NCBI GenBank assembly: GCA_021793675.1
Contig: JAJYSG010000002.1
Coordinates: 1-64,000 of the forward strand
Direction of reading: 5' to 3'
Source of the DNA: Actinomycetes bacterium
Lineage (GTDB): Bacteria; Actinomycetota; Actinomycetes; Actinomycetales; Cellulomonadaceae
Length of the DNA: 64,000 nt
This document shows positions 1-64,000 of the stretch, one piece after another. Position 1 is the first letter of the stretch. Each line of letters begins with the position of its first letter. Made by a program: the position numbers and the translations under genes. The notes beneath the pieces were generated by a model. That model was given only the letters and a program-made list of their open reading frames with translations. It ran no database searches and was not told the DNA's origin.

Positions 1-715
1 AGCACACCCGACGCACGTCGAGGAGGGCGTCGGTACCCGCCGCCTCGATGTCCGACAGCGCCGCGGGCACCATCTCCGGCCGCGTCTCGGCCACGACGAG
101 GGCCGCCTGTGCCTGGACGACGATCCCGGCCACGTGGTGCGCGACGACGTCGTGGAGCTCCCGCGCGAGCTCGAGCCGCTCCTCGCGCCGCACGTCGTCG
201 AGCTCCTGCCGCCGCCGGGCGTCGTCGAGCCGCAGCCACGTGCCCACCGCCAGCGCGAGGCCCCAGGCGACGAGGCTCGCCAGGGCGAGGGGGAGGACGT
301 CCTGGGACCGCGTGGCGGCGGACCGGCCGACGGTCAGCACGACGGCTCCGGCGAGGCCGAGCAGTCCTGCCGCACGGGGTCCGGCGACCCGCACGGCGGC
401 CGCCCCCAGCACCAGGAGCGCCACCGTGCCCGCGAGGCCGGGCTGCGACGGCAGCCGCCAGGCGTCACCGGCGATCGCGGCCGCACCCGCCAGCGCCAGC
501 GCCGCCGCGGCGCTGCGTACGGGACTGCGGGGACCCAGCAGCGCGAGGCCGGCGAGGACCACCCCGGTGACCAGGCCGAGCACCCACCGGCCGGAGCGGA
601 GGCCGGCGCCCACGCCGGCGACGTCGAGGAGCAGCTGGATCCCGAGCGCCACGGCGAGGACGGCCGCGACCACCACGGTGGTGATCGCCCTCCGATGCGT
701 GGCTGTCCGGTTCAT
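1..715 (-). CDS. Two-component sensor histidine kinase (NarL-partner type), 3' part cut by window start
   Basis: Minus-strand translation MNRTATHRRAITTVVVAAVLAVALGIQLL... with several TM segments, then ELARELHDVVAHHVAGIVVQAQAAL (HisKA_3 H-box); no stop before the window edge. Confidence 0.85.
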   Translation of the reverse strand, partial: MNRTATHRRAITTVVVAAVLAVALGIQLLLDVAGVGAGLRSGRWVLGLVTGVVLAGLALLGPRSPVRSAAAALALAGAAAIAGDAWRLPSQPGLAGTVALLVLGAAAVRVAGPRAAGLLGLAGAVVLTVGRSAATRSQDVLPLALASLVAWGLALAVGTWLRLDDARRRQELDDVRREERLELARELHDVVAHHVAGIVVQAQAALVVAETRPEMVPAALSDIEAAGTDALLDVRRVC

Positions 716-836
716 GTCTCACCAGGCTAGGCGGGGCCCGATGCCCCGGACACCGGCCGAAAGGACGACCGCGACGGCGCACCTCCGGCTGTTCGGCCGA
801 TGTGACGGTCCCCGGGCGGCAACCAGGCTCCTGCCC

Positions 837-1769
837 ATGACGACGGCTACCCCCCTCATCCACCTCCGCGGCGTGAGCAAGAGCTACGGGCCACGGACCG
901 CGGTCAGCGACCTGAGCCTCGACGTGCCCGCCGGCTGCGCCTACGGCTTCCTCGGCCACAACGGTGCCGGCAAGACGACGGTGATCCGGATGCTCCTCGG
1001 CCTCACCCCACCCGACGCCGGCACCGTGCACCTCGACGGCCACCCCGTCGACTCGGACCGCCTCGCCGCGCTCGGTCGTGTGGGCGCCATCGTCGAGGAA
1101 CCGCGCTTCCACCCGCACCTCACGGGGTGGGAGAACCTGCGGGTCGTCGCCGCGGTCCGCGGCCCGCAGGCCCTGCGCCGGATCGGGCCTGCGCTCGAGC
1201 GGGTGGGCCTGGCCGACCGGGCACGGGACCGGGTCGCCACCTACTCGCAGGGGATGCGGCAGCGCCTCGGCATCGCCCGCTGCCTGCTGGTGGACCCCAA
1301 GCTCATCGTGCTCGACGAGCCGACCAACGGCCTGGACCCGGGCGGCATCCTGCAGCTGCGCCAGCTCGTCGCCGCGTTCGTCGCCGAGGGCCGCACCGTG
1401 TTCGTCTCGTCGCACGTGCTCGACGAGATCGAGCGGGTGTGCCAGTACGTGGCCGTCATCGACCGGGGCCGTCTCGTCGCCGAGGGCCCCGTGGCCGAGC
1501 TCGTCGGCGGGAGTGCGACGGAGTACGACCTGGTCTGCCGCGACCAGCAGGCCGCCCTCACCGTGCTGTCGACGCACCCGGCGGTGACCTCGGCCGCGCC
1601 GAGCGGGGGCGCCATCCGTGTGACCCTCGGCGACCCGCGCGCGGGCACGGGGCTGGTCACCTGGTTGGTGCGCTCGGGTGTCGACGTCGTCAGCCTCACA
1701 CCCGTCCGCCACAGCCTGGAAGACCGCTTCCTGTCCCTCACGTCCCGAGTCGGAGACCAGCACGCATGA
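837..1769 (+). CDS. ABC transporter ATP-binding protein
   Basis: In-frame ATG at 837 (MTTATPLIHLRGVSKSYG); Walker A GHNGAGKTT, signature YSQGMRQRLGIA, Walker B LIVLDEPTNGLD. Confidence 0.95.
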   Translation: MTTATPLIHLRGVSKSYGPRTAVSDLSLDVPAGCAYGFLGHNGAGKTTVIRMLLGLTPPDAGTVHLDGHPVDSDRLAALGRVGAIVEEPRFHPHLTGWENLRVVAAVRGPQALRRIGPALERVGLADRARDRVATYSQGMRQRLGIARCLLVDPKLIVLDEPTNGLDPGGILQLRQLVAAFVAEGRTVFVSSHVLDEIERVCQYVAVIDRGRLVAEGPVAELVGGSATEYDLVCRDQQAALTVLSTHPAVTSAAPSGGAIRVTLGDPRAGTGLVTWLVRSGVDVVSLTPVRHSLEDRFLSLTSRVGDQHA

Positions 1770-2563
1770 ACCGCACCCTCGTCCGGCAGATGATCGGCGC
1801 CGACCTGCTCAAGCTGCGCCGCCACCGGCCCACCATGGCCGCCGCGGCGGCGCTGTCGGTGGGCACCAGCGCGCTCTACATGCTCTTCATCCTCGCGCGC
1901 CACGGGTGGCACCTGCCCGCCACCCAGCTCCTCGACGACGGGACCACGCTCATGGGTCTCTACTTCGGCCCGATGGCCGCGGTCCTCGTCGGGACGCAGG
2001 CCGGGGTCACCGACCTCGCCAACCACGTGTTCCGGGACCTCGCGGCGACGGGACGCTCGCGCGTGCTGCTGTTCCTCACCCGGGTCCCGGCGGCGGTGCT
2101 GCTGGCGCTGCTGTTCACGCTCGCCGGGTTCGCCGTGAGCACGGCGGCCGCGTACGCCTTCCACGGCGCCGGGCCGGGGCCCGACCTGGGGCTGGTGCTC
2201 CGGTCCGGCGCCTGGGTGGCGTTGGCCACGGCGGTGCTGACCACCCTCGCCGTCGGCGTGGGGTCGCTCACCGGCTCGGCGTCGATCACGCTCGTCGCGG
2301 TCATCGGATGGCAGACGATCGTCACCGGCATCCTCTACATCGCGGGCTTCCTGGGGAACCTCCGGTGGGCGGTGCTCTCGATCGCGCTGAGCCGGTTCCT
2401 CCCGGCCGCGCAGATCGGCACCCGCGACCACCCTGGCTCGTCGAACGCGCTCGTGAACTACAAGGTGCCGATGCCTGCCGCGGTCGCGGCGCTGGTCATC
2501 GTGGCGTGGGTGCTGGTCCCGTCGGTCCTCGGCGCCTGGCGGACGGCGCACCGGGACGTCTGA
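1766..2563 (+). CDS. ABC-2 type transporter permease
   Basis: ATG overlaps upstream stop (translational coupling); multiple hydrophobic helices; partner of preceding ATPase. Confidence 0.85.
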   Translation: MNRTLVRQMIGADLLKLRRHRPTMAAAAALSVGTSALYMLFILARHGWHLPATQLLDDGTTLMGLYFGPMAAVLVGTQAGVTDLANHVFRDLAATGRSRVLLFLTRVPAAVLLALLFTLAGFAVSTAAAYAFHGAGPGPDLGLVLRSGAWVALATAVLTTLAVGVGSLTGSASITLVAVIGWQTIVTGILYIAGFLGNLRWAVLSIALSRFLPAAQIGTRDHPGSSNALVNYKVPMPAAVAALVIVAWVLVPSVLGAWRTAHRDV

Positions 2564-2584
2564 GCGGTGGGCAGGCCGCGGCCC

Positions 2585-3493
2585 TCACGCCTGCGGCAGG
2601 TGCGTCCCGGTGAGCTCCTCGGCGACGGCCCACAGCCGCGCGGCCGTGGCGAGCGAGCGCGCCGGGCGCGGGAACCGGGCCACCGTCGTCGGGCCGACGA
2701 GGCCCAGGCGGCGGCCGGGGCCGTAGTAGGCGCCCTGCCGCGCGTCCGGCGAGGTGGCCGCGACGAGGATCGGCTCGGCGCCGGACTCGACGCCCTGCAC
2801 CGGCAGCAGCGAGCGCCACGGTGCCGGCGGGCGGCCGGCCGTGCCCGCGGGCGGGTGTGACAGCGTCCAGCCGGGGTGGGCTGCGGTGCTGAGCAGGGGC
2901 CAGCCGCGCTCGTCGGCCACCGCCGCGAGGTGGCGCGCCATGAGCAGGTCCGCGAGCTTGGAGCGCGCGTACCCGCCGTTGGGGGAGTAGGAGCGGCGCC
3001 ACTGCGGGTCGTCGAACCGGATGCGGCCCCACGTCGCGGCGGCGCTGCCCATGGTCGCCACGCGCGGCGCGGGGGAGCGCAGCAGCAGCGGCAGCAGCAG
3101 GGTGGTCAGCGCGAACGGGCCGAGGAAGTTGGTGCCGAGCTGGAGCTCGAACCCGTCCGCCGTCTCCTCGCGCCGCCGGGGCGCGTGCACCACGCCGGCG
3201 TTGTTGACCAGCACATGCAGCGGGCGGCCGTCGGCCAGGAGGGCGTCGGCGAAGGCGCGGACCGTGGCGAGGTCGGCCAGGTCGAGGTGGCGCACCTCGA
3301 CGTCCGCGTCCGGCGCCTCCCGGAGGATCTCGGCGCGTGCGGCCTCGCCCTTGTCGACGCTGCGGACGGCCATGACCACCTCGGCACCGGCCAGCGCCAG
3401 GCGGCGCGCCACCTCCCGGCCGATGCCCGTGTTGGAGCCGGTGACGACGACGCGTCGGCCGGCCTGGGGCGGGACGTCGTAGGTGATGGGCAC
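2585..3493 (-). CDS. Short-chain dehydrogenase/reductase (SDR)
   Basis: GTG start; VVVTGSNTGIGREVARRLA (TGxxxGIG), NNAG motif, YARSK active site. Confidence 0.92.
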   Translation of the reverse strand: MPITYDVPPQAGRRVVVTGSNTGIGREVARRLALAGAEVVMAVRSVDKGEAARAEILREAPDADVEVRHLDLADLATVRAFADALLADGRPLHVLVNNAGVVHAPRRREETADGFELQLGTNFLGPFALTTLLLPLLLRSPAPRVATMGSAAATWGRIRFDDPQWRRSYSPNGGYARSKLADLLMARHLAAVADERGWPLLSTAAHPGWTLSHPPAGTAGRPPAPWRSLLPVQGVESGAEPILVAATSPDARQGAYYGPGRRLGLVGPTTVARFPRPARSLATAARLWAVAEELTGTHLPQA

Positions 3494-3626
3494 GGGCGCT
3501 CCTGGCGACGGTGGTGGGCTCTCGCCTCGGACGCTACGGCACGGTGGGGCGAGGACGCGTCGCACCTGGCGCCGGTGGCCGCCCGCAGCCCGACGTGGGG
3601 GCCCCGCCGCCTGCGACGGGGACGGG

Positions 3627-4346
3627 TCAGCCGACCGCGGTGCCGAACGCCTTGCCGACCGCCCACGTGAAGGCCATGGTGGCCGCGCCCATCCCGGCGT
3701 TGCGCAGCACGGCGCGCCCGGCGGGCGCCCCGCCGAGCCGCGCCGAGACGAACCCCGTCACCGTGAGCCCGACGAGAACGGCGGCCACGGTCAGCCAGAT
3801 CCGCCAGCCGCCCGCCGGCACGAGGATCACCAGCAGCGGGATGAGCGCGCCGACCGTGAAGGAGAGGAACGAGGCGCCCGCGGCGGCCCACGGGCTCGTC
3901 AGCTCGTCGGGGTCGATGCCGAGCTCCGCCTCCGCGTGCGCGCGCAGCGCGTCGTGCTCCGTGAGCTGCGTGGCCACCTGGGCGGCCAGCTCCGGCGTCA
4001 GCCCCTTCTCCTGGTAGAGGCCCGCGAGCTCGGCCAGCTCGTCGTCGGGCATCGTCTCGAGCTCCCAGCGCTCCTTGGCGAGCACCGCCCGTTCGGTGTC
4101 GCGCTGGGTGCTCACCGACACGTACTCGCCGCCGGCCATCGACATGGCGCCCGCCACCAGGCCCGCGACCCCGGCCGTGGCGATCGCCGTGACGTTCGAC
4201 GTGGCGCCCGCGACACCGATGACGATGCCGGCCACCGAGACGATCCCGTCGTTGGCCCCGAGCACCCCCGCCCGCAGCCAGTTGAGCCGGGCGCCCAGCC
4301 CGGCGCCGTGCGGCTCCGCCTCGTGCCCGGCGGGTTCCGTGCTCAT
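3627..4346 (-). CDS. VIT1/CCC1 family (DUF125) membrane transporter
   Basis: LRAGVLGANDGIVSVAGIVIGVAGATSN...AGAMSMAGGEYVSVSTQRDTE is characteristic of the VIT1/CCC1 family. Confidence 0.92.
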   Translation of the reverse strand: MSTEPAGHEAEPHGAGLGARLNWLRAGVLGANDGIVSVAGIVIGVAGATSNVTAIATAGVAGLVAGAMSMAGGEYVSVSTQRDTERAVLAKERWELETMPDDELAELAGLYQEKGLTPELAAQVATQLTEHDALRAHAEAELGIDPDELTSPWAAAGASFLSFTVGALIPLLVILVPAGGWRIWLTVAAVLVGLTVTGFVSARLGGAPAGRAVLRNAGMGAATMAFTWAVGKAFGTAVG

Positions 4347-4505
4347 GGGACCTCCCCTTCGTCGGCTGCGACCACGCTAGGGCGCCGCGCCCGCCGCGGC
4401 TCGCCGGGCGCCCGCGCCGCCGGACGTGCGGCCGCCCCACGCGGGGACCATGCTCGGTCCGGGCCGGACGACGACGTCCGGGCACGGCGGGCGAAGGGGA
4501 CTGCC

Positions 4506-5327
4506 ATGGACCGCTCCGGCACGGCGATCGCGGGGCGTCGGGTGCTCGTCACCGGGGGCGGCCGCGGGCTCGGCCGGCGCATCGCGCTGCGGGCGGCGGC
4601 GCGGGGCGCCGCCGAGGTGGTCATCTGGGACGTCGACGAGGCGCGGGCGGAGCAGGTGGCCGACGAGATCCGGGCGCACCACCGGGCCGCGAGCGCCCGG
4701 GCCGTCGATGTCACTGACGCCGCCGCGGTGGCCGGGGCCGGCGCCGCCACGGGCGACGTGGACGTCGTCGTCAGCTGCGCGGGCGTGGTCACGGGCCGGC
4801 GCCTCCTCGACGCGGACGAGGCCGGCATCCGCCGCACGTTCGACGTCAACACGCTCGCCCTGTACTGGGTGGCCCGCGCGTTCCTGCCCGGCATGGTGGC
4901 GCGCGACCGGGGCACCGTGGTGACCATCGCCTCAGCCGCCGGTCTGGTGGGCGTCGCCCGCCAGACCGACTACTCGGCGAGCAAGTTCGCCGCCGTCGGC
5001 TTCACCGAGTCGCTGCGGGCCGAGCTGCGGGGCGAGCGCTCGCGCGTGCGCACGCTGCTCGTCTGCCCCTACTACATCGACACGGGCATGTTCGAGGGCG
5101 TGCGCACCCGGGTGCCGTGGCTGCTGCCGATCCTGCGGGAGGACCACGTGGCGCGCGCCGTGGTCGACGGCATCGAGCGCGGCCGGTCCCAGCTCATGCT
5201 GCCGCCGGCGGTCTGGCTGCTGCCCGGCATGCGGCTGCTCGGCACGCGCGGGTTCGACGCGGTCATGGACGTGCTGGGCGTCAACCACACGATGGACCGC
5301 TTCGTCGGGCGCACGCCCGGGGCGTGA
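4506..5327 (+). CDS. SDR family oxidoreductase
   Basis: VLVTGGGRGLGRRIALRAA, SCAGV, YSASK active site. Confidence 0.92.
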   Translation: MDRSGTAIAGRRVLVTGGGRGLGRRIALRAAARGAAEVVIWDVDEARAEQVADEIRAHHRAASARAVDVTDAAAVAGAGAATGDVDVVVSCAGVVTGRRLLDADEAGIRRTFDVNTLALYWVARAFLPGMVARDRGTVVTIASAAGLVGVARQTDYSASKFAAVGFTESLRAELRGERSRVRTLLVCPYYIDTGMFEGVRTRVPWLLPILREDHVARAVVDGIERGRSQLMLPPAVWLLPGMRLLGTRGFDAVMDVLGVNHTMDRFVGRTPGA

Positions 5328-5360
5328 GGGGCGCCCCCGGGGCGGGGCCAGGATGGAGGC

Positions 5361-6608
5361 ATGACCTCTCTGCAGCCCATCCGCACCACCCGTTCGTCCG
5401 TCGCGATCGTCAATGCCTACGTGGTCCCCGTCACCGGCGCGCCGGTGGAGCACGGCACCGTGCTCGTCGAGGACGGCGTCATCACCGCCGTCGGGCGCGA
5501 CGTCGCGGTGCCCGACGGGGTCCGCACGCTCGACGTCGGCGGCCGCTGGGTGCTGCCGGGCTTCGTCGAGGCCCACGGGCACCTCGGCGTGCACGAGGAG
5601 GGCGAGGGCTGGGCCGGCGAGGACGTCAACGAGATGACCGACCCCAACGGCGCGGGGCTGCGGGCGATCGACGCGGTCAACATCGAGGAGGAGGGGTTCC
5701 GGGACGCGCTCGCGGGCGGCGTGACGTCCGTGGTGGTCAAGCCGGGCAGCGGCAACCCCATCGGCGGCCAGACCGTCGCCATCAAGACGTGGGGCGGCCG
5801 CACGGTCGACGAGCAGGTGATCAGCGACGCGGTCTCGGTCAAGGCCGCGCTCGGCGAGAACCCCAAGCGGGTCTACGGCGACAAGAAGGCGCTGCCGTCG
5901 ACGCGGCTGGGCGTGGCCTACGTGGTGCGCAAGGCCTTCGTCGACGCACAGGGCTACGCCGCTCGTCGGGCCGCCGCCGAGGCGAAGGGCGAGCCGTTCG
6001 ACCGCGACCTGGCCAAGGAGACGCTGGTGCGCGTGCTCGAGGGTGAGCTGGTGTGGGACCAGCACACGCACCGGGCCGACGACATCGCGACCGCGATCCG
6101 GCTCTCCGAGGAGTTCGGGTACCGGCTCGTGGTCAACCACGGCACCGAGGGTGCGCTCATCGCCGACGTGCTGGCAGAGAAGGACGTCCCCGTGATCTTC
6201 GGGCCGCTGTTCACCAGCCGCTCGAAGGTGGAGCTGCGGAACCGGGCGATCGCCAACCTCGGGCGCCTGGCGGCGGCCGGCGTGCGCGTCGCGATCACCA
6301 CCGACCACCCCGTGGTGCCCATCAACTTCCTGGTGCACCAGGCGTCGTTCGCCGTCAAGGAGGGGCTGGACCGCGACGTCGCGCTGCGGGCGCTGACGGT
6401 GAACCCGGCGTCGTTCCTCGGGCTGTCCTCCCGCGTGGGCGCGCTGGCGCCCGGGCTGGACGGCGACGTCGTCGTGTGGAGCGGAGACCCGCTCGACATC
6501 ACCTCCCGGGCGGAGCACGTGTTCGTCACCGGGACCGAGGTCTACACGTGGGACGCCGCCGCGAAGGCCGGGCGTGTCCGGGAGCGCGCGGAGCGGTTCG
6601 CCTCGTAG
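5361..6608 (+). CDS. Amidohydrolase (imidazolonepropionase-like)
   Basis: GRWVLPGFVEAHGHLGVHEE, HTHRADDIATAI, TTDHPVVP metal-site motifs. Confidence 0.9.
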   Translation: MTSLQPIRTTRSSVAIVNAYVVPVTGAPVEHGTVLVEDGVITAVGRDVAVPDGVRTLDVGGRWVLPGFVEAHGHLGVHEEGEGWAGEDVNEMTDPNGAGLRAIDAVNIEEEGFRDALAGGVTSVVVKPGSGNPIGGQTVAIKTWGGRTVDEQVISDAVSVKAALGENPKRVYGDKKALPSTRLGVAYVVRKAFVDAQGYAARRAAAEAKGEPFDRDLAKETLVRVLEGELVWDQHTHRADDIATAIRLSEEFGYRLVVNHGTEGALIADVLAEKDVPVIFGPLFTSRSKVELRNRAIANLGRLAAAGVRVAITTDHPVVPINFLVHQASFAVKEGLDRDVALRALTVNPASFLGLSSRVGALAPGLDGDVVVWSGDPLDITSRAEHVFVTGTEVYTWDAAAKAGRVRERAERFAS

Positions 6609-6621
6609 CCAGGGGTGGTGA

Positions 6622-7311
6622 TCAGGCGGCTCCCGGCTGCAGGGCGGTCACGTTCAGCAGGGGAGCGCCGGCCATCCGGCACGCGGTGAACTGGGTGGTG
6701 GGCAGGAACAACGCGTGGGTCTCGCCCGGCGGGTAGACGCGCAGGCCGTCGGCCGTCACCGGGTCGCAGGTCGCCGGCGGGTAGTTGAGGGCATTCGCGA
6801 TGCCGAGCCTCGCGTGCGCGCTGCCGCCGGGGGCGAGCGTCACGGTCGCCGGCGGGCTCGAGGGGTCCCTACCGGCCGCGGCCCCGAGCTGCGTGCCGTT
6901 GCCGTCGCCGACCAACGACACGCCCGGCCACCCCTCCAGCGTGCAGGACCGGCCGGCGGTACTGGTCAGGACGAGGTCGACGTAGGACGTGCCGGCTGCG
7001 ACCCCGCCGCCGGTGCCGAGCGACACCGAGAGCGCAGCGGAGCTGCACCGCGGCGCCGCCGCGGCGGACGGGGGCGGGGCAGTGCCGCTGGCGGTGGCGC
7101 CGCTCGTGGCGGCCGCTGCGCTGGTCGCAGCCGCGCCGCTCGTCGCCGGCGCGCTCGGCCCGGTGCCGGCGGGCGCGCTCGCGGGTGTCGTCGCCGTTGC
7201 CGTTGCCGACGTCGGTGGCCCGATGGTGGCACCGGCGGTGCACCCCGCGAGCGCGGCCGCGGCGAGCGCGGTGACGACGGTGGCGACGACGAGACGGCGG
7301 CGCGTCCTCAT
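6622..7311 (-). CDS. DUF4232-like secreted lipoprotein
   Basis: Lipobox LAGCT; C-terminal CTLEGWPGVSLVGDGNG... as in DUF4232 proteins. Confidence 0.8.
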   Translation of the reverse strand: MRTRRRLVVATVVTALAAAALAGCTAGATIGPPTSATATATTPASAPAGTGPSAPATSGAAATSAAAATSGATASGTAPPPSAAAAPRCSSAALSVSLGTGGGVAAGTSYVDLVLTSTAGRSCTLEGWPGVSLVGDGNGTQLGAAAGRDPSSPPATVTLAPGGSAHARLGIANALNYPPATCDPVTADGLRVYPPGETHALFLPTTQFTACRMAGAPLLNVTALQPGAA

Positions 7312-7424
7312 GGCGGACAGTGTGATCACCGCAGCGTCGTCCGTGCGGCATCCGCCCCGAGTGTTCGTCGTTCGGGTGGAGGAGGAGAACGGAGGCGCCT
7401 CCGTTAGCGGCCTAGGCTGGGCGC

Positions 7425-8435
7425 ATGGTCGCTTACCGAAACCTGGGCCGCTCCGGCCTCAAGGTCACCGAGATCACCTACGGCAACTGGCTCACCCACG
7501 GGTCCCAGATCGAGAACGACACCGCCAAGGCCTGCGTGCGCGCGGCGCTGGACGCGGGCATCACGAGCTTCGACACCGCCGACGTCTACGCCAACACCGC
7601 CGCGGAGACCGTCCTCGGCGAGGCCCTGGCGGGCGAGCGCCGCGACGGCCTCGAGGTCTTCACCAAGGTGTTCTGGCCCACCGGGCCCCGCGGCGCCAAC
7701 GACCGCGGGCTGAGCCGCAAGCACATCCTGCGGTCGATCGAGGGGTCGCTCTCGCGCCTCCAGACCGACTACGTCGACCTCTACCAGGCGCATCGCTACG
7801 ACCACGTGACGCCGCTCGAGGAGACGATGCAGGCGTTCGCGGACGTGGTGCGCTCCGGCAAGGCGCTGTACATCGGCGTCTCCGAGTGGACGGCCGAGCA
7901 GATCCGCGCCGGCGTCGCGCTCGCCCGCGAGCTGCACGTGCCGCTGGTCTCCAACCAGCCGCAGTACTCGATGCTGTGGCGGGTCATCGAGGAGCAGGTG
8001 GTGCCCACGAGCGAGGAGCTCGGCCTGTCCCAGGTCGTCTGGTCGCCGGTGGCGCAGGGCGTGCTGAGCGGCAAGTACCTGCCGGGGGCCGCCGCGCCGG
8101 CCGGCTCGCGCGCCACGGACGAGAAGGGCGGCGCCCAGATGGTCCGCCGCTTCACGGAGAACCAGGACGTGCTCACCCGGGTGCAGGCGCTGCGCCCGGT
8201 GGCCGACGAGCTGGGCCTGACGATGGCGCAGCTGGCCGTCGCCTGGGTGCTGCAGAACCCGAACGTCGCGGCGGCGCTCATCGGCGCGTCCCGGCCCGAG
8301 CAGGTCGCCGAGAACGTCAAGGCCTCCGGGGTCGTGATCCCGCCCGAGCTGCTGGCTCGCATCGACGAGGCGCTCGGCGACGTCGTCGTCCGCGACCCCG
8401 CCCTGACCGCGCAGAGCTCGCCCGCGTCGATCTGA
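7425..8435 (+). CDS. Aldo/keto reductase family protein
   Basis: YRNLGRSGLKVTEITYGNW, FDTADVYANTAAETVLGEAL, DLYQAHRYD. Confidence 0.95.
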   Translation: MVAYRNLGRSGLKVTEITYGNWLTHGSQIENDTAKACVRAALDAGITSFDTADVYANTAAETVLGEALAGERRDGLEVFTKVFWPTGPRGANDRGLSRKHILRSIEGSLSRLQTDYVDLYQAHRYDHVTPLEETMQAFADVVRSGKALYIGVSEWTAEQIRAGVALARELHVPLVSNQPQYSMLWRVIEEQVVPTSEELGLSQVVWSPVAQGVLSGKYLPGAAAPAGSRATDEKGGAQMVRRFTENQDVLTRVQALRPVADELGLTMAQLAVAWVLQNPNVAAALIGASRPEQVAENVKASGVVIPPELLARIDEALGDVVVRDPALTAQSSPASI

Positions 8436-8503
8436 CCCCTCCCGCCCCCACCCGACCCCCTTCCGCTTCCCCTTCCATCCCTCCCCTCCTTCCCTCGTGC
8501 ATT

Positions 8504-8555
8504 CCCAACGTCCGAGCGAGTGGGGCCTCTGGCCCTCACTCGCTCGGACGTTGGG
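8504..8555. terminator. Strong inverted repeat, likely terminator
   Basis: CCCAACGTCCGAGCGAGTG ... CACTCGCTCGGACGTTGGG, 19-bp perfect stem between two + strand genes. Confidence 0.75.
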
Positions 8556-8665
8556 CGTGGGGAGAGGAGGGAAGGGGAGAAGGGCGGAGGGGCGTGTGGG
8601 AAGGCCGATGAACTGAATCGGTGCCCGGCGTCGTTCTCCTGGGGAGACCCCGAGGAGCACCGGGC

Positions 8666-9172
8666 ATGGATGTCGACGACCGCGCGGTCCTGCGCGAGCT
8701 GCACGACCGGCACGCCGCCGCGGTGTGGCGGTTCGTCGTGCACCTCACCGGGACCAGCGCGGGCGCCGACGACGTGGTGCAGGAGACCCTGCTGCGCGCC
8801 TGGCGCAGCCCCACGGTGATGGCGCAGGACCCGGCCACGGCGCGCTCGTGGATGTTCACGGTCGCCAGGCACCTGGTGGTCGACGAGGCCCGCAGCGCCC
8901 GCCGCCGGCACGAGACCGACGTCGACGAGCTTCCGGACCGGCCCGTCGCCGACCGCACCGACGCGATCTTCGACGCGATCCTCATCGCGGAGGCCCTCGC
9001 CGGCCTCACCGAGGAGCATCGGACGGTCATCGTGCGCGCCTACTACGGCCGCCTGAGCACCGCGGAGCTGTCCGACGAGCTGGGCATCCCGCCCGGCACC
9101 GTCAAGTCGCGGTTGCACTACGGGTTGCGGGCGCTCCGGCTCGCGCTGCAGGAGAAGGGGGTCGTGCGATGA
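8666..9172 (+). CDS. ECF RNA polymerase sigma factor
   Basis: Region 2 DVVQETLLRAWR, region 4 YYGRLSTAELSDELGIPPGTVKSRLHYGLRALR. Confidence 0.93.
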   Translation: MDVDDRAVLRELHDRHAAAVWRFVVHLTGTSAGADDVVQETLLRAWRSPTVMAQDPATARSWMFTVARHLVVDEARSARRRHETDVDELPDRPVADRTDAIFDAILIAEALAGLTEEHRTVIVRAYYGRLSTAELSDELGIPPGTVKSRLHYGLRALRLALQEKGVVR

Positions 9173-10149
9173 CGCCCGAGCGCGTGGACCAGGAGCACGA
9201 GGCGTTCTCCGACTGGGACGCCGCCTACCTGCTCGGCGCCCTCGACCCCGACGAGCGCCGCGCCTACGAGGACCACCTCGCCGGATGCCCGCGCTGCCGG
9301 ACCGCCGTCGCCGAGCTGGCCCCGCTTCCCGGGCTGCTCGCGCGGGCCCGCCCCGCGTGGCACGACGAGGCGGGTGTGCCGTGGCAGCTCACGGCGCGGA
9401 GCCGGCGCGACGCGTCTCCTGCCGGCGACGCCCCGACGACGGGCGACGCCCCGACGACGGGCGACGCTCCGATGGCGGACGACGTCCCGATGGTGGGCGA
9501 CGCGTCTCCTGCCGGCGACGCCCCGACGACGGGCGACGCTCCGACGACGGGCGACGCTCCGACGGCGGGCGACGCTCCGATGGCGGACGACGCTCCGACG
9601 GCGGGCGACGGGCCGACAGCGGGCGACGGGCCCGGCGCGGGCGGTGGCCGGCAGGCGGATCTCGTCGACGTCTCCGCGCGGCTGGAGCGTCGTCGCCGGC
9701 TGCGGCGTCGGCTGGTCACGGGCCTCGCGGCCGTCGTCGTCCTCGGTCTTGCGGTCGCGGCGCCCTTCGTCGTCCAGCGGCTCACCGGCCGCACGGCCCC
9801 CCCGGCCCAGACCGTGGCGCTCACGCGCCAGATCGATACGCCGCTGACGGCGAGCGTGTCGTTCACCCCGACGCCGTGGGGCACGCGCCTGTCGATGGAG
9901 TGCGACTACCCGGCGACATCGGCCGCGTCGGGGTACGGGCAGCCGGGCTCGTCGGACGGCGGCGTCTACTCCCTCGTCGTGACGGACGTCGCCGGCCGGA
10001 CCACGCAGGTGTCGACCTGGTCGGCGCAGCCGGGTCTCGACGTGCACCTCGACGCCGCGACGGCCGTCCCGCTCGACCGCATCGCGTCCGTGGCGGTCCG
10101 GTCCGCGGCGGGAACGACGCTGCTCGCGGCCCCCGTGGCGACCGGCTGA
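9169..10149 (+). CDS. Zinc-binding anti-sigma factor with repeat linker and one TM helix
   Basis: Overlaps sigma stop; HLAGCPRCRTAV (HxxxCxxC ZAS motif); single TM after a GDAPTT repeat linker. Confidence 0.85.
   Translation: MTPERVDQEHEAFSDWDAAYLLGALDPDERRAYEDHLAGCPRCRTAVAELAPLPGLLARARPAWHDEAGVPWQLTARSRRDASPAGDAPTTGDAPTTGDAPMADDVPMVGDASPAGDAPTTGDAPTTGDAPTAGDAPMADDAPTAGDGPTAGDGPGAGGGRQADLVDVSARLERRRRLRRRLVTGLAAVVVLGLAVAAPFVVQRLTGRTAPPAQTVALTRQIDTPLTASVSFTPTPWGTRLSMECDYPATSAASGYGQPGSSDGGVYSLVVTDVAGRTTQVSTWSAQPGLDVHLDAATAVPLDRIASVAVRSAAGTTLLAAPVATG
9424..9639 (+). repeat. 12 x 18-bp in-frame tandem repeat
   Basis: Hexapeptide unit GDAP(T/M)(T/A) repeated 12 times with variants DDVPMV, GDASPA, GDGPTA. 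Confidence 0.9.
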
Positions 10150-10217
10150 CCGGCCGCGCCGGACTGCCCTCCGCCCGCGGACCGGCAGGCGAGGGGCGCG
10201 CTCCCGCACGCTCTCCG

Positions 10218-10261
10218 ACGTCCGAGCCTGTGGCGGTGGGGGCTGCGGATCCCTCGGACGT
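10218..10261. repeat. Inverted repeat related to the 8504-8555 palindrome
   Basis: ACGTCCGAG ... CTCGGACGT, 9-bp arms; left arm and flank resemble ACGTCCGAGCGAGTGG. Confidence 0.55.
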
Positions 10262-10337
10262 GCGGCAGTGGGTGAACCGAGATGCCCTGGCTGTCGTGTA
10301 CCGCACGTCGGCACGGGAGATCGCGGGAGGAGTGGCC

Positions 10338-10922
10338 ATGAGATCGGTCGTCGTCGGGCGGCGCGGAGCGGTCGTCGCCCTGGCAGTAGGGGGGCTGCTG
10401 ACGTTGGCGGCATGCGGGTCGGGGAGCTCGGTGGGCTCCAGCGGCGGCGCCTCCGGGGGTGGCGCCACGACGGCGCCGGCTGCCACGCAGGGTTCGGCCG
10501 CCGCGGGTGGCGGGGGCTACCAGGCTCCGCCGGGAGCAGCGCGCGCCTCGGGGACGTCCACGACGGCGTCGGGTGTCGTGCTCTCCACGCGGTCCACGTC
10601 ACTGGGCACGGTCGTCGTCGACGGCAACGGGATGACCGTCTACGAGTTCGGCAAGGACACGATGGGAGCGACGACCTCGGCGTGCACCGGCTCGTGCGCG
10701 ACCGTGTGGCCCGAGGTGCACGCCGGCAGCGGGACGCCTCAGGTCAGCGGCGTGACCGGCACCGTGGGCACCATCGTCGGGACCGACGGTCAGAAGCAGG
10801 TCACCCTGAACGGCTGGCCGCTCTACACGTTCGTCCACGACAAGGCGCCGGGTGACACCACCGGTCAGAACTTCCAGGGCCTGTGGTGGGCGCTCACGCC
10901 GGCGGGTCAGCGGGTCGGCTGA
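10338..10922 (+). CDS. Secreted lipoprotein with COG4315-type repeats
   Basis: Lipobox LAACG; repeated G-x-T-V-Y-x-F-x-x-D and W-P-L-Y-x-F-x-x-D units with CTGSCATVWP. Confidence 0.85.
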   Translation: MRSVVVGRRGAVVALAVGGLLTLAACGSGSSVGSSGGASGGGATTAPAATQGSAAAGGGGYQAPPGAARASGTSTTASGVVLSTRSTSLGTVVVDGNGMTVYEFGKDTMGATTSACTGSCATVWPEVHAGSGTPQVSGVTGTVGTIVGTDGQKQVTLNGWPLYTFVHDKAPGDTTGQNFQGLWWALTPAGQRVG

Positions 10923-11125
10923 TCACGGACGGCAGGCCGGTCGACGCGTCGGCGAACCAGCGGGGGTGAGGAACCACGTGAGGGACGCGCTGCGGCCGCC
11001 GCCCCCGCCGCTCCTCGTCGTCCGGGCGTCCTCCCAGGGGCATCGCACCGACGCTCTCCACGCGGGCCAGTGGTCCCGGGCACCTGGTGCGCGGCAACGA
11101 CCCCTCGGCGCTCGCCGGGCAGCGA

Positions 11126-12994
11126 TCAGGGGCGGAACGCCGGCGGGACCGAGCCCGCCGAGAGGCGCAGCGCCTCGACGAGGCTCTCCGAGTCGTACGG
11201 GCCCACGAGCCGCCAGCCGTTGACGAAGAACGCCGGCGTGGCCAGCAGGTCCATGAGGTCCGCGTCGTCGGCGTCCTCCTGGACGCGCCGGGCGACCTCC
11301 GCGCCGTCGAAGTCCTCGACGAAGCGGTCGAGGTCCAGGCCGAGGCGCTCCGCCACCTCGAGCAGGTCCTCGCGCTCGAGGCGGTCCTGCTGCGTGAACA
11401 GCGTGCTCCCGTAGTCGAGGAACTCGCCCTGGCGGGCGGCAGCCTCCGCCGCCCGCGCCGACTCCACGGCGTGCGGGTGCACGCGCGTCTGCGGCAGGTG
11501 GCGCCATACCCACACCACCTCGTCCCCCAGCCGCTCGAGCACCTCGTCGACCGACCCGGTCGCCCGTGAGCAGAACGGGCACTCGAAGTCCCCGTACTCG
11601 ACGATGACGAGCGGGGCGTCGGGGTGGCCGCGGAAGTGGTCGCGGGCCGGGTCGAAGGGCCGCAGCAGCACCTTGCCCACCGGTGTGCGGGGCGCGAACC
11701 GGACCATCGCCGCGAACATCGCCCACCCGAGCAGCACGGACACGGCCGTCGCGACGAGCACACCCAGCCGGGCCTGCGTCGCCGCCCGCTCGTCGGGCAC
11801 CGCGATGTCGATGATGAGCAGCGAGATGGTGAAGCCGATGCCGGACAGCGCGGCGCCGCCGGCCACCCGGTCGAGCGTCAGCCCGGGGGCCAGCCGGCCG
11901 AAGCGGCTGCGCGCCACGAGGGCGGTGGCTCCGGTGATGCCGACGAGCTTGCCGCCCACGAGCCCGGCGAGCACCCCCCAGAACAGGGACGAGCGCCACG
12001 CCGCCGCCCACGACGCGGCGTCGAGGCGCACCCCCGCGTTGGCCAGGGCGAACAGCGGCAGCACGGCGTACGACACCGCAGGCGCGAAGGACAGCTGGAG
12101 CCGCTCGTTGACGGAGATCGAGTCGCGCAGCCGTCGCTGGGCCGCGACGGCGTACCGCGGCGTGGGGGACTGCCGGAAGGCGCGGGTCTGCGCGTACGCG
12201 GCCTCGACCTCGCGGCGCCGCGGGGCGAAGACCGGGATGAGCAGCGCCACCGCCACCCCGGTGAGGGTGGGGTGCACGCCGGACTCGTGCAGCCCGAGCC
12301 AGACGAGCACCGCGAGCACCGCGTACACCGGCCCACGTCCCGTCGGCAGGAACCGCACGAGCGCCACGAGCGCGAGCGCCAGCGCGGTCAGCGCGAGCGG
12401 CACCAGGTGGAGGTCGGTCGTGTAGAAGACGGCGATGGCGGCGAGGGCCCCGATGTCGTCGACCACCGCCATCGTCAGCAGGAACAGCCGCAGCCGGGCG
12501 GAGTGCCGTGGCCCGACGAGCGCGAGCGCGCCGATGAGGAACGCGGTGTCGGTCGAGATGACGGCGCCCCACGCGTGCGCGTCGCCGGACCGGCCGGCGA
12601 TCACCAGGAAGATCAGCGCCGGCAGGACGAGCCCACCCACCGCTGCGCTCGCCGGCACGATCGCCCGTTCGCGCTGCGACAGCTCTCCGATGGCGACCTC
12701 ACGCTTGACCTCGAGGCCGACGACGAAGAAGAAGAACGCCATGAGGGCGTCGTTGACGACGCCGTGCAGCGTCAGCATCAGCTCGAAGGAGCCGACGCGG
12801 ACGCCGATCGGCGTGGACCAGAACGTGGCGTAGGCGGCGCGGGCGGGGGTGTTGACCCACACCAGGGCGACGAGCGCGCCGGCGGCGAGCAGCGCGGCGG
12901 ACGCCCGGTCCTGCCCCATCGTCTCCAGGCGGGCGCGCAGGCGCGCCCGGCCGGTCGGCGGCGCCGGTGGCCGGCCGATCGTCACCTCGGTCAT
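11126..12994 (-). CDS. nhaA: Na+/H+ antiporter NhaA fused to a C-terminal thioredoxin/DsbA-like domain
   Basis: NhaA core (LHGVVNDALMAFFFFVVGLEVKREV, DTAFLIGALAL, VVDDIGALAAIA) followed by VEYGDFECPFCSRATG (CPFC active site). Confidence 0.93.
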   Translation of the reverse strand: MTEVTIGRPPAPPTGRARLRARLETMGQDRASAALLAAGALVALVWVNTPARAAYATFWSTPIGVRVGSFELMLTLHGVVNDALMAFFFFVVGLEVKREVAIGELSQRERAIVPASAAVGGLVLPALIFLVIAGRSGDAHAWGAVISTDTAFLIGALALVGPRHSARLRLFLLTMAVVDDIGALAAIAVFYTTDLHLVPLALTALALALVALVRFLPTGRGPVYAVLAVLVWLGLHESGVHPTLTGVAVALLIPVFAPRRREVEAAYAQTRAFRQSPTPRYAVAAQRRLRDSISVNERLQLSFAPAVSYAVLPLFALANAGVRLDAASWAAAWRSSLFWGVLAGLVGGKLVGITGATALVARSRFGRLAPGLTLDRVAGGAALSGIGFTISLLIIDIAVPDERAATQARLGVLVATAVSVLLGWAMFAAMVRFAPRTPVGKVLLRPFDPARDHFRGHPDAPLVIVEYGDFECPFCSRATGSVDEVLERLGDEVVWVWRHLPQTRVHPHAVESARAAEAAARQGEFLDYGSTLFTQQDRLEREDLLEVAERLGLDLDRFVEDFDGAEVARRVQEDADDADLMDLLATPAFFVNGWRLVGPYDSESLVEALRLSAGSVPPAFRP

Positions 12995-13151
12995 CCGTGC
13001 TCCGCTCGTCCGCGGCGTGTGCTGCCACCACGATCAAGCCCGGCCTCGTCGTCCGCATTCCGCGCGGCGGCGCATCAGGAGTGCACCCCAGCCCGCTAAG
13101 AACGCGTCAAGATCACGGTCCCAGGCCGCGCGGGCAGGGTCTGCTAGGCGC

Positions 13152-15104
13152 GTGTCGGCCTACGTCTCGCTGCCCAAACGACTCCTCGTCGGCAGGCCCC
13201 TCAGCTCGGACCGGATGGGCGAGCAGCTGCTGCCGAAGTGGCTCGCGCTGCCGGTGCTCTGCTCGGACGCGCTGTCCTCCAACGCGTACGCCCCCGAGGA
13301 GATCCTGCTCGTCCTGTCGATCGGCGGCCTGTCGCTGCTGCACCTGGCGCCGTGGATCGCGCTCGTCGTCATCGTCCTGCTGCTGACGGTCGTCGCGTCC
13401 TATCGCCAGACGTGCCACGCGTATCCGGGTGGCGGCGGCGCCTACGCCGTGTCCCGCGCCAACCTCGGTCAGGGGGCGGCCCTCGTCGCGGCGTCGGCGC
13501 TGCTGGTCGACTACGTCCTGACCGTCGCGGTGTCGATCGCCTCGGGCGTCGCCAACTTCGTGTCCGCCGTGCCGTCGTTGGCGCCGTACTCGGTGGTGCT
13601 CGCGGTGGCGATCGTCGGGGTGCTCACCGTGACGAACCTGCGCGGCATCAAGGAGTCCGGCAAGGCGTTCTCGGTCCCGACCTACGGATTCGTCCTCGCC
13701 ATGTTCGCGATGATCATCATCGGGTTCGTGCGGGCCGCCACCGGGCATGCGCCGGTCGCCGAGTCCGCGGCGCTGTCGATCCGGCCGGCCACGCAGGACC
13801 TCACCGGGCTGGCGCTCGTCGCGGTGCTGCTGCGGGCGTTCGCCTCGGGGTCCACCGCGCTCACCGGCGTCGAGGCCGTGAGCAACGGCGTGCCGAGCTT
13901 CCGGCAGCCGAAGAGCAAGAACGCCGCCTCGACGCTGGCCATCATGGGGGTGCTGTCGGTGACGATGCTCGCCGGCCTCGTCATCCTCTCCGTGGTCGCC
14001 AAGGTCCACATGTCCGACGACCCCGCGCGCCTCATCGGGGCACCGGCGGGCTACGTGCAGCGCACGGTCATCGCGCAGCTGTCCGGGGCCGTGTTCGGCC
14101 TCAACAGCATCCCGTTCTTCCTGGTCCAGGCCTTCACCACGCTGATCCTGGCGCTGGCCGCCAACACCGCGTTCAACGGCTTCCCCATCCTGGCGTCGAT
14201 CCTGGGCCAGGACGGCTTCATGCCGCGCCAGCTGGCGCGCCGCGGCGACCGCCTCGTCTTCTCCAACGGGATCCTCGTGCTTGCCGGGGCGGCGATCGTG
14301 CTGATCGTGGCGTTCGACGCGAGCACCACCCGGCTGATCCAGCTGTACATCATCGGCGTCTTCGTCAGCTTCACGCTGAGCCAGCTCGGCATGGTGCGGC
14401 ACTGGACCGCCGAGCTGCGCAACGGGTTGACGTCGCAACGGGCGCACATCCTGCGCGCCCGGGCGATCAACGGCTTCGGCGCGGTGCTGACGTTCCTCGT
14501 CTTCATCGTCGTGCTGGCCACCAAGTTCACGCACGGCGCCTACCTGGTGTGCATCGCGATGCCGCTGCTCTACCTCCTCATGCTCGCGGTGCACCGGCAC
14601 TACCGGCGGGTCGACCAGGCGCTGGCTCCCGGCGTGGAGGGTGTGCCGCTGCCGAGCCGGGTGCACGCGATCGTGCTGGTGTCGCGGCTGACGACGCCGG
14701 CCCTGCGCGCGCTCGCCTTCGCGCGGGCCACCCGGCCGTCGTCCCTCGAGGCCCTCACCATCCGCACCAACCCGCGGGAGACGGAGCGGCTGCTCGCCGA
14801 GTGGCAGGCGCGTGAGGTGCCGGTGCCGCTCACGGTCCTCGACTCGCCCTACCGTGACATGACGCGGCCCGCGGTGGAGTACATCGCGGAGATCCGGCGG
14901 CGCAGCCCCCGGGACGTCGTGGCGGTGTACGTGCCGGAGTACGTCGTCGAGCACTGGTGGGAGCAGCTGCTGCACAACCAGAGCGCGCTGCGGCTGAAGA
15001 GCCGGCTGCTGTTCCAGCCCGGCGTCATGGTGACGAGCGTGCCGTACCGGCTCGGACGGGAGGACGCGGCGCCGCAGCAGCCGCTGGTGGCCACGCCGCG
15101 CTGA
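13152..15104 (+). CDS. APC-superfamily K+ transporter, KimA (YdaO)-like
   Basis: GEQLLPKWLALPVLCSDALSSNAYAPEEILLVLS, YPGGGGAYAVSRANLG, LLVDYVLTVAVSIASG, C-terminal LHNQSALRLKSRLLF...PYRL resemble KimA. Confidence 0.82.
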   Translation: MSAYVSLPKRLLVGRPLSSDRMGEQLLPKWLALPVLCSDALSSNAYAPEEILLVLSIGGLSLLHLAPWIALVVIVLLLTVVASYRQTCHAYPGGGGAYAVSRANLGQGAALVAASALLVDYVLTVAVSIASGVANFVSAVPSLAPYSVVLAVAIVGVLTVTNLRGIKESGKAFSVPTYGFVLAMFAMIIIGFVRAATGHAPVAESAALSIRPATQDLTGLALVAVLLRAFASGSTALTGVEAVSNGVPSFRQPKSKNAASTLAIMGVLSVTMLAGLVILSVVAKVHMSDDPARLIGAPAGYVQRTVIAQLSGAVFGLNSIPFFLVQAFTTLILALAANTAFNGFPILASILGQDGFMPRQLARRGDRLVFSNGILVLAGAAIVLIVAFDASTTRLIQLYIIGVFVSFTLSQLGMVRHWTAELRNGLTSQRAHILRARAINGFGAVLTFLVFIVVLATKFTHGAYLVCIAMPLLYLLMLAVHRHYRRVDQALAPGVEGVPLPSRVHAIVLVSRLTTPALRALAFARATRPSSLEALTIRTNPRETERLLAEWQAREVPVPLTVLDSPYRDMTRPAVEYIAEIRRRSPRDVVAVYVPEYVVEHWWEQLLHNQSALRLKSRLLFQPGVMVTSVPYRLGREDAAPQQPLVATPR

Positions 15105-15161
15105 GGCGGCGGCGGCGCGGCCCGGCCACTGCCGGCACGCTCGTCGTGCCAGGCTGGGCGC

Positions 15162-16580
15162 ATGACCGAGCGCAGCGACGCCCCGCCGGCGCGCGAGCTG
15201 CCGGCGCCGTTCGCGGGGCTGCCGTCGTCCCGGCGGGTGGCGGGGTTCGTCGTCGCCGTCGTCGTGCTGCCGGTGCTCACCGGGGTGCTGGACGGCTCGC
15301 GCGGGTCCCTGGCCCTCGGCTCGGTGCTGCTGCTGTACCTCGCGGCGGTCGTCGTGGTGGCCGCGGTCGGCGGCATCTGGCCGGCCGTCATCGCGGCGGT
15401 GGTCAGCGTGCTCGTCGCGAACTGGTTCCTCATGCCGCCGTACCACACGCTCGACGTCGAGAACCGCGACTCCGTGGTCCAGCTCCTGGTGTTCGCCCTG
15501 GTCGCGGTGGTCGTCGCGATCACGGAGGAGATCGCGGCGCGGGACCGTGGCCGGGCCGAGCGCAGTCGCCGGGAGGCCGAGCTGCTGTCGTCGGTCGCCA
15601 GCCGGCCCGCCGAGCAGCTGTCGCTCAGCGCGGTGCTGGAGCAGGTCCGGGCGACGTTCGGCATGGGGTCGGCCGCGCTGGTGCGCCGGGTCGGCGGGGG
15701 CGCGCCGTCCGTGCTGGCCTCGGTGGGACAGTCCGCGCCGGACGACGAGGAGGTGCGGGTGCCGGCCAGCGCCGAGCTCGAGCTGGTGCTGCACGGCCCG
15801 GCGCTCTTCGCCGAGGACCGGTCGGTGCTCGAGCGCCTCGCGGCGGCGGCCGCCCGGGCGTGGGAGACGCAGCACCTGGTGCGGCTCACCGACCGGTTGA
15901 CGGAGGCCGACCGGGTGCGCTCGGCGCTGCTCGCCTCGGTGGGGCACGACCTGCGCACGCCGCTGGCCGGGCTGAAGGCGGCGGTGTCCAGCCTGCGGCA
16001 GGACGACGTCGAGTGGTCGGCCACCGAGCGAGCCGACCTGCTGGCGACCGTGGAGGAGTCGACCGACCGTCTCGCGGCGCTCATCGCGGACGTCCTGGAC
16101 GCCACCCGGATCCAGGTGGGGGCGGTGACCGCCCGCCTGGAGCCGGTGGCGGTGGACGAGGTGGTGGCGCGCGCGCTGCTGGACGTGCGGGCGGGCGCGG
16201 TGACGATGGCCATCCCGGACGACCTGCCGCTGGTGCTCGTCGACGCCGGGCTGCTGGAGCGCGTGGTGGCGAACCTCGTCGACAACGCGATCAAGCACAG
16301 CCCCGCGCGGTGCGCGGTGGACGTCGCGGCGCGGCCCGGTGCGGGGGGCGTCGAGCTGTCCGTCATCGACCACGGCACCGGCGTGCCGTCCGAGCTGTGG
16401 GACGCGATGTTCGAACCGTTCCAGCGGCTCGACGACCACGCGTCCGGCGCCGGCGCCGGGCTCGGCCTGGCGATCGTGCGGGGCTTCGCGCGAGCGATGG
16501 ACGTCTCGGTCACGCCGTCCCAGACCCCCGGCGGCGGCCTGACGATGACGGTGCGCCTGCCCGTGGCGGCCGAGGGATGA
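15162..16580 (+). CDS. Sensor histidine kinase with DUF4118 domain, KdpD C-terminal-like
   Basis: ANWFLMPPYHTLDVENRDSVVQL (DUF4118), HDLRTPLAGLKAAVSSL H-box, NLVDNAIKHSP N-box, GAGLGLAIVRGF G-box; no N-terminal KdpD domain. Confidence 0.9.
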   Translation: MTERSDAPPARELPAPFAGLPSSRRVAGFVVAVVVLPVLTGVLDGSRGSLALGSVLLLYLAAVVVVAAVGGIWPAVIAAVVSVLVANWFLMPPYHTLDVENRDSVVQLLVFALVAVVVAITEEIAARDRGRAERSRREAELLSSVASRPAEQLSLSAVLEQVRATFGMGSAALVRRVGGGAPSVLASVGQSAPDDEEVRVPASAELELVLHGPALFAEDRSVLERLAAAAARAWETQHLVRLTDRLTEADRVRSALLASVGHDLRTPLAGLKAAVSSLRQDDVEWSATERADLLATVEESTDRLAALIADVLDATRIQVGAVTARLEPVAVDEVVARALLDVRAGAVTMAIPDDLPLVLVDAGLLERVVANLVDNAIKHSPARCAVDVAARPGAGGVELSVIDHGTGVPSELWDAMFEPFQRLDDHASGAGAGLGLAIVRGFARAMDVSVTPSQTPGGGLTMTVRLPVAAEG

Positions 16581-17251
16581 CCCGGGTCCTCGTCGTCGAC
16601 GACGACCCGGCGCTGCTGCGCGCGCTGGCCATCAACCTGCGGGCGCGGCACTTCGACGTCGAGACCGCGGTGGACGGCGCCGGGGCGCTGCGGCACGCGG
16701 CGAGCCAGCCGCCGGACCTCGTGGTGCTGGACCTCGGGCTGCCGGACATGGACGGCGTCGAGGTGGTCGCCGGCCTGCGGGGGTGGACGTCGGTGCCGAT
16801 CGTCGTGCTGTCCGCGCGCGACTCGCAGTGGACCAAGGTCGACGTGCTCGACGCCGGTGCCGACGACTACGTCACCAAGCCGTTCGGCATGGACGAGCTG
16901 CTGGCGCGCATCCGGGCCGCGCTGCGCCGCGCGACCCCCTCGCCCGTGGCCCCGGTGGTGTCCACGGCGGCGTTCACCGTGGACCTCGCCGCGCACCGCG
17001 TCACCCGGAAAGGGTCGGTGGTGCGGTTGACGCCCACCGAATGGCATGTCCTCGAGGTGCTCGTGCGCAACCCGGGAAAGCTGGTGACCCAGCAGCAGCT
17101 GCTGCGCGAGGTGTGGGGCCCGGCGTACGACGAGCAGACGAACTACCTGCGTGTCTACCTCGCCCAGCTGCGCCGCAAGCTGGAGCCGACGCCAGCGCGG
17201 CCCCGCCACCTCGTGACGGAACCGGGCATCGGCTACCGTTTCGAGCCCTGA
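16577..17251 (+). CDS. OmpR/KdpE-family response regulator
   Basis: VLVVDDDPALLRAL, LVVLDLGLPDMDGVEV, C-terminal winged helix; overlaps kinase stop. Confidence 0.93.
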   Translation: MTRVLVVDDDPALLRALAINLRARHFDVETAVDGAGALRHAASQPPDLVVLDLGLPDMDGVEVVAGLRGWTSVPIVVLSARDSQWTKVDVLDAGADDYVTKPFGMDELLARIRAALRRATPSPVAPVVSTAAFTVDLAAHRVTRKGSVVRLTPTEWHVLEVLVRNPGKLVTQQQLLREVWGPAYDEQTNYLRVYLAQLRRKLEPTPARPRHLVTEPGIGYRFEP

Positions 17252-17362
17252 GCCGCCATTCTTTTCGGACATGCGAGATCGGGTGTCCGGGAAGCACAAG
17301 AAAGGAGTTCCTGGGCCCATCGGCCGTTGTTGTGCCAGAATGCGTGCCCGCACACTGGAGGC

Positions 17363-19666
17363 ATGATCACGTGGGTTCGCCGTCACCATGAGGCCCTCGT
17401 CCTCGTGCTGTCCCTGCTGCTGCTCGCGGGCGGCGGCGGCGCCTGGTGGGCCGGCGCGCACGGCATCGCCGATGTCCTGTGGGTCGCCGCCACGCTCGTC
17501 GGGCTGCTGTTCGCGCTGGTCTCCACGGTGGACGCGGCGCGTCACAGGCGGCCCACGGTGGACGTCATCGCGGTGCTCGCCCTGGGGGGTGCGCTGTGGG
17601 TGGGCGAGCCGCTGGCGGGCGCCATCATCACGCTCATGCTGGCCACCGGCCAGGTGCTCGACGAGCGGGCCGAGGCCCGTGCCCGCCGCGAGCTGAGCCT
17701 GCTCGTCGCGCGTGCGCCCCGCACCGCCCGCCGGCGCGTCGCGGACGGCCTGGTCGAGATCTCGGTCGACGAGGTGGGGCTGGGCGACCACCTGCTGGTC
17801 CGCACCGGCGAGGTGGTCCCGGTCGACGGGCGGCTGCTCGGCCCCGGGACGTTCGACGAGTCGGCGCTCACGGGCGAGTCGGCGCCGGTGGACCGACCGG
17901 CGGGCGACGACGTGCGTTCCGGCGTGGTCAGCGCGGCCGGCCCGGTGGAGATCGTCACGACGACGACGGCGGAGACGTCGACGTACGCGGGGCTGGTGCG
18001 GCTCGTGGAGCAGGCGCAGGCCGGCTCGGCGCCGTTCGTCCGTGCGGCCGACCGGTGGGCGATCCTGTTCGTCCCGCTGACCTTGGTGCTGGCGGCGGTC
18101 GGCTGGGCAGTCTCCGGCGACCCCGTGCGAGCCGTGGCCGTCCTCGTCGTCGCGACCCCCTGCCCGCTGCTGCTGGCGGCGCCCATCGCGCTGGTCTCCG
18201 GCCTGTCGCGGGCCGCCCGGCTGGGAGTCGTCGTCAAGGGCGGCGGTGCGCTGGAGCGGCTCGCCGACGGCCGGGTGGTCGTCTTCGACAAGACCGGCAC
18301 CCTGACCCGGGGGCGCCCCACGCTCACCGACGTGGTGGCGGCGGCGGGCGCGGACGCCGACCAGGCGCTGCGGCTCGCGGCATCGCTCGACCAGGCGTCG
18401 GCGCACGTGCTCGCCGGGCCGATCGTCACCGCGGCGACGGCCCGCGGCCTGGCGCTGACGCTGCCCTCCGACGTGGTGGAGACCCACGGCCAGGGCGTGT
18501 CCGGCACGGTGGACGGGCACAGCCTGCGGGTCGGCCGGATCGACTGGATCACCGGTCCGCACCCCGACCAGTGGGCCCGCCAGGTGCGTCGCCGCGCGGA
18601 CCTCGACGGGTCGCTGTCGGTGCTCGTCGAGGTCGACGGTGCGGTGGCGGCCGCGCTGCTGCTGCAGGACCCCGTCCGGCCGGACGCGCCCCGCATGGTG
18701 CGGGCGTTGCGCGGGGCCGGGATCCGGCGGGTGGTGCTGGCGACCGGCGACCGTGCGGACGTCGCGGACATGGTCGGCCGCATCGTCGGCGTCGACCAGG
18801 TGCTGGCCGACTGCGACCCGGCCGACAAGCTGCGCGCCCTGACGGCCGAGGGTCAGTCCGCGCCGACGATCATGGTCGGTGACGGCATCAACGACGCCCC
18901 CGCGCTCGCCGCGGCCAGCGTGGGCGTGGCGCTCGCCGCCCGGGGGGCCACCGCGTCCTCGGAGGCGGCCGACGTGGTGCTGACCGTGGACCGCGTCGAT
19001 GCGCTCGCGGACGCGATCCTCGTCGCCCGCCGGTCGCGGCGGATCGCGCGGCAGGCCGTCGGCGTCGGGATGGGGCTGTCGCTGGTGGCGATGGTCGCGG
19101 CAGCCGCCGGGCTGCTCGCGCCGGCCGTCGGCGCGGCACTGCAGGAGGTCATCGACGTGCTGGCGATCGGGGTGGCGCTGCGCGCGGTGCTGCCCGGGCG
19201 GTTGCACTCGGTGAGCCTCGCGGCGGCGGATCGCGCCACGCTGGCCGGGCTGCGCGAGGAGCACGACGCCCTCGGCCCGCTCGTCGAGCGCGTGGGTCAG
19301 GTGGCCGACGTGTTGAGCACCCGCGAACCCGACCTGGAGCCCGCGCGCCTGCTGCTCACGGCGCTGGACGCCGACCTGCTGCCGCACGAGCGTGCCGACG
19401 AGCAGGTGCTGCTGCCGCTCGTGGCCCGCGCGCTGGGCAGCACGGACGCGGTGGCGACGCTGTCGCGCACGCACGCGGAGATCGAGCACCAGGTGGCGCG
19501 GCTGCACCGGCTGGTGGCGGGCATCGACGACGACGCGGCCGACGGCGACGGCGTCGCGCCCGAGGACGTCGTCGAGCTGCGGCGGCTGCTCTACGGCCTG
19601 TACGCGATCCTCCGGTTGCACAACGCGCAGGAGGACGAAGGAGCGATGAGCCTGTCCGTGGCGTGA
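17363..19666 (+). CDS. Heavy-metal-type P-type ATPase fused to a C-terminal hemerythrin (HHE)-like domain
   Basis: TGES, ATPCPLLLAAP, DKTGTLTRG, VGDGINDAPALA; C-terminal LREEHDALGPLVERV...HERADEQVLLPLV...RTHAEIEHQVARLH...LRLHNAQEDEGA. Confidence 0.9.
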   Translation: MITWVRRHHEALVLVLSLLLLAGGGGAWWAGAHGIADVLWVAATLVGLLFALVSTVDAARHRRPTVDVIAVLALGGALWVGEPLAGAIITLMLATGQVLDERAEARARRELSLLVARAPRTARRRVADGLVEISVDEVGLGDHLLVRTGEVVPVDGRLLGPGTFDESALTGESAPVDRPAGDDVRSGVVSAAGPVEIVTTTTAETSTYAGLVRLVEQAQAGSAPFVRAADRWAILFVPLTLVLAAVGWAVSGDPVRAVAVLVVATPCPLLLAAPIALVSGLSRAARLGVVVKGGGALERLADGRVVVFDKTGTLTRGRPTLTDVVAAAGADADQALRLAASLDQASAHVLAGPIVTAATARGLALTLPSDVVETHGQGVSGTVDGHSLRVGRIDWITGPHPDQWARQVRRRADLDGSLSVLVEVDGAVAAALLLQDPVRPDAPRMVRALRGAGIRRVVLATGDRADVADMVGRIVGVDQVLADCDPADKLRALTAEGQSAPTIMVGDGINDAPALAAASVGVALAARGATASSEAADVVLTVDRVDALADAILVARRSRRIARQAVGVGMGLSLVAMVAAAAGLLAPAVGAALQEVIDVLAIGVALRAVLPGRLHSVSLAAADRATLAGLREEHDALGPLVERVGQVADVLSTREPDLEPARLLLTALDADLLPHERADEQVLLPLVARALGSTDAVATLSRTHAEIEHQVARLHRLVAGIDDDAADGDGVAPEDVVELRRLLYGLYAILRLHNAQEDEGAMSLSVA

Positions 19667-19669
19667 GGT

Positions 19670-19885
19670 TCAGCGGCCGCCGGACGGGCCCACGGCCGGC
19701 CCGACGAGGAAGTGCCAGCCGAGCCACCACCAGAGCACGAGCATCGCGATGCGGGCCGTCCGGTTGGCCATCGCCCGCTCGAACATCCGCGCGGAGGTCG
19801 CCATCGCGCCGCGCCGCGCGCCGGCCCGCAGCACGACGAGCAGCGCGAGGCCGCACAGCAGGAAGACGGCGGTGCTGCGGATCAT
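19670..19885 (-). CDS. Small membrane protein (DUF6186-like)
   Basis: 71 aa MIRSTAVFLLCGLALLVVLRAG...WWWLGWHFLVGPAVGPSGGR; start overlaps upstream gene stop. Confidence 0.7.
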   Translation of the reverse strand: MIRSTAVFLLCGLALLVVLRAGARRGAMATSARMFERAMANRTARIAMLVLWWWLGWHFLVGPAVGPSGGR

Positions 19886-20652
19886 CGCCGGTCCGTCCGG
19901 GCGAGGAGGCCCACGCCGGCGGCCAGCCAGCCGACGACGAACAGCGCTTTGGCCAACGGGTGGTCCAGGACGGGGTCCAGCAGGTCGGACGCGGCGGGGT
20001 AGCGGTTGCGGCCGTCCGTCTCGCGGCTGCCGAGCACGAACATCGCCAGCTCCCACAGGCAGGCGGCGATCCACGCGGCGGACCAGGCGAGCGCGGTGCG
20101 GCTCGTCGGGCGGTCCCACACCGGGCGGTCGTCCGCCACACGCTCGTCGTCCCTGCGGTCCGGCCAGGCGTAGGCGATCGCCGCCGCGCCGGCGGCCACC
20201 ACCGTGAGGCCCGCGACCGTGCCGTGCCGCGGCGCGGCCACCAGCACGAGCCCCACGAGCGCGGCGCTGCCGATGACTGCCGGGCCGGTGTGCGCCACGG
20301 CGACCTCGCCGTGCCGCAGCCGGCCGGTGAGGTCGACGACGAGCACGCCCAGCACCGCGAGCAGCGCGATCGAGTCCGGCCACGCGTGCCGGCCGAGCTG
20401 GACGCCGGCCACGGCGGCCAGCACGAGGAGCCAGGCGACCGTGCCGACGGTCGGCGTGCGGGTGTCGCCGGTTCCGGCCAGGGTCGTGGATCGTGCGCCG
20501 GCGGGCTCGTCGGACGCGCCGGGAGCGGGGGCGGCAGCGCCGGTGGGACCGTGTTGGCCGGCCTCGTCGGCCGGGCCGAGCGGTGCTGCGGAGGCGTCAG
20601 GACGCGGGGGCAACCGCCGGAACCGGTGCCGGGTCGGTGCAGGAGCGCGCAT
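19882..20652 (-). CDS. Multi-TM hypothetical membrane protein
   Basis: Several hydrophobic segments after a Pro/Ala-rich N-terminus; coupled to downstream ORF. Confidence 0.75.
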   Translation of the reverse strand: MRAPAPTRHRFRRLPPRPDASAAPLGPADEAGQHGPTGAAAPAPGASDEPAGARSTTLAGTGDTRTPTVGTVAWLLVLAAVAGVQLGRHAWPDSIALLAVLGVLVVDLTGRLRHGEVAVAHTGPAVIGSAALVGLVLVAAPRHGTVAGLTVVAAGAAAIAYAWPDRRDDERVADDRPVWDRPTSRTALAWSAAWIAACLWELAMFVLGSRETDGRNRYPAASDLLDPVLDHPLAKALFVVGWLAAGVGLLARTDRR

Positions 20653-20679
20653 CGCCGCCTCCGTTCCGAGCGCTCCCCG

Positions 20680-21480
20680 TCACGCTACCTCGCGCGCTCG
20701 GTGACGCCTCGGCAGGCCGACGAACATCGGGGTGCTGCGGCGGTAATCCTCGAACTCGGGGTGGCGCGCGGCCGAGATCTGCTCGGTGAACAGGGTCGAG
20801 GGCACGAAGAGCAGCGTGAGCAGCACCGCACCGGCGACGGTCGGCAGCAGCACGGTGCCGGCGGCGATGGCGCCGAACGCGAAGACCACCCACCACTGGC
20901 CCACCTCGCACACGTAGTTGGGGTGGCGGCTGACGCGGAAGAGGCCGGTGCGCAGCACCGCGCCGCCCGCCGCCCTGCCCGAGCGGTGGAACTGCCAGCG
21001 CTGCTGGTCCGCGACGGTCTCGCCGGCGAGCAGCGCGACGAAGACGAGGGCGGCGACCACGTCGGCGGGCCCCAGCGGCCGGTGGCTCCGGCGGGCGGTC
21101 CAGGCGGGAAGCGTGATCGCCAGCAGGATCGCGTTCTGGACGATCGCGATGAAGACGAGGTTGAGCAGCTGGAACCGCCAGCCCGGCAGGCGACCGCGCA
21201 GCACCTGCCAGCGGTAGTCCTCGCCGCCGGGGGCGTAGCCGCCTCGTCGTGCGAAGTTGAAGGTCAGCCGGGCGCCCCAGGCGGTGACGAGGAGCGCCAT
21301 GAGCGTGACGCGGGCGTCGTGGGCGCCGGCGGCGAACACCCAGAGGTAGACCACCGGGACGATCGACCAGATGCGGTCCACCCAGGAGTACTCACGGGTG
21401 ACCACCGACGCGAGCCAGCAGGCGGCGGTGACGGCGACGGCGATCCCCAGGCTGACGGAGAGAGGGCTCACGGGTGGCAC
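20680..21480 (-). CDS. DUF1295 family (steroid 5-alpha-reductase-like) membrane protein
   Basis: REYSWVDRIWSIVPVVYLW..., SRHPNYVCEVGQWWVVF..., C-terminal EDYRR. Confidence 0.88.
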   Translation of the reverse strand: MPPVSPLSVSLGIAVAVTAACWLASVVTREYSWVDRIWSIVPVVYLWVFAAGAHDARVTLMALLVTAWGARLTFNFARRGGYAPGGEDYRWQVLRGRLPGWRFQLLNLVFIAIVQNAILLAITLPAWTARRSHRPLGPADVVAALVFVALLAGETVADQQRWQFHRSGRAAGGAVLRTGLFRVSRHPNYVCEVGQWWVVFAFGAIAAGTVLLPTVAGAVLLTLLFVPSTLFTEQISAARHPEFEDYRRSTPMFVGLPRRHRAREVA

Positions 21481-21557
21481 CGTACGGCCCGTGGCGGGCG
21501 GCTTTCACCCCGCCGCGCCAGGTCGAAATCGGGACAAACGGCCACAAGAGGGTCGAG

Positions 21558-21809
21558 ATGGGGCAGACTCGTCGCGTGGTGTCGAGGCGTTCGTCGGCCG
21601 CCGTTCCGGGCGGTGCCCCGGTGGGTACCGCCATGGCCTGGGCCGAGACGTACGCCGCCGCGATCCTCGAGGCGAAGCACCTCTGGCTGAAGGCGTGCTC
21701 GGACGGGTCGTCCCCGGCGCGGGTGCAGCGCCTCTACGAGGCGTACCGCGAGCTCGTCATCCGGCAGGCCGCCATCGTGGTGCAGGGGTCGTCGGCGCAC
21801 GCGTCCTGA
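21558..21809 (+). CDS. Small hypothetical protein
   Basis: ORF ending MAWAETYAAAILEAKHLWLKACSDGSSPARVQRLYEAYRELVIRQAAIVVQGSSAHAS; protein-like composition; start uncertain. Confidence 0.5.
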   Translation: MGQTRRVVSRRSSAAVPGGAPVGTAMAWAETYAAAILEAKHLWLKACSDGSSPARVQRLYEAYRELVIRQAAIVVQGSSAHAS

Positions 21810-22024
21810 GCGGGGTGGGCGTTGCCGGGTCAGTGCGTGGGCGTTGTCGGGGTGGTGGGCCGGCGCGTCTCCGCGGCTGGGCGAGCCGCCCACAGCCCTG
21901 GGCGCGGCGTGAGTGTCCACAGGTATGTACGCAGGTCAGAGTGCCTTTTGCTGTTGTCTCCGATGCACTGTTGCGCTAGTCTTCGAACGTCAGTTCGATG
22001 GTGGGTGGCGATCGGGGCGGGGCG

Positions 22025-23767
22025 ATGACGGCGAGCGGGCAGGTCTGCGGTGCGGTGATCGGCGCACGTTCCGTCGCCGGTGCATCCGCCGTCACCGATG
22101 CACGCGCTGTCTCCGGAGCGCCTGCTGGCTCCGGCGCACTCGCTGTCGCCGGTGCGGTGGCCGCGGCGGTGGACGGTGTGGCCTCGGTGGACCGTGGAGC
22201 CGCGGCTGACCTCGCGGCATCGACGGGTGCCGGGGCCGTGGCCGGCCCGAGCGTCGCGGTGGTGGTTCCGGGCTTGCTCGCATCGATGGACCGGGCGGCG
22301 CGTGCGCTGCTGGACGCGGCGGGGAGGGCTGACGAGTGGGAGGCGTCGGTTCGGCAGGAGGTGCTCGCGTGGTTGACCCGTCATCGCGACGTGCTCGCCG
22401 CGATCGACGGCAGAGTCCTGACGGCCGAGCGGGACGCGGGGACCTGGAGCCTGCGTGGTGACCGGGACCTCGCCGGGTTCGTCGGCCGGACGTCTCGTGG
22501 TGGTCGTGCTGCCGGCATGGCGGCCGTCGGTCAGGCCGGCACGCTGGCGGCGATGCCGGCGGTCGCCGAGGCACTCGTCGAAGGGCCGGTGAGCAGCGCC
22601 CACGTCGCTCAGATCACCCGCGCGACGCGGCAGTCCGCGGTGCTCGCGGCGGAGCTCGCCTCCCCGGAGGGGCAGGCCCACGTCGTCGAGCTCGCGCGGC
22701 GGCTGGACGGCGCCGAGTTCGGCAAGGCGCTGGCCCGGCTGTCGGCGTCGGTGGATCCGGCAGGTCGGCAGCGCCTGCATGACGAGCAGCGCGCGGCGCG
22801 GAGCCTGACCTGGACACACACGGCGGCGGGCACGGTGCTGGCGGGGCGGCTGGACACGGTGGCCGGACACCGCTTGGCGAAGGTGATCGACGCCCTGTGC
22901 CCGCGCCCGGCGCTCGACGACGAGCGCTCCCGCCCGCAACGGCAGGCGGATGCCCTGATGGCGCTCGTGGAGCGTGCCGCGGCGGACGCCGCGACCACGC
23001 CCGGAGCCGTCGCACCGGTGCAGGGCATCGTGACGTTCAGCGAAGCGACGTGGGTCGCGCTGCGCGCCGCCCGCCGATCGGAGGGCGGGGTCGCGGCCGC
23101 CACGCGCGACCGGTGCGAGGGTGCCCCCACGAGCGTGGCAGGGTCGGCGACGGACGTCATCGACCGGCTCCCGGGTGCCGAGCCCGTGACCGACCAGAGC
23201 GGCCAGGCCTGGCCGGCGAGCGAGATCGCCCGCTCGCTGTGCGACTGCGCCCTCACCTGGGCCATGGTCGACACCCCAGGCACCGAGCTGAACCTGGGGC
23301 GGCAATCGCGGACCTTCCGGCGTCAACACTGGCTCGCTCTGTATGCCGCAGGCGTCACGAGCTGCTCGGTCGGCGGGTGCGGCATGCCGCTGGCCTACTG
23401 CGAGCTGCACCACCTGGTGTGGTGGAACCGCGACGGCGGACGCACCGACCTTGCCAACTGTGCGCCGTACTGCTCGTTCCACCACCACGAGATCCACCGG
23501 CTCGGCATCGTCGCCGTCCGTCGGCCGGATGGCACCCTCACACATCGCCACCCGGACGGGCGTCCCTACGGCGGCGCACCGCCCGGGGTGCTCGATGAGG
23601 ATCTGGAAGGGCCGCCGGGGAGAGCCGCGACCGGCGCGCCTGCACCCGCGGCCTCCGAGGGTGTGCCATCGCGTGACCGCGGTGTTCGCCGCGGTGAGGA
23701 GTCGGCGCCTGCCGGCGGGGGTGACGGTGATCCGCCGCGCGATCTGCTCGACCTGCTCACGGGGTGA
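22025..23767 (+). CDS. DUF222 (13E12-type) protein with C-terminal HNH endonuclease domain
   Basis: Central DUF222-like region, C-terminal CSVGGCGMPLAYCELHHLVWWNRDGGRTDLANCAPYCSFHHHEIH. Confidence 0.9.
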   Translation: MTASGQVCGAVIGARSVAGASAVTDARAVSGAPAGSGALAVAGAVAAAVDGVASVDRGAAADLAASTGAGAVAGPSVAVVVPGLLASMDRAARALLDAAGRADEWEASVRQEVLAWLTRHRDVLAAIDGRVLTAERDAGTWSLRGDRDLAGFVGRTSRGGRAAGMAAVGQAGTLAAMPAVAEALVEGPVSSAHVAQITRATRQSAVLAAELASPEGQAHVVELARRLDGAEFGKALARLSASVDPAGRQRLHDEQRAARSLTWTHTAAGTVLAGRLDTVAGHRLAKVIDALCPRPALDDERSRPQRQADALMALVERAAADAATTPGAVAPVQGIVTFSEATWVALRAARRSEGGVAAATRDRCEGAPTSVAGSATDVIDRLPGAEPVTDQSGQAWPASEIARSLCDCALTWAMVDTPGTELNLGRQSRTFRRQHWLALYAAGVTSCSVGGCGMPLAYCELHHLVWWNRDGGRTDLANCAPYCSFHHHEIHRLGIVAVRRPDGTLTHRHPDGRPYGGAPPGVLDEDLEGPPGRAATGAPAPAASEGVPSRDRGVRRGEESAPAGGGDGDPPRDLLDLLTG

Positions 23768-23808
23768 GGTCGCGCGGTGACCACGATCAGGTCTGCCGTG
23801 CGGCGGCC

Positions 23809-24210
23809 TCAGTGCTCGGCGGCAGCGCAGGACTGGCAGGTGCCGAAGAACTCGAGCGTGTGCTCGACGTCCGTGAAGCCGTGCTCCGCGGCGATGGAGC
23901 GCATGAGCGACTCCAGGTTCGGGCCTTGGACCTCCACCGTTCGGCCGCAGCGGCGGCAGACGAGGTGATGGTGGTGGCTGGAAGGCCGCGCGCAGCGCCG
24001 GAACAGGGACTCTCCGCTGCCGGTGCGCAGGCTGTCGACCTCGCCCGCCGTCGTCATCGCGCCCAGCGTGCGGTAGACGGTCGCGAGGCCGATGTCCTCG
24101 CCGCGCTCCGCCAGCAGGGTGTGGATCTGCTGCGCGCTGCGGAAGTCGCCGAGCCCGTCGAGCAGGGCGCCGATGGCGGTGCGCTGCCGAGTCACGCGCT
24201 GACCGATCAC
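23809..24210 (-). CDS. zur: Fur-family regulator, probable zinc uptake regulator
   Basis: TRQRTAIGALLDGLGDFRSAQQIHTLL, GLATVYRTLGAM, HHHHLVCRRCGRTVEV, CQSC; divergent from znu-like genes. Confidence 0.88.
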   Translation of the reverse strand: MIGQRVTRQRTAIGALLDGLGDFRSAQQIHTLLAERGEDIGLATVYRTLGAMTTAGEVDSLRTGSGESLFRRCARPSSHHHHLVCRRCGRTVEVQGPNLESLMRSIAAEHGFTDVEHTLEFFGTCQSCAAAEH

Positions 24211-24256
24211 GCCGCCCCTCCTTTGTCGCTGCCCACGTCCGGCGTCGACCGGCGGT

Positions 24257-24320
24257 GTTCTCAGTTGCGGGCCGCTAGATGAGAACCGTACCGCAGTTTG
24301 GCGCTGTTGCAAATGAGAAC
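24257..24320. promoter_or_regulatory. Putative Zur operator region
   Basis: Three copies of (A)TGAGAAC in the divergent intergenic region: GTTCTCA 24257-24263, ATGAGAAC 24279-24286 and 24313-24320. Confidence 0.55.
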
Positions 24321-24362
24321 TACTCTCTGTATCGCCATCATCGCTCGTCTCAGGGAGATCCC

Positions 24363-25373
24363 GTGCTGCGACGCCCCGCCTGCACCGACCCGACTGGCCC
24401 ACGCCCGGCGCGGCGCGCCGGCGGTGGCTGGTGGGGACGGCGTTCGGCCGGCGGCGGGTGGCCCGGCGCCGCTCGTCGTGGAGGGCGGGCGCGGCGGATC
24501 GGCGCCGTGGCGGGCCTCGTCGGGCTCGTCGTGCCCCTCGCCGCGGCGTGCTCGCCGGCACCCAAGCCGGGCGAGACCGGCGGCCTGTCGGTCGTCGCCT
24601 CGACGAACGTCTGGGGCGACGTCGTCAACCAGGTCGGCGGCAGCCTGGTCTCGGTGACGTCGTTCATCAACAGCCCCACGGCCGATCCGCACTCGTACGA
24701 GGCGAACGCGCGAGACGAGCTCGCGATCAAGAAGTCCGTGCTCGTCGTCGCCAACGGCGGCGGCTACGACGACTTCATCGACACCATGGTGGCGAGCCTC
24801 CCGTCCCCGCCGCCCGTGCTGCACGCGTACACCATCGCCAACACCGGGCAGGGCAACGAGCACGTCTGGTACGACCTGCCTGCGGTGCGCGCGGTGGCCG
24901 ACCAGGTCGCGGCCCAGCTGGAACACATCGACCCCGCCCACGCCGCGACCTTCACCGCCAACGCCCAGGCGTTCGACGCTCAGGTGGCCAACCTCGAGTC
25001 GCAGGTGGCGGCCATCAAGCAGCAGGCCGCCGGCGCCGGCGTGGCCATCACCGAGTCCGTCCCGCACTACCTGCTCCAGGAGGCCGGGCTGCAGAACCTC
25101 ACGTCGCCGGAGTTCTCCAACGCGATCGAGAACGAGACCGACGTGCCTCCGGAGGTGCTCGCCAGCACCCTGGCGTTGTTCTCGACGCACCAGGTGCGCG
25201 CCCTCGTCTACAACGACCAGACGACGAGCTCGCAGACCCAGCAGGTGATGGCTGCGGCGAAGGCGGCCGGCATCCCCGTCGTCGCGGTGTCGGAGACCCT
25301 GCCGTCCGGGGTGGGCTACGTGGAGTGGATGCAGCGGACCATCACGGCGCTGCGTGAGGCCGTCGTCCGATGA
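24363..25373 (+). CDS. znuA: Metal (Zn) ABC transporter substrate-binding lipoprotein
   Basis: Lipobox AAACS; VVASTNVWGDVVNQVGG, NPHSYE-like PTADPHSYE, GNEHVWYDLP. Confidence 0.88.
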   Translation: MLRRPACTDPTGPRPARRAGGGWWGRRSAGGGWPGAARRGGRARRIGAVAGLVGLVVPLAAACSPAPKPGETGGLSVVASTNVWGDVVNQVGGSLVSVTSFINSPTADPHSYEANARDELAIKKSVLVVANGGGYDDFIDTMVASLPSPPPVLHAYTIANTGQGNEHVWYDLPAVRAVADQVAAQLEHIDPAHAATFTANAQAFDAQVANLESQVAAIKQQAAGAGVAITESVPHYLLQEAGLQNLTSPEFSNAIENETDVPPEVLASTLALFSTHQVRALVYNDQTTSSQTQQVMAAAKAAGIPVVAVSETLPSGVGYVEWMQRTITALREAVVR

Positions 25374-26158
25374 GCCCGGTCCTGGAGCTGGCGGGCGCCT
25401 CGCTCGCGTTCGGTGAACGCACGGTGTGGTCGGACGTCGACCTGACCGTGGACGCCGGGGAGTTCGTCACGGTGCTGGGGCCCAACGGCTCCGGCAAGAC
25501 GAGCCTGCTGCGGGCGGTCCTCGGCCAGGTGTCGTTGACGGCGGGGCGGATCGCCGTGCTCGGCAAGCCGCCGCACCGCGGCAGCCGGGACGTCGGCTAC
25601 GTGCCGCAGCAACGCATCGTCGACCCCGCCACCCCGGTGCGGGCCCGCGACCTGGTGCGCTTCGGCGTCGACGGCGACCGCTGGGGGCCCGGCCACCACG
25701 ACCGCCGCGCCCGGGTCGACGAGCTCCTCGCGGCGGTCGGCGCCAGCGAGTACGCGGACGTGCCGGTGGGGATGCTGTCCGGAGGGGAGCAGCAGCGGGT
25801 GCGGATCGCCCAGGCGCTCGCCTCCGACCCGGCGGTGCTGCTGTGCGACGAGCCGCTGCTGTCGCTGGACATCCGCCGGCAGCAGGAGGTGACGGCGCTC
25901 ATCGACGCCACCCGGCACGCGACGGGGACGGCGGTGCTGTTCGTCACGCACGAGGTCAACCCGGTGCTGCCGTACACCGACCGCGTGCTCTACCTCGCGC
26001 CCGCCGGGCACGCGGTCGGCGCCCCGGACGTGGTGCTGACCTCCCAGCGGCTGAGCGCGCTCTACGGCACGGCCGTCGAGGTCGTCAGGGCCCAGGGACG
26101 GATCCTCATCGTCGGCGACGACGGCCACGTCCACCACGTCGAAGAGGAGGACGAGTGA
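25370..26158 (+). CDS. znuC: Metal ABC transporter ATP-binding protein
   Basis: GPNGSGKTSLL, LSGGEQQRVRIAQAL, VLLCDEPLLSLD; coupled to upstream gene. Confidence 0.92.
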   Translation: MSPVLELAGASLAFGERTVWSDVDLTVDAGEFVTVLGPNGSGKTSLLRAVLGQVSLTAGRIAVLGKPPHRGSRDVGYVPQQRIVDPATPVRARDLVRFGVDGDRWGPGHHDRRARVDELLAAVGASEYADVPVGMLSGGEQQRVRIAQALASDPAVLLCDEPLLSLDIRRQQEVTALIDATRHATGTAVLFVTHEVNPVLPYTDRVLYLAPAGHAVGAPDVVLTSQRLSALYGTAVEVVRAQGRILIVGDDGHVHHVEEEDE

Positions 26159-27069
26159 TGTTCCAGGCGCTCGCCACGGACATGCCCTGGTGGCAGCGGA
26201 TCGTCGACTTCACCGACTACGGGCAGCTGCTGCCGCTGGTGCGCAACTCGTTGCTGGCCGGAGCGCTGCTCGCGCTCGTCGGCGGCCTCGTCGGCGTGTT
26301 CGTCATGCAACGGGACCTGGCGTTCGCGGTGCACGGGGTGAGTGAGCTGTCGTTCGCGGGTGCCTCGGCGGCGCTGCTGTTCTCGATCGACGTGACGATC
26401 GGGGCGGTGATCGGCTCGCTCGCCGCCGCACTGGCGATCGGGTTCCTCGGCTCGCGGGCGCGGGACCGGAACTCGATCATCGGCGTGCTCATGCCGTTCG
26501 GTCTCGGCCTCGGCGTGCTCGCCCTCGCGCTCTACCCCGGCCGGGCCGCCAACAAGTTCGGCCTGCTCACCGGCCAGATCGTCGCGGTGGACAGCTCGCG
26601 GGTCGGGGCGATGACGGCGATCGCTGTCGTCGTCGTCGGCGGTCTGCTGCTCGTCTGGCGGCCGCTCACGTTCGCCAGCGTCGACCCGGAGGTCGCGGCG
26701 GCGCGCGGGGTGCCGACGAGGATGCTCTCGCTCGTCTTCATGCTGCTGCTCGGCCTGGCCGTGGCGATGGCGGTGCAGGTGGTCGGGGCCCTGCTGGTGC
26801 TGTCCCTGCTCATCACCCCGGCGGCGGCTGCCACCCGGGTGACGGCCTCGCCGCTGTGGGTCCCGGTGCTCGCGGTGGTCTTCGCCGAGGTGTCGGCGCT
26901 CGGCGGGATCCTGCTCGCGCTGGGTGCGAGCGTGCCGATCAGCCCGTACATCACGACGATCTCCTTCGTCATCTACCTCGTCTGCCGCGGGATCGGCCGG
27001 CGGCGGCGCCGGCAGGGCTGGGTGCGCCGGGCCGTGCCGTCGGTGAGTGGCGGCGCGGTCGTCCGGTGA
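26158..27069 (+). CDS. znuB: Metal ABC transporter permease
   Basis: ABC-3 permease: RDLAFAVHGVSELSFAGASAALL...GQIVAVDSSRV...VVGALLVLSLLITPAAAA. Confidence 0.9.
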   Translation: MFQALATDMPWWQRIVDFTDYGQLLPLVRNSLLAGALLALVGGLVGVFVMQRDLAFAVHGVSELSFAGASAALLFSIDVTIGAVIGSLAAALAIGFLGSRARDRNSIIGVLMPFGLGLGVLALALYPGRAANKFGLLTGQIVAVDSSRVGAMTAIAVVVVGGLLLVWRPLTFASVDPEVAAARGVPTRMLSLVFMLLLGLAVAMAVQVVGALLVLSLLITPAAAATRVTASPLWVPVLAVVFAEVSALGGILLALGASVPISPYITTISFVIYLVCRGIGRRRRRQGWVRRAVPSVSGGAVVR

Positions 27070-27151
27070 CGGCGGGCCGATCCGGTGACGGTGCGGTCGT
27101 CCGGTGACGGCGGGTCGATCCGGTGACGGTGCGGTCGTCCGGTGACGGCGG
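27058..27151 (+). repeat. 38-bp tandem repeat, about 2.5 copies
   Basis: GTCGTCCGGTGACGGCGGG(C/T)CGATCCGGTGACGGTGCG twice plus a partial third; overlaps the stop of the permease gene. Confidence 0.85.
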
Positions 27152-27187
27152 TACCGGTCCCTCAGCGGGCGGTGGCACCATCGCCGG

Positions 27188-28546
27188 GTGACCGAGGCAC
27201 CGGACCCCCGCAGCGCCCATCGGCATGCCGATCGCGGCGATCTCGCCGTCCCCGGCGATCGCGCCCCGGGGTATGCCGCGCCGACCGCCGGCCGCCGGGC
27301 TCGGCGTGCCCCGCGGCGCTCCGGCAGGGTCCGGCCCGGGCTGGTGGTGCTGCTGCTCGTCGTCCCGGTGGGGCTGGCCGCGTTCGTCGGCATGGTGCTG
27401 ACGTGGCCGCCGTCCGTGGCGGGCGCGGCCGCGGCGTCCGGCCTCGTCGACACCGGCGTGCACTACTACCGGGGCACCGTGGTCCAGGCGGACATGGACA
27501 CCTGCCAGGGGACCCAGGAGGACGTCCGGCCGGACGGGTCCGTGCCGCAGACCGTGCCCTGCGTCCGCGTCGTCGCCACGGTGACGCAGGGTCCCGCCGC
27601 CGGGACGTCCGTCACGGTGCACCCGACCACCGGTGTCAGCCTGAGCGACGTACGTCCCGGGACCGTCGTGGTGCTCGAGGACTACCCGTCGGTCGGCGGC
27701 GCGGGCGAGGTGTGGGCGTTCTCGGACGTCGAGCGGACGGTGCCGCTGACCACGCTCGCGCTGGCGTTCGTGCTGGTGACGGCGCTGGTCGCGGGCTGGC
27801 GCGGGATCCGGGCGATCGTCGGGCTCGTCGTCGCGCTCGTCGTGCTCTGGGTGTACGTCATCCCGGGTCTCGTCGCGGGCGAGAACGCCCTGCTGCTCAC
27901 GCTGTGCGCCGCGGTGGCGATCATGACGGTCGTCGGGTACGTCACGCACGGCTTGTCCGTGCGCACGTCGACCGCGCTGCTGGGCACGTTCGCCGGGCTG
28001 GCCATGGTCGCCGGGATCGGCACGCTCGGTGTCTGGGCCGCTCACCTCAACCCCATCACGGGCGAGCAGGACTACCAGATCGCGAGCGTGCTGGGCAGCC
28101 ACGGCGTGTCCTCGCTGCGCGGCATGTTCCTGGCCGGTGTCGTGCTGGCCGGCCTCGGGGTGCTCAACGACGTGACGATCACGCAGGTCTCGGCCGTCTG
28201 GGAGCTGCGGGCCGCGCGGCCGGGCGCGGGCTGGCGGTCGTTGTTCGCGGGCGCCATGCGCATCGGCCGCGACCACGTCGCGTCGACGATCTACACCATC
28301 GCGTTCGCCTACGTCGGTGCGTCGCTGCCCGTGCTGCTGCTGCTCCAGCTCTACGGCCTGCCGCTGCGCCAGACCCTGACCGGTGGGGCGTTCGCGCAGG
28401 AGATCGTGCGCACGTTGTCGGGCTCGATCGGCCTGGTGCTGGCGATCCCGCTGACCACGGCCGTGGCGGCGGTCGTCGCGCTGCGCTCGGAGCCGGACGC
28501 GCTGCGCGTGCGCGGCGGGCACTCCCACGGGGTGCTGCCGGCGTGA
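27188..28546 (+). CDS. YibE/F family membrane protein
   Basis: GWRGIRAIVGLVVALVVLWVYVIPGL...GVLNDVTITQVSAVWELR...GRDHVASTIYTIAFAYVGASLP. Confidence 0.9.
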   Translation: MTEAPDPRSAHRHADRGDLAVPGDRAPGYAAPTAGRRARRAPRRSGRVRPGLVVLLLVVPVGLAAFVGMVLTWPPSVAGAAAASGLVDTGVHYYRGTVVQADMDTCQGTQEDVRPDGSVPQTVPCVRVVATVTQGPAAGTSVTVHPTTGVSLSDVRPGTVVVLEDYPSVGGAGEVWAFSDVERTVPLTTLALAFVLVTALVAGWRGIRAIVGLVVALVVLWVYVIPGLVAGENALLLTLCAAVAIMTVVGYVTHGLSVRTSTALLGTFAGLAMVAGIGTLGVWAAHLNPITGEQDYQIASVLGSHGVSSLRGMFLAGVVLAGLGVLNDVTITQVSAVWELRAARPGAGWRSLFAGAMRIGRDHVASTIYTIAFAYVGASLPVLLLLQLYGLPLRQTLTGGAFAQEIVRTLSGSIGLVLAIPLTTAVAAVVALRSEPDALRVRGGHSHGVLPA

Positions 28547-28577
28547 GCGCGGGGCCGGCTGCGGCACTCTCGCGGTC

Positions 28578-28595
28578 GGGTCGGGTCGGGTCGGG
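28578..28595 (+). other. Canonical G-quadruplex motif (GGGTC)3GGG
   Basis: Four GGG runs separated by 2-nt TC loops. Confidence 0.7.
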
Positions 28596-28688
28596 CTGGC
28601 GTGAGTGCGCCACTGAGTGCGAGCGCTCTCGCGGTTGGGCCGGGCCGGCTGGTCGTGCGCCGCAGCGCCCGCGCTCCCGCGGTGGCGT

Positions 28689-28706
28689 CGCACCGACGTC
28701 GGTGCG
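28689..28706. repeat. 18-bp perfect palindrome
   Basis: CGCACCGACGTCGGTGCG, just downstream of the MFS stop codon (minus strand). Confidence 0.8.
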
Positions 28707-28708
28707 GC

Positions 28709-30031
28709 TCAGCGCCCGCGTTCCTGCCGGCCGGGACGTGACGACCGGTGGCGTGCCCACGCCTCGGCCAGCGGCGGTGCGACGACCCCGGTGGCGACAC
28801 GCGTACGGGCCCGTGTGACGATGACGCCGGCCAGCGCGACGACGAGCGGCACGAACACCAGCGCCAGGGCCGCGCGGTAGTCGGAGAGCGTGGGTGTGCC
28901 GCCGTGCGACCGGTGGTCGAGCACGATGCCGACCGCGAGCATGACGAGCACCCCGGACACGAAGCCGCCCATGTTCGCGATGCCCTGCGCCGAGCCGGTC
29001 CGGTGCGGCGGGTTGGAGGTGGCGGCGAAGTCCAGCCCGATGAGGGACGCCGGGCCGCCGACCGAGATGAGCGCCAGGAACGCCGCGAGCTGCCACACCG
29101 GCCGCGGCGTCGTGGGCAGCAGCACGACGAGCCAGCCGAGGCTGGTGCCGGCGGCCACCGCGAGCACGGCCCACGAGCGGCGCACCGGGTGTCGCGCCGT
29201 GTACTCACCGATGACGGGTCCCATGACGACGCCGACCAGGACGTTGATGGTCAGCAGCCCGCCCGCCAGGCCGGGGGTCAGGCCCTCGCCCTGCACCAGG
29301 AACGGCACGCCCCACATGAGGACGACGACGTTGCCGCTGACCCCGCCGATCATGTGCGTCCAGAATCCCAGCCAGGTGCCCGGGTGGCGCACCGTGGCGG
29401 CGAGCCCCGCGAACGGGCCGGGTCCGGCGGGCTGCGCGGCGCCGTCGGGGCGGTCCTTCACCCCGAGCCGGACGACGACGGTGGCGACGACCCCCACCGC
29501 GACGAGCGACGAGAACGCCCACGTCCAGCCCCACCGATGGAGCACGAACGTGAAGGGCACCGCCGTGATGATCTGCCCGAGCTGGCCCGCGATGCCGGTC
29601 AGCTGGCTCAGCAGCGGCACCCTGCGACGGTCGAACCATGTGGCGACCAGGCGCAGCGCGGACACGAAGATCGCCGCGTCACCGCTGCCGATGAGCACCC
29701 GCGCGGCCAGGGCGACGCCGACGTTCGGCGCGAACGTCATGACGAGCTGGCCGACCGCCATCGTCGCCGAGCCGATGGTCAGCGTCCGCCGGGGACCCCA
29801 GCGGTCCACCGCCATGCCGACCGGAAGCTGCATGAGGGCGTAGGTGGCGAGCTGGATGACGACGAACAGCGACAGCACCGTCGCGTCGACGTGGAAGCGG
29901 CCGGCAGCCACCAGGCCGGCGACCCCGAACGACGAGCGGTGCACCACCGCTGCGATGTAGGCGACCAGCCCGGCGCCCCAGACGATCCAGGGTGTCGCGC
30001 GTCGATGTGCGTCGACCGTCGCCCCGCCCAC
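28709..30031 (-). CDS. MFS transporter
   Basis: 12-TM-like; GMAVDRWGPRRTLTIG MFS loop motif. Confidence 0.9.
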   Translation of the reverse strand: MGGATVDAHRRATPWIVWGAGLVAYIAAVVHRSSFGVAGLVAAGRFHVDATVLSLFVVIQLATYALMQLPVGMAVDRWGPRRTLTIGSATMAVGQLVMTFAPNVGVALAARVLIGSGDAAIFVSALRLVATWFDRRRVPLLSQLTGIAGQLGQIITAVPFTFVLHRWGWTWAFSSLVAVGVVATVVVRLGVKDRPDGAAQPAGPGPFAGLAATVRHPGTWLGFWTHMIGGVSGNVVVLMWGVPFLVQGEGLTPGLAGGLLTINVLVGVVMGPVIGEYTARHPVRRSWAVLAVAAGTSLGWLVVLLPTTPRPVWQLAAFLALISVGGPASLIGLDFAATSNPPHRTGSAQGIANMGGFVSGVLVMLAVGIVLDHRSHGGTPTLSDYRAALALVFVPLVVALAGVIVTRARTRVATGVVAPPLAEAWARHRSSRPGRQERGR

Positions 30032-30163
30032 GTCCGCCCCTCGTCGCGCCCGCGCCCGCGCACGGTCCGGGAGGATCTTACGAGCCCGGCGCCGCGTCCC
30101 CGGCGCCGCCGTCCGGCCCGGCGCACGACGACGGCCCGGCGGTCGCCGTCCCGCCGAGGCGGG

Positions 30164-30817
30164 CTACGCCGGGCGCGGCCTGGTGCGGCGGGTGAGGGCG
30201 AGCACCACGCGCACGATCGTGTCGCGGACCGTCACCGGGTCGTACGTCTGGGTGCCGTGCAGGATCGCGGAGCGCACGGCGTCGTCGTACACGGCGCCGA
30301 GCAGCCGGATCGCGAGCGCGGGCTCCACCGTCCACTCCCGGCCCGCCTGCCGCAGCGTGCGTTCGAGGACGGGGACGAGCGCGTCGTCGTACTCCTCGCG
30401 GTGCTCGAGGTAGGTGCTGGCGAACGCGGGGTCGCGCAGTGCGTGCAGCTGGAACTCCGAGGCGATGACGGTCCAGGCGTGGTCGTCGAACGGTCCGACG
30501 AGGAAGTCCAGGACGAGTCCGGCGATCGCGTCGGCGTCCAGGTCGACGTTCTCCAGGCGGGGCCGCAGCGCGGTGAACTTCTCCTCGACCGCCGCCAACC
30601 GGGCCGCGTCCTCGCGTTCCATGAGCGCGACGAAGAGCTCTTCCTTCGTCGTGAAGTTCGAGTAGAAGGCGCCGCGCGTGAAGCCGGCGCGCTCGACGAT
30701 CTGCTCGACGGTGGAGGCGTGGACGCCCTGCTCGGCGAACACCTCGAAGGCGGCGTCGAGGAGACGCTCGCGCGTGGCGTGCCGGCGCGTCGTCGCCGGA
30801 GCGGTCATCTCGGCCAC
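30164..30817 (-). CDS. TetR-family transcriptional regulator
   Basis: RERLLDAAFEVFAEQGVHASTVEQIVERAGFTRGAFYSNFTTKEELF. Confidence 0.95.
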   Translation of the reverse strand: MAEMTAPATTRRHATRERLLDAAFEVFAEQGVHASTVEQIVERAGFTRGAFYSNFTTKEELFVALMEREDAARLAAVEEKFTALRPRLENVDLDADAIAGLVLDFLVGPFDDHAWTVIASEFQLHALRDPAFASTYLEHREEYDDALVPVLERTLRQAGREWTVEPALAIRLLGAVYDDAVRSAILHGTQTYDPVTVRDTIVRVVLALTRRTRPRPA

Positions 30818-30862
30818 GGGGCACCCCTTCCCTGGGAGCCGGCTGAGTTGGTGATGCCTCAG

Positions 30863-30905
30863 CGTATCGAATACGTTGGTGTATCGGATACGTCGGCGTA
30901 TCGAA
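30863..30905. promoter_or_regulatory. Putative TetR operator array
   Basis: CGTATCGAATACG-N5-GTATCGGATACG-N4-CGTATCGAA between divergent tetR and the MMPL gene. Confidence 0.75.
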
Positions 30906-30938
30906 CCCTCAGGTTGCCCGCTGCGAGTCTGGAGCCTC

Positions 30939-33698
30939 GTGTCCTCTCTCCTCTACCGGCTCGGGCACTGGGCCTTCCGGGCCCGGCGCCTCGTGCTCGC
31001 GCTGTGGATCGCCGTGCTCATGCTGGCCGGCGGCTCGGCAGCCCTCTTCTACCAGGGCACCAACGATGCGTTCCGGCTGCCCGGGACCGAGTCCGGTGCC
31101 GCGCTCGACCAGCTCAACCAGACGTTCCCGCAGATGAGCGGCTCGAGCGCCCAGCTCGTCATCGTCGCTCCGGCGGGCGGCTCCGTCACCGAACCCGCCA
31201 TCAAGGGGCCCATCACGGCGGCCGTGAAGGCGGCCGCGGCGGTGCCGGGCGTCGCCGCGGTCACCGACCCGTTCGGCGGCCAGGTGTCGGGCGCGGTGTC
31301 CGCCGACGGCACTGCCGCGCTCGTGACGATCCAGGTGAGCACGCAGGCCACCGACGCGTCCCCGGCGCTGAAGAACGGCCTCATCGCGGTGGAGACCACG
31401 CTCAAGGCGGCACTTCCCACGGGATCCACCGCGGCCCTCGGCGGCGACCTCTACACCATCCAGGTGCCCGGGATGGGCGCCACCGAGGCGGTGGGACTGG
31501 TGGTCGCCATCGTCGTGCTGCTGGTGACGTTCGGGTCGTTCATCGCCGCCGGGATGCCCCTGGTCACGGCGCTCCTCGGCGTCGGGGTCTCGACCGCGCT
31601 CATCTACGCCTCGACCGGGCTGGTCTCCGTCAACTCCACCACCCCGATGCTGGCGATCATGCTCGGCCTGGCCGTCGGGCTGGACTACACGCTCTTCGTC
31701 GTCAACCGGCACCGGGCGCAGCTCGCCACCGGGATGGCCGCCGAGGAGTCGGCGGCCCGGGCGCTGGCCACCGCCGGCTCGGCCGTCGTGTTCGCCGGCC
31801 TGACCGTGATGATCGCGCTCGCGGGGCTATTCGTCGCCAACATCCCGTTCCTCACCACGATGGGCGTCGCAGCGGCCGGCGCCGTCGGGATCGCCGTGCT
31901 CATCGCCCTCACGCTGACGCCCGCGCTGCTCGGGTTCGCCGGCGAACGGCTGCGGCCGCGCCGCCGCGCCGCGTCGCAGCAGCGCACGACGAGCCCCGGT
32001 GAGCCGGAGGTCGGGCTGGACGGCGGCGTCGTCACCGGCAACCGGTTCTTCCGTGCCTGGATCGCCGCCGTCACCAAGGTGCCCGCACTGACGATCGTGC
32101 TCGTCGTCGGGCTCGTCGCGCTGCTCGCCTGGCCGGCGACCGGGCTGCGGCTCGCCCTGCCGGACGCCGGCAGCCAGCCGGCGGGCTCGCGGTCCCGGGT
32201 GACCTACGACCTCGTCGCCCAGCACTTCGGGCCCGGCCACAACGGCCCGCTGCTGGTCACCGGCACCATCGTCGGCTCCACCGACCCGCTCGGCCTGATG
32301 GCCGACCTCAAGGCCGAGATCGCCAAGCTCCCCGGCGTCGCGTCCGTGCCGCTGGCCACACCGAACCAGGACGCCACGGTCGGCATCCTCCAGGTGATCC
32401 CGCAGGGCGGCCCCGACTCCCAGCAGACGGCCGACCTGGTGCGCGAGCTGCGCAGCCTGGAACCGCACTTCAAGGCGCAGTACGGCGTGGACCTGGCGGT
32501 CACGGGCATGACCGCGGCGCAGATCGACGTCTCCAGCCGGCTGGGCGGCGCCCTCATCCCGTTCGGCCTGCTCGTCGTCGGTCTGTCGTTCCTGCTGCTC
32601 ACCATGGTGTTCCGGTCGCTGTGGGTGCCGCTCAAGGCGACCCTCGGCTACGTCTTCTCGGTGCTCGCGGCGTTCGGGGTGGTCGCGATGGTGTTCGAGC
32701 GCGGCTGGGGCGCCGGCCTGCTCGGCGTGGACCGCACCGGGCCGGTCATCAGCTTCCTGCCGATCATCCTCATGGGCGTCGTGTTCGGGCTGGCGATGGA
32801 CTACGAGGTGTTCCTCGTCTCGCGGATGCGCGAGGACTACGTGCACCGCGGCGACGCCCGGCAGGCGGTGCGCACCGGGTTCCTCGCCTCGGGCAAGGTG
32901 GTGACTGCGGCGGCCGTCATCATGGTCGCGGTCTTCGCCTCGTTCATCCCCGAGGGGTCGATCTACATCAAGCCGATCGCGCTCGGGCTGGCGTCCGGGG
33001 TGTTCATCGACGCGTTCGTCGTGCGGATGACGCTCGTGCCGGCCGTGCTCCAGCTGCTGGGGGAGCGTGCGTGGCACTTCCCGCGGTTCCTCGAGCGTGC
33101 GCTGCCCCGGTTCGACGTCGAGGGCGAGGGCCTGGCGACCGAGCTGCGGCTGGCCGACTGGCCCGAACCGGGCTGCACCGACGCGATCGTCGGCGCCGGC
33201 CTGCGGCTGGACGCGCCCGACGGCACGCCGCTGTTCCGCGACGTCGACGTCCGGGTGCCCACGGGGGGCGTGCTCGTGGTCGCCGGGCCGCACCGCAGCG
33301 GACGCACCGCGCTGCTGCTCACGCTGTCCGGCCGGGCGCACGCGGACGCCGGCATCCTCAAGGTCGCCGGGTTCGTCGCCCCGGTGCGCGACCCCGACAT
33401 CCGGCGGCGCGTCGCGGTCGCCTCCCTGACCCACCGGAACGACCCGGCCGCCGAGCTGCGTGAGGCGTTCGCGGCGCGCGCACCGATCGTGGTGGTCGAC
33501 GACCTCGACGCGGTGAGCGACCCGGTGCTGCGTGCCGAGGTGCGCGACGAGCTGCGCTCGGCCTGGCGGCGGGCGCACGACGAGAGCCGCGACCTGACGC
33601 TCGTCGCCTCCTGCCTGGATCCCGCGGCGCTCGACCCGCTGCTGCCCGCCGGTCCGTCCGTGACGACCCTCGACCTCGCCCCTCTGGAGGTGGCGTGA
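30939..33698 (+). CDS. MMPL/RND transporter with C-terminal degenerate ABC-ATPase-like domain
   Basis: MMPL motifs (GLDYTLFVVNRHR, MDYEVFLVSRMREDY); C-terminal VVAGPHRSGRTALLLTLSG (Walker-A-like, K replaced by R) and APIVVVDDLDAV (Walker-B-like). Confidence 0.88.
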   Translation: MSSLLYRLGHWAFRARRLVLALWIAVLMLAGGSAALFYQGTNDAFRLPGTESGAALDQLNQTFPQMSGSSAQLVIVAPAGGSVTEPAIKGPITAAVKAAAAVPGVAAVTDPFGGQVSGAVSADGTAALVTIQVSTQATDASPALKNGLIAVETTLKAALPTGSTAALGGDLYTIQVPGMGATEAVGLVVAIVVLLVTFGSFIAAGMPLVTALLGVGVSTALIYASTGLVSVNSTTPMLAIMLGLAVGLDYTLFVVNRHRAQLATGMAAEESAARALATAGSAVVFAGLTVMIALAGLFVANIPFLTTMGVAAAGAVGIAVLIALTLTPALLGFAGERLRPRRRAASQQRTTSPGEPEVGLDGGVVTGNRFFRAWIAAVTKVPALTIVLVVGLVALLAWPATGLRLALPDAGSQPAGSRSRVTYDLVAQHFGPGHNGPLLVTGTIVGSTDPLGLMADLKAEIAKLPGVASVPLATPNQDATVGILQVIPQGGPDSQQTADLVRELRSLEPHFKAQYGVDLAVTGMTAAQIDVSSRLGGALIPFGLLVVGLSFLLLTMVFRSLWVPLKATLGYVFSVLAAFGVVAMVFERGWGAGLLGVDRTGPVISFLPIILMGVVFGLAMDYEVFLVSRMREDYVHRGDARQAVRTGFLASGKVVTAAAVIMVAVFASFIPEGSIYIKPIALGLASGVFIDAFVVRMTLVPAVLQLLGERAWHFPRFLERALPRFDVEGEGLATELRLADWPEPGCTDAIVGAGLRLDAPDGTPLFRDVDVRVPTGGVLVVAGPHRSGRTALLLTLSGRAHADAGILKVAGFVAPVRDPDIRRRVAVASLTHRNDPAAELREAFAARAPIVVVDDLDAVSDPVLRAEVRDELRSAWRRAHDESRDLTLVASCLDPAALDPLLPAGPSVTTLDLAPLEVA

Positions 33699-36025
33699 TG
33701 TCCGACTTCCTCTCTGCCGTGCTGCACCCGGCACGTGCCCGCACCTCCGGCCGGGCCGGATGGGTGAGCGTGGTGGGCCTGGTCCTCGTCCCGCTGCTCG
33801 TCGGCGGCCTGCTGGTGTGGGCGCTGTGGCGTCCCGACCAGCGGCTCTCCCGGATCGAGGCGGCCGTGGTCAACCTCGACCAGCCGGTGACGGTGAACGG
33901 GCAGACGGTGCCGCTCGGGCGGCAGCTCGCGGCGGGGCTCGTCACGTCGTCGGGCGCGCTGACCGCGGGCTCGGCCGGCACCTCGGGGGCGTCCGGCGTC
34001 TCGTCGTCCTCGGCGGCAGCCGTGAGCGCACCTCCGGCCCCGGCGGCCACCTCGACCGCGGCGGCCTCGCCGGCCGCGGCGAACGTGTCCGGGCACAGCT
34101 CCACGACGAACTTCACGTGGGTGGTGACGAGCGCCTCGGACGCCGCTGCCGGCCTGGCGGACGGCCGGTACGCGACCGTCGTGACGATCCCCGCCGGGTT
34201 CTCCGCGGCCGCGACGTCCGTCGGCACGGATCCGGCGACCGCGCACCAGGCGACGATCGACATCGCGACCTCCCCCCGGTCCCGGCCGGTGGACGGCGCC
34301 GTGGCACAGGCGGTGACCTCGACCGCGGTGCGCGTGCTGTCGTCGCAGCTGACGACCACCTACCTGCAGAACGTCTTCGTCGGCTTCGACACGCTGCACG
34401 GCAGCCTGCAGCAGGCCGCCACCGGCGCGTCGCAGCTGGCCAGCGGTGCGTCCGGGGTGTCGAGCGGCGCGACCTCGCTGTCCGGGGGTGCGTCGCAGCT
34501 CGCGTCCGGCCTGGGGCAGCTCGCCGGCGGCGCGTCGTCGGCCTCCTCGGGGGCGACGGCGCTGTCCTCCGGCGTGACGCGGCTCGCCGCGGGTGCCTCG
34601 ACGCTCGCCACCGGGCTGGACCAGCTCGCGGCCGGTGCCTCGTCGGCGGCCCGGCAGGCCCAGGCCGGCGTGCCCGGGGCCCAGCAGCTGGCCTCCGGGT
34701 TGGACGGTCTCGCGGCCGGTGTCAACGGGACCGGCGGCCTGGCCCAGGGCACGTCGCAGCTCGCGGCCGGCTCCGCCGGCCTGCAGCAGGGGCTGGCCGG
34801 GTTCCGCCAGACGGTGACGGAGCTCGCCCAGCACTGCGCGGCCGCGGTGCCCGGCGCGTGCGCCGAGCTCGAGGCGTACGTCGACGCCAAGGCGACGCCC
34901 ACCACGCCCAGCGCGACGACCCCGCCGAACCTCGCCTACCTCGACGGCGTCGCCGCCCAGGTGGCGGTCGGCGCGGCGAGCCTCGACCAGGCGATGAACC
35001 AGGGCGTCGGCACCACGCCCGCCATCGCGTCCGGCGTCACGGCGCTGGCGGCGGGGGGCCGCCAGCTGGCGGACGGCGTCGCGGCGTCCGCCACCGGGCT
35101 GCAGCAGCTCGCCGGGGCGGTGCAGCAGTCCGCCGCCGGTGCGCAGCAGCTCGCGTCCGGCGCCCAGCAGTCCGCGTCCGGAGCGTCGTCGCTGGCCTCC
35201 GGCGTCGCGTCGCTGGCCACCGGCGCCCGGCAGTCCTCGGACGGTGCCGCGTCGCTCGCCTCGGGTGCGTCGTCGTTGGCCTCGGGGGCCGGCAGCCTCG
35301 GCGGCGGCGCCAGCAGCCTCGCCAGCGGCCTGGGCACCGCGGCGGGCAAGGTGCCGGGCTACTCCACCAGCCAGGCGGACAACCTCGCCCAGGTGGTGGC
35401 GAACCCCGTGGTGACCGGCGGCGCCGCCACGACGGACCTGTTCGGGGGCGGTAGCGTCCCGTTCTTCCTCGTCGTGGCCCTGTGGCTCGGCGGGCTGGCA
35501 ACGTTCGTGGTGCTCGGCGCGACCGCGCCCCGCGTCGTCGGTTCGACGCGGTCCTCGCTGCGGCTGGCGCTGACGTCCTTCGCGCCGGGCGCGCTCGTCG
35601 GCGCCGTCCAAGGGCTCGCGCTCACGGCGGTGATGGCCGGCGCGCTCAGCCTGTCGCCGGGCGGCTGGGTGGCGTTCGCGGTGGTGTCCGCGCTGGCCGG
35701 GGTGGCGTTCGCGGCCGTCAACCAGGGGCTCGTCGCGGCGTTCGGCGGTGCCGGACGGTTCGTGTCGGTCGTCGTCGGCGTGGTCGGGCTGGCGACGGCC
35801 GTGGTGTCGACCGTGCCGCGACTGCTCGACGCCGTGGCCGGCGTGCTGCCGATCACGCCCGCCCGTGACGCGCTGCAGGGCGTGGTGACGGGTGGAGGTA
35901 CCGGCGGCCCGGTGGCTCTGCTCGTCGTGTGGGCCGTCGTCGGGATCGCGCTGACCACCGCGGCGATCGGTCGCCGCCGCGTGGTCCCGGCGGGCCGGCT
36001 CGCCCGGTGGGTGCGCGCGGCCTGA
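33698..36025 (+). CDS. YhgE/Pip-domain membrane protein (ABC-2 permease-like)
   Basis: N-terminal TM with AVVNLDQPVTVNGQTVPLG; long LASGASGLSSGA heptad-like repeats; C-terminal TM block; start overlaps MMPL stop. Confidence 0.9.
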   Translation: MSDFLSAVLHPARARTSGRAGWVSVVGLVLVPLLVGGLLVWALWRPDQRLSRIEAAVVNLDQPVTVNGQTVPLGRQLAAGLVTSSGALTAGSAGTSGASGVSSSSAAAVSAPPAPAATSTAAASPAAANVSGHSSTTNFTWVVTSASDAAAGLADGRYATVVTIPAGFSAAATSVGTDPATAHQATIDIATSPRSRPVDGAVAQAVTSTAVRVLSSQLTTTYLQNVFVGFDTLHGSLQQAATGASQLASGASGVSSGATSLSGGASQLASGLGQLAGGASSASSGATALSSGVTRLAAGASTLATGLDQLAAGASSAARQAQAGVPGAQQLASGLDGLAAGVNGTGGLAQGTSQLAAGSAGLQQGLAGFRQTVTELAQHCAAAVPGACAELEAYVDAKATPTTPSATTPPNLAYLDGVAAQVAVGAASLDQAMNQGVGTTPAIASGVTALAAGGRQLADGVAASATGLQQLAGAVQQSAAGAQQLASGAQQSASGASSLASGVASLATGARQSSDGAASLASGASSLASGAGSLGGGASSLASGLGTAAGKVPGYSTSQADNLAQVVANPVVTGGAATTDLFGGGSVPFFLVVALWLGGLATFVVLGATAPRVVGSTRSSLRLALTSFAPGALVGAVQGLALTAVMAGALSLSPGGWVAFAVVSALAGVAFAAVNQGLVAAFGGAGRFVSVVVGVVGLATAVVSTVPRLLDAVAGVLPITPARDALQGVVTGGGTGGPVALLVVWAVVGIALTTAAIGRRRVVPAGRLARWVRAA

Positions 36026-36351
36026 CGGAGCCGCGTTGCCCGCGGGGTCTCGGCGGGTGGGTCGCCCGCTGGTGCGCGCGGCCTGACGGGCCGGCCTTTC
36101 CCCACGGGCGTCCGCCGCGAGGGACAGCGCCGTCGTCCCTGCGACTCCCGGCCTCCCGGCGGCCCCGGAGTCGGCCCGGAGCCATCCTCGGAGGTGCCAT
36201 GCGCCTGCCGTGCGCCTGCCGTGCGCGGCGCCGTCCCGCAACCGACATGCCCTCTTGCTGGACGTTTGACCAACAGGGGTCGCGGGGCGCAGACTCTCCA
36301 CCGACGGTGCGCATCGCCTGCCCCCTGCGCGGTGCGCACCGTCTTCACGTC

Positions 36352-36388
36352 CGGATGAGGGGCGGGCCCGGCGCCCGCCCCTCATCCG
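36352..36388. terminator. Perfect 16-bp stem, 5-nt loop hairpin
   Basis: CGGATGAGGGGCGGGC-CCGGC-GCCCGCCCCTCATCCG. Confidence 0.75.
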
Positions 36389-36473
36389 TGTCCGGGAGCC
36401 GTCCGGTTGTCGGTTCACGCGGCGTCGGCGTGCCACCGCAGGGCCGCGCAGCCCCCGGGCTACCGTGCCAGGC

Positions 36474-39400
36474 GTGACCGCTCCTGCCTCCGCCGCGGGT
36501 GCGGGGGCCGAGACGCCGGTCCCCGTCACCGCATCCGACCACGAGATCCCGCAGGTCGTCCTCGTCGACCCGCCCAGCCCCGACGAGCTCGTCGAGGGGA
36601 TGGTCGCCACCTGGCGGGCCGGCCTCGTCGAGGCCGCCGGCGCCTCGACGCTGGCCGACGTCGACGAGCTGGGCGACGCGGTGCTGGACCTGTCGGCCGC
36701 CCACCCGTCCGGGCTCGCGCAGCTTTTCGCCGGGCGCCCGACGCGGCTGTCCAGCCTCGTCCGGGAGGTCGCCGCGCTCGGTGCGGCACGGCGTCGGGCG
36801 CGCCAGGTGGCGGCGCGCGCCACGGTCTACACGCAGCAGTTCGGCATCGCGCCGACGTCTCTGGCGATCGGCATCGCCACGTGGGTCGAGCGCACCGTGC
36901 CGGACGTCGCGACCGACGACGTGGCGGCCCTCGCGAGCGCGACGAAGGGCGGCGCGGCCAAGGGCGGCGCAGGCAAGGCGGGCCGGGCGCCCGCCGGGCC
37001 GGCCACGGACGACCTGCCGGAACCGCGCGTCGTGCACGCGCCGGTGCTGCTGCGTCCGGTGACGCTGCGCGCCCGTGGTGCGGCGGAGGCGGACTACGAG
37101 CTCGCGCTCGAGCCGACGATCGAGGTCAACCCGGTGCTGGCGCGGGCGCTGCGCGCGCGTGGTGCGCTGCTCGACCCGGGCGCGGTCGCGCGTGCCACGT
37201 TCACCGACACGGGCTTCGACCCGAACGGTGCGCTGGCGCGGCTCGCCTCGCTCGGGTGGGCGGTGCTCGAGGACTTCCAGCTCACGGAACGTGTCGTGGT
37301 CGGCACGTTCGTCCACCCGGGCCAGGTCATCGTCGACGATCTCGACGCCCTGGCGGGCGCCGTCGGCCGCCACGAGGTGCTGGCCGCGCTCGCCGGCGTC
37401 GACGAGGCCCGCGACCGGCTCAGCCGGCCGCTGCCGAAGCCGCAGGCCGGGGACCGCGACCCCCAGCTCGACCGCGGGCTGGGCGACCTCGACCCGGCGC
37501 AGCAGCACCTGCTCGAGGTCGTCGCGACCGGCGCGCACGTGTTCGTCGACGCCCCCGCGGGCACCGACGTCACCGGCACGCTGGCCGCGCTCGTCGCGGA
37601 CGCCGCTGCCGCCGGACGCACCGTGCTCTACGTGCCGGGGCACCGCCGGGCCGCCGTCGCGCTCGGTGAGCGCCTGGAGCGCCTCGGCGCGGGCGACCTG
37701 CTGCTCGACGTCGCCCCGGAGGCCGGCTGGCGATCGGCCGCCACGCGTCGGCTGCTCGCCGCGATGACGCTCGAGCCGCCCGTCGTCGACGACCGCTCGG
37801 TGAGCGAGCTGCAACGCGCCCTCGTCGCGCACCGGGAGGCCCTGCGCGGCTACGTGCGCGGCCTGCACACGCCCCGCCAGCCGTGGAACGTCTCGGCCTA
37901 CGACGCCCTCCAGGAGCTCGCCCGGCTGACGTCGACCCGTCCGACGCCGCGCACCACCGTGCGCCTGGACCCGGACGTCGCGCGCGTGCTGGACGGCCCT
38001 GCTCGCGCGAAGGCCGCGGCGGACCTGCTGCGCGCCGGCGAGCTCGGCGCGTACTCGCTGCGCCCGAGCGACACCCCGTGGTACGGCGCCGAGCTGCGCA
38101 CCGCCGCCGACGCGGCGACCGCGCTCGCCCGCATCGACCGGCTGCTGGCCGTGCTGCCCGAGGTCATGGCGCGCGCCGAGGCGGCGGTCGCGGACGTCGG
38201 GCTCACCGTGCCGACGACCATCGCCGGCTGGGCCGCCCAGATGGTGCTCATCGACGAGGTGCGCGCCTCGCTCGACCTGTTCCAGCCGCTCGTCTTCGAG
38301 CGCACCGCGGCGGACCTGGTCGCCGCCACGGCCAGCAAGGCGTGGCGGGCGCAGCGTGGCATCGAGATGGGTCGGTTGGTGCGCCGGCGGCTGCGCAAGC
38401 AGGCGCGGGACATGGTGCGGCCCGGCCGTCCCGTGGCCGACCTGCACACCGCGCTGCTGGACGTGCAGCGCCGCCGCGAGCTGTGGCAGGAGCACTGCCC
38501 GGGCGGTGGCTGGCCGCGCCTGCCCGACGGCCTCGAGGTCATGGAGGCCGACTTCCTGGCGGTACGCACCGACCTCGACGCGCTCGACGAGGTGCTCGCG
38601 ACGACGCCGGAGGGGTCGGGCCTCGCCGCGCTCCCGACGGCCGACCTGCTCGACCGGCTCACCCGGCTGCGGGCCGGCGCCGGGGCGCTGGACACCCTGC
38701 CGAACCGCACGGCGCTCGTGCGTCACCTGCGGGGGGCGGGCCTCGGCGCGCTGGTCGACGACCTGGCGGAGCGGCACGTGCCGCCCGCCATGGCCGCCGC
38801 GGAGCTCGACCTCGCGTGGTGGAGCACGGTGTTCGAGCAGATCCTCGCGCTCGACCCCGCGCTGGCGGGGTACGACGGCGCCACCCTCGACGCGCTGTCG
38901 ACCAGGTACGCGCAGCTCGACCGTGCGCACGTCGCCGGGCTCGTCGGGCCGGTGCGCAGCGCGACGATCAAGGCGATGGGCTCGACGATGCGTCAGCAGC
39001 GGGAGCAGGCCGAGGGCCTGTTCAGCGAGCTCATCGAGGAGCGGGTGACGTCGCTGCGCGACGTGATGGCCCGCTACCCGGACGTCGCGCGGCGGCTGCG
39101 CCCGGTCGTCGCGGCGAGCCCCATGCTCGTGCCGCAGGTGCTGCCCGCGGCCCGCACGGTGGACCTCGTCGTGCTCGACGCCGCCACGCGGACGCCCGTC
39201 GAGGTCGTCGTGCCGGCGATCGCCCGTGGGCGTCAGGTGGTCGTCGTCGGCGACGCGCGCTGCGCGTCCGGCAGTGCCGTGCGCGAGCTCGCGGAGGTGC
39301 TGCCGCACGTCGAGCTGCATGCCGACGCCAGCCGGCGGGATCCCTGGCTCACCGCGTTCCTCGTCGCTCATGGCTACGCCGGTGCGCTCCGCCCGACGCC

Positions 39401-41699
39401 GTTGCCGTCGAGCGCGCCGCTGGTGCGGCTCGAGCTCGTCGACGGCACCGGCCTGCCCGGCGTCGAGTCCGGCATCGTCGACTCGACGCGCGAGGAGGTC
39501 GACCGGGTCGTCGAGCTGGTGCTGGACCACGCGATGTCGCACCCGGGGGAGTCGCTCGCGGTGGTCACCGCGACCGCGCGGCACGCCGACGCGGTCCGGG
39601 AGCAGGTGCTCGGCGAGGCGCGAGGCAACGCTGCGGTGGCCGCGCTGTTCGACGAGGGCCGTGCCGACCCGTTCGTCGTGGTCGACCTGGCCTCGGTGGC
39701 GGGTCTGCGGCGCGACGCGGTGATCTTCTCGCTCGGCCTGGGCCGGACCCCGCACCGGCGGGTGCTGCACTCCTTCGGCCCGATCAGCGCGCCCGCCGGT
39801 GACGCGCTGCTGCTGGACGCGCTGGGCAGCGCGCAGCACCGGTTGACTGTGGTCGCGTCCTTCAGCGCCCAGGACGTCGACCACGCCCGGCTGCGGGGAC
39901 CCGGGCCGGCGCTCCTCGTCGACCTGCTGGCGTTCGCGGAGCGCCGCGGGCGCGGCGACGCCGACCCGCTGGCTCCTGTCGTCCCGGACGGCGTTCCCGA
40001 CGACGTGGCGGCCGACGACACGCCGAGCACCACGTCCGCGGACCGGGCCGACGGTGCCGCAGGCGCGCAGCGGCCCGACCTCGCGCCGACCGCCGACGCG
40101 GCGCCCCAGGGCGCGACCCGTCCCGACGCAGCGCCGCAGGTCGTGGCCACCCCCGGTCCGGACGTCGCGCCGCAGGGGGACCGCGCACCCGATGCGGCGG
40201 TCCGCGAGGAGGCCGCGTCCGACGTCGCGCCGGATGCCGGCGTGCCGTCCCGGGACGCGGCGACCCCCGGCGCCGCCGCGATGGCCGAGGTCGCTCACCA
40301 GGACAAGCGGGCCGCGTCCGACCTCGCGGCGCACCAGCTGGCCCCAGCCGCGGCGGGCACGGCGGCCGCGCGCGGGCACGCGCTCGGCGCCACCGCGCCG
40401 GCGGCCGAGCAGCTCGCCCCCGCGGCCGAGCCCGACCGGCTCGTCCTCGACCTGGCGGAGCGGCTGTGGCGTCATGGCCTCACGGTCGAGGTGGACCACG
40501 GCATCCCCGGCGGGGTGCGGATCCCGCTCGTCGTGGGCCACCCTGACGTGCCGGACCGCTACCTCGTCGCGGTGCTGACCGACGACCACGGTTACGTCGA
40601 GGAACCGAGCATCCGTGTCCGGGACCGGCTGGTGCCCGAGCGCCTGGAGCGGCTCGGCTGGACCGTGCTGCGGGTCTGGTCGGCCGCCGCGTTCCTCGAC
40701 CCGCAGGCCGAGGTCGACCGGATCCGGCGGGCCGTGCACGCCGCCGTGCCGGAGCGTGTGGTGCTCCCGGTGTCGCCACGCATGGCACCGGTGGTGGACG
40801 ACGAGTCCGACGGCTGGGCCGCGTCGGGCGCCGTACCGGTGGTGGCGGCCCCGCCGACGGGGTCGGTGCCGGTGTCGGCGTCCGCGGCGTCGGCTGGTGC
40901 GCGCCCTGGCGCGTCCGGCGCCCGGTGGGCGGCTGACGACGCGCGCCTGACAGCCGATGATGCGCGGCCGGCGATCGACGATGCGCGGGCGGCGGCGGAC
41001 GAGTCGGAGTTGGCGGCCGACCGCGGGGCCGCGGCAACGGACGGCGTCGCGCGCGTCCCGATGACCGGCATGCTCGACGCGGTCGAGTACGACGTCGAGC
41101 CCTCGGACGTGCCGCCGACGCGTGGCCGGCGCGGGGCGCCCTCGTCCGCGTCCTCGTCCTCACGGGTGGCCGCCGGTCGCGGCTCCGACGCCGGGCGGGG
41201 CTCGGGTGCCGGGCACGGCTCGGGTCCCGACGACAGCGCTGCTGCCGGCCAGGGCGCTGCTGCCGGCTCGGGCACGGGCCGCGACGCGGACGCCCGACCC
41301 GACTCGGGTGTGCTCGACATCTCGGCGATCGTGCCGGAGGGCGATCTCCTGCTGCCCCGCCAGCAGTGCGGCGACGACGGCCCGCGCGCGCCGATGAGCG
41401 CGCCCGTGCGGATGCCGACCGGCGTCGTCCACGCGGTGCCGAAGCGGCCCCGCACCGGCGAGGTGCAGCTCTCGCTCGCAGTGCCGGCCCGCCTGCGGCC
41501 CGACATCCGCAAGGGCCTGCCCATCGGTGCGTACAGCGACGACCAGCTCGACGAGATGGCTGCATGGCTGACGTCCGACGGTCAGGAGCGCACGCGGGAC
41601 GAGCTCGCGGACGCGCTGCGTGCCGAGCTGGGCCTGACCAGGCGCACGCATCGCGTCGACACGGCCATCCGGGCGGCCGTCACGCGCGCCATGGCCTGA
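36474..41699 (+). CDS. Very large degenerate SF1-helicase-like protein with C-terminal restriction-endonuclease-like domain
   Basis: Uninterrupted ~1741 aa ORF; helicase C-terminal-like LRRDAVIFSLGLGRTPHRRVLHSFGPIS...LLLDALGSAQHRLTVVASF; MTES_1575-like VEVDHGIPGGVRIPLVVGHPDVPDRYLVAVLTDD...RVRDRLVPERLERLGWTVLRVWSAAAFLDP; start 36465 or 36474. Confidence 0.75.
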   Translation: MTAPASAAGAGAETPVPVTASDHEIPQVVLVDPPSPDELVEGMVATWRAGLVEAAGASTLADVDELGDAVLDLSAAHPSGLAQLFAGRPTRLSSLVREVAALGAARRRARQVAARATVYTQQFGIAPTSLAIGIATWVERTVPDVATDDVAALASATKGGAAKGGAGKAGRAPAGPATDDLPEPRVVHAPVLLRPVTLRARGAAEADYELALEPTIEVNPVLARALRARGALLDPGAVARATFTDTGFDPNGALARLASLGWAVLEDFQLTERVVVGTFVHPGQVIVDDLDALAGAVGRHEVLAALAGVDEARDRLSRPLPKPQAGDRDPQLDRGLGDLDPAQQHLLEVVATGAHVFVDAPAGTDVTGTLAALVADAAAAGRTVLYVPGHRRAAVALGERLERLGAGDLLLDVAPEAGWRSAATRRLLAAMTLEPPVVDDRSVSELQRALVAHREALRGYVRGLHTPRQPWNVSAYDALQELARLTSTRPTPRTTVRLDPDVARVLDGPARAKAAADLLRAGELGAYSLRPSDTPWYGAELRTAADAATALARIDRLLAVLPEVMARAEAAVADVGLTVPTTIAGWAAQMVLIDEVRASLDLFQPLVFERTAADLVAATASKAWRAQRGIEMGRLVRRRLRKQARDMVRPGRPVADLHTALLDVQRRRELWQEHCPGGGWPRLPDGLEVMEADFLAVRTDLDALDEVLATTPEGSGLAALPTADLLDRLTRLRAGAGALDTLPNRTALVRHLRGAGLGALVDDLAERHVPPAMAAAELDLAWWSTVFEQILALDPALAGYDGATLDALSTRYAQLDRAHVAGLVGPVRSATIKAMGSTMRQQREQAEGLFSELIEERVTSLRDVMARYPDVARRLRPVVAASPMLVPQVLPAARTVDLVVLDAATRTPVEVVVPAIARGRQVVVVGDARCASGSAVRELAEVLPHVELHADASRRDPWLTAFLVAHGYAGALRPTPLPSSAPLVRLELVDGTGLPGVESGIVDSTREEVDRVVELVLDHAMSHPGESLAVVTATARHADAVREQVLGEARGNAAVAALFDEGRADPFVVVDLASVAGLRRDAVIFSLGLGRTPHRRVLHSFGPISAPAGDALLLDALGSAQHRLTVVASFSAQDVDHARLRGPGPALLVDLLAFAERRGRGDADPLAPVVPDGVPDDVAADDTPSTTSADRADGAAGAQRPDLAPTADAAPQGATRPDAAPQVVATPGPDVAPQGDRAPDAAVREEAASDVAPDAGVPSRDAATPGAAAMAEVAHQDKRAASDLAAHQLAPAAAGTAAARGHALGATAPAAEQLAPAAEPDRLVLDLAERLWRHGLTVEVDHGIPGGVRIPLVVGHPDVPDRYLVAVLTDDHGYVEEPSIRVRDRLVPERLERLGWTVLRVWSAAAFLDPQAEVDRIRRAVHAAVPERVVLPVSPRMAPVVDDESDGWAASGAVPVVAAPPTGSVPVSASAASAGARPGASGARWAADDARLTADDARPAIDDARAAADESELAADRGAAATDGVARVPMTGMLDAVEYDVEPSDVPPTRGRRGAPSSASSSSRVAAGRGSDAGRGSGAGHGSGPDDSAAAGQGAAAGSGTGRDADARPDSGVLDISAIVPEGDLLLPRQQCGDDGPRAPMSAPVRMPTGVVHAVPKRPRTGEVQLSLAVPARLRPDIRKGLPIGAYSDDQLDEMAAWLTSDGQERTRDELADALRAELGLTRRTHRVDTAIRAAVTRAMA

Positions 41700-41749
41700 C
41701 CGCCGCCGCACCGCCGCACGGCTTGACCGTGGGGTGCCATGATCGAGCG

Positions 41750-42025
41750 GTGACCGAGGAGCAGCGCCGTGACGGGGCGCGTCGGCGTCGGCGCGTGGTG
41801 CGTCCCGCAGGGACGGTGGGAGGCGACGAGGCGAACCTGCGTTCGTCGTTGCCGCTGCCGCCGGCCGACGAGATCTCCTGGGGGCATGGCCCGGCGACCT
41901 CGGCGGCCCGCCCGGCCCCGGCGCACCGGGCACCCGATGACGAGGACGTCGGCTGGGGTGCGCAGGCGCCCGACTCCAACGACGACCGCCTGACCAGGGA
42001 CCTGCCGCCGCACTGGGGACGCTAG
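41750..42025 (+). CDS. Small hypothetical protein
   Basis: GTG start; VTEEQRRDGARRRRRVVRPAGTVGGDE...DDRLTRDLPPHWGR. Confidence 0.6.
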   Translation: MTEEQRRDGARRRRRVVRPAGTVGGDEANLRSSLPLPPADEISWGHGPATSAARPAPAHRAPDDEDVGWGAQAPDSNDDRLTRDLPPHWGR

Positions 42026-42203
42026 CCACCGCAGTGGGGACACGAGCCGGCGCGACTGTGGAACGTGAACCATCACACGGTGGACGCCAACCACCGCCCT
42101 GCGACGCCAACCACCGCATGGGATGGTGACCGCCGCACGGGAGACGGTGACGTCCGCGCGGGTGACGCCAGCCGCCGCTCCTCGGGCCAGTCGCGAGGCT
42201 CGC

Positions 42204-42782
42204 CTACTGCTGCTCGGCGGGTGAACCCGGGGTCTGCGGACCCTCGGGACCAAGGCCGCGGCCAAGGCGCCGGCCGGGACCAGCGGTGCTCCCGGCGGCC
42301 AGCAGGTCGCGGATCTCGCGCAGCAGCACAACGTCCTCGGCCGGTGTCTCCGGGGCCGGCTCCTGCCCGCGTGCCCGCCGCCGCGCGAGCGCGTTGAGCG
42401 GCAGCACGATGAGGAAGTAGACCGCCGCCGCGGTGATGAGGAACTGCAGCATGGCGTTGAGCACGGCGCCGGCCCTGATGGGCGAGATGGGGTGGGCCGG
42501 TGTGCTGGTCTGCCAGCTGTAGGGACCGATCGTCCAGAGGTCGGTCAGGTTGGGCTGGCCGAAGATCCATCCGACGAGGGGGCTGATGAGGTTGTTCTGC
42601 AGCGACGAGACGATGCCGCTGAAGGCGGCGCCGATGACGACGCCGACCGCCAGCTCGACCGCGTTGCCGCGGGAGATGAACTCCTTGAACCCCGCGAGCA
42701 CCGTGGCCATCCCGGACAGCCCCGCCCTCGCCTGGCCGGCGAGACGGTCGGAGGGACGGGGTGCGGGTGCGGCGTCAGCCAT
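42204..42782 (-). CDS. mscL: Large-conductance mechanosensitive channel MscL
   Basis: GFKEFISRGNAVELAVGVVIGAAFSGIVSSL...LITAAAVYFLIV. Confidence 0.95.
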   Translation of the reverse strand: MADAAPAPRPSDRLAGQARAGLSGMATVLAGFKEFISRGNAVELAVGVVIGAAFSGIVSSLQNNLISPLVGWIFGQPNLTDLWTIGPYSWQTSTPAHPISPIRAGAVLNAMLQFLITAAAVYFLIVLPLNALARRRARGQEPAPETPAEDVVLLREIRDLLAAGSTAGPGRRLGRGLGPEGPQTPGSPAEQQ

Positions 42783-42819
42783 GGGCGGGCCTCTCGAGCG
42801 GGGCAGGGGATCGTCGCGA

Positions 42820-43515
42820 TCATGACACGACGACCGCGAACAGGGCGCGAGAGACGCCCGCGCCGGCGAGTGCGGTCGCTTCGTCGGGCCCGACCGCCAC
42901 GAGCAGCGGTGCGGCGTCGCCGCCGGACGAGCCGAGCAGCCCGCTGCCGCCGGAGCGCGGCGGGGACGGCAGCACGAGAGCACCCCGGGCGAGGGGCACT
43001 CCGGCACCACCTTCGACCGGTGCGGCCAGCAGGTCGACCCGGTCGCCGGGGCGCAGCAGCGCCGTCATGGCGTCGTCGGCCAGGCGGACCGCGGCGACCA
43101 CGGTTCCGGGTGGCCCCGTGAGGTCAGTGCCGGCGAGCAGCTGTGGCACGAGCGGCATCCCCGCCGGGACCAGGACGGCCGTGGTCCGGCCGACGAGCGC
43201 GGCGCGGGCCTCGTCGGAGGCGACGGACCCGGCCACGGCGATCGGCGCCGGAACCGTGGCGACCCGCATGTCGGTGCCGGCGAGCGCCAGCCCTGCCGGC
43301 AGGTCGCGGGCCGCGACGAGCACGTCGGTCCCGGTCTCCGGCGCCGGCCGGAGCGTGTCGACCGTCACCGCGGCAGCGAGCGCGAGACAGGCGGCCGCCA
43401 CGGGGAACCGCCATCGCCAGACCAGCAGCCGTAGCCGCCGTCGCAGCGGGGGTGCGACGCGGGACAGCGGTGGCGGCAGGGCGGGCGGCAGGCCGGACAC
43501 GGCGCGACGACTCAC
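42820..43515 (-). CDS. SAF-domain protein (CpaB/RcpC-like)
   Basis: TM then VLVAARDLPAGLALAGTDMRVATVP...LRPGDRVDLLAAP. Confidence 0.8.
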   Translation of the reverse strand: MSRRAVSGLPPALPPPLSRVAPPLRRRLRLLVWRWRFPVAAACLALAAAVTVDTLRPAPETGTDVLVAARDLPAGLALAGTDMRVATVPAPIAVAGSVASDEARAALVGRTTAVLVPAGMPLVPQLLAGTDLTGPPGTVVAAVRLADDAMTALLRPGDRVDLLAAPVEGGAGVPLARGALVLPSPPRSGGSGLLGSSGGDAAPLLVAVGPDEATALAGAGVSRALFAVVVS

Positions 43516-43655
43516 GCGGCCACCCTAGGAACGGTGCGCCGGTTGCTCGTTGGTCGGCGCCGAACGGGCGCGCCGGACTCGGGGTCACCCGGGCTGTGGA
43601 CCGCTCGCACGCCGGCGCCGGCGCCGTCGACCGTCCGGACGTGGTGCGGCCGCGC

Positions 43656-43976
43656 TCAGGCGCTGGCGGCCTTGGCCACGCTGCCGCTGCTGGCGGACGT
43701 GGACGCAGCGGCGCCGGTCGACGAGCTCGTCACGGCGGGGGTCGACGGCGTCGCCGACGCGGTCGAGCCGGTCCCGGCGGCCACCGTCGACGTCGACGAC
43801 GAGCGGGCGTCGGTGCGGTAGAAGCCGGAGCCCTTGAACACCACGCCGACTGGGGAGAACACCTTGCGCAGCCGGCCCGCGCACTGCGGGCACACCGTCA
43901 GCGGGGCGTCGTCGAAGGACTGGTGCACGTCGAAGGCGTGGTCGCAGACCGTGCACGTGTAGGCGTAGGTGGGCAC
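43656..43976 (-). CDS. FmdB-family zinc ribbon protein
   Basis: MPTYAYTCTVCDHAFDVHQSFDDAPLTVCPQCAGRLRKVFSPVGVVFKGSGFYRTD. Confidence 0.95.
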   Translation of the reverse strand: MPTYAYTCTVCDHAFDVHQSFDDAPLTVCPQCAGRLRKVFSPVGVVFKGSGFYRTDARSSSTSTVAAGTGSTASATPSTPAVTSSSTGAAASTSASSGSVAKAASA

Positions 43977-44106
43977 TGGGTGGCCTCCCGGGTCGCATCG
44001 GAGTCACGCCGTACAGCGCCGGACTGGCACTCGGCATTCCCGAGTGCCAGATCTTACCGCGCCGTGCTGGACGCACCGCGGCGGCGTCCGCCTTCCGGTC
44101 GGGCGG

Positions 44107-44754
44107 TCAGCCCTGGACCGGGTGGAACCATGTGACGCCGGTGGGCGTGGCGACGCCGTCCACCGCCCGGTCGTGCGGGGCGCGCGGCAGCGGCTCCGCG
44201 TCCGCGTCGTGCACCTCCTCCGCGTACGTCAGCGCGACCACGGGCGTGCCCGGGCGTGCCGCGCGCAGCGCGCGGTCGTACCAGCCGCCGCCCTGGCCCA
44301 GCCGGGTGCCGGCGGTGTCGACGGCGAGGGCGGGGATGAGCAGCACGTCGGCGTCGGCGATCGCTTCGGCGCCGAGCGTCGGGCCGCCCGGCTCGGGTGG
44401 CCGTCCCGGCGCCCGCTCCTGCAGGTCGTCGGGCCCGGCGTACTCCGCCCAGTCGCGCTGCAGGCTGCTGCCGAGCACGGGCAGCAGCACGCGGATGCCG
44501 TGCGCCGCCAGCGCGTCGAGGAGCGGGCCGGTCATCGGCTCGCCGGGACGTGCGGCGTAGGCGGAGACGCAGCGTGCCACCGCGACCTGAGGGATGCTCA
44601 GCGTCACCTCCGCCAGAGCCCGCGCGTCCGCCTCGCGGGAGCGCGCCGAGCGTTGCTGCCTGGCCTGCCGGATCCGGCCGCGCCACCTGTCCTTGAGCTC
44701 CTCGATCTCCTCCTCGTCCGGGACGTGGGGGTGCTCGCGGGCGACGCTGCTCAT
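44107..44754 (-). CDS. 5-formyltetrahydrofolate cyclo-ligase
   Basis: DVLLIPALAVDTAGTRLGQGGGWYDRAL. Confidence 0.92.
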   Translation of the reverse strand: MSSVAREHPHVPDEEEIEELKDRWRGRIRQARQQRSARSREADARALAEVTLSIPQVAVARCVSAYAARPGEPMTGPLLDALAAHGIRVLLPVLGSSLQRDWAEYAGPDDLQERAPGRPPEPGGPTLGAEAIADADVLLIPALAVDTAGTRLGQGGGWYDRALRAARPGTPVVALTYAEEVHDADAEPLPRAPHDRAVDGVATPTGVTWFHPVQG

Positions 44755-44765
44755 GCCGACCAGTC

Positions 44766-46178
44766 TCACACCTCGCGGTCCCAGGTGGGTGCGTCGCCAG
44801 GCCCGAGCCGCGTGCCGTCCTCGACGAGGCCGGGTGCGCCGTCCTGCGTCAGTGTCACGTCGCCGTGCACGCTGACGCCGGCTCCGAACGTGATGTCGCC
44901 CACCACGGCCAGGCGCCGCGCATGGCGCAGCGACGGCGCCCCCGCGGGGAAGTGCGCGTCGAACGCCGCGATGGTCTGGAACGACGCCGGGTCGAGCTCC
45001 ACCAGCGGCGCCGGGTCCACGGTGAGCTCGAGCGTGTCGTCGTCGTGCAGCACGTACGCGTCGGAGCGCAGCAGCAGCAGGTCGTTCGTCGTCTTCACGG
45101 GCAGGAACCGTGCGCGGGGCACGACGATGGCGGTCGCGCCCTCGAACACCTCGATGGCCGCGCCGAGGGCGCACTCCAGCTGGACGACGGTCGGCGAGGC
45201 CTTGTCCGACGGGTCCACGTGCTTCTCGTTGCGGATGAGGGGCAGCCCGAGCACGCCGCCGCGTTCGGCGAGGGTGTCCCGGAGCACGCGCAGGTCGAAC
45301 CAGAGGTTGTTCGTGTGGAAGTACGGGTGGTGCTCGGTGTCGGTGAAGTAGTCCATCTCGTCGGGCGCCGTCTGCGCGGTGTCGCGCAGGATCAGCCGGC
45401 CGTCGGCCTTGCGGACCGCGAGGTGTCCCCCCTTGCGGTCCGCCGGGGTGCGGCGGCACAGCTCGGCGGCGTAGGGCGCGCCCGAGGCCGCGAACCAGCC
45501 GGCGATCCGGGCGTCCGGGGCGGCACCGAGGTTGTCGGCGTTCGACGAGCAGGCGTACCGGAAGCCGGCGTCGAGCAGCGCGTCCAGGACGCCCGACGAC
45601 AGCAGCGACGGGTAGATGTCGCCGTGCCCCGGCGGGCACCACTCGAGGGTGGGGTCGGCCGGCCAGCTCACCGGTGTCAGGTCGTCGGCCCGCAGCTTGG
45701 GCTCCTGCGACTGCAGGAAGTCCAGCGGCAGCCCGTCCACGGCCAGGTCCGGGTACGACGAGAGCGCGGCCAGCGTGTCGTCGCGCGTCCGGAAGGAGTC
45801 CATGAGGACCAGGGGCAGCCGCACCCCCCAGCGCCGCCGGGCCGCACGCACCTGCCCGACGATGAGGTCGAGGAACGTGCGGCCGTCGCGCACGGGCAGC
45901 AGCGACTTGGCGGCGTGCATGCCCATCGAGGTGCCGAGGCCGCCGTTGAGCTTGATGACGACCGTGCGGGACAGCGCCTCGCGGGCCTGCTCGTCGGCCA
46001 CCTCGACGGCGTCCAGCCGCGGCGGGTCCAGCAGCGGGCCGATGGTGTCCTCCCGGATCAGCCCGGTCGCACCGGCCTCGAGCTGCCGGTAGTAGTGCTC
46101 GAACACGTCGATGGCGACCGGGGCGACGCCCGCCGCAGCCATCTTCTCCCGCGCCTGGCGCAGCCCTTCGTCGCTCAC
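44766..46178 (-). CDS. UTP--glucose-1-phosphate uridylyltransferase (UDPGP type)
   Basis: VVIKLNGGLGTSMGMHAAKSLLPVRDGRTFLDLI, PPGHGDIYPSL, NADNLGA, NEKHVDP. Confidence 0.93.
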   Translation of the reverse strand: MSDEGLRQAREKMAAAGVAPVAIDVFEHYYRQLEAGATGLIREDTIGPLLDPPRLDAVEVADEQAREALSRTVVIKLNGGLGTSMGMHAAKSLLPVRDGRTFLDLIVGQVRAARRRWGVRLPLVLMDSFRTRDDTLAALSSYPDLAVDGLPLDFLQSQEPKLRADDLTPVSWPADPTLEWCPPGHGDIYPSLLSSGVLDALLDAGFRYACSSNADNLGAAPDARIAGWFAASGAPYAAELCRRTPADRKGGHLAVRKADGRLILRDTAQTAPDEMDYFTDTEHHPYFHTNNLWFDLRVLRDTLAERGGVLGLPLIRNEKHVDPSDKASPTVVQLECALGAAIEVFEGATAIVVPRARFLPVKTTNDLLLLRSDAYVLHDDDTLELTVDPAPLVELDPASFQTIAAFDAHFPAGAPSLRHARRLAVVGDITFGAGVSVHGDVTLTQDGAPGLVEDGTRLGPGDAPTWDREV

Positions 46179-46284
46179 GGCCCCCACGCTACCGACTCGC
46201 GCCGCCCCGGCTCCCGGACGTCCCGGCGTCCCGTCGGCGCTGGGCGGCCCACGCTCCGGCGACCAGGTGGCACGATGGCGCCTC

Positions 46285-47514
46285 GTGAGATCGGTGCAGG
46301 ACCACCTGGCCGCCGTCCTGGCCGTCGTGGCCCCGGTGGCACCGCTCGACGTGGTGCTGCACGACGCGATGGGCGCCGTGCTCGCGGAGGACGTCACCGC
46401 GGGTCTCGACGTGCCGGTCGTGGCCGTCGCCGCACGGGACGGGTACGCGGTCGCCGCCGAGGACGCGGCGTCGCTCGTGGTGCGCCTACCGGTGGTCGAC
46501 GACCTGCGGGCCGGCGCCCAGCCCGGGCTGCGACTCGTGCCGGGCCAGGCGGTGCGCGTCGCCTCCGGCGCGCCGCTGCCGCTGGGTGCGGACACCGTGG
46601 TGCCCGTCGAGGAGACCGATCGCGGCACCGCCTCGGTGGCGATCGCCGGTCCGGTCCGGGCCGGGCAGTGGGTGCGCGGCGCGGGCGCGGACGTGCGCGG
46701 CGCCGACGTGGTGCTGCACGCCGGCACGCGGCTGGGTGCCCGGCAGCTGGCGCTCGCGGCCGCGATGGGGCGCGGTCGGCTGCGGGTGCACCCGACGCCG
46801 CGCGTCGTGCTGCTGTCCGTCGGCGACGAGCTGGTCGAGCCGCCGACGAAGGGCGCGGCGGTCGTCGGTGCGCACACCTACGAGGCCGACGGGCACGCAT
46901 TGGAGGCCGCGGTGCGGGACGCCGGCGCCGTCCCGGTGCGGGTGGGCATCGTCCCCGACGACCACGGCCGGCTGCGCGAGACGATCGCCGACCAGTTGGT
47001 GCGCGCGGACCTGGTCATCGTGTCCGGCGGGCTGTCCGAGCTCGCCGGCGACACCGTCAAGGACGTGCTCGCCGGCGTCGGGGACGTTCGCCTGGACCAG
47101 GTGGCGATGATGCCGGGACGCCGCCACGGGTTCGGCACGCTGGGCGCCGGGTTCGGCCGTGACCGCGACGTGCCGGTGTTCGCGCTACCAGGTCACCCGG
47201 TGGCGGCGCAGGTGGCGTTCGAGGTCTTCGTGCGTCCGGCGCTGCGGGCGATGGCCGGTCACCAGGAGCTGTACCGCTCGTCGGTCGCGGCGACGGTGGA
47301 TGCGGGCTGGGAGTCGCCGCCCGGGCTGCGCCAGTTCGTCCCGGCCACGGTGCTGGGCACGCCCGACGAGGGGTACGCCGCCGCGCCGCTGGGAGATCCC
47401 GCCGCGCCGTCGGTCACCGCGCTGGCGCAGGCGAACGCCCTGGTCGTCGTGAACGAGAAGATGACGCACGTGCGGGCCGGACAGGTGCTGCACTGCCTGG
47501 TGCTGGAGGGATGA
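46285..47514 (+). CDS. moeA: Molybdopterin molybdotransferase
   Basis: MoeA architecture: VPVVAVAARDGYAV, GADTVVPVEET, SVGDEL, VSGGLS, PVFALPGHPVAA. Confidence 0.92.
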   Translation: MRSVQDHLAAVLAVVAPVAPLDVVLHDAMGAVLAEDVTAGLDVPVVAVAARDGYAVAAEDAASLVVRLPVVDDLRAGAQPGLRLVPGQAVRVASGAPLPLGADTVVPVEETDRGTASVAIAGPVRAGQWVRGAGADVRGADVVLHAGTRLGARQLALAAAMGRGRLRVHPTPRVVLLSVGDELVEPPTKGAAVVGAHTYEADGHALEAAVRDAGAVPVRVGIVPDDHGRLRETIADQLVRADLVIVSGGLSELAGDTVKDVLAGVGDVRLDQVAMMPGRRHGFGTLGAGFGRDRDVPVFALPGHPVAAQVAFEVFVRPALRAMAGHQELYRSSVAATVDAGWESPPGLRQFVPATVLGTPDEGYAAAPLGDPAAPSVTALAQANALVVVNEKMTHVRAGQVLHCLVLEG

Positions 47515-47521
47515 GCTCGCG

Positions 47522-48127
47522 ATGGCGACCGGCTGGCCCGCGGTGCTGACCGAGGGCAACGTCACGCTGCGACCCCTGCGGCGGTCGGACTCGCACGCCT
47601 GGCTGGCGCTGCGTGCCGACTCGGCCGCGTGGCTCGAGCCGTGGGACGCGACGAGCCCGGTGCCCGCATCCGGGCCGCGGCCGACGTTCGGGCAGTTCGT
47701 CAGGTCGCTGGCGGGGCAGGCGCGGGCCGGCGCAGCCCTGCCGTTCGCCATCGAGTACGGCGGCGAGCTGGCGGGCCAGCTGACGGTGAGCTCCATCGCG
47801 TACGGGTCGCTGCGCTCGGCGGCCATCGGCTACTGGGTGGGCCGGCGCGTCGCCGGGCACGGCATCACCCCGACGGCCGTGGCGCTGGCCACCGACCACT
47901 GCTTCTTCGTCCTGGGCCTGCACCGGGTCGAGGTCAACATCCGGCCGGAGAACGCGCCGTCGCTGCGCGTGGTGGAGAAGCTCCAGCTGCGCGACGAGGG
48001 GCTGCGCGAGCGGTACCTGCACATCGCGGGCGAGTGGGCGGACCACCGCACGTTCGCTCTCACGGCGGAGGAGGTCCCCGACGGGCTGCTGGCCCGCTGG
48101 CGGCGGCTGCGCCCGTCGATGACCTGA
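47522..48127 (+). CDS. GNAT-family N-acetyltransferase (RimJ-like)
   Basis: VTLRPLRRSDSHAWLALR...IGYWVGRRVAGHGITPTAVALATDHCFFVLGLHRVEVNIRPEN. Confidence 0.93.
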   Translation: MATGWPAVLTEGNVTLRPLRRSDSHAWLALRADSAAWLEPWDATSPVPASGPRPTFGQFVRSLAGQARAGAALPFAIEYGGELAGQLTVSSIAYGSLRSAAIGYWVGRRVAGHGITPTAVALATDHCFFVLGLHRVEVNIRPENAPSLRVVEKLQLRDEGLRERYLHIAGEWADHRTFALTAEEVPDGLLARWRRLRPSMT

Positions 48128-48245
48128 CGCCACCGCCGGATCGCCGCGCGTCTGCACGTCGCCGCGTCGGCATTCCGCGCGTCCGTTCGGCGACACGCCC
48201 ACGCGCGTCACGAGGAGGCACGAACCGCGCCCCTACCGTCGTCGT

Positions 48246-49475
48246 GTGCCTCAGATCGCAGCACCGGTGGCATTCGTGCTCGCCGGGCTGTGGCTGGCGT
48301 ACCTGGTGCCGTACAAGCTGCGGCACCGGCAGCAGCTGCTCGAGTCACGGGCCGACGACCGGTACTCCGAGGCGCTCCGCGTGGTCGCGGTGACCAGGCG
48401 GGTGCCGAGGTCGCAGGCCTCGCGAGGCGGGCAGGTGGTGCGCCAGGTCGGCCCGGCGCACACCGGGACGACGGGGCTCCTCACCCCGGGCAGAGGCCTG
48501 GTGACCACGGTCACCGGCGGGACAGGAGGCGACACCGTGGACCGACCCCACGCCACCCCGGAGCGCATCACGGCCGAGGCCGCGCGCCGCGCCGCCCAGA
48601 CCCGCGCGGCCCGTGCCGCCGCCACCGCCCGCCGGGCCGCCGCGGCGCGCCGACGTGCCCTGCTGGCCGTGGTGCTGCTCGTCGCCGGCGTCGCCGGCTG
48701 GGTCGTCGTCGGGCTCGTTCCTGGCGCGTCGGTCGTGCTCGCCGTGGCGCCGACGGCCCTGCTCGGGCTCGTCCTGGCCGCCGGCCGGCGTGCCGTCGTC
48801 GCGGGTAAGCGGAACGACGAGGCGCTGGCGCGCCAGATCGTCGAGGCCGAGGAGCTGGCCGCCCGTCCGCGGTCGGGCGTCATCCGGACCGTCGCCGCGT
48901 CCGCGCCGACGGCTGCCGCCCCGGCCGCGAAACCTGCCGTGCCGACCGCTGCGGCCGTCACCGCGCCGGTGCGCACCTCGGCCAAGGGCAGGACTGCCGA
49001 CACGGCGACCCGCGTCGAGACCGCGGCATCGTCCGTCCCCGTCGCCAAGGTCACCGGCCGCGCGGTGCGGCCCTCGGAGGCCCGCACCGAGGTGTTCGAG
49101 GCGATCGTCGCGGACCGCGGCGAGAAGCGTGCCGCCGCACGGCACATGACCGGGCAGGTGCCGGTGGTGCCCGCCGCGGCCGCCGCGCCGTCCCCGGCGT
49201 CCGACGAAGCCGTCGAGCGCGACGCCTGGGCCCCGGTTCCCGTGCCGCGGCCCACCTATGCGATGAAGCCGGCGGCGCCGCGGCGCGAGCCGGTCCCGCT
49301 CGGCGAGGTCGAGGGCTCGACGACCGTGCGGGCGGCTGCCGCGCCGGCCGACGCCGTGACCCGGGCGGACGCCGTCGCGGAGGACGAGCTGATCACGCCG
49401 CAAGCGCCGGCCGAGAGCACGACGAGCATCGACCTCAACGCCGTCCTCGCGAAGCGGCGGGCGTCCGGGGAGTAG
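48246..49475 (+). CDS. Hypothetical membrane protein, Ala/Val-rich tail
   Basis: PVAFVLAGLWLAYLVPYKLRHRQQLLESRADDRYSEALRVVAVTR then two TM segments. Confidence 0.8.
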   Translation: MPQIAAPVAFVLAGLWLAYLVPYKLRHRQQLLESRADDRYSEALRVVAVTRRVPRSQASRGGQVVRQVGPAHTGTTGLLTPGRGLVTTVTGGTGGDTVDRPHATPERITAEAARRAAQTRAARAAATARRAAAARRRALLAVVLLVAGVAGWVVVGLVPGASVVLAVAPTALLGLVLAAGRRAVVAGKRNDEALARQIVEAEELAARPRSGVIRTVAASAPTAAAPAAKPAVPTAAAVTAPVRTSAKGRTADTATRVETAASSVPVAKVTGRAVRPSEARTEVFEAIVADRGEKRAAARHMTGQVPVVPAAAAAPSPASDEAVERDAWAPVPVPRPTYAMKPAAPRREPVPLGEVEGSTTVRAAAAPADAVTRADAVAEDELITPQAPAESTTSIDLNAVLAKRRASGE

Positions 49476-49530
49476 CCGCCGCCGCGGTCAGGGGCACCTG
49501 CTCGGGGTGCTAGTCTGATCGCCGCTGTTT

Positions 49531-49603
49531 GGGGCTGTGGCGCAGCTGGTAGCGCGTCTCGTTCGCAACGAGAAGGTCGCCGGTTCGAATCCGGTCAGCT
49601 CCA
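49531..49603 (+). tRNA. tRNA-Ala (anticodon CGC)
   Basis: GGGGCTG acceptor, D-arm GCGCAGCTGGTAGCGC, anticodon arm TCTCG-TTCGCAA-CGAGA (CGC), T-arm GCCGGTTCGAATCCGGT, CAGCTCCA. Confidence 0.95.
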
Positions 49604-49610
49604 CTCCGGT

Positions 49611-49654
49611 AGGGCCTCTGACTAGGGCATGTGCCCAGGTCAGAGGCCCTTTCT
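49611..49654 (+). terminator. Rho-independent terminator downstream of tRNA-Ala
   Basis: AGGGCCTCTGAC ... GTCAGAGGCCCT followed by TTCT. Confidence 0.85.
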
Positions 49655-49696
49655 GTTGTCCGCGCAGGCCGTCACAACCGGTCGGAGAACGCCATG

Positions 49697-49720
49697 CGGA
49701 CACGGATTCGGACACGGATT
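49697..49720 (+). repeat. 12-bp perfect tandem direct repeat
   Basis: CGGACACGGATT x2 between tRNA 3' end and the xis-like gene. Confidence 0.8.
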
Positions 49721-49849
49721 CTCCCTGTGCTACTCACCGCTGCAGCACGCCATCGAGGCGTTGTCGCACATGGGCCAGCCATGAAGACGCACAGGGCCGG
49801 CGCGGCCCCGGTGAACAAGAACTGGCTAGCTGCCGCACATGAGGCCGGC

Positions 49850-50146
49850 ATGGAGAACAACGCCAACACGCCCGCCGACGACAGCCACGCCGCGGAGGCC
49901 CACGTCCGCCGGCCCGGCGACAGCGAAGCCATGTGGAGCATCGAAGAGCTCGTCAGCTACCTCGGCGTGCCCTACGAGACGTTCCGCACCTGGCGTCGCA
50001 ACGGGCAGGGCCCCGCGCCCGAGTACCGCTTCGGGCGCCTACTGCGATACACGGAGGAGGACGTCGCCGGGTGGATTGCCTCCGGCTGCGGCACGGAGCC
50101 GCCCCGGCGCGAGCCGGTGGACGCAAACGCCGCCTACGGCTGGTGA
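49850..50146 (+). CDS. Excisionase-like helix-turn-helix protein
   Basis: MWSIEELVSYLGVPYETFRTWRRNGQGPAPEYRFGRLLRYTEEDVAGWIAS; upstream of integrase. Confidence 0.8.
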   Translation: MENNANTPADDSHAAEAHVRRPGDSEAMWSIEELVSYLGVPYETFRTWRRNGQGPAPEYRFGRLLRYTEEDVAGWIASGCGTEPPRREPVDANAAYGW

Positions 50147-50149
50147 CCC

Positions 50150-51448
50150 ATGTCGCGGCGCTCCCTCGAACCCGGTCAGCACGGCCGAGTCTTCTTCATG
50201 ACCACTCCCGCCGGAACGGTGAAGGCACGGACCCGGCTCCGGCTCCGGAACGGCGAGCTCGAGGTCGTGACCTACACCGCCGTCACCACCGAGCTCGCTG
50301 AACGCGGGCTCCAGGGGGAGATCGACAAGCGACTCAACGCGGCGCCCGGCTCCGCCGACCTTGGGCCGCGCGACCCCCTCGCCAAGGCCGCCCGCCAGTG
50401 GGTGGAGCAGGCGCGCATCGAGTCCCAGTGGCCGGACCCGCCGCTGCGGCCGCAGACCGTCGACGAGTACGAGGACCTGCTGAGGCTGTACGTCATCCCG
50501 GCCCTCGGCAAGCACCGGCTCGACACCATCACGCCGCCGGTCGTTCAGGGCTGGGTGAACTCGATGGTGGCTCGCGGACAGAAGCCCGACGCCAAGCACC
50601 GGATGCTCGTGACCACCGTGCGGGCCCACAGCGTGCTCCACCAGGTTCTCGAGCGGGCCGTCAACCTGCATGCGATGCTCGACAACCCGGCGAGCCATAC
50701 CCGGCTACCTCGGCAGCCGAAACCGAACCCCGTCGCGTTGACCATCGAAGGCACGTGGCGGCTGCGGCGCGCGGTCCGCGAGTGGGAGACCTCCCGCATC
50801 GGGCGGCCCGGCCCCCGACCCACCGGCAACCTGCCGGCCATCATCGACGTCTGCCTCGGCACCGGACTGCGCATCGGTGAGGTCATGGCGCTGCGCTGGG
50901 GGCAGGTCAACCTCGCCCTCGACGACGAAGGAATCGCCACAATCGCCGTTCGGACGACGCTCGTGGATGTCAAGGGCCAAGGCACCGTCGACCAGGGCGA
51001 CACCAAGACGACAGCCAGTAGGCGGGCCATCATCCTGCCGAGGTTCGTCGTGGAGGCGCTCACCCGGCTGCGTCCGCCCAACCCCGCGAACCACGACCCC
51101 GTGTTCCCGTCCCGCACCTTCAAGGACGGTCGCAACGTCGGCGAACCGCAGACGCCTGCGAACGTGCGCCGGACGCTGCGTTCCGCACTTGAGATGGCCG
51201 AGCTGACCGGACTCGCCCACCCGCACAAGCTCCGCCACACAGTCGCGACCCTCGTGCAGCGGGACCGCGGCCTCGAGGCCGCCGCCGCACTCCTCGGGCA
51301 CCAGCTGCGGGGCGTGACAGGACACAACTACGTCGAACGCATCTCCGTGGCGCCGGACGTGAGCGATGTGCTGCAGGTCTTCATCGAGGCGTCGGAGGCA
51401 GCCGAGCGAGCTGCCTTGGAGTGGACACCCGACCGCGCCGAAACCTGA
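50150..51448 (+). CDS. Tyrosine site-specific recombinase (integrase)
   Basis: C-terminal catalytic residues in GTGLRIGEVMALRWGQV, HKLRHTVATLV, LGHQLRGVTGHNYV. Confidence 0.95.
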   Translation: MSRRSLEPGQHGRVFFMTTPAGTVKARTRLRLRNGELEVVTYTAVTTELAERGLQGEIDKRLNAAPGSADLGPRDPLAKAARQWVEQARIESQWPDPPLRPQTVDEYEDLLRLYVIPALGKHRLDTITPPVVQGWVNSMVARGQKPDAKHRMLVTTVRAHSVLHQVLERAVNLHAMLDNPASHTRLPRQPKPNPVALTIEGTWRLRRAVREWETSRIGRPGPRPTGNLPAIIDVCLGTGLRIGEVMALRWGQVNLALDDEGIATIAVRTTLVDVKGQGTVDQGDTKTTASRRAIILPRFVVEALTRLRPPNPANHDPVFPSRTFKDGRNVGEPQTPANVRRTLRSALEMAELTGLAHPHKLRHTVATLVQRDRGLEAAAALLGHQLRGVTGHNYVERISVAPDVSDVLQVFIEASEAAERAALEWTPDRAET

Positions 51449-51482
51449 ACAACGACCCGGGGTCTGCCGTACGTTCTGTCGC

Positions 51483-51782
51483 ATGAGCGACGACAAGGTG
51501 GACGCCCCGCGGGCGATGGCCAAGTGGTCCGACGAAGTCTCCGCGTACATCGCAGCCCAGGGGTCGGCGGTCGAGGCGATGCGCGCCCACGTGATGCCGA
51601 GCGAGCCGTGGCCGGACCGCGACAACGCGATGCTCGCCTACCTGATCGACGCGGCGCTCGAGCCGCTCGGCGATGGTGCGCCCGAGGAGGTGAAGGCGTC
51701 GGTTGTGTGGCTCGCAGTCCACGCCTGGTTCGAAGGTGCGCTCGACCAGGCGGCACGATCGGTGGAGGCCATCACCGGCTGA
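51483..51782 (+). CDS. Hypothetical protein
   Basis: MSDDKVDAPRAMAKWSDEVSAYIAAQG...; good codon structure, between integrase and resolvase. Confidence 0.65.
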   Translation: MSDDKVDAPRAMAKWSDEVSAYIAAQGSAVEAMRAHVMPSEPWPDRDNAMLAYLIDAALEPLGDGAPEEVKASVVWLAVHAWFEGALDQAARSVEAITG

Positions 51783-51799
51783 GTGAGCGGCGCCTTCGC

Positions 51800-52501
51800 C
51801 TACCGTCGGTTGGCTTCGATGACGCGCCGAACCGTCTGCGGCGAGCACCCCATCACACGTGCGATCCCCGCGAGGGTGGCGCCGGGCTCGGTCGCGAGCT
51901 TCCTGACGTGGTCGCGCTGGTCGATCGTCAACGCTGGCGGCCGCCCCAGCCGCACGCCGGCGGCGCGACGCTGCGCGAGCGCTTCCCGGGTGCGGAGCCG
52001 GATCGCGGAACGTTCTTGGTTCGCTGCCCACGCGAGGACGGCAAGGACGATCTCACCCAGCGGCGTGCCGTCGACTCGGATCCCTTCGGTGAGCAGGACG
52101 AGGGTGATGCCTCGCCGATGGAGATCGTCGGCGACGTCGAAGGTCTCGCGGATCCCGCCGCGGGAGACGCGATCGACCTTCCAGACGACGATCTCGTCGC
52201 CGGGCTTCGCGACCTGGAGCAGCTGCGTCCAGCCGTCCCGGTCCGCGGGCGGCACGTCGCTGTGGACGCGGTCGCGGAACACGCGCGAGACGCCGGCCAG
52301 CTCAAGAGCGCGGGCCTGCGGCTCCTCGTCTTGGCGGCCGTCCGACAGCGAAACCCGCGCGTACCCCCACCGCATGGCCGGGCGATCTGGAGTTTCGGCG
52401 TGGGTTTCTGGCTGGGCGTTCGTGCTGGTCGCGGTCATCGTCACCGGTGCCTCCGAAATCGGTCGTTTCCGGCTGGTCATCTGAGCGTCATTAGCACGCA
52501 T
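51800..52501 (-). CDS. Serine recombinase (resolvase/invertase family)
   Basis: MRWGYARVSLSDGRQDEE, VVWKVDRVSRGGIRETF, C-terminal HTH LAGIARVMGCSPQTVRRVIEANRR. Confidence 0.92.
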   Translation of the reverse strand: MRANDAQMTSRKRPISEAPVTMTATSTNAQPETHAETPDRPAMRWGYARVSLSDGRQDEEPQARALELAGVSRVFRDRVHSDVPPADRDGWTQLLQVAKPGDEIVVWKVDRVSRGGIRETFDVADDLHRRGITLVLLTEGIRVDGTPLGEIVLAVLAWAANQERSAIRLRTREALAQRRAAGVRLGRPPALTIDQRDHVRKLATEPGATLAGIARVMGCSPQTVRRVIEANRR

Positions 52502-52510
52502 CGCGGCACC

Positions 52511-52783
52511 TCAGCTCTCGATGATCCGGGTGACCTCCGACGTGACCTTCACGCCGATCCGCCCCGTCCCCGGATCGGCCACGACCAGGTGCGCCGCGGC
52601 GCCGACGACGAGCCCAGGGAAGGCGCTGTGGCCGATCACGTGATTGACCGACCGCAGCTGCGCGACCTGCGCATGCAGCGCCGCCATCTTCGGGTCGACC
52701 CAGAGCAGCCAGGTGATCCCGTCGCGCCCCGTGATCGTCTGGAAGACCTCGCCCGACTTCGTCTCGAACCGCTTGCCGTACAT
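52511..52783 (-). CDS. Hypothetical protein
   Basis: 90 aa MYGKRFETKSGEVFQTITGRDGITWLLWVDPKMAALHAQVAQLRSV... Confidence 0.65.
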   Translation of the reverse strand: MYGKRFETKSGEVFQTITGRDGITWLLWVDPKMAALHAQVAQLRSVNHVIGHSAFPGLVVGAAAHLVVADPGTGRIGVKVTSEVTRIIES

Positions 52784-52860
52784 CCCGTCGTCCCCTTCGC
52801 CGAGCCCGCCTTGAGCTCCACTCCGTATATGTGCGGGGGCCCTGGGGCTTGGCTCGGGCG

Positions 52861-52881
52861 CACTTGACTCGAGGTCAAGTG
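52861..52881. repeat. Short inverted repeat, possible operator or recombination site
   Basis: CACTTGAC-TCGAG-GTCAAGTG. Confidence 0.55.
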
Positions 52882-52926
52882 GTCAGAAATAGGGGGCGCC
52901 GCGCGCCAACCCGGCACCTGCGAGGG

Positions 52927-53454
52927 GTGCCTGCGAGACTCGATGACGTGGTCTGGACCACCCTCGGGAGCCTCTCGATCGGCTCCCTCCTGACCCTCGT
53001 CGTCAAGGCTCAGATCGACCGCCGAACCGAGAACCGGGCCACGAGACGGGCGCTCTACGTCGACCTCCTCAAAGTTCTGACGGGGCACCTCGCATTCATG
53101 CGAGGCGCCGTCTACGACCGCACCCTCAAGCCGACCGGTGTCTCCCAGGAGCACGTCGACAGCGTGGATGCACTGCTCAAGGTCGACGCGACACCAGCTG
53201 TGAGAGACAAGGCGGAGGTTTGCTTCGAGCTGATGAACAGGTTCGGCCTGGCCCGAGAGAACGCCGTCCCGATCGAACGCGAGGACGGCGGCTTCTACGT
53301 CTGGATGTTCGACCAGGTCCAGGACCGGGAAGGTGAAGACCTCGAGTTCGTGATGAGGGTCTGGCTTGCCGGGGTCGTGGACAGGTTCGACGCGGCAGTT
53401 GACGCACTGGCGGCTCAGGTCCGCAGGGAGCTCCACGGGGCAAGAAGCCGCTGA
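52927..53454 (+). CDS. Hypothetical membrane-anchored protein
   Basis: GTG start; VVWTTLGSLSIGSLLTLVVKAQIDRRTENRATRRALYVDLLKVL...; start uncertain. Confidence 0.6.
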   Translation: MPARLDDVVWTTLGSLSIGSLLTLVVKAQIDRRTENRATRRALYVDLLKVLTGHLAFMRGAVYDRTLKPTGVSQEHVDSVDALLKVDATPAVRDKAEVCFELMNRFGLARENAVPIEREDGGFYVWMFDQVQDREGEDLEFVMRVWLAGVVDRFDAAVDALAAQVRRELHGARSR

Positions 53455-53461
53455 CGATCGA

Positions 53462-53500
53462 GCCTGCCGGGTCGGTCCCGCTACGACCGGCCCGGCAGGC
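53462..53500. terminator. Hairpin between convergent genes
   Basis: GCCTGCCGGG ... CCCGGCAGGC. Confidence 0.6.
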
Positions 53501-53554
53501 CATCTGATCCACCTTGCGCCGCGGCCACCACTCCACGGCGCAGGGAGGATGTCA

Positions 53555-56500
53555 TCAGCGCGACGCGAACCGACGCCGCAGTGCCACCGCCCCGACACCC
53601 GCCGCGATGAAGAGTGCGGCGAGCCCGGCAAGCGGCCAGGCGTCCGACGAGCCCGTGCACCCGACGCCGGGCTTCCCGTCGCACCCGATAGCCACCACGG
53701 TCGGAACCGTGGGGTCGGTCGGAGGGGCTGCCGCCACGGTCGGCGTAGCGATCGGCGTCGGGCCTTGGGCTGGCGCCGTCGGCGTCGGGGTGGCTGGCGG
53801 GTCAGGCACCGTCGTCGGCCGGTCGAGCGGGTTCGCGATCGCCGGAGTGACAGTCACTCGGATGTTCGCGGGTGCGCCGATGATGCCGTCGCTCGTTACC
53901 GCGACGAACGGCAGCAGGCTCTGCTGGACGACGGGGGACATCAGCCGGACGGCCCGGGAGCCTGCCATGGTGGCCGTGCCGTCGAATGTGGCGTCGCCGA
54001 GCGGGTCGTCGATCTGTGCCATGTCGGCGCTCGAGGACGGCATTGCGGCGTCATCAGCGACCGGCACCGGCACGTACGGCCCACCGCCGGGTTCGGTGCC
54101 ATTCAGGAGCGTGTCGCCCCGCTCGACCCACCAAGTTCCGCCCACGCTGGCCGCCAGACTGGAGTGCGCGATGTAGTCGTCGGAGGCGGTTCGCAGGTCG
54201 GCGACTGTGCCCCACAGCACGGGGTCGAGGAGGTCGTCCGTGGTGGCCCAGCTGCCGGCCTGGACGGTGATGCTGTGGTCGGCTACCACTGGCCCGAAGA
54301 CGGTGACGTACACGGTGACGGGGACGCGCTCACCGACGCCGTAGCCATCGAGCTGCTGGTCGGACAGGAAGGTGAACGCTGTCGTTCCGGTGAACCCGGC
54401 GTCCGGAGTGAAGATGAACGAGCTGCCGCTCCCGGTCACCGTGCCCGGGAGCTCGACCCCGTCAGGCTGGTAGGTCCAAGTGAGGTCCATTGCACCCGGG
54501 ATCGCGTCGGCGCCAAACACGGGCGAGACGGTTACGGGCTCCCCGGCCCATGCGAAGTACCAGGGCCAGACCTGGTGCACTCGCGTGCTCGTGGACACCG
54601 GGATGACGACGATCGTGGTCGTGTATGTCACGTCGTCCTGGCCGGCCCCGGCGATGCGCCACGTGACGGTTAGCGTGCCAGACGGGATCGACGGCGAGTA
54701 GGCGAGGCGGCCCGCCGGCGTGACCGTCACGTCGGTCGCCGTCGTCGACTCGTTGGTGGTGTCGTCGGTCTCGGTCGCGTCACCGACGAGCTGGACGACA
54801 TCACCGTCCGGAAGTCGTCCGCCGACGAGGTTCCAGCCGCCGGAACCAGCGGCGCTGACGGAGCCGATCGAGCCATCTCGCGCTTCCCACATCGCGGCCG
54901 GCGGCGTGACGTTCACAGTCAGGCTGACCGGGTCGGCGTTCGGCGACCAGTATGTGAGCGTCGGTGCGGCGCCGAGGAAGCCCGTGGTCGGCTCGTCGAA
55001 CATCACGTCGACGTCACCGGTGGCGCAGTTGGACCCGGCATAGCCAGAGGAACTCGTCGGCATTTCGGACCACGAGATCACGGCAACTCCGGCCGACAGA
55101 TCGCAGATCGGGAGCGACGAGAGCGGGAACTCTACGGAGACCATGTTCGCGTCGGCGGTGCTCAGTTCCGCCTGCACGGTGACGGTCGCGCTGATCGCGT
55201 TGGTTGCCGCCGCCGGTTCGTTCACCAGCACCATGAATGTCCCGACGCGGCTGCCCCCGGCGAAGATCGTCACCGTGTCCGTGCCGACGAAACCGGGGGC
55301 GGGCGTGTAGAGGACGGCACCCGTGTCCTCCACAACCGCGCTGGAACCAGCCCACGTCGGTAGCGCGATCACGGCCGTGACCCCGTCTGTCGCGACGAGT
55401 TGTGCGACGGACGTCCCGCCAACGTGGAGTCCCGTGATGCGAACCGGGGTGTCGACGGTGGTCACCTGACGGTCAGCGGCGCTTGCCATGCCGTCGGAGC
55501 CGGCCGGACGGAGAGCGACACCGTCGCTCGGGTACACGACCGGGTCAGTAGTCGGCGGGTCCGTTGGCTCGGTGGCTGCTTCGTCACCGGGGTCGGGGCA
55601 ACCGTCAGAGACGACGTACAGGGTCATCGTCGCGGTGCTTGACGCGCCAGCCTCGGTGGTCACCGACCACGGGAAGGTGGCTGCGCAGGTGCCGTCGTCG
55701 GGGACGGTGAATCCCCACGTGCCGGTGTGGAAGTCGGCAACGTCGGCGTCGGCGAACGCGTCGGCGTCGGTGTCGGGCTCCCCCACAGACCACGAGCTCG
55801 CGGTGCCACCAGCCAGATTGGTGTGGTCGTTGAGGTCGCCGGAGAGGAAGTCGCCCGGCGCGCCGGTGACGTCGAAGCTCTCTGCGAGAGGTAGCACGTG
55901 GCTGTCGGTCACGTGCACCCTGATGGTGCCGAGGCCCGACCATTGGCCGTCGCCCTGGCGACCGACCCACGCGAGCGTGTAGTCGCCGGCCGCGGCCGGG
56001 TGCAGGGTCAGGTCGCCGGAGTCGTCAATGGCGACACCGAGTTGTGCGGCGATTGAGTCGTCACCGGTCAGGTTGCCGGCGCCGGCCGTGGTCGCGGGCG
56101 CGCCTGTGACGGCGATCGCCTGCAGCCACGTTCCGTCGCCTGCCCAGAAGGCGTTGCTCAGCTGCCAGACGTCGGTGTCGACCCCGGCACCCACGGTGAC
56201 GGACAGGCCCGAAGCGACGGGCGCGCCGATGGAGTCCCCGGACCCGTCAGGGTTCGGGTCCGAGACGTCGACGGTCAGCGACGCATCGTTGGAGACCAGC
56301 TGGTCCACACCGTCGGAAGTACCGACCGCGTTCCACGTCAGGCTGAACTCGCCGGCGACGGTCGGCGTGATCGTCAGCTGGCCGGTCGTGTCGTCGAACG
56401 ATGCATCGAGCGCGGTCAGCACCGAGTCGTCGCCGGAGAGCACTCCGGTGCCGTCGTCGGTCGCGTCTGCGCCGCCCGCGAGGTGGAACCCGACGCGCAT

Positions 56501-56692
56501 CAGGCCGCCCCACTGCGTCGTCAGGCCGTCGTCGAGGTTGATGGTCGATGTCTCGCCGGTCGTGGCGGAGACGTTCATGCCGGTGGCCGTCGGCGGGTCA
56601 GCCGCGGCCGCGGAGGTGGCGCCGGCGATCGCACCGACGACGACGAGCGCCGCAGCGGCAACCGCGGCGGCGAGCTTGCGGAAGCTGGACAT
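53555..56692 (-). CDS. Large secreted, C-terminally anchored surface protein with Ig-like/cadherin-like repeats
   Basis: Signal peptide MSSFRKLAAAVAAAALVVVGAIAGATSAAAA; repeats such as YTPAPGFVGTDTVTIFAGG and FTPDAGFTGTTAFTFLS; C-terminal WPLAGLAALFIAAGVGAVALRRRFASR. Confidence 0.85.
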   Translation of the reverse strand: MSSFRKLAAAVAAAALVVVGAIAGATSAAAADPPTATGMNVSATTGETSTINLDDGLTTQWGGLMRVGFHLAGGADATDDGTGVLSGDDSVLTALDASFDDTTGQLTITPTVAGEFSLTWNAVGTSDGVDQLVSNDASLTVDVSDPNPDGSGDSIGAPVASGLSVTVGAGVDTDVWQLSNAFWAGDGTWLQAIAVTGAPATTAGAGNLTGDDSIAAQLGVAIDDSGDLTLHPAAAGDYTLAWVGRQGDGQWSGLGTIRVHVTDSHVLPLAESFDVTGAPGDFLSGDLNDHTNLAGGTASSWSVGEPDTDADAFADADVADFHTGTWGFTVPDDGTCAATFPWSVTTEAGASSTATMTLYVVSDGCPDPGDEAATEPTDPPTTDPVVYPSDGVALRPAGSDGMASAADRQVTTVDTPVRITGLHVGGTSVAQLVATDGVTAVIALPTWAGSSAVVEDTGAVLYTPAPGFVGTDTVTIFAGGSRVGTFMVLVNEPAAATNAISATVTVQAELSTADANMVSVEFPLSSLPICDLSAGVAVISWSEMPTSSSGYAGSNCATGDVDVMFDEPTTGFLGAAPTLTYWSPNADPVSLTVNVTPPAAMWEARDGSIGSVSAAGSGGWNLVGGRLPDGDVVQLVGDATETDDTTNESTTATDVTVTPAGRLAYSPSIPSGTLTVTWRIAGAGQDDVTYTTTIVVIPVSTSTRVHQVWPWYFAWAGEPVTVSPVFGADAIPGAMDLTWTYQPDGVELPGTVTGSGSSFIFTPDAGFTGTTAFTFLSDQQLDGYGVGERVPVTVYVTVFGPVVADHSITVQAGSWATTDDLLDPVLWGTVADLRTASDDYIAHSSLAASVGGTWWVERGDTLLNGTEPGGGPYVPVPVADDAAMPSSSADMAQIDDPLGDATFDGTATMAGSRAVRLMSPVVQQSLLPFVAVTSDGIIGAPANIRVTVTPAIANPLDRPTTVPDPPATPTPTAPAQGPTPIATPTVAAAPPTDPTVPTVVAIGCDGKPGVGCTGSSDAWPLAGLAALFIAAGVGAVALRRRFASR

Positions 56693-56792
56693 GGTGGTGG
56701 TCCTCCTTCGAGGGTTGGGCGGGCAAGAAGAAGGCCGCCAACCGCACTCATGTGCGGCGGACGGCCAGGGCTCTTTCCGGCGCCGAGGCCGG

Positions 56793-57971
56793 TCAGGCTG
56801 TTGGGGACGCCAAGAGGACGAGCGGTGCGTCCGTGATGTGCGACGGGCCGTCGGCCGTGACGGGCACGACCAGAGGCTCGGTGGGGCTCGCGATCGCCTG
56901 GGCGATGCGCTGCGCGAAGCTCGGGTCGTCGTGCTGCACAACCCGCGTAATGGTGAACTGCCGGTTCCCGAACTTGACCGTCGGGGCTGGGCTGACCGTC
57001 GGGTCTACCGCTGCTCCGCCGAGCGAGGGCACTACCGCGGCACCCGGGCAGGCCGTCTTGTCGGTCGCGGTTGCCAGGTCGCACGCACGCAGTAGGAGGG
57101 CGAGGGTCTTCGATGCGCCGGCGTCCTCGTTGATGAGCATCGCGTGCGAGTCACCCATCGCATCCAGAGGCCCGCTGAGATCGAATAGGGCGCCCTGCTG
57201 GGAACCGACCTGCGATGAGGCGTAGCTGACGCCCACCCCGTCGAGGGCAGCGGCGAGGAGATGCCTAGTGTCGCTGTCGGCGGTGCGCCAGCTGATCTGC
57301 GCATCGGGACCCGCGACGAGCGCGGTGGGCGCCGGGACCGGGTAAGCCTCGTAGGAGGAGCGGACCTTCTTCGACGCGATCCAGACGCAGTAGTCCGCAA
57401 GCCGGGCCGAGGGTCCTTCGGGGGTCACGATGAGGACGTTGTCAGCGTCGGCGAGCGCGCCACTGACCGTCTTCACGAAGTCCTCGTCGCTGTCCGCGCA
57501 GACGAAGTCGGTGATCGCGGCAGTCTGCCCCCCGAGGGTGACCCACGACGTCGGACCGAGCTTCTGGCTTGAGTACAGCTTGGCGAAGTCGCCCGGGCAG
57601 CTCGCCTGGTCGTCGGTGTCGCCGCCGCACTTGTGCAGTGCGATGACGGTGGCCTTCCAGCCGAGCGCGGAACCATCGACCCGAACGGCTGGTGCCGACA
57701 TGGGGAAGGTCTTGGTCCCCTTGTCGACCTTCACGGTGGCGGTGACCGACACCGTCACCGGTTGCTTGACGTAGTCGGGCACGAACGTGGTCTTGCCGGT
57801 CGTCGGGTCTGTGACCTGGCGAGTCGACCCCGGTTCGATGTCGTGCAGCACCAGCTGGTCGGCAGTCGTCGCAGCCGCGGCGCTCTCGTTGGCCTTGTGG
57901 CCGCAGGCCGCCAACGGGACGACGAGTGTGACGATCGCCACCGCGGCGACGATCCGCGTGAGCCTGGACAT
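56793..57971 (-). CDS. Secreted lipoprotein, unknown function
   Basis: Lipobox LAACG; 392 aa, no family recognised. Confidence 0.8.
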   Translation of the reverse strand: MSRLTRIVAAVAIVTLVVPLAACGHKANESAAAATTADQLVLHDIEPGSTRQVTDPTTGKTTFVPDYVKQPVTVSVTATVKVDKGTKTFPMSAPAVRVDGSALGWKATVIALHKCGGDTDDQASCPGDFAKLYSSQKLGPTSWVTLGGQTAAITDFVCADSDEDFVKTVSGALADADNVLIVTPEGPSARLADYCVWIASKKVRSSYEAYPVPAPTALVAGPDAQISWRTADSDTRHLLAAALDGVGVSYASSQVGSQQGALFDLSGPLDAMGDSHAMLINEDAGASKTLALLLRACDLATATDKTACPGAAVVPSLGGAAVDPTVSPAPTVKFGNRQFTITRVVQHDDPSFAQRIAQAIASPTEPLVVPVTADGPSHITDAPLVLLASPTA

Positions 57972-57992
57972 GGGGCAGCCTCCTGCAGGGGC

Positions 57993-58328
57993 CTAGAAGC
58001 TCGACGGGTCCGGGGTGACGGAAGTCGAGTCGCCGGTGACGCTGCTGATCGACGACTTCACGTCGCTCACCTGGGCCTGCACCCAGTGCAGCCCCAGGGG
58101 GATGACAACTGCGAGAGTGATCGTGACGACGAGCACGCCAAGACCGCCGGTGACGGTCCAGAAGTTCGGGAGCCAGAAGTCGGGCGACGACAGCCGCGCC
58201 CGCCACTTGCTCACCGGCCGGGCCGGCTTGGCGTCACCGCCCGCCAGCACGGTGAAGCCGGTCGGCGGGGTCACGGCCGGCTGGCCGGAGGAGTCACTGG
58301 ACATGGGGGCCTCCTTTTCGTCGTTCAT
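57993..58328 (-). CDS. Single-TM hypothetical protein
   Basis: PNFWTVTGGLGVLVVTITLAVVIPLGLHWVQAQVSDV; start could be 58304. Confidence 0.7.
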   Translation of the reverse strand: MNDEKEAPMSSDSSGQPAVTPPTGFTVLAGGDAKPARPVSKWRARLSSPDFWLPNFWTVTGGLGVLVVTITLAVVIPLGLHWVQAQVSDVKSSISSVTGDSTSVTPDPSSF

Positions 58329-58338
58329 GTGCGGACCG

Positions 58339-58884
58339 TCACGACGCCGAACCGCAGCCGCGGAAAGTGACCGACTGGACCGGCCCGCCGGCCACCGACA
58401 CCTCCACCGTCGGTGCGCCTGCGGCCACAGCGGCTTCGTCCAATGGGAGAGCGACGAGCTCGGTGCCCGATGCCGTCTTCATGACGAGCCAGTCCGTCGA
58501 CATCCAGTCCCCGGACAGCACGACGTCGGAGCCGGGGCCGCGGGTCAGGTGCGCGATCACCGCGGTGTCCGACACGACGTCAACCAGCCCGTCGAACGAC
58601 ACCGTCAGCGGCGCGCCCGCTCGAACTTCCGACGGCCCGCACGTGTCCGCCTGCGTCACGGCCGCAGGCTTGGACACGACCGGGGTCGGAGTCGCGTGCG
58701 GGATTGGCAGGTAGTCGGTCGCGACCTTCGCGTCGACGACGCGCTGATGCTCCGCGGCAGCAGCACGCGCCGGAGCAGCCGCCCCGTACGCGGCAATCTC
58801 ACCGACAGCCAGGCCGGCAACAGCCAGCAGAACCAGGCCCGCCGTGACCGACACGGCCCAGGCGCTCCTCGAGAACTTCCTCAT
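58339..58884 (-). CDS. Secreted/membrane-anchored hypothetical protein
   Basis: MRKFSRSAWAVSVTAGLVLLAVAGLAVGEIAAYGAAAPARA N-terminal TM; 181 aa. Confidence 0.7.
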   Translation of the reverse strand: MRKFSRSAWAVSVTAGLVLLAVAGLAVGEIAAYGAAAPARAAAAEHQRVVDAKVATDYLPIPHATPTPVVSKPAAVTQADTCGPSEVRAGAPLTVSFDGLVDVVSDTAVIAHLTRGPGSDVVLSGDWMSTDWLVMKTASGTELVALPLDEAAVAAGAPTVEVSVAGGPVQSVTFRGCGSAS

Positions 58885-58923
58885 GTCAGGCACTTCCCTT
58901 CGAACTCGTGGCGGCAACAGGAA

Positions 58924-58949
58924 GGCCCGCCTCCGAATGGAGGCGGGCC
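58924..58949 (-). terminator. Rho-independent-type terminator of the ATPase operon
   Basis: Minus strand GGCCCGCCTCC-ATTC-GGAGGCGGGCC followed by TTCCTGTT. Confidence 0.75.
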
Positions 58950-58976
58950 AGAGCAACGGGCAAGCGTTTGTGCAGG

Positions 58977-59063
58977 TCAGGCGGCATGGGCTCTGGCGCC
59001 GGCGACCCGCAACCGAACAGGCGGCGCGTCATCGACAACCATCAGCTCGGGTTCCGGAGTCAC
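58977..59063 (-). CDS. Candidate 28-aa microprotein, coupled to the upstream ATPase
   Basis: VTPEPELMVVDDAPPVRLRVAGARAHAA; GTG overlaps the ATPase stop (ATGTGA) and the ORF ends just before the terminator. Confidence 0.4.
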   Translation of the reverse strand: MTPEPELMVVDDAPPVRLRVAGARAHAA

Positions 59064-59674
59064 ATTGCGAACTCGTCGAGCGTGACCTCGATCGGCCAGA
59101 ACGCTTCGGACGCGGGGCGCAGGTCGATCGCGACGCCTTGACCCCGCCTCCGAGGAGCCAAGTCTTCTGGAACCGGCAGCCAGACGGCCGCCGCTTGGAC
59201 GGCGAACCAGTCCGTGTCGCCCATGACGACCCGGGCTGGGAAGAAGTCCTCGAGCCAACGGTCGAGCTTCCAGAACGACGTCGTGAGCACCACGGAGCTT
59301 GTCCCTTCCACAAGGTTGAGCAGCTCAAGGAGCGAGGCCCAAGAGTCCGCGTACTCCCCGGACCACTCCGGGTGCGCAAGCAGCTCCGCGTGCTCCACGA
59401 CGACCAGGCGGCGAACGCCGGGGTCGTGCTTGACCTCCTTGACCAGCTGCCGCAGGGCCGCCGGCAGATCGTCCTGGTGCCAGCGCGCACCGACACGATC
59501 CGCGACGTCGGACAGCCCGCACCAGGGGTCGAAGACGTCAACCTGGTCGAACTCACCGTCCGCGGCGAGCAACATCGCCTTCACCAGGGTCGACTTGCCA
59601 CCGCCGGTCGGCCCGAGCACCATCGTCGACGCCCACGGCAGAGCAGGTGCGATCCGCGGTCGAACGTCACTCAC
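59060..59674 (-). CDS. Compact FtsK-like P-loop ATPase
   Basis: VLGPTGGGKSTLVKAMLLAA, VDVFDPWCGLSD, VRRLVVVEHAELL; GTG overlaps upstream stop. Confidence 0.7.
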   Translation of the reverse strand: MSDVRPRIAPALPWASTMVLGPTGGGKSTLVKAMLLAADGEFDQVDVFDPWCGLSDVADRVGARWHQDDLPAALRQLVKEVKHDPGVRRLVVVEHAELLAHPEWSGEYADSWASLLELLNLVEGTSSVVLTTSFWKLDRWLEDFFPARVVMGDTDWFAVQAAAVWLPVPEDLAPRRRGQGVAIDLRPASEAFWPIEVTLDEFAM

Positions 59675-61259
59675 TCTCGTCCTCCTCGTCAGCAAACCGT
59701 TCGAGATCCTCGAGGGTGATCTCCGGCAGGTTCTCATCGTCCAGGTTCCAGGGCGTCGCCTTCTCGACACCTCGTTCCTCGAGAAGCGCCGGAATGGAGC
59801 GCATCGGCGCGTACCCGACCCGCAGCCCGCGGACGGTGCCGCCTTCGGCAGCCATGACCGCCAGGCCGGGCGACTTGCCGTCATCCAGGAGACCGAAAGT
59901 CTCCACCGCCGCCGGCACCATCTCCGGTGCGTTCAGCGCCATCGTGATCGCCTCACGGGACGGCACCGCACCCGGCTTGGACAGCTGCACGACGCTCGTC
60001 AGGTTCGACCTCAGCTCGCCGCCAAGGATGTTCGCGTCAGGGCGCTGAGTCCCGACCTCGAGCAGGACACCGGTGAACCGGGCCTCACGGGCGAGCTTGC
60101 CGACGAGGAGCTTGATCGTCGCCTTCTCCGCCGCCTGGTCCTCCTGCTCGAGCCGGTACGGGTCGTCAGCCGGAAGCAGACGCAGCGCCGACGTGTCCGG
60201 CGGGATGAACAAGGAGCTCGTCTCGTCGATGAGGACGGTGATCGGCCTCACGTTCTCGCGGCGACGGGTCGGCTCGTCAAGGTCCGACCACTTGACCTCT
60301 CCGTACTTGTCGAGCAACCCCTTGCGGCGTGTGACCTCCGCGTAGACGGCGATGAGCACCTTGCGTGCGTCACCGAGAGTGACGCCCCAGGCCGAGCACC
60401 ACGGCTTGAGCGACTTGAAGTCAAGCCCGCCCTTGATGGGGTCGATGACGACGAGGTCGTGGCCGCGGCTCAGCGCGCTGGTCACCAGCGTGAGGAGGGC
60501 GACGGACTTGCCGCTCCCTGTCGGTCCGACGATGAGGCAATGCGGGCCGGCCTTGAGGTCGATGTACACCGTCTCGCCGTCGGGGTCCACCCCAATCGGC
60601 AGCTCCGCCCAGCGCGACGGTGCGACCTCAGCCGGCAATAGGTCGACCAGGTCGACCGTCGCAGGCAGCACCGGCGGACGGCCCCAGCGCAGCACCACGC
60701 GCCCGGTCCAAGCGTCCGTCTCGACCGTCCAACCGGCCGAGCCACCCACGGGCAGCTGTGCGGCGAACGCCTGCCACCGCTCCGCCTGCTTAGCCGGGTC
60801 GAACTTCGTCGGCGGCATCCGGTCGATCGTCACGGTGTCGAGCCGTCCCTCGCCGGTCACGTCGTCGACCGCCCAGGTCGAACGGACCGACACGAGCCAG
60901 GGCTGGTCCGGCACGCCGAGCAGCTCCGCGACCCGCTGACGCAACACCAGGTCGAACTGCGGCAGCAGTGCCGCGACCGCAGCACGCGGCGGGTTCCACT
61001 CGACGAGATGCCAGCCCGGGTTTGCCACGACGACCTGTTCGACCTGGTTGGCGTCGTTCGCTTTCCAGCCGGCCGTCGGGGCGCCCACGGAGGTAGCGAA
61101 CGGGGCCGGCGACGGGCGGGCCGTCAACATAGCGACCCCATCGCAAACCGTCTCGACCTGCATACCAGAGCCCGGCCAACGGCGCTCGAGCGCAACCGTC
61201 AGACGCGCCCGCTCGTCAGGGGAATCCGCGTACCCCAGCGGCAGCTTCACACTCGGCAT
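59667..61259 (-). CDS. FtsK/SpoIIIE (TraB-like) DNA translocase ATPase
   Basis: HCLIVGPTGSGKSVALL, DLVVIDPIKGGLDF, PITVLIDETSSL, EVGTQRPDANILGGELRSNLTSVVQLS. Confidence 0.9.
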   Translation of the reverse strand: MPSVKLPLGYADSPDERARLTVALERRWPGSGMQVETVCDGVAMLTARPSPAPFATSVGAPTAGWKANDANQVEQVVVANPGWHLVEWNPPRAAVAALLPQFDLVLRQRVAELLGVPDQPWLVSVRSTWAVDDVTGEGRLDTVTIDRMPPTKFDPAKQAERWQAFAAQLPVGGSAGWTVETDAWTGRVVLRWGRPPVLPATVDLVDLLPAEVAPSRWAELPIGVDPDGETVYIDLKAGPHCLIVGPTGSGKSVALLTLVTSALSRGHDLVVIDPIKGGLDFKSLKPWCSAWGVTLGDARKVLIAVYAEVTRRKGLLDKYGEVKWSDLDEPTRRRENVRPITVLIDETSSLFIPPDTSALRLLPADDPYRLEQEDQAAEKATIKLLVGKLAREARFTGVLLEVGTQRPDANILGGELRSNLTSVVQLSKPGAVPSREAITMALNAPEMVPAAVETFGLLDDGKSPGLAVMAAEGGTVRGLRVGYAPMRSIPALLEERGVEKATPWNLDDENLPEITLEDLERFADEEDESE

Positions 61260-61260
61260 G

Positions 61261-62166
61261 TCACAGACCTCCCGTCAGATCGAGAACCTGGCCGTCATCC
61301 GGCAGTGAGGTGGCGGCCAACACCGGCGTAAACCCGGCAGCCAGACCCCCCGACGCCTTGAGGGCGGCCCGCCGCTGGGCTGTCGCTGCATCGGCCCAGC
61401 CGAACGTCACCGTGCGTGCCGGACCCGCATCGAGGAACGACACGGTCCGGTCCGGCTGCAAGCCGACGAGCGCTTCCTCGAGCTTGTCCTTGTCGAGCGC
61501 CCCCGCCTTCCACGGCACAGGGCCCACCGTCACCCACCCGTCCGCATCGACCCGGACCGTGCCGGCCAGGTCGACATCAGCGACCCCGAACAGCTTCATC
61601 AGCCACCCGAGGTTGTCCACGTGCGCCGCGTTCGCCGCCTGAGTCCAGCCGCGCAGCAGCGTTCCGGTGCGAGCCGCTGGGACGGCGACGCCGAGCACCC
61701 AGCCGGCCCATGTGAGCCAGAGCGCGGTGTAGTCGACGGCGATGTTCGCGAGGTACAGGCCCCAGCCGGCGAGCGGGAGCGCGAGCAGCATCGACGCGCA
61801 CACAGCCCAGCCGCGGCCCGACCCGATGGTCCGGAACCACTCTCGCGAGAAGCGGCCGAACGGGAGCCGCAGGCCCGCCGCCGCGCAGATACGCCGCGCC
61901 AGCCAGAACGGGCCCATCGCGGCGCTGAACGCCGCCAGCGGGAAGCAGACGATGCCGGCCCAAGCAACCTGAGTTCCGAGCATGGCCATGGCGAGCGCCT
62001 CGAGCAGCGACGCGTGCGCGACCGCACCCACCCACCGGCGCTTCTGGCCGCGCTGGTCCAGCTCGCCCGTCTCCTTGTCGAGGCGAATCGAGTCGCCGAA
62101 CGGGATCGTGACGCCGGCGAGCACTGCCAGCACAGCGAGAAGAACGACCACGACGGTCTGGGTCAC
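61261..62166 (-). CDS. Multi-TM membrane protein with C-terminal soluble domain
   Basis: VTQTVVVVLLAVLAVLAGVTIPFGDSIRLDKETGELD...; 302 aa; one base before FtsK-like gene. Confidence 0.75.
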   Translation of the reverse strand: MTQTVVVVLLAVLAVLAGVTIPFGDSIRLDKETGELDQRGQKRRWVGAVAHASLLEALAMAMLGTQVAWAGIVCFPLAAFSAAMGPFWLARRICAAAGLRLPFGRFSREWFRTIGSGRGWAVCASMLLALPLAGWGLYLANIAVDYTALWLTWAGWVLGVAVPAARTGTLLRGWTQAANAAHVDNLGWLMKLFGVADVDLAGTVRVDADGWVTVGPVPWKAGALDKDKLEEALVGLQPDRTVSFLDAGPARTVTFGWADAATAQRRAALKASGGLAAGFTPVLAATSLPDDGQVLDLTGGL

Positions 62167-62456
62167 CGGACACCTCCACCGCTCCGGCCGCCCAGGACGA
62201 ACGCGACGACCACGACCAAGACCGCGGCGACCACCATTAGCCAGCCGACGGCGATGGTTCCTTCCACGGCGATCCACACGACGAGCCCCACCACGGCCAG
62301 GACCGGCAGACCCGCGGCGAGCAGCACACCACGGTGACGAGCCACCCAGGGGGGGACAGCCGCAGCAGCACCACGGCGCGTGCCAGCGAACACGGCACGG
62401 GCGCGCGACGGCGCCGGGGCGGTGCCCGGCTCGCGGCCGGCAGACATCGACGACAT
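62163..62456 (-). CDS. Small two-TM hypothetical protein
   Basis: RHRGVLLAAGLPVLAVVGLVVWIAVEGTIAVGWLMVVAAVLVVVVAFVLGG; overlaps next start. Confidence 0.7.
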   Translation of the reverse strand: MSSMSAGREPGTAPAPSRARAVFAGTRRGAAAAVPPWVARHRGVLLAAGLPVLAVVGLVVWIAVEGTIAVGWLMVVAAVLVVVVAFVLGGRSGGGVR

Positions 62457-62808
62457 CGGGTGAGCTCCCTTCACGGGGTCTATGTGCGGCAGACGCATGG
62501 TTGAGGCCAGCCGGGGCCGCGGCAGGAGAGATCACGGCCCCGGCGGGTAAGGGGTGCCCGTGCGCCGCGTGCTCGAAAGCTCCAGGGCAGGGGAGTCGGC
62601 GCACCGGGACGGAAGGGATCGTCACGGAAGCGACGCGCGGGCAGATCAGGGGGTGCGGAGGTGTTCCCGGCAGAGGTGAGGCCGGGCCCGGCATCCGCGG
62701 ACGCGAACCCGCGGGGTACAGCCGGACCCGGCCTCGTGCAGCTGCCGGTCCACGTCAGGGCGCGCACCATCGCCCTCGTGTTACACGTGAGTCTACATGA
62801 TGTGATTA

Positions 62809-63690
62809 TCAAGCCGCAAGGCTCTGAACTGCACGTGTCATCGTGTCGAGCTCGTCACGCGTCAGCGTGAAGTTGCCGCCGGCTGGCGCGTACGACTCCG
62901 GCACCCCGAGCCCGTCGAGCGTCAACCGGAGATACGACGGGTGGGACCAGCCGTCGCCGGCTTCCAACGTCCTCCCGACGACCTCGCCCGTCTCGGGATC
63001 GACGCGGCGGACCAGCGTGTACTTGTACCCCCGGACCGTGTACGGGTCCTCGGCTGACGGCGCCGTGGAGCCGGCCCCGTCCCACACACCGAGCACGGCC
63101 CCCGCGCGGTCGGTGGCGACCAGCCAACCCTCGACGCAGTCGAACGACGAGCCGTCGAGCTTCTCGCGACGCACCACACCCGTGACCGCCTCGAGGGTCG
63201 TCCACCGGTCGGCTAGCGACGGTGCGTCTACCACCGTGAGATCGCGCCGGACCTGGCCGCCGACCGCGTTTGCGACGTGGTCGAGCGTTGGCTCCGTCGC
63301 GCTCGCCTCACAACGAAGCGTCGAGCTCACCCACAGGCGAGCGTGGGGGAACCACTTCCCCGACATCTCATCGAAGGGGTTACCCCTCAGGTGGAGGCGA
63401 AGACCGTCCGGGAACCGGAGCGGCTCGGCTCGTGCCGCCGGCACGACGATCCGACCGATGTCGGGCTGCGTGTAGGCCACCGGGGGCGCCTCTGGCGTCC
63501 GCTCGGGCGCCCGAGACTGCGACGGCATCGTCGGCACGGGAGACAGTGGGTGCGCCACGGCCCGCGGCCGACTCGACAGCTTCGCCGGCTGCGGAGCCAA
63601 GATCGGCGCCGGTGCCGTTGCGGCAACCGGGCCGGTTGGCTTGACGTTGCCGGCCAGCAGGTCGGCCATGAAGCCACCGAGGACGCCCAT
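62809..63690 (-). CDS. Hypothetical protein
   Basis: 293 aa with coherent C-terminal domain; start overlaps the upstream ORF stop (ATGA). Confidence 0.7.
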   Translation of the reverse strand: MGVLGGFMADLLAGNVKPTGPVAATAPAPILAPQPAKLSSRPRAVAHPLSPVPTMPSQSRAPERTPEAPPVAYTQPDIGRIVVPAARAEPLRFPDGLRLHLRGNPFDEMSGKWFPHARLWVSSTLRCEASATEPTLDHVANAVGGQVRRDLTVVDAPSLADRWTTLEAVTGVVRREKLDGSSFDCVEGWLVATDRAGAVLGVWDGAGSTAPSAEDPYTVRGYKYTLVRRVDPETGEVVGRTLEAGDGWSHPSYLRLTLDGLGVPESYAPAGGNFTLTRDELDTMTRAVQSLAA

Positions 63691-64000
63691 CAGAACGACA
63701 CCCCCGCCCTGCGCAGCTCTGCGGTGAGGTCGTCAACCTCGGCGTCGTCGTCCTCGAACTGCGACAACGGGATCAACAAGGCGTATGCCGAGCCGAACTC
63801 GCCCATGTTGACGCTCCGGCGGTCGACGACGAGCGGGGCAAGCGTCGTGGACACGGTCGCGGCACCGACTTTCTCCGGCATGCCAAGGACAGTGGCGGTC
63901 TCGCCCGCGAGGAGCCCGACGCACGGCGTGCCGGCAGCGTCGCCCCTGCGAGGAGTGACCAAGGCACCGATGCGGCGCTGACCCGTGCTCGGAGTCCCGA
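63690..64000 (-). CDS. Hypothetical protein, 5' part beyond window
   Basis: Open frame ...GQRRIGALVTPRRGDAAGTPCVGLLAGETATVLGMPEKVGAATVSTTLAPLVVDRRSVNMGEFGSAYALLIPLSQFEDDDAEVDDLTAELRRAGVSF continues through the window end. Confidence 0.6.
   Translation of the reverse strand, partial: GTPSTGQRRIGALVTPRRGDAAGTPCVGLLAGETATVLGMPEKVGAATVSTTLAPLVVDRRSVNMGEFGSAYALLIPLSQFEDDDAEVDDLTAELRRAGVSF

Follow-up and report, generated by a model that had tools for sequence, protein, structure and literature searches.

How donor and recipient cells are joined by elements that move with an FtsK/TraB-type motor is poorly known. Adhesins are the usual mating device in Gram-positive conjugation, while transfer in Streptomyces takes place within the mycelium and involves membrane Spd proteins, with no adhesin described in a review of the field (PMC12857230). 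A locus in an Actinomycetes bacterium of the Cellulomonadaceae (GCA_021793675.1, JAJYSG010000002.1, positions 1-64,000; the window hereafter, 64,000 nt in all) raises the question of whether such an element can carry a contact device of its own. Here, four genes for envelope proteins, referred to as A to D, lie downstream of an FtsK/SpoIIIE-family ATPase on an element with a tRNA-adjoining integrase (Table 1).

Table 1. Features of the element and its cassette in the window
Feature	Position	Strand	Basis
tRNA-Ala (CGC), probable attachment site	49531-49604	+	ARAGORN; integrase directly behind
HTH_17/MerR-like small protein, Xis candidate	49631-50146	+	PF12728 E=6e-7
Tyrosine integrase	50150-51448	+	PF00589 E=1e-14
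Serine resolvase/invertase	51800-52501	-	PF00239 E=3e-25
Strong hairpin between A and convergent gene, probable terminator	53450-53560	-	Fold z=-6.4, 0/200 shuffles
Gene A, 1045 aa, secreted, C-terminal TM and RRRFASR tail	53555-56692	-	Sequence features
Terminator/attenuator-like hairpin between B and A, 14-bp stem then TTCTTCTT	56700-56780	-	z=-2.2
Gene B, 392-aa lipoprotein (LAAC lipobox)	56793-57971	-	Sequence features
Gene C, 103-aa protein with one TM (111 aa if started at 58328)	57993-58304	-	TM scan
Gene D, 181-aa protein with an N-terminal anchor or signal peptide (10-28) and small extracellular domain	58339-58884	-	TM scan
11-bp GC-rich hairpin with U-rich tail, just upstream of D	58924-58949	-	Hairpin scan
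204-aa P-loop ATPase; its GTG start overlaps the FtsK stop	59060-59674	-	Profile search
Soluble FtsK/SpoIIIE-family ATPase, 530 aa	59667-61259	-	PF01580 E=9e-14; family alignment
Membrane protein, about 3-4 TM, orphan	61261-62166	-	TM scan, homologue searches
Single-TM small protein	62163-62498	-	TM scan
Orphan soluble protein, 293 aa	62809-63690	-	Profile and homologue searches

Four genes for envelope proteins

The first-pass annotation of this DNA had described four minus-strand open reading frames with envelope features only, and all four were confirmed with a strong coding signal. GC content at the third codon position of genes A to D is 0.84-0.92 compared with 0.53-0.58 at position 2, a pattern absent from the opposite-strand reading frames, which identifies the four as real genes.

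Gene A, with AAGGAGG ahead of its start, encodes a Sec signal peptide (MSSFRKLAAAVAAAALVVV...), an internal repeat (residues 35-150 and 151-268), a Pro/Thr stalk, the motif VGCTG and a TM segment (1020-1038) followed by the terminal RRRFASR. Its ectodomain is acidic, Thr/Asp-rich and of beta type, with 2 Lys in the whole 1045-aa protein. The signal peptide, C-terminal TM segment and RRR tail of the earlier description stand, whereas its Ig/cadherin-like repeats shrink to a weak signal, Big_9 being the sole domain match at E=0.015, below the cut-off. Sortase-type C-terminus models of NCBIfam also stay below their cut-off (E=7e-4). VGCTG takes the place of an L-x-x-T-G signal, which is absent, and the host genome (62% complete) yielded no sortase, so that A shows neither the LPxTG/LAxTG motif nor the partner enzyme of sortase-anchored surface proteins.

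In protein B a C...CPG alpha/beta unit occurs twice (internal duplication SW 64, a score reached by 2 of 300 shuffles). For C, with its TM segment at residues 62-80, the second ATG, positioned behind AAGGAGG, is the likelier start and yields 103 rather than 111 aa. Proteins A to D have no detectable homologue in anything searched: A and B matched no PDB sequence, plasmids held no close relatives of A or of the multi-TM protein upstream, and 150-400 sampled genomes held none of B, the multi-TM protein or the 293-aa protein. Those weak matches that were followed (E 1e-4 to 1e-2, three neighbourhoods examined) came from unrelated contexts and were discarded. AlphaFold2 models built without an alignment were uninformative (pLDDT 35 for A and 42 for B).

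Element, motor block and transcription

The placement of the cassette on an integrated element was borne out by the position of the integrase, which starts 545 bp behind the tRNA-Ala gene, and by a GC drop from 0.75 to 0.69 at this junction, the cassette lying within the lower-GC segment. An OLD-family gene is also present on the element. Among the defining features of actinomycete integrative and conjugative elements (AICEs, PMC3218068), the integrase with its tRNA site and an FtsK/SpoIIIE transfer protein (PF01580, 51.8 bits, cut-off 24) were both found. The Rep types looked for were RepSA, RepAM (PF12307) and Prim-Pol (PF09250), and neither the 893-aa nor the 573-aa candidate gave a match to a Pfam or NCBIfam model, the RepSA model lying outside this set. 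No attR was found on the contig or in the host MAG (62% complete), and no relaxase was recognised on the element. Transfer of the element is therefore putative.

The "dual-FtsK" operon proposed earlier had to be revised to one FtsK and one unclassified P-loop ATPase, the latter reaching just 14.6 bits in FtsK_SpoIIIE (cut-off 24). FtsK itself scores 45 bits in the Streptomyces TraB model NF041214, for which the cut-off is 800, and falls outside that family. Type VII secretion, defined by an EccC ATPase above cut-off together with EccB/D/E partners, was rejected: EccCa is among the best ATPase matches (47.8 bits vs 509), and no Ecc partner profile was detected in the neighbours. A phage origin was rejected as well, phage FtsK matches spanning at most ~60% of the protein. 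As to transcription, hairpins lie both ahead of D and in the gap from B to A; one FtsK-D-C-B-A transcript is therefore not established, and the earlier description of the locus as an operon is not supported.

Surface genes beside FtsK relatives

Relatives of the FtsK protein are rare, being present in 14 of 395 genomes of the order; one search of genome contigs returned none. Twelve independent groups other than the index were compared. Surface-contact genes accompany the FtsK relative in most of these: a sortase-type surface protein in three, and genes for type IV pili or prepilins in five (megaplasmids of Curtobacterium, Glaciihabitans and Arthrobacter type; genomes G310 and G1143). Two more are T4SS-like and one is unclear; G256, G336, G371 and G386, which form one group, lack a surface module within reach of FtsK.

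The sortase-type proteins of the three groups lie 3-8 kb downstream of FtsK on its strand and are non-homologous to A: a 949-aa LAKTG protein at 3.0 kb in G307, a 751-aa LKNTG protein at 4.9 kb in G239 and a 1103-aa LAATG protein at 8 kb in G249. Gene A is placed in the same way, 3.0 kb downstream of FtsK and on its strand. The modules of G239 and G307 are homologous and syntenic, consisting on one strand of FtsK, a small protein (170/172 aa), an N-terminally anchored protein (374/405 aa) and the large C-terminally anchored adhesin (z 83, 7, 27); this synteny across two families of the order indicates that the surface protein travels with FtsK there. Unlike A, both adhesins carry L-x-x-T-G signals, and G239 also encodes a sortase (PF04203, 4e-25); the two share homology with one another, not with A. 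The G239 integrase is homologous to that of the element (4e-31).

As background, an anchored protein occurs in 5.1% of 10-kb same-strand windows and a sortase-motif protein of this kind in 2.6%, against which 3 of 12 groups corresponds to p=0.02 and ~0.003, respectively, values that depend on a crude background, on simple tools for gene calling and TM scanning, and on window sizes and rules fixed after the first cases were known. Linkage in other elements, which the first-pass annotation had offered as a test, thus gave a mixed outcome: A to D themselves were found nowhere else, but the arrangement of an FtsK relative with a large surface protein downstream, anchored at its C-terminus, does recur, built from unrelated sequences. 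Since A to D lack a detectable homologue, their likeness to the modules of the relatives is one of architecture only.

A possible role in cell contact

The reading we favour, with a probability somewhat short of even, is that an actinobacterial integrative element with an FtsK-type motor carries, in this cassette, its cell-contact or mating-pair module. By analogy, A may be a TM-anchored counterpart of the adhesins of Gram-positive conjugation, with B to D as its putative helpers and the whole cassette serving transfer. Briefly, the C-terminal TM segment and basic tail would fix A in the membrane, and its long beta-rich ectodomain would cross the cell wall and bind the recipient surface; lipoprotein B, together with C and D, both small membrane proteins, may retain or position A close to the motor, the site at which the multi-TM protein (61261-62166) and an FtsK hexamer would allow DNA passage across the membrane. 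Counting against a mating module are the hairpins that set the cassette apart from FtsK and A from B, the lack of L-x-x-T-G in A, the FtsK-relative group that has no surface module, and the failure to find attR or recognise a known Rep on the element.

Possible, but doubtful, is a wider pattern in Micrococcales and their kin, in which a family of soluble FtsK-type ATPases would travel with exchangeable contact modules (a type IV pilus, a sortase-anchored adhesin or the combination seen here, of a lipoprotein and a TM-anchored Ig-like protein), giving FtsK/TraB-like transfer in non-mycelial actinobacteria a dedicated mating-pair device. Should such motors be combined with interchangeable surface modules in unicellular actinobacteria, this would provide a testable answer on how double-stranded DNA transfer starts, as well as candidate genes for study in cultured relatives with G239- and G307-type modules.

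Among known systems, PrgB, the aggregation substance of pCF10, is likewise a large secreted, C-terminally anchored surface protein from a transfer region (PMC12857230), similar to A in the proposed holding of mating cells. It differs in belonging to a relaxase/T4SS system and in having a polymer adhesin domain and LPxTG; A is encoded beside an FtsK-type motor and has neither, no polymer adhesin domain being detected above the Pfam and NCBIfam cut-offs. TraB/Spd systems of Streptomyces and actinomycete ICEs (PMC12857230, PMC3218068) share the FtsK/SpoIIIE ATPase, a tRNA tyrosine integrase, small membrane proteins and the lack of a recognised relaxase, but no large surface protein has been described for them, and both the TraB score of our FtsK and the Rep candidates set the element apart from the models compared. 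A linear plasmid of Cutibacterium acnes combines an FtsK-domain protein with Flp/Tad pili and a surface-protein locus with a class E sortase, whose link to conjugation its authors leave open (PMC5696575); it differs in its VirB4 and TcpC-like proteins and in the surface locus itself. The experimentally conjugative megaplasmid pMP7017 of Bifidobacterium breve (PMC10832533) has a relative of the element's FtsK beside a second FtsK, with no C-terminally anchored surface protein in the 40-kb stretch examined.

The main rival to a mating module is that A to D are cargo, a surface or biofilm adhesin module useful to the host with no part in transfer. The hairpin before D would permit separate transcription, the four proteins are orphans, as is often true of cargo, and they are flanked by the FtsK block on one side and the integrase-bearing end of the element on the other. 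However, conservation of a comparable adhesin with FtsK and two intervening genes in G239 and G307 is unlike loose cargo, and surface modules are commoner beside FtsK relatives than in the background, which leaves this explanation unlikely. A lower probability still is given to D, C, B and perhaps A being envelope parts of a translocation channel, like Spd or VirB8/TcpC, with A as a wall-spanning piece rather than an adhesin. Such a role would suit a cassette directly after FtsK, the P-loop ATPase and the multi-TM protein, the frequent occurrence of spd genes in transcriptional units with traB (PMC12857230), and the channel-like neighbours in G343 (AAA_10/VirB4-like) and G1124 (FtsK then TM proteins). 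The topology of A, with its long acidic ectodomain, Pro/Thr stalk and C-terminal TM segment, is nevertheless that of a surface protein, and searches of the cassette for VirB8, TcpC and other channel profiles found no similarity. We also know of no Spd protein with a 1000-aa ectodomain.

Lipoproteins and surface proteins act as exclusion factors on several elements, and the first-pass annotation had listed an exclusion factor and a phage-receptor decoy beside an adhesin or mating stabiliser. Surface proteins that block a second element or mask a phage receptor would be in keeping with the OLD-family gene, but no sequence, positional or comparative evidence is specific to exclusion, nor did any emerge for a decoy, and both functions are very improbable here. 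It is the adhesin or mating-stabiliser proposal that the FtsK relatives support best, their recurrent neighbours being adhesins and pili.

The envelope-protein cassette and its element

The four genes A to D lie where the first-pass annotation had placed them and are real genes by codon-position GC, and the predicted topologies agree with its description: A is secreted, with a C-terminal transmembrane (TM) segment and an RRR tail, B is a lipoprotein, C has a single TM segment, and D is secreted or N-anchored. Sequence comparison revealed an internal duplication in B and a tandem repeat in A (35-150/151-268, reached by none of 100 shuffles). The C-terminus of A is built like a sorting signal, with VGCTG where LxxTG is expected, and scored under the cut-offs of the NCBIfam sorting-signal models. 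Since the partial host genome (62% complete) yielded no sortase, membrane anchoring is the simpler reading for A. Nothing credibly homologous to A-D was found in Pfam, PHROGs, NCBIfam, PADLOC, PDB, plasmids, or samples of 150-400 genomes, and structure models made without an alignment were uninformative.

D, C, and B are tightly spaced. An 11-bp GC stem forms a hairpin 40 bases upstream of D, and the B-A gap holds a 14-bp stem with TTCTTCTT; because both may act as terminators or attenuators, one operon for the whole cassette is not established. The very stable hairpin 3′ of A (z -6.4) sits between convergent genes and is probably a terminator.

The contig has 76,524 bases, the first 64,000 forming the window, and belongs to an assembly of 1.87 Mb in a genus with genomes of about 4 Mb. 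GC is about 75% in the chromosomal part and drops from 0.75 to 0.69 at a tRNA-Ala, which is adjoined, on the side of the cassette away from the ATPase genes, by genes for a serine resolvase, a tyrosine integrase, and an HTH protein; by these signs the region is an integrative element. No attR was found on the contig or in the 62% complete MAG, and the element proteins tested gave zero profile matches to a relaxase. Upstream of the cassette on the same strand are two ATPase genes, genes for a multi-TM protein, a single-TM protein, and a soluble orphan, and one for a primase-helicase-like protein, a by-eye reading with no profile support. The element also carries a probable defence gene and a VapBC-like pair.

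Coordinates of features on the contig and of related loci elsewhere
Feature	Contig position	Strand	Stretch read
A	53555-56692	minus	
B	56793-57971	minus	
C	57993-58304/58328	minus	
D	58339-58884	minus	
P-loop ATPase, unclassified	59060-59674	minus	
FtsK/SpoIIIE ATPase	59667-61259	minus	
OLD/GajA/AriA-like ATPase with TOPRIM domain (probable defence gene)	69334-71250	plus	L011:6334-8250
VapBC-like pair (PIN toxin, MazE/AbrB-type antitoxin)	72251-73053	minus	L011:9251-10053
573-aa protein	74615-76336	minus	L011:11615-13336
DUF285/BspA-like protein, genome G310			L064:6433-7800
DUF285/BspA-like protein, Glaciihabitans plasmid			L019:7153-8628
LAETG-family surface protein, genome G1288			L126:15390-17027

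Surface and pilus genes beside FtsK relatives

Because the cassette itself is without relatives, the neighbours of relatives of the window FtsK were examined. With a six-member alignment whose members are 26-29% identical to the window protein, relatives turned up in 14 of 395 genomes from the order, 4/150 from the family, and 4/147 from another family, and 15 plasmids matched with the protein of genome G239 as query. The count, with genera or plasmid types entered once and the window excluded, comprises the twelve groups that were read; partial or differently built matches (G195, G214, G1248, G1288) did not enter it.

In three groups the same strand encodes, downstream, a large surface protein anchored at its C-terminus (G307, 949 aa, LAKTG; G239, 751 aa, LKNTG, with a sortase present; G249, 1103 aa, LAATG). 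Type IV pilus genes or prepilins lie near the FtsK relative in five (Curtobacterium; Glaciihabitans; Arthrobacter with Pseudarthrobacter; G310, whose prepilin carries PKD and DUF285 domains; G1143), and two look T4SS-like, FtsK being followed either by two N-anchored proteins and an AAA_10/VirB4-like ATPase (G343/G061/G242) or by TM proteins (G1124). One group (G256, G336, G371, G386) has no surface or pilus module beside the FtsK relative, and the last, the Bifidobacterium megaplasmids, which include the conjugative pMP7017 (PMC10832533), was put in no class.

In 400 kb of background from these genomes together with further sequence, an anchored protein as defined by the rule used here occurs in 5.1% of 10-kb same-strand windows, and one bearing a sortase motif in 2.6%; the 400 kb yielded no prepilin. 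Compared with this, three of 12 groups gives p values of 0.02 and 0.003, respectively, an enrichment that is supportive, not decisive, because the rules were set after the first cases were known, few groups were sampled, and gene calling was crude. Among the loci read once the rule was set, G1143 has a prepilin and no anchored protein, and G1124, whose contig stops 4.7 kb downstream, has neither.

On megaplasmids of the Curtobacterium, Glaciihabitans, and Arthrobacter type (L107-L113; 150-600 kb, typed non-mobilizable), FtsK relatives lie within or adjoining type IV pilus clusters, and a pilus-assisted FtsK transfer system may have been overlooked on them. Near the FtsK relatives of G310 and of a Glaciihabitans plasmid, proteins that are prepilin-type or N-anchored carry large DUF285/BspA-like domains and are possible pilus-borne adhesins. 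Another FtsK-bearing element (G1288) encodes a sortase-type surface protein upstream of a VirB4-like ATPase.

A possible role in mating contact

The best single evidence is the homology of the G239 and G307 modules across two families, which suggests that the surface protein belongs with FtsK. The main rival, that A-D are cargo, seems less likely than a mating-contact role; that B-D form a structural part of the channel is possible and less probable still. The best explanation, a tentative one drawn from a parallel of architecture, is that A-D constitute a mating-contact module working like an adhesin-assisted conjugation module, in which A would be anchored in the membrane and correspond to the cell-wall adhesins that serve other Gram-positive conjugation systems (PMC12857230). 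Neither an LPxTG signal, a polymer adhesin domain, an above-cut-off match to the TraB model, nor an AICE replication protein was found. The literature already raises a related question for a plasmid of Cutibacterium acnes, which combines an FtsK-domain protein with proteins resembling VirB4 and TcpC, Flp pili, and a surface locus linked to a sortase (PMC5696575).

Motifs shared among element proteins

The C-terminus of the 573-aa protein (VNLPSDYDPVRHATALERLM...), which has zero Pfam model matches, matches the FtsK-family N-terminal domain (VKLPxGFDPxRHxxALE), with a score reached by 0/1000 shuffles for four relatives and 15/1000 for the window FtsK. This points to a small domain common to the transfer ATPase and this protein, which is probably replicative or regulatory. 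Many consecutive proteins beside the FtsK relatives of G1143 (L122) and G310 (L064, L065) start with an RxxVPAGVxxGGQFAT/ARxEA-type motif, and a similar one, PxGQPxGGQFA, occurs in G239; the motif may be a signal that element proteins share for sorting or transfer.
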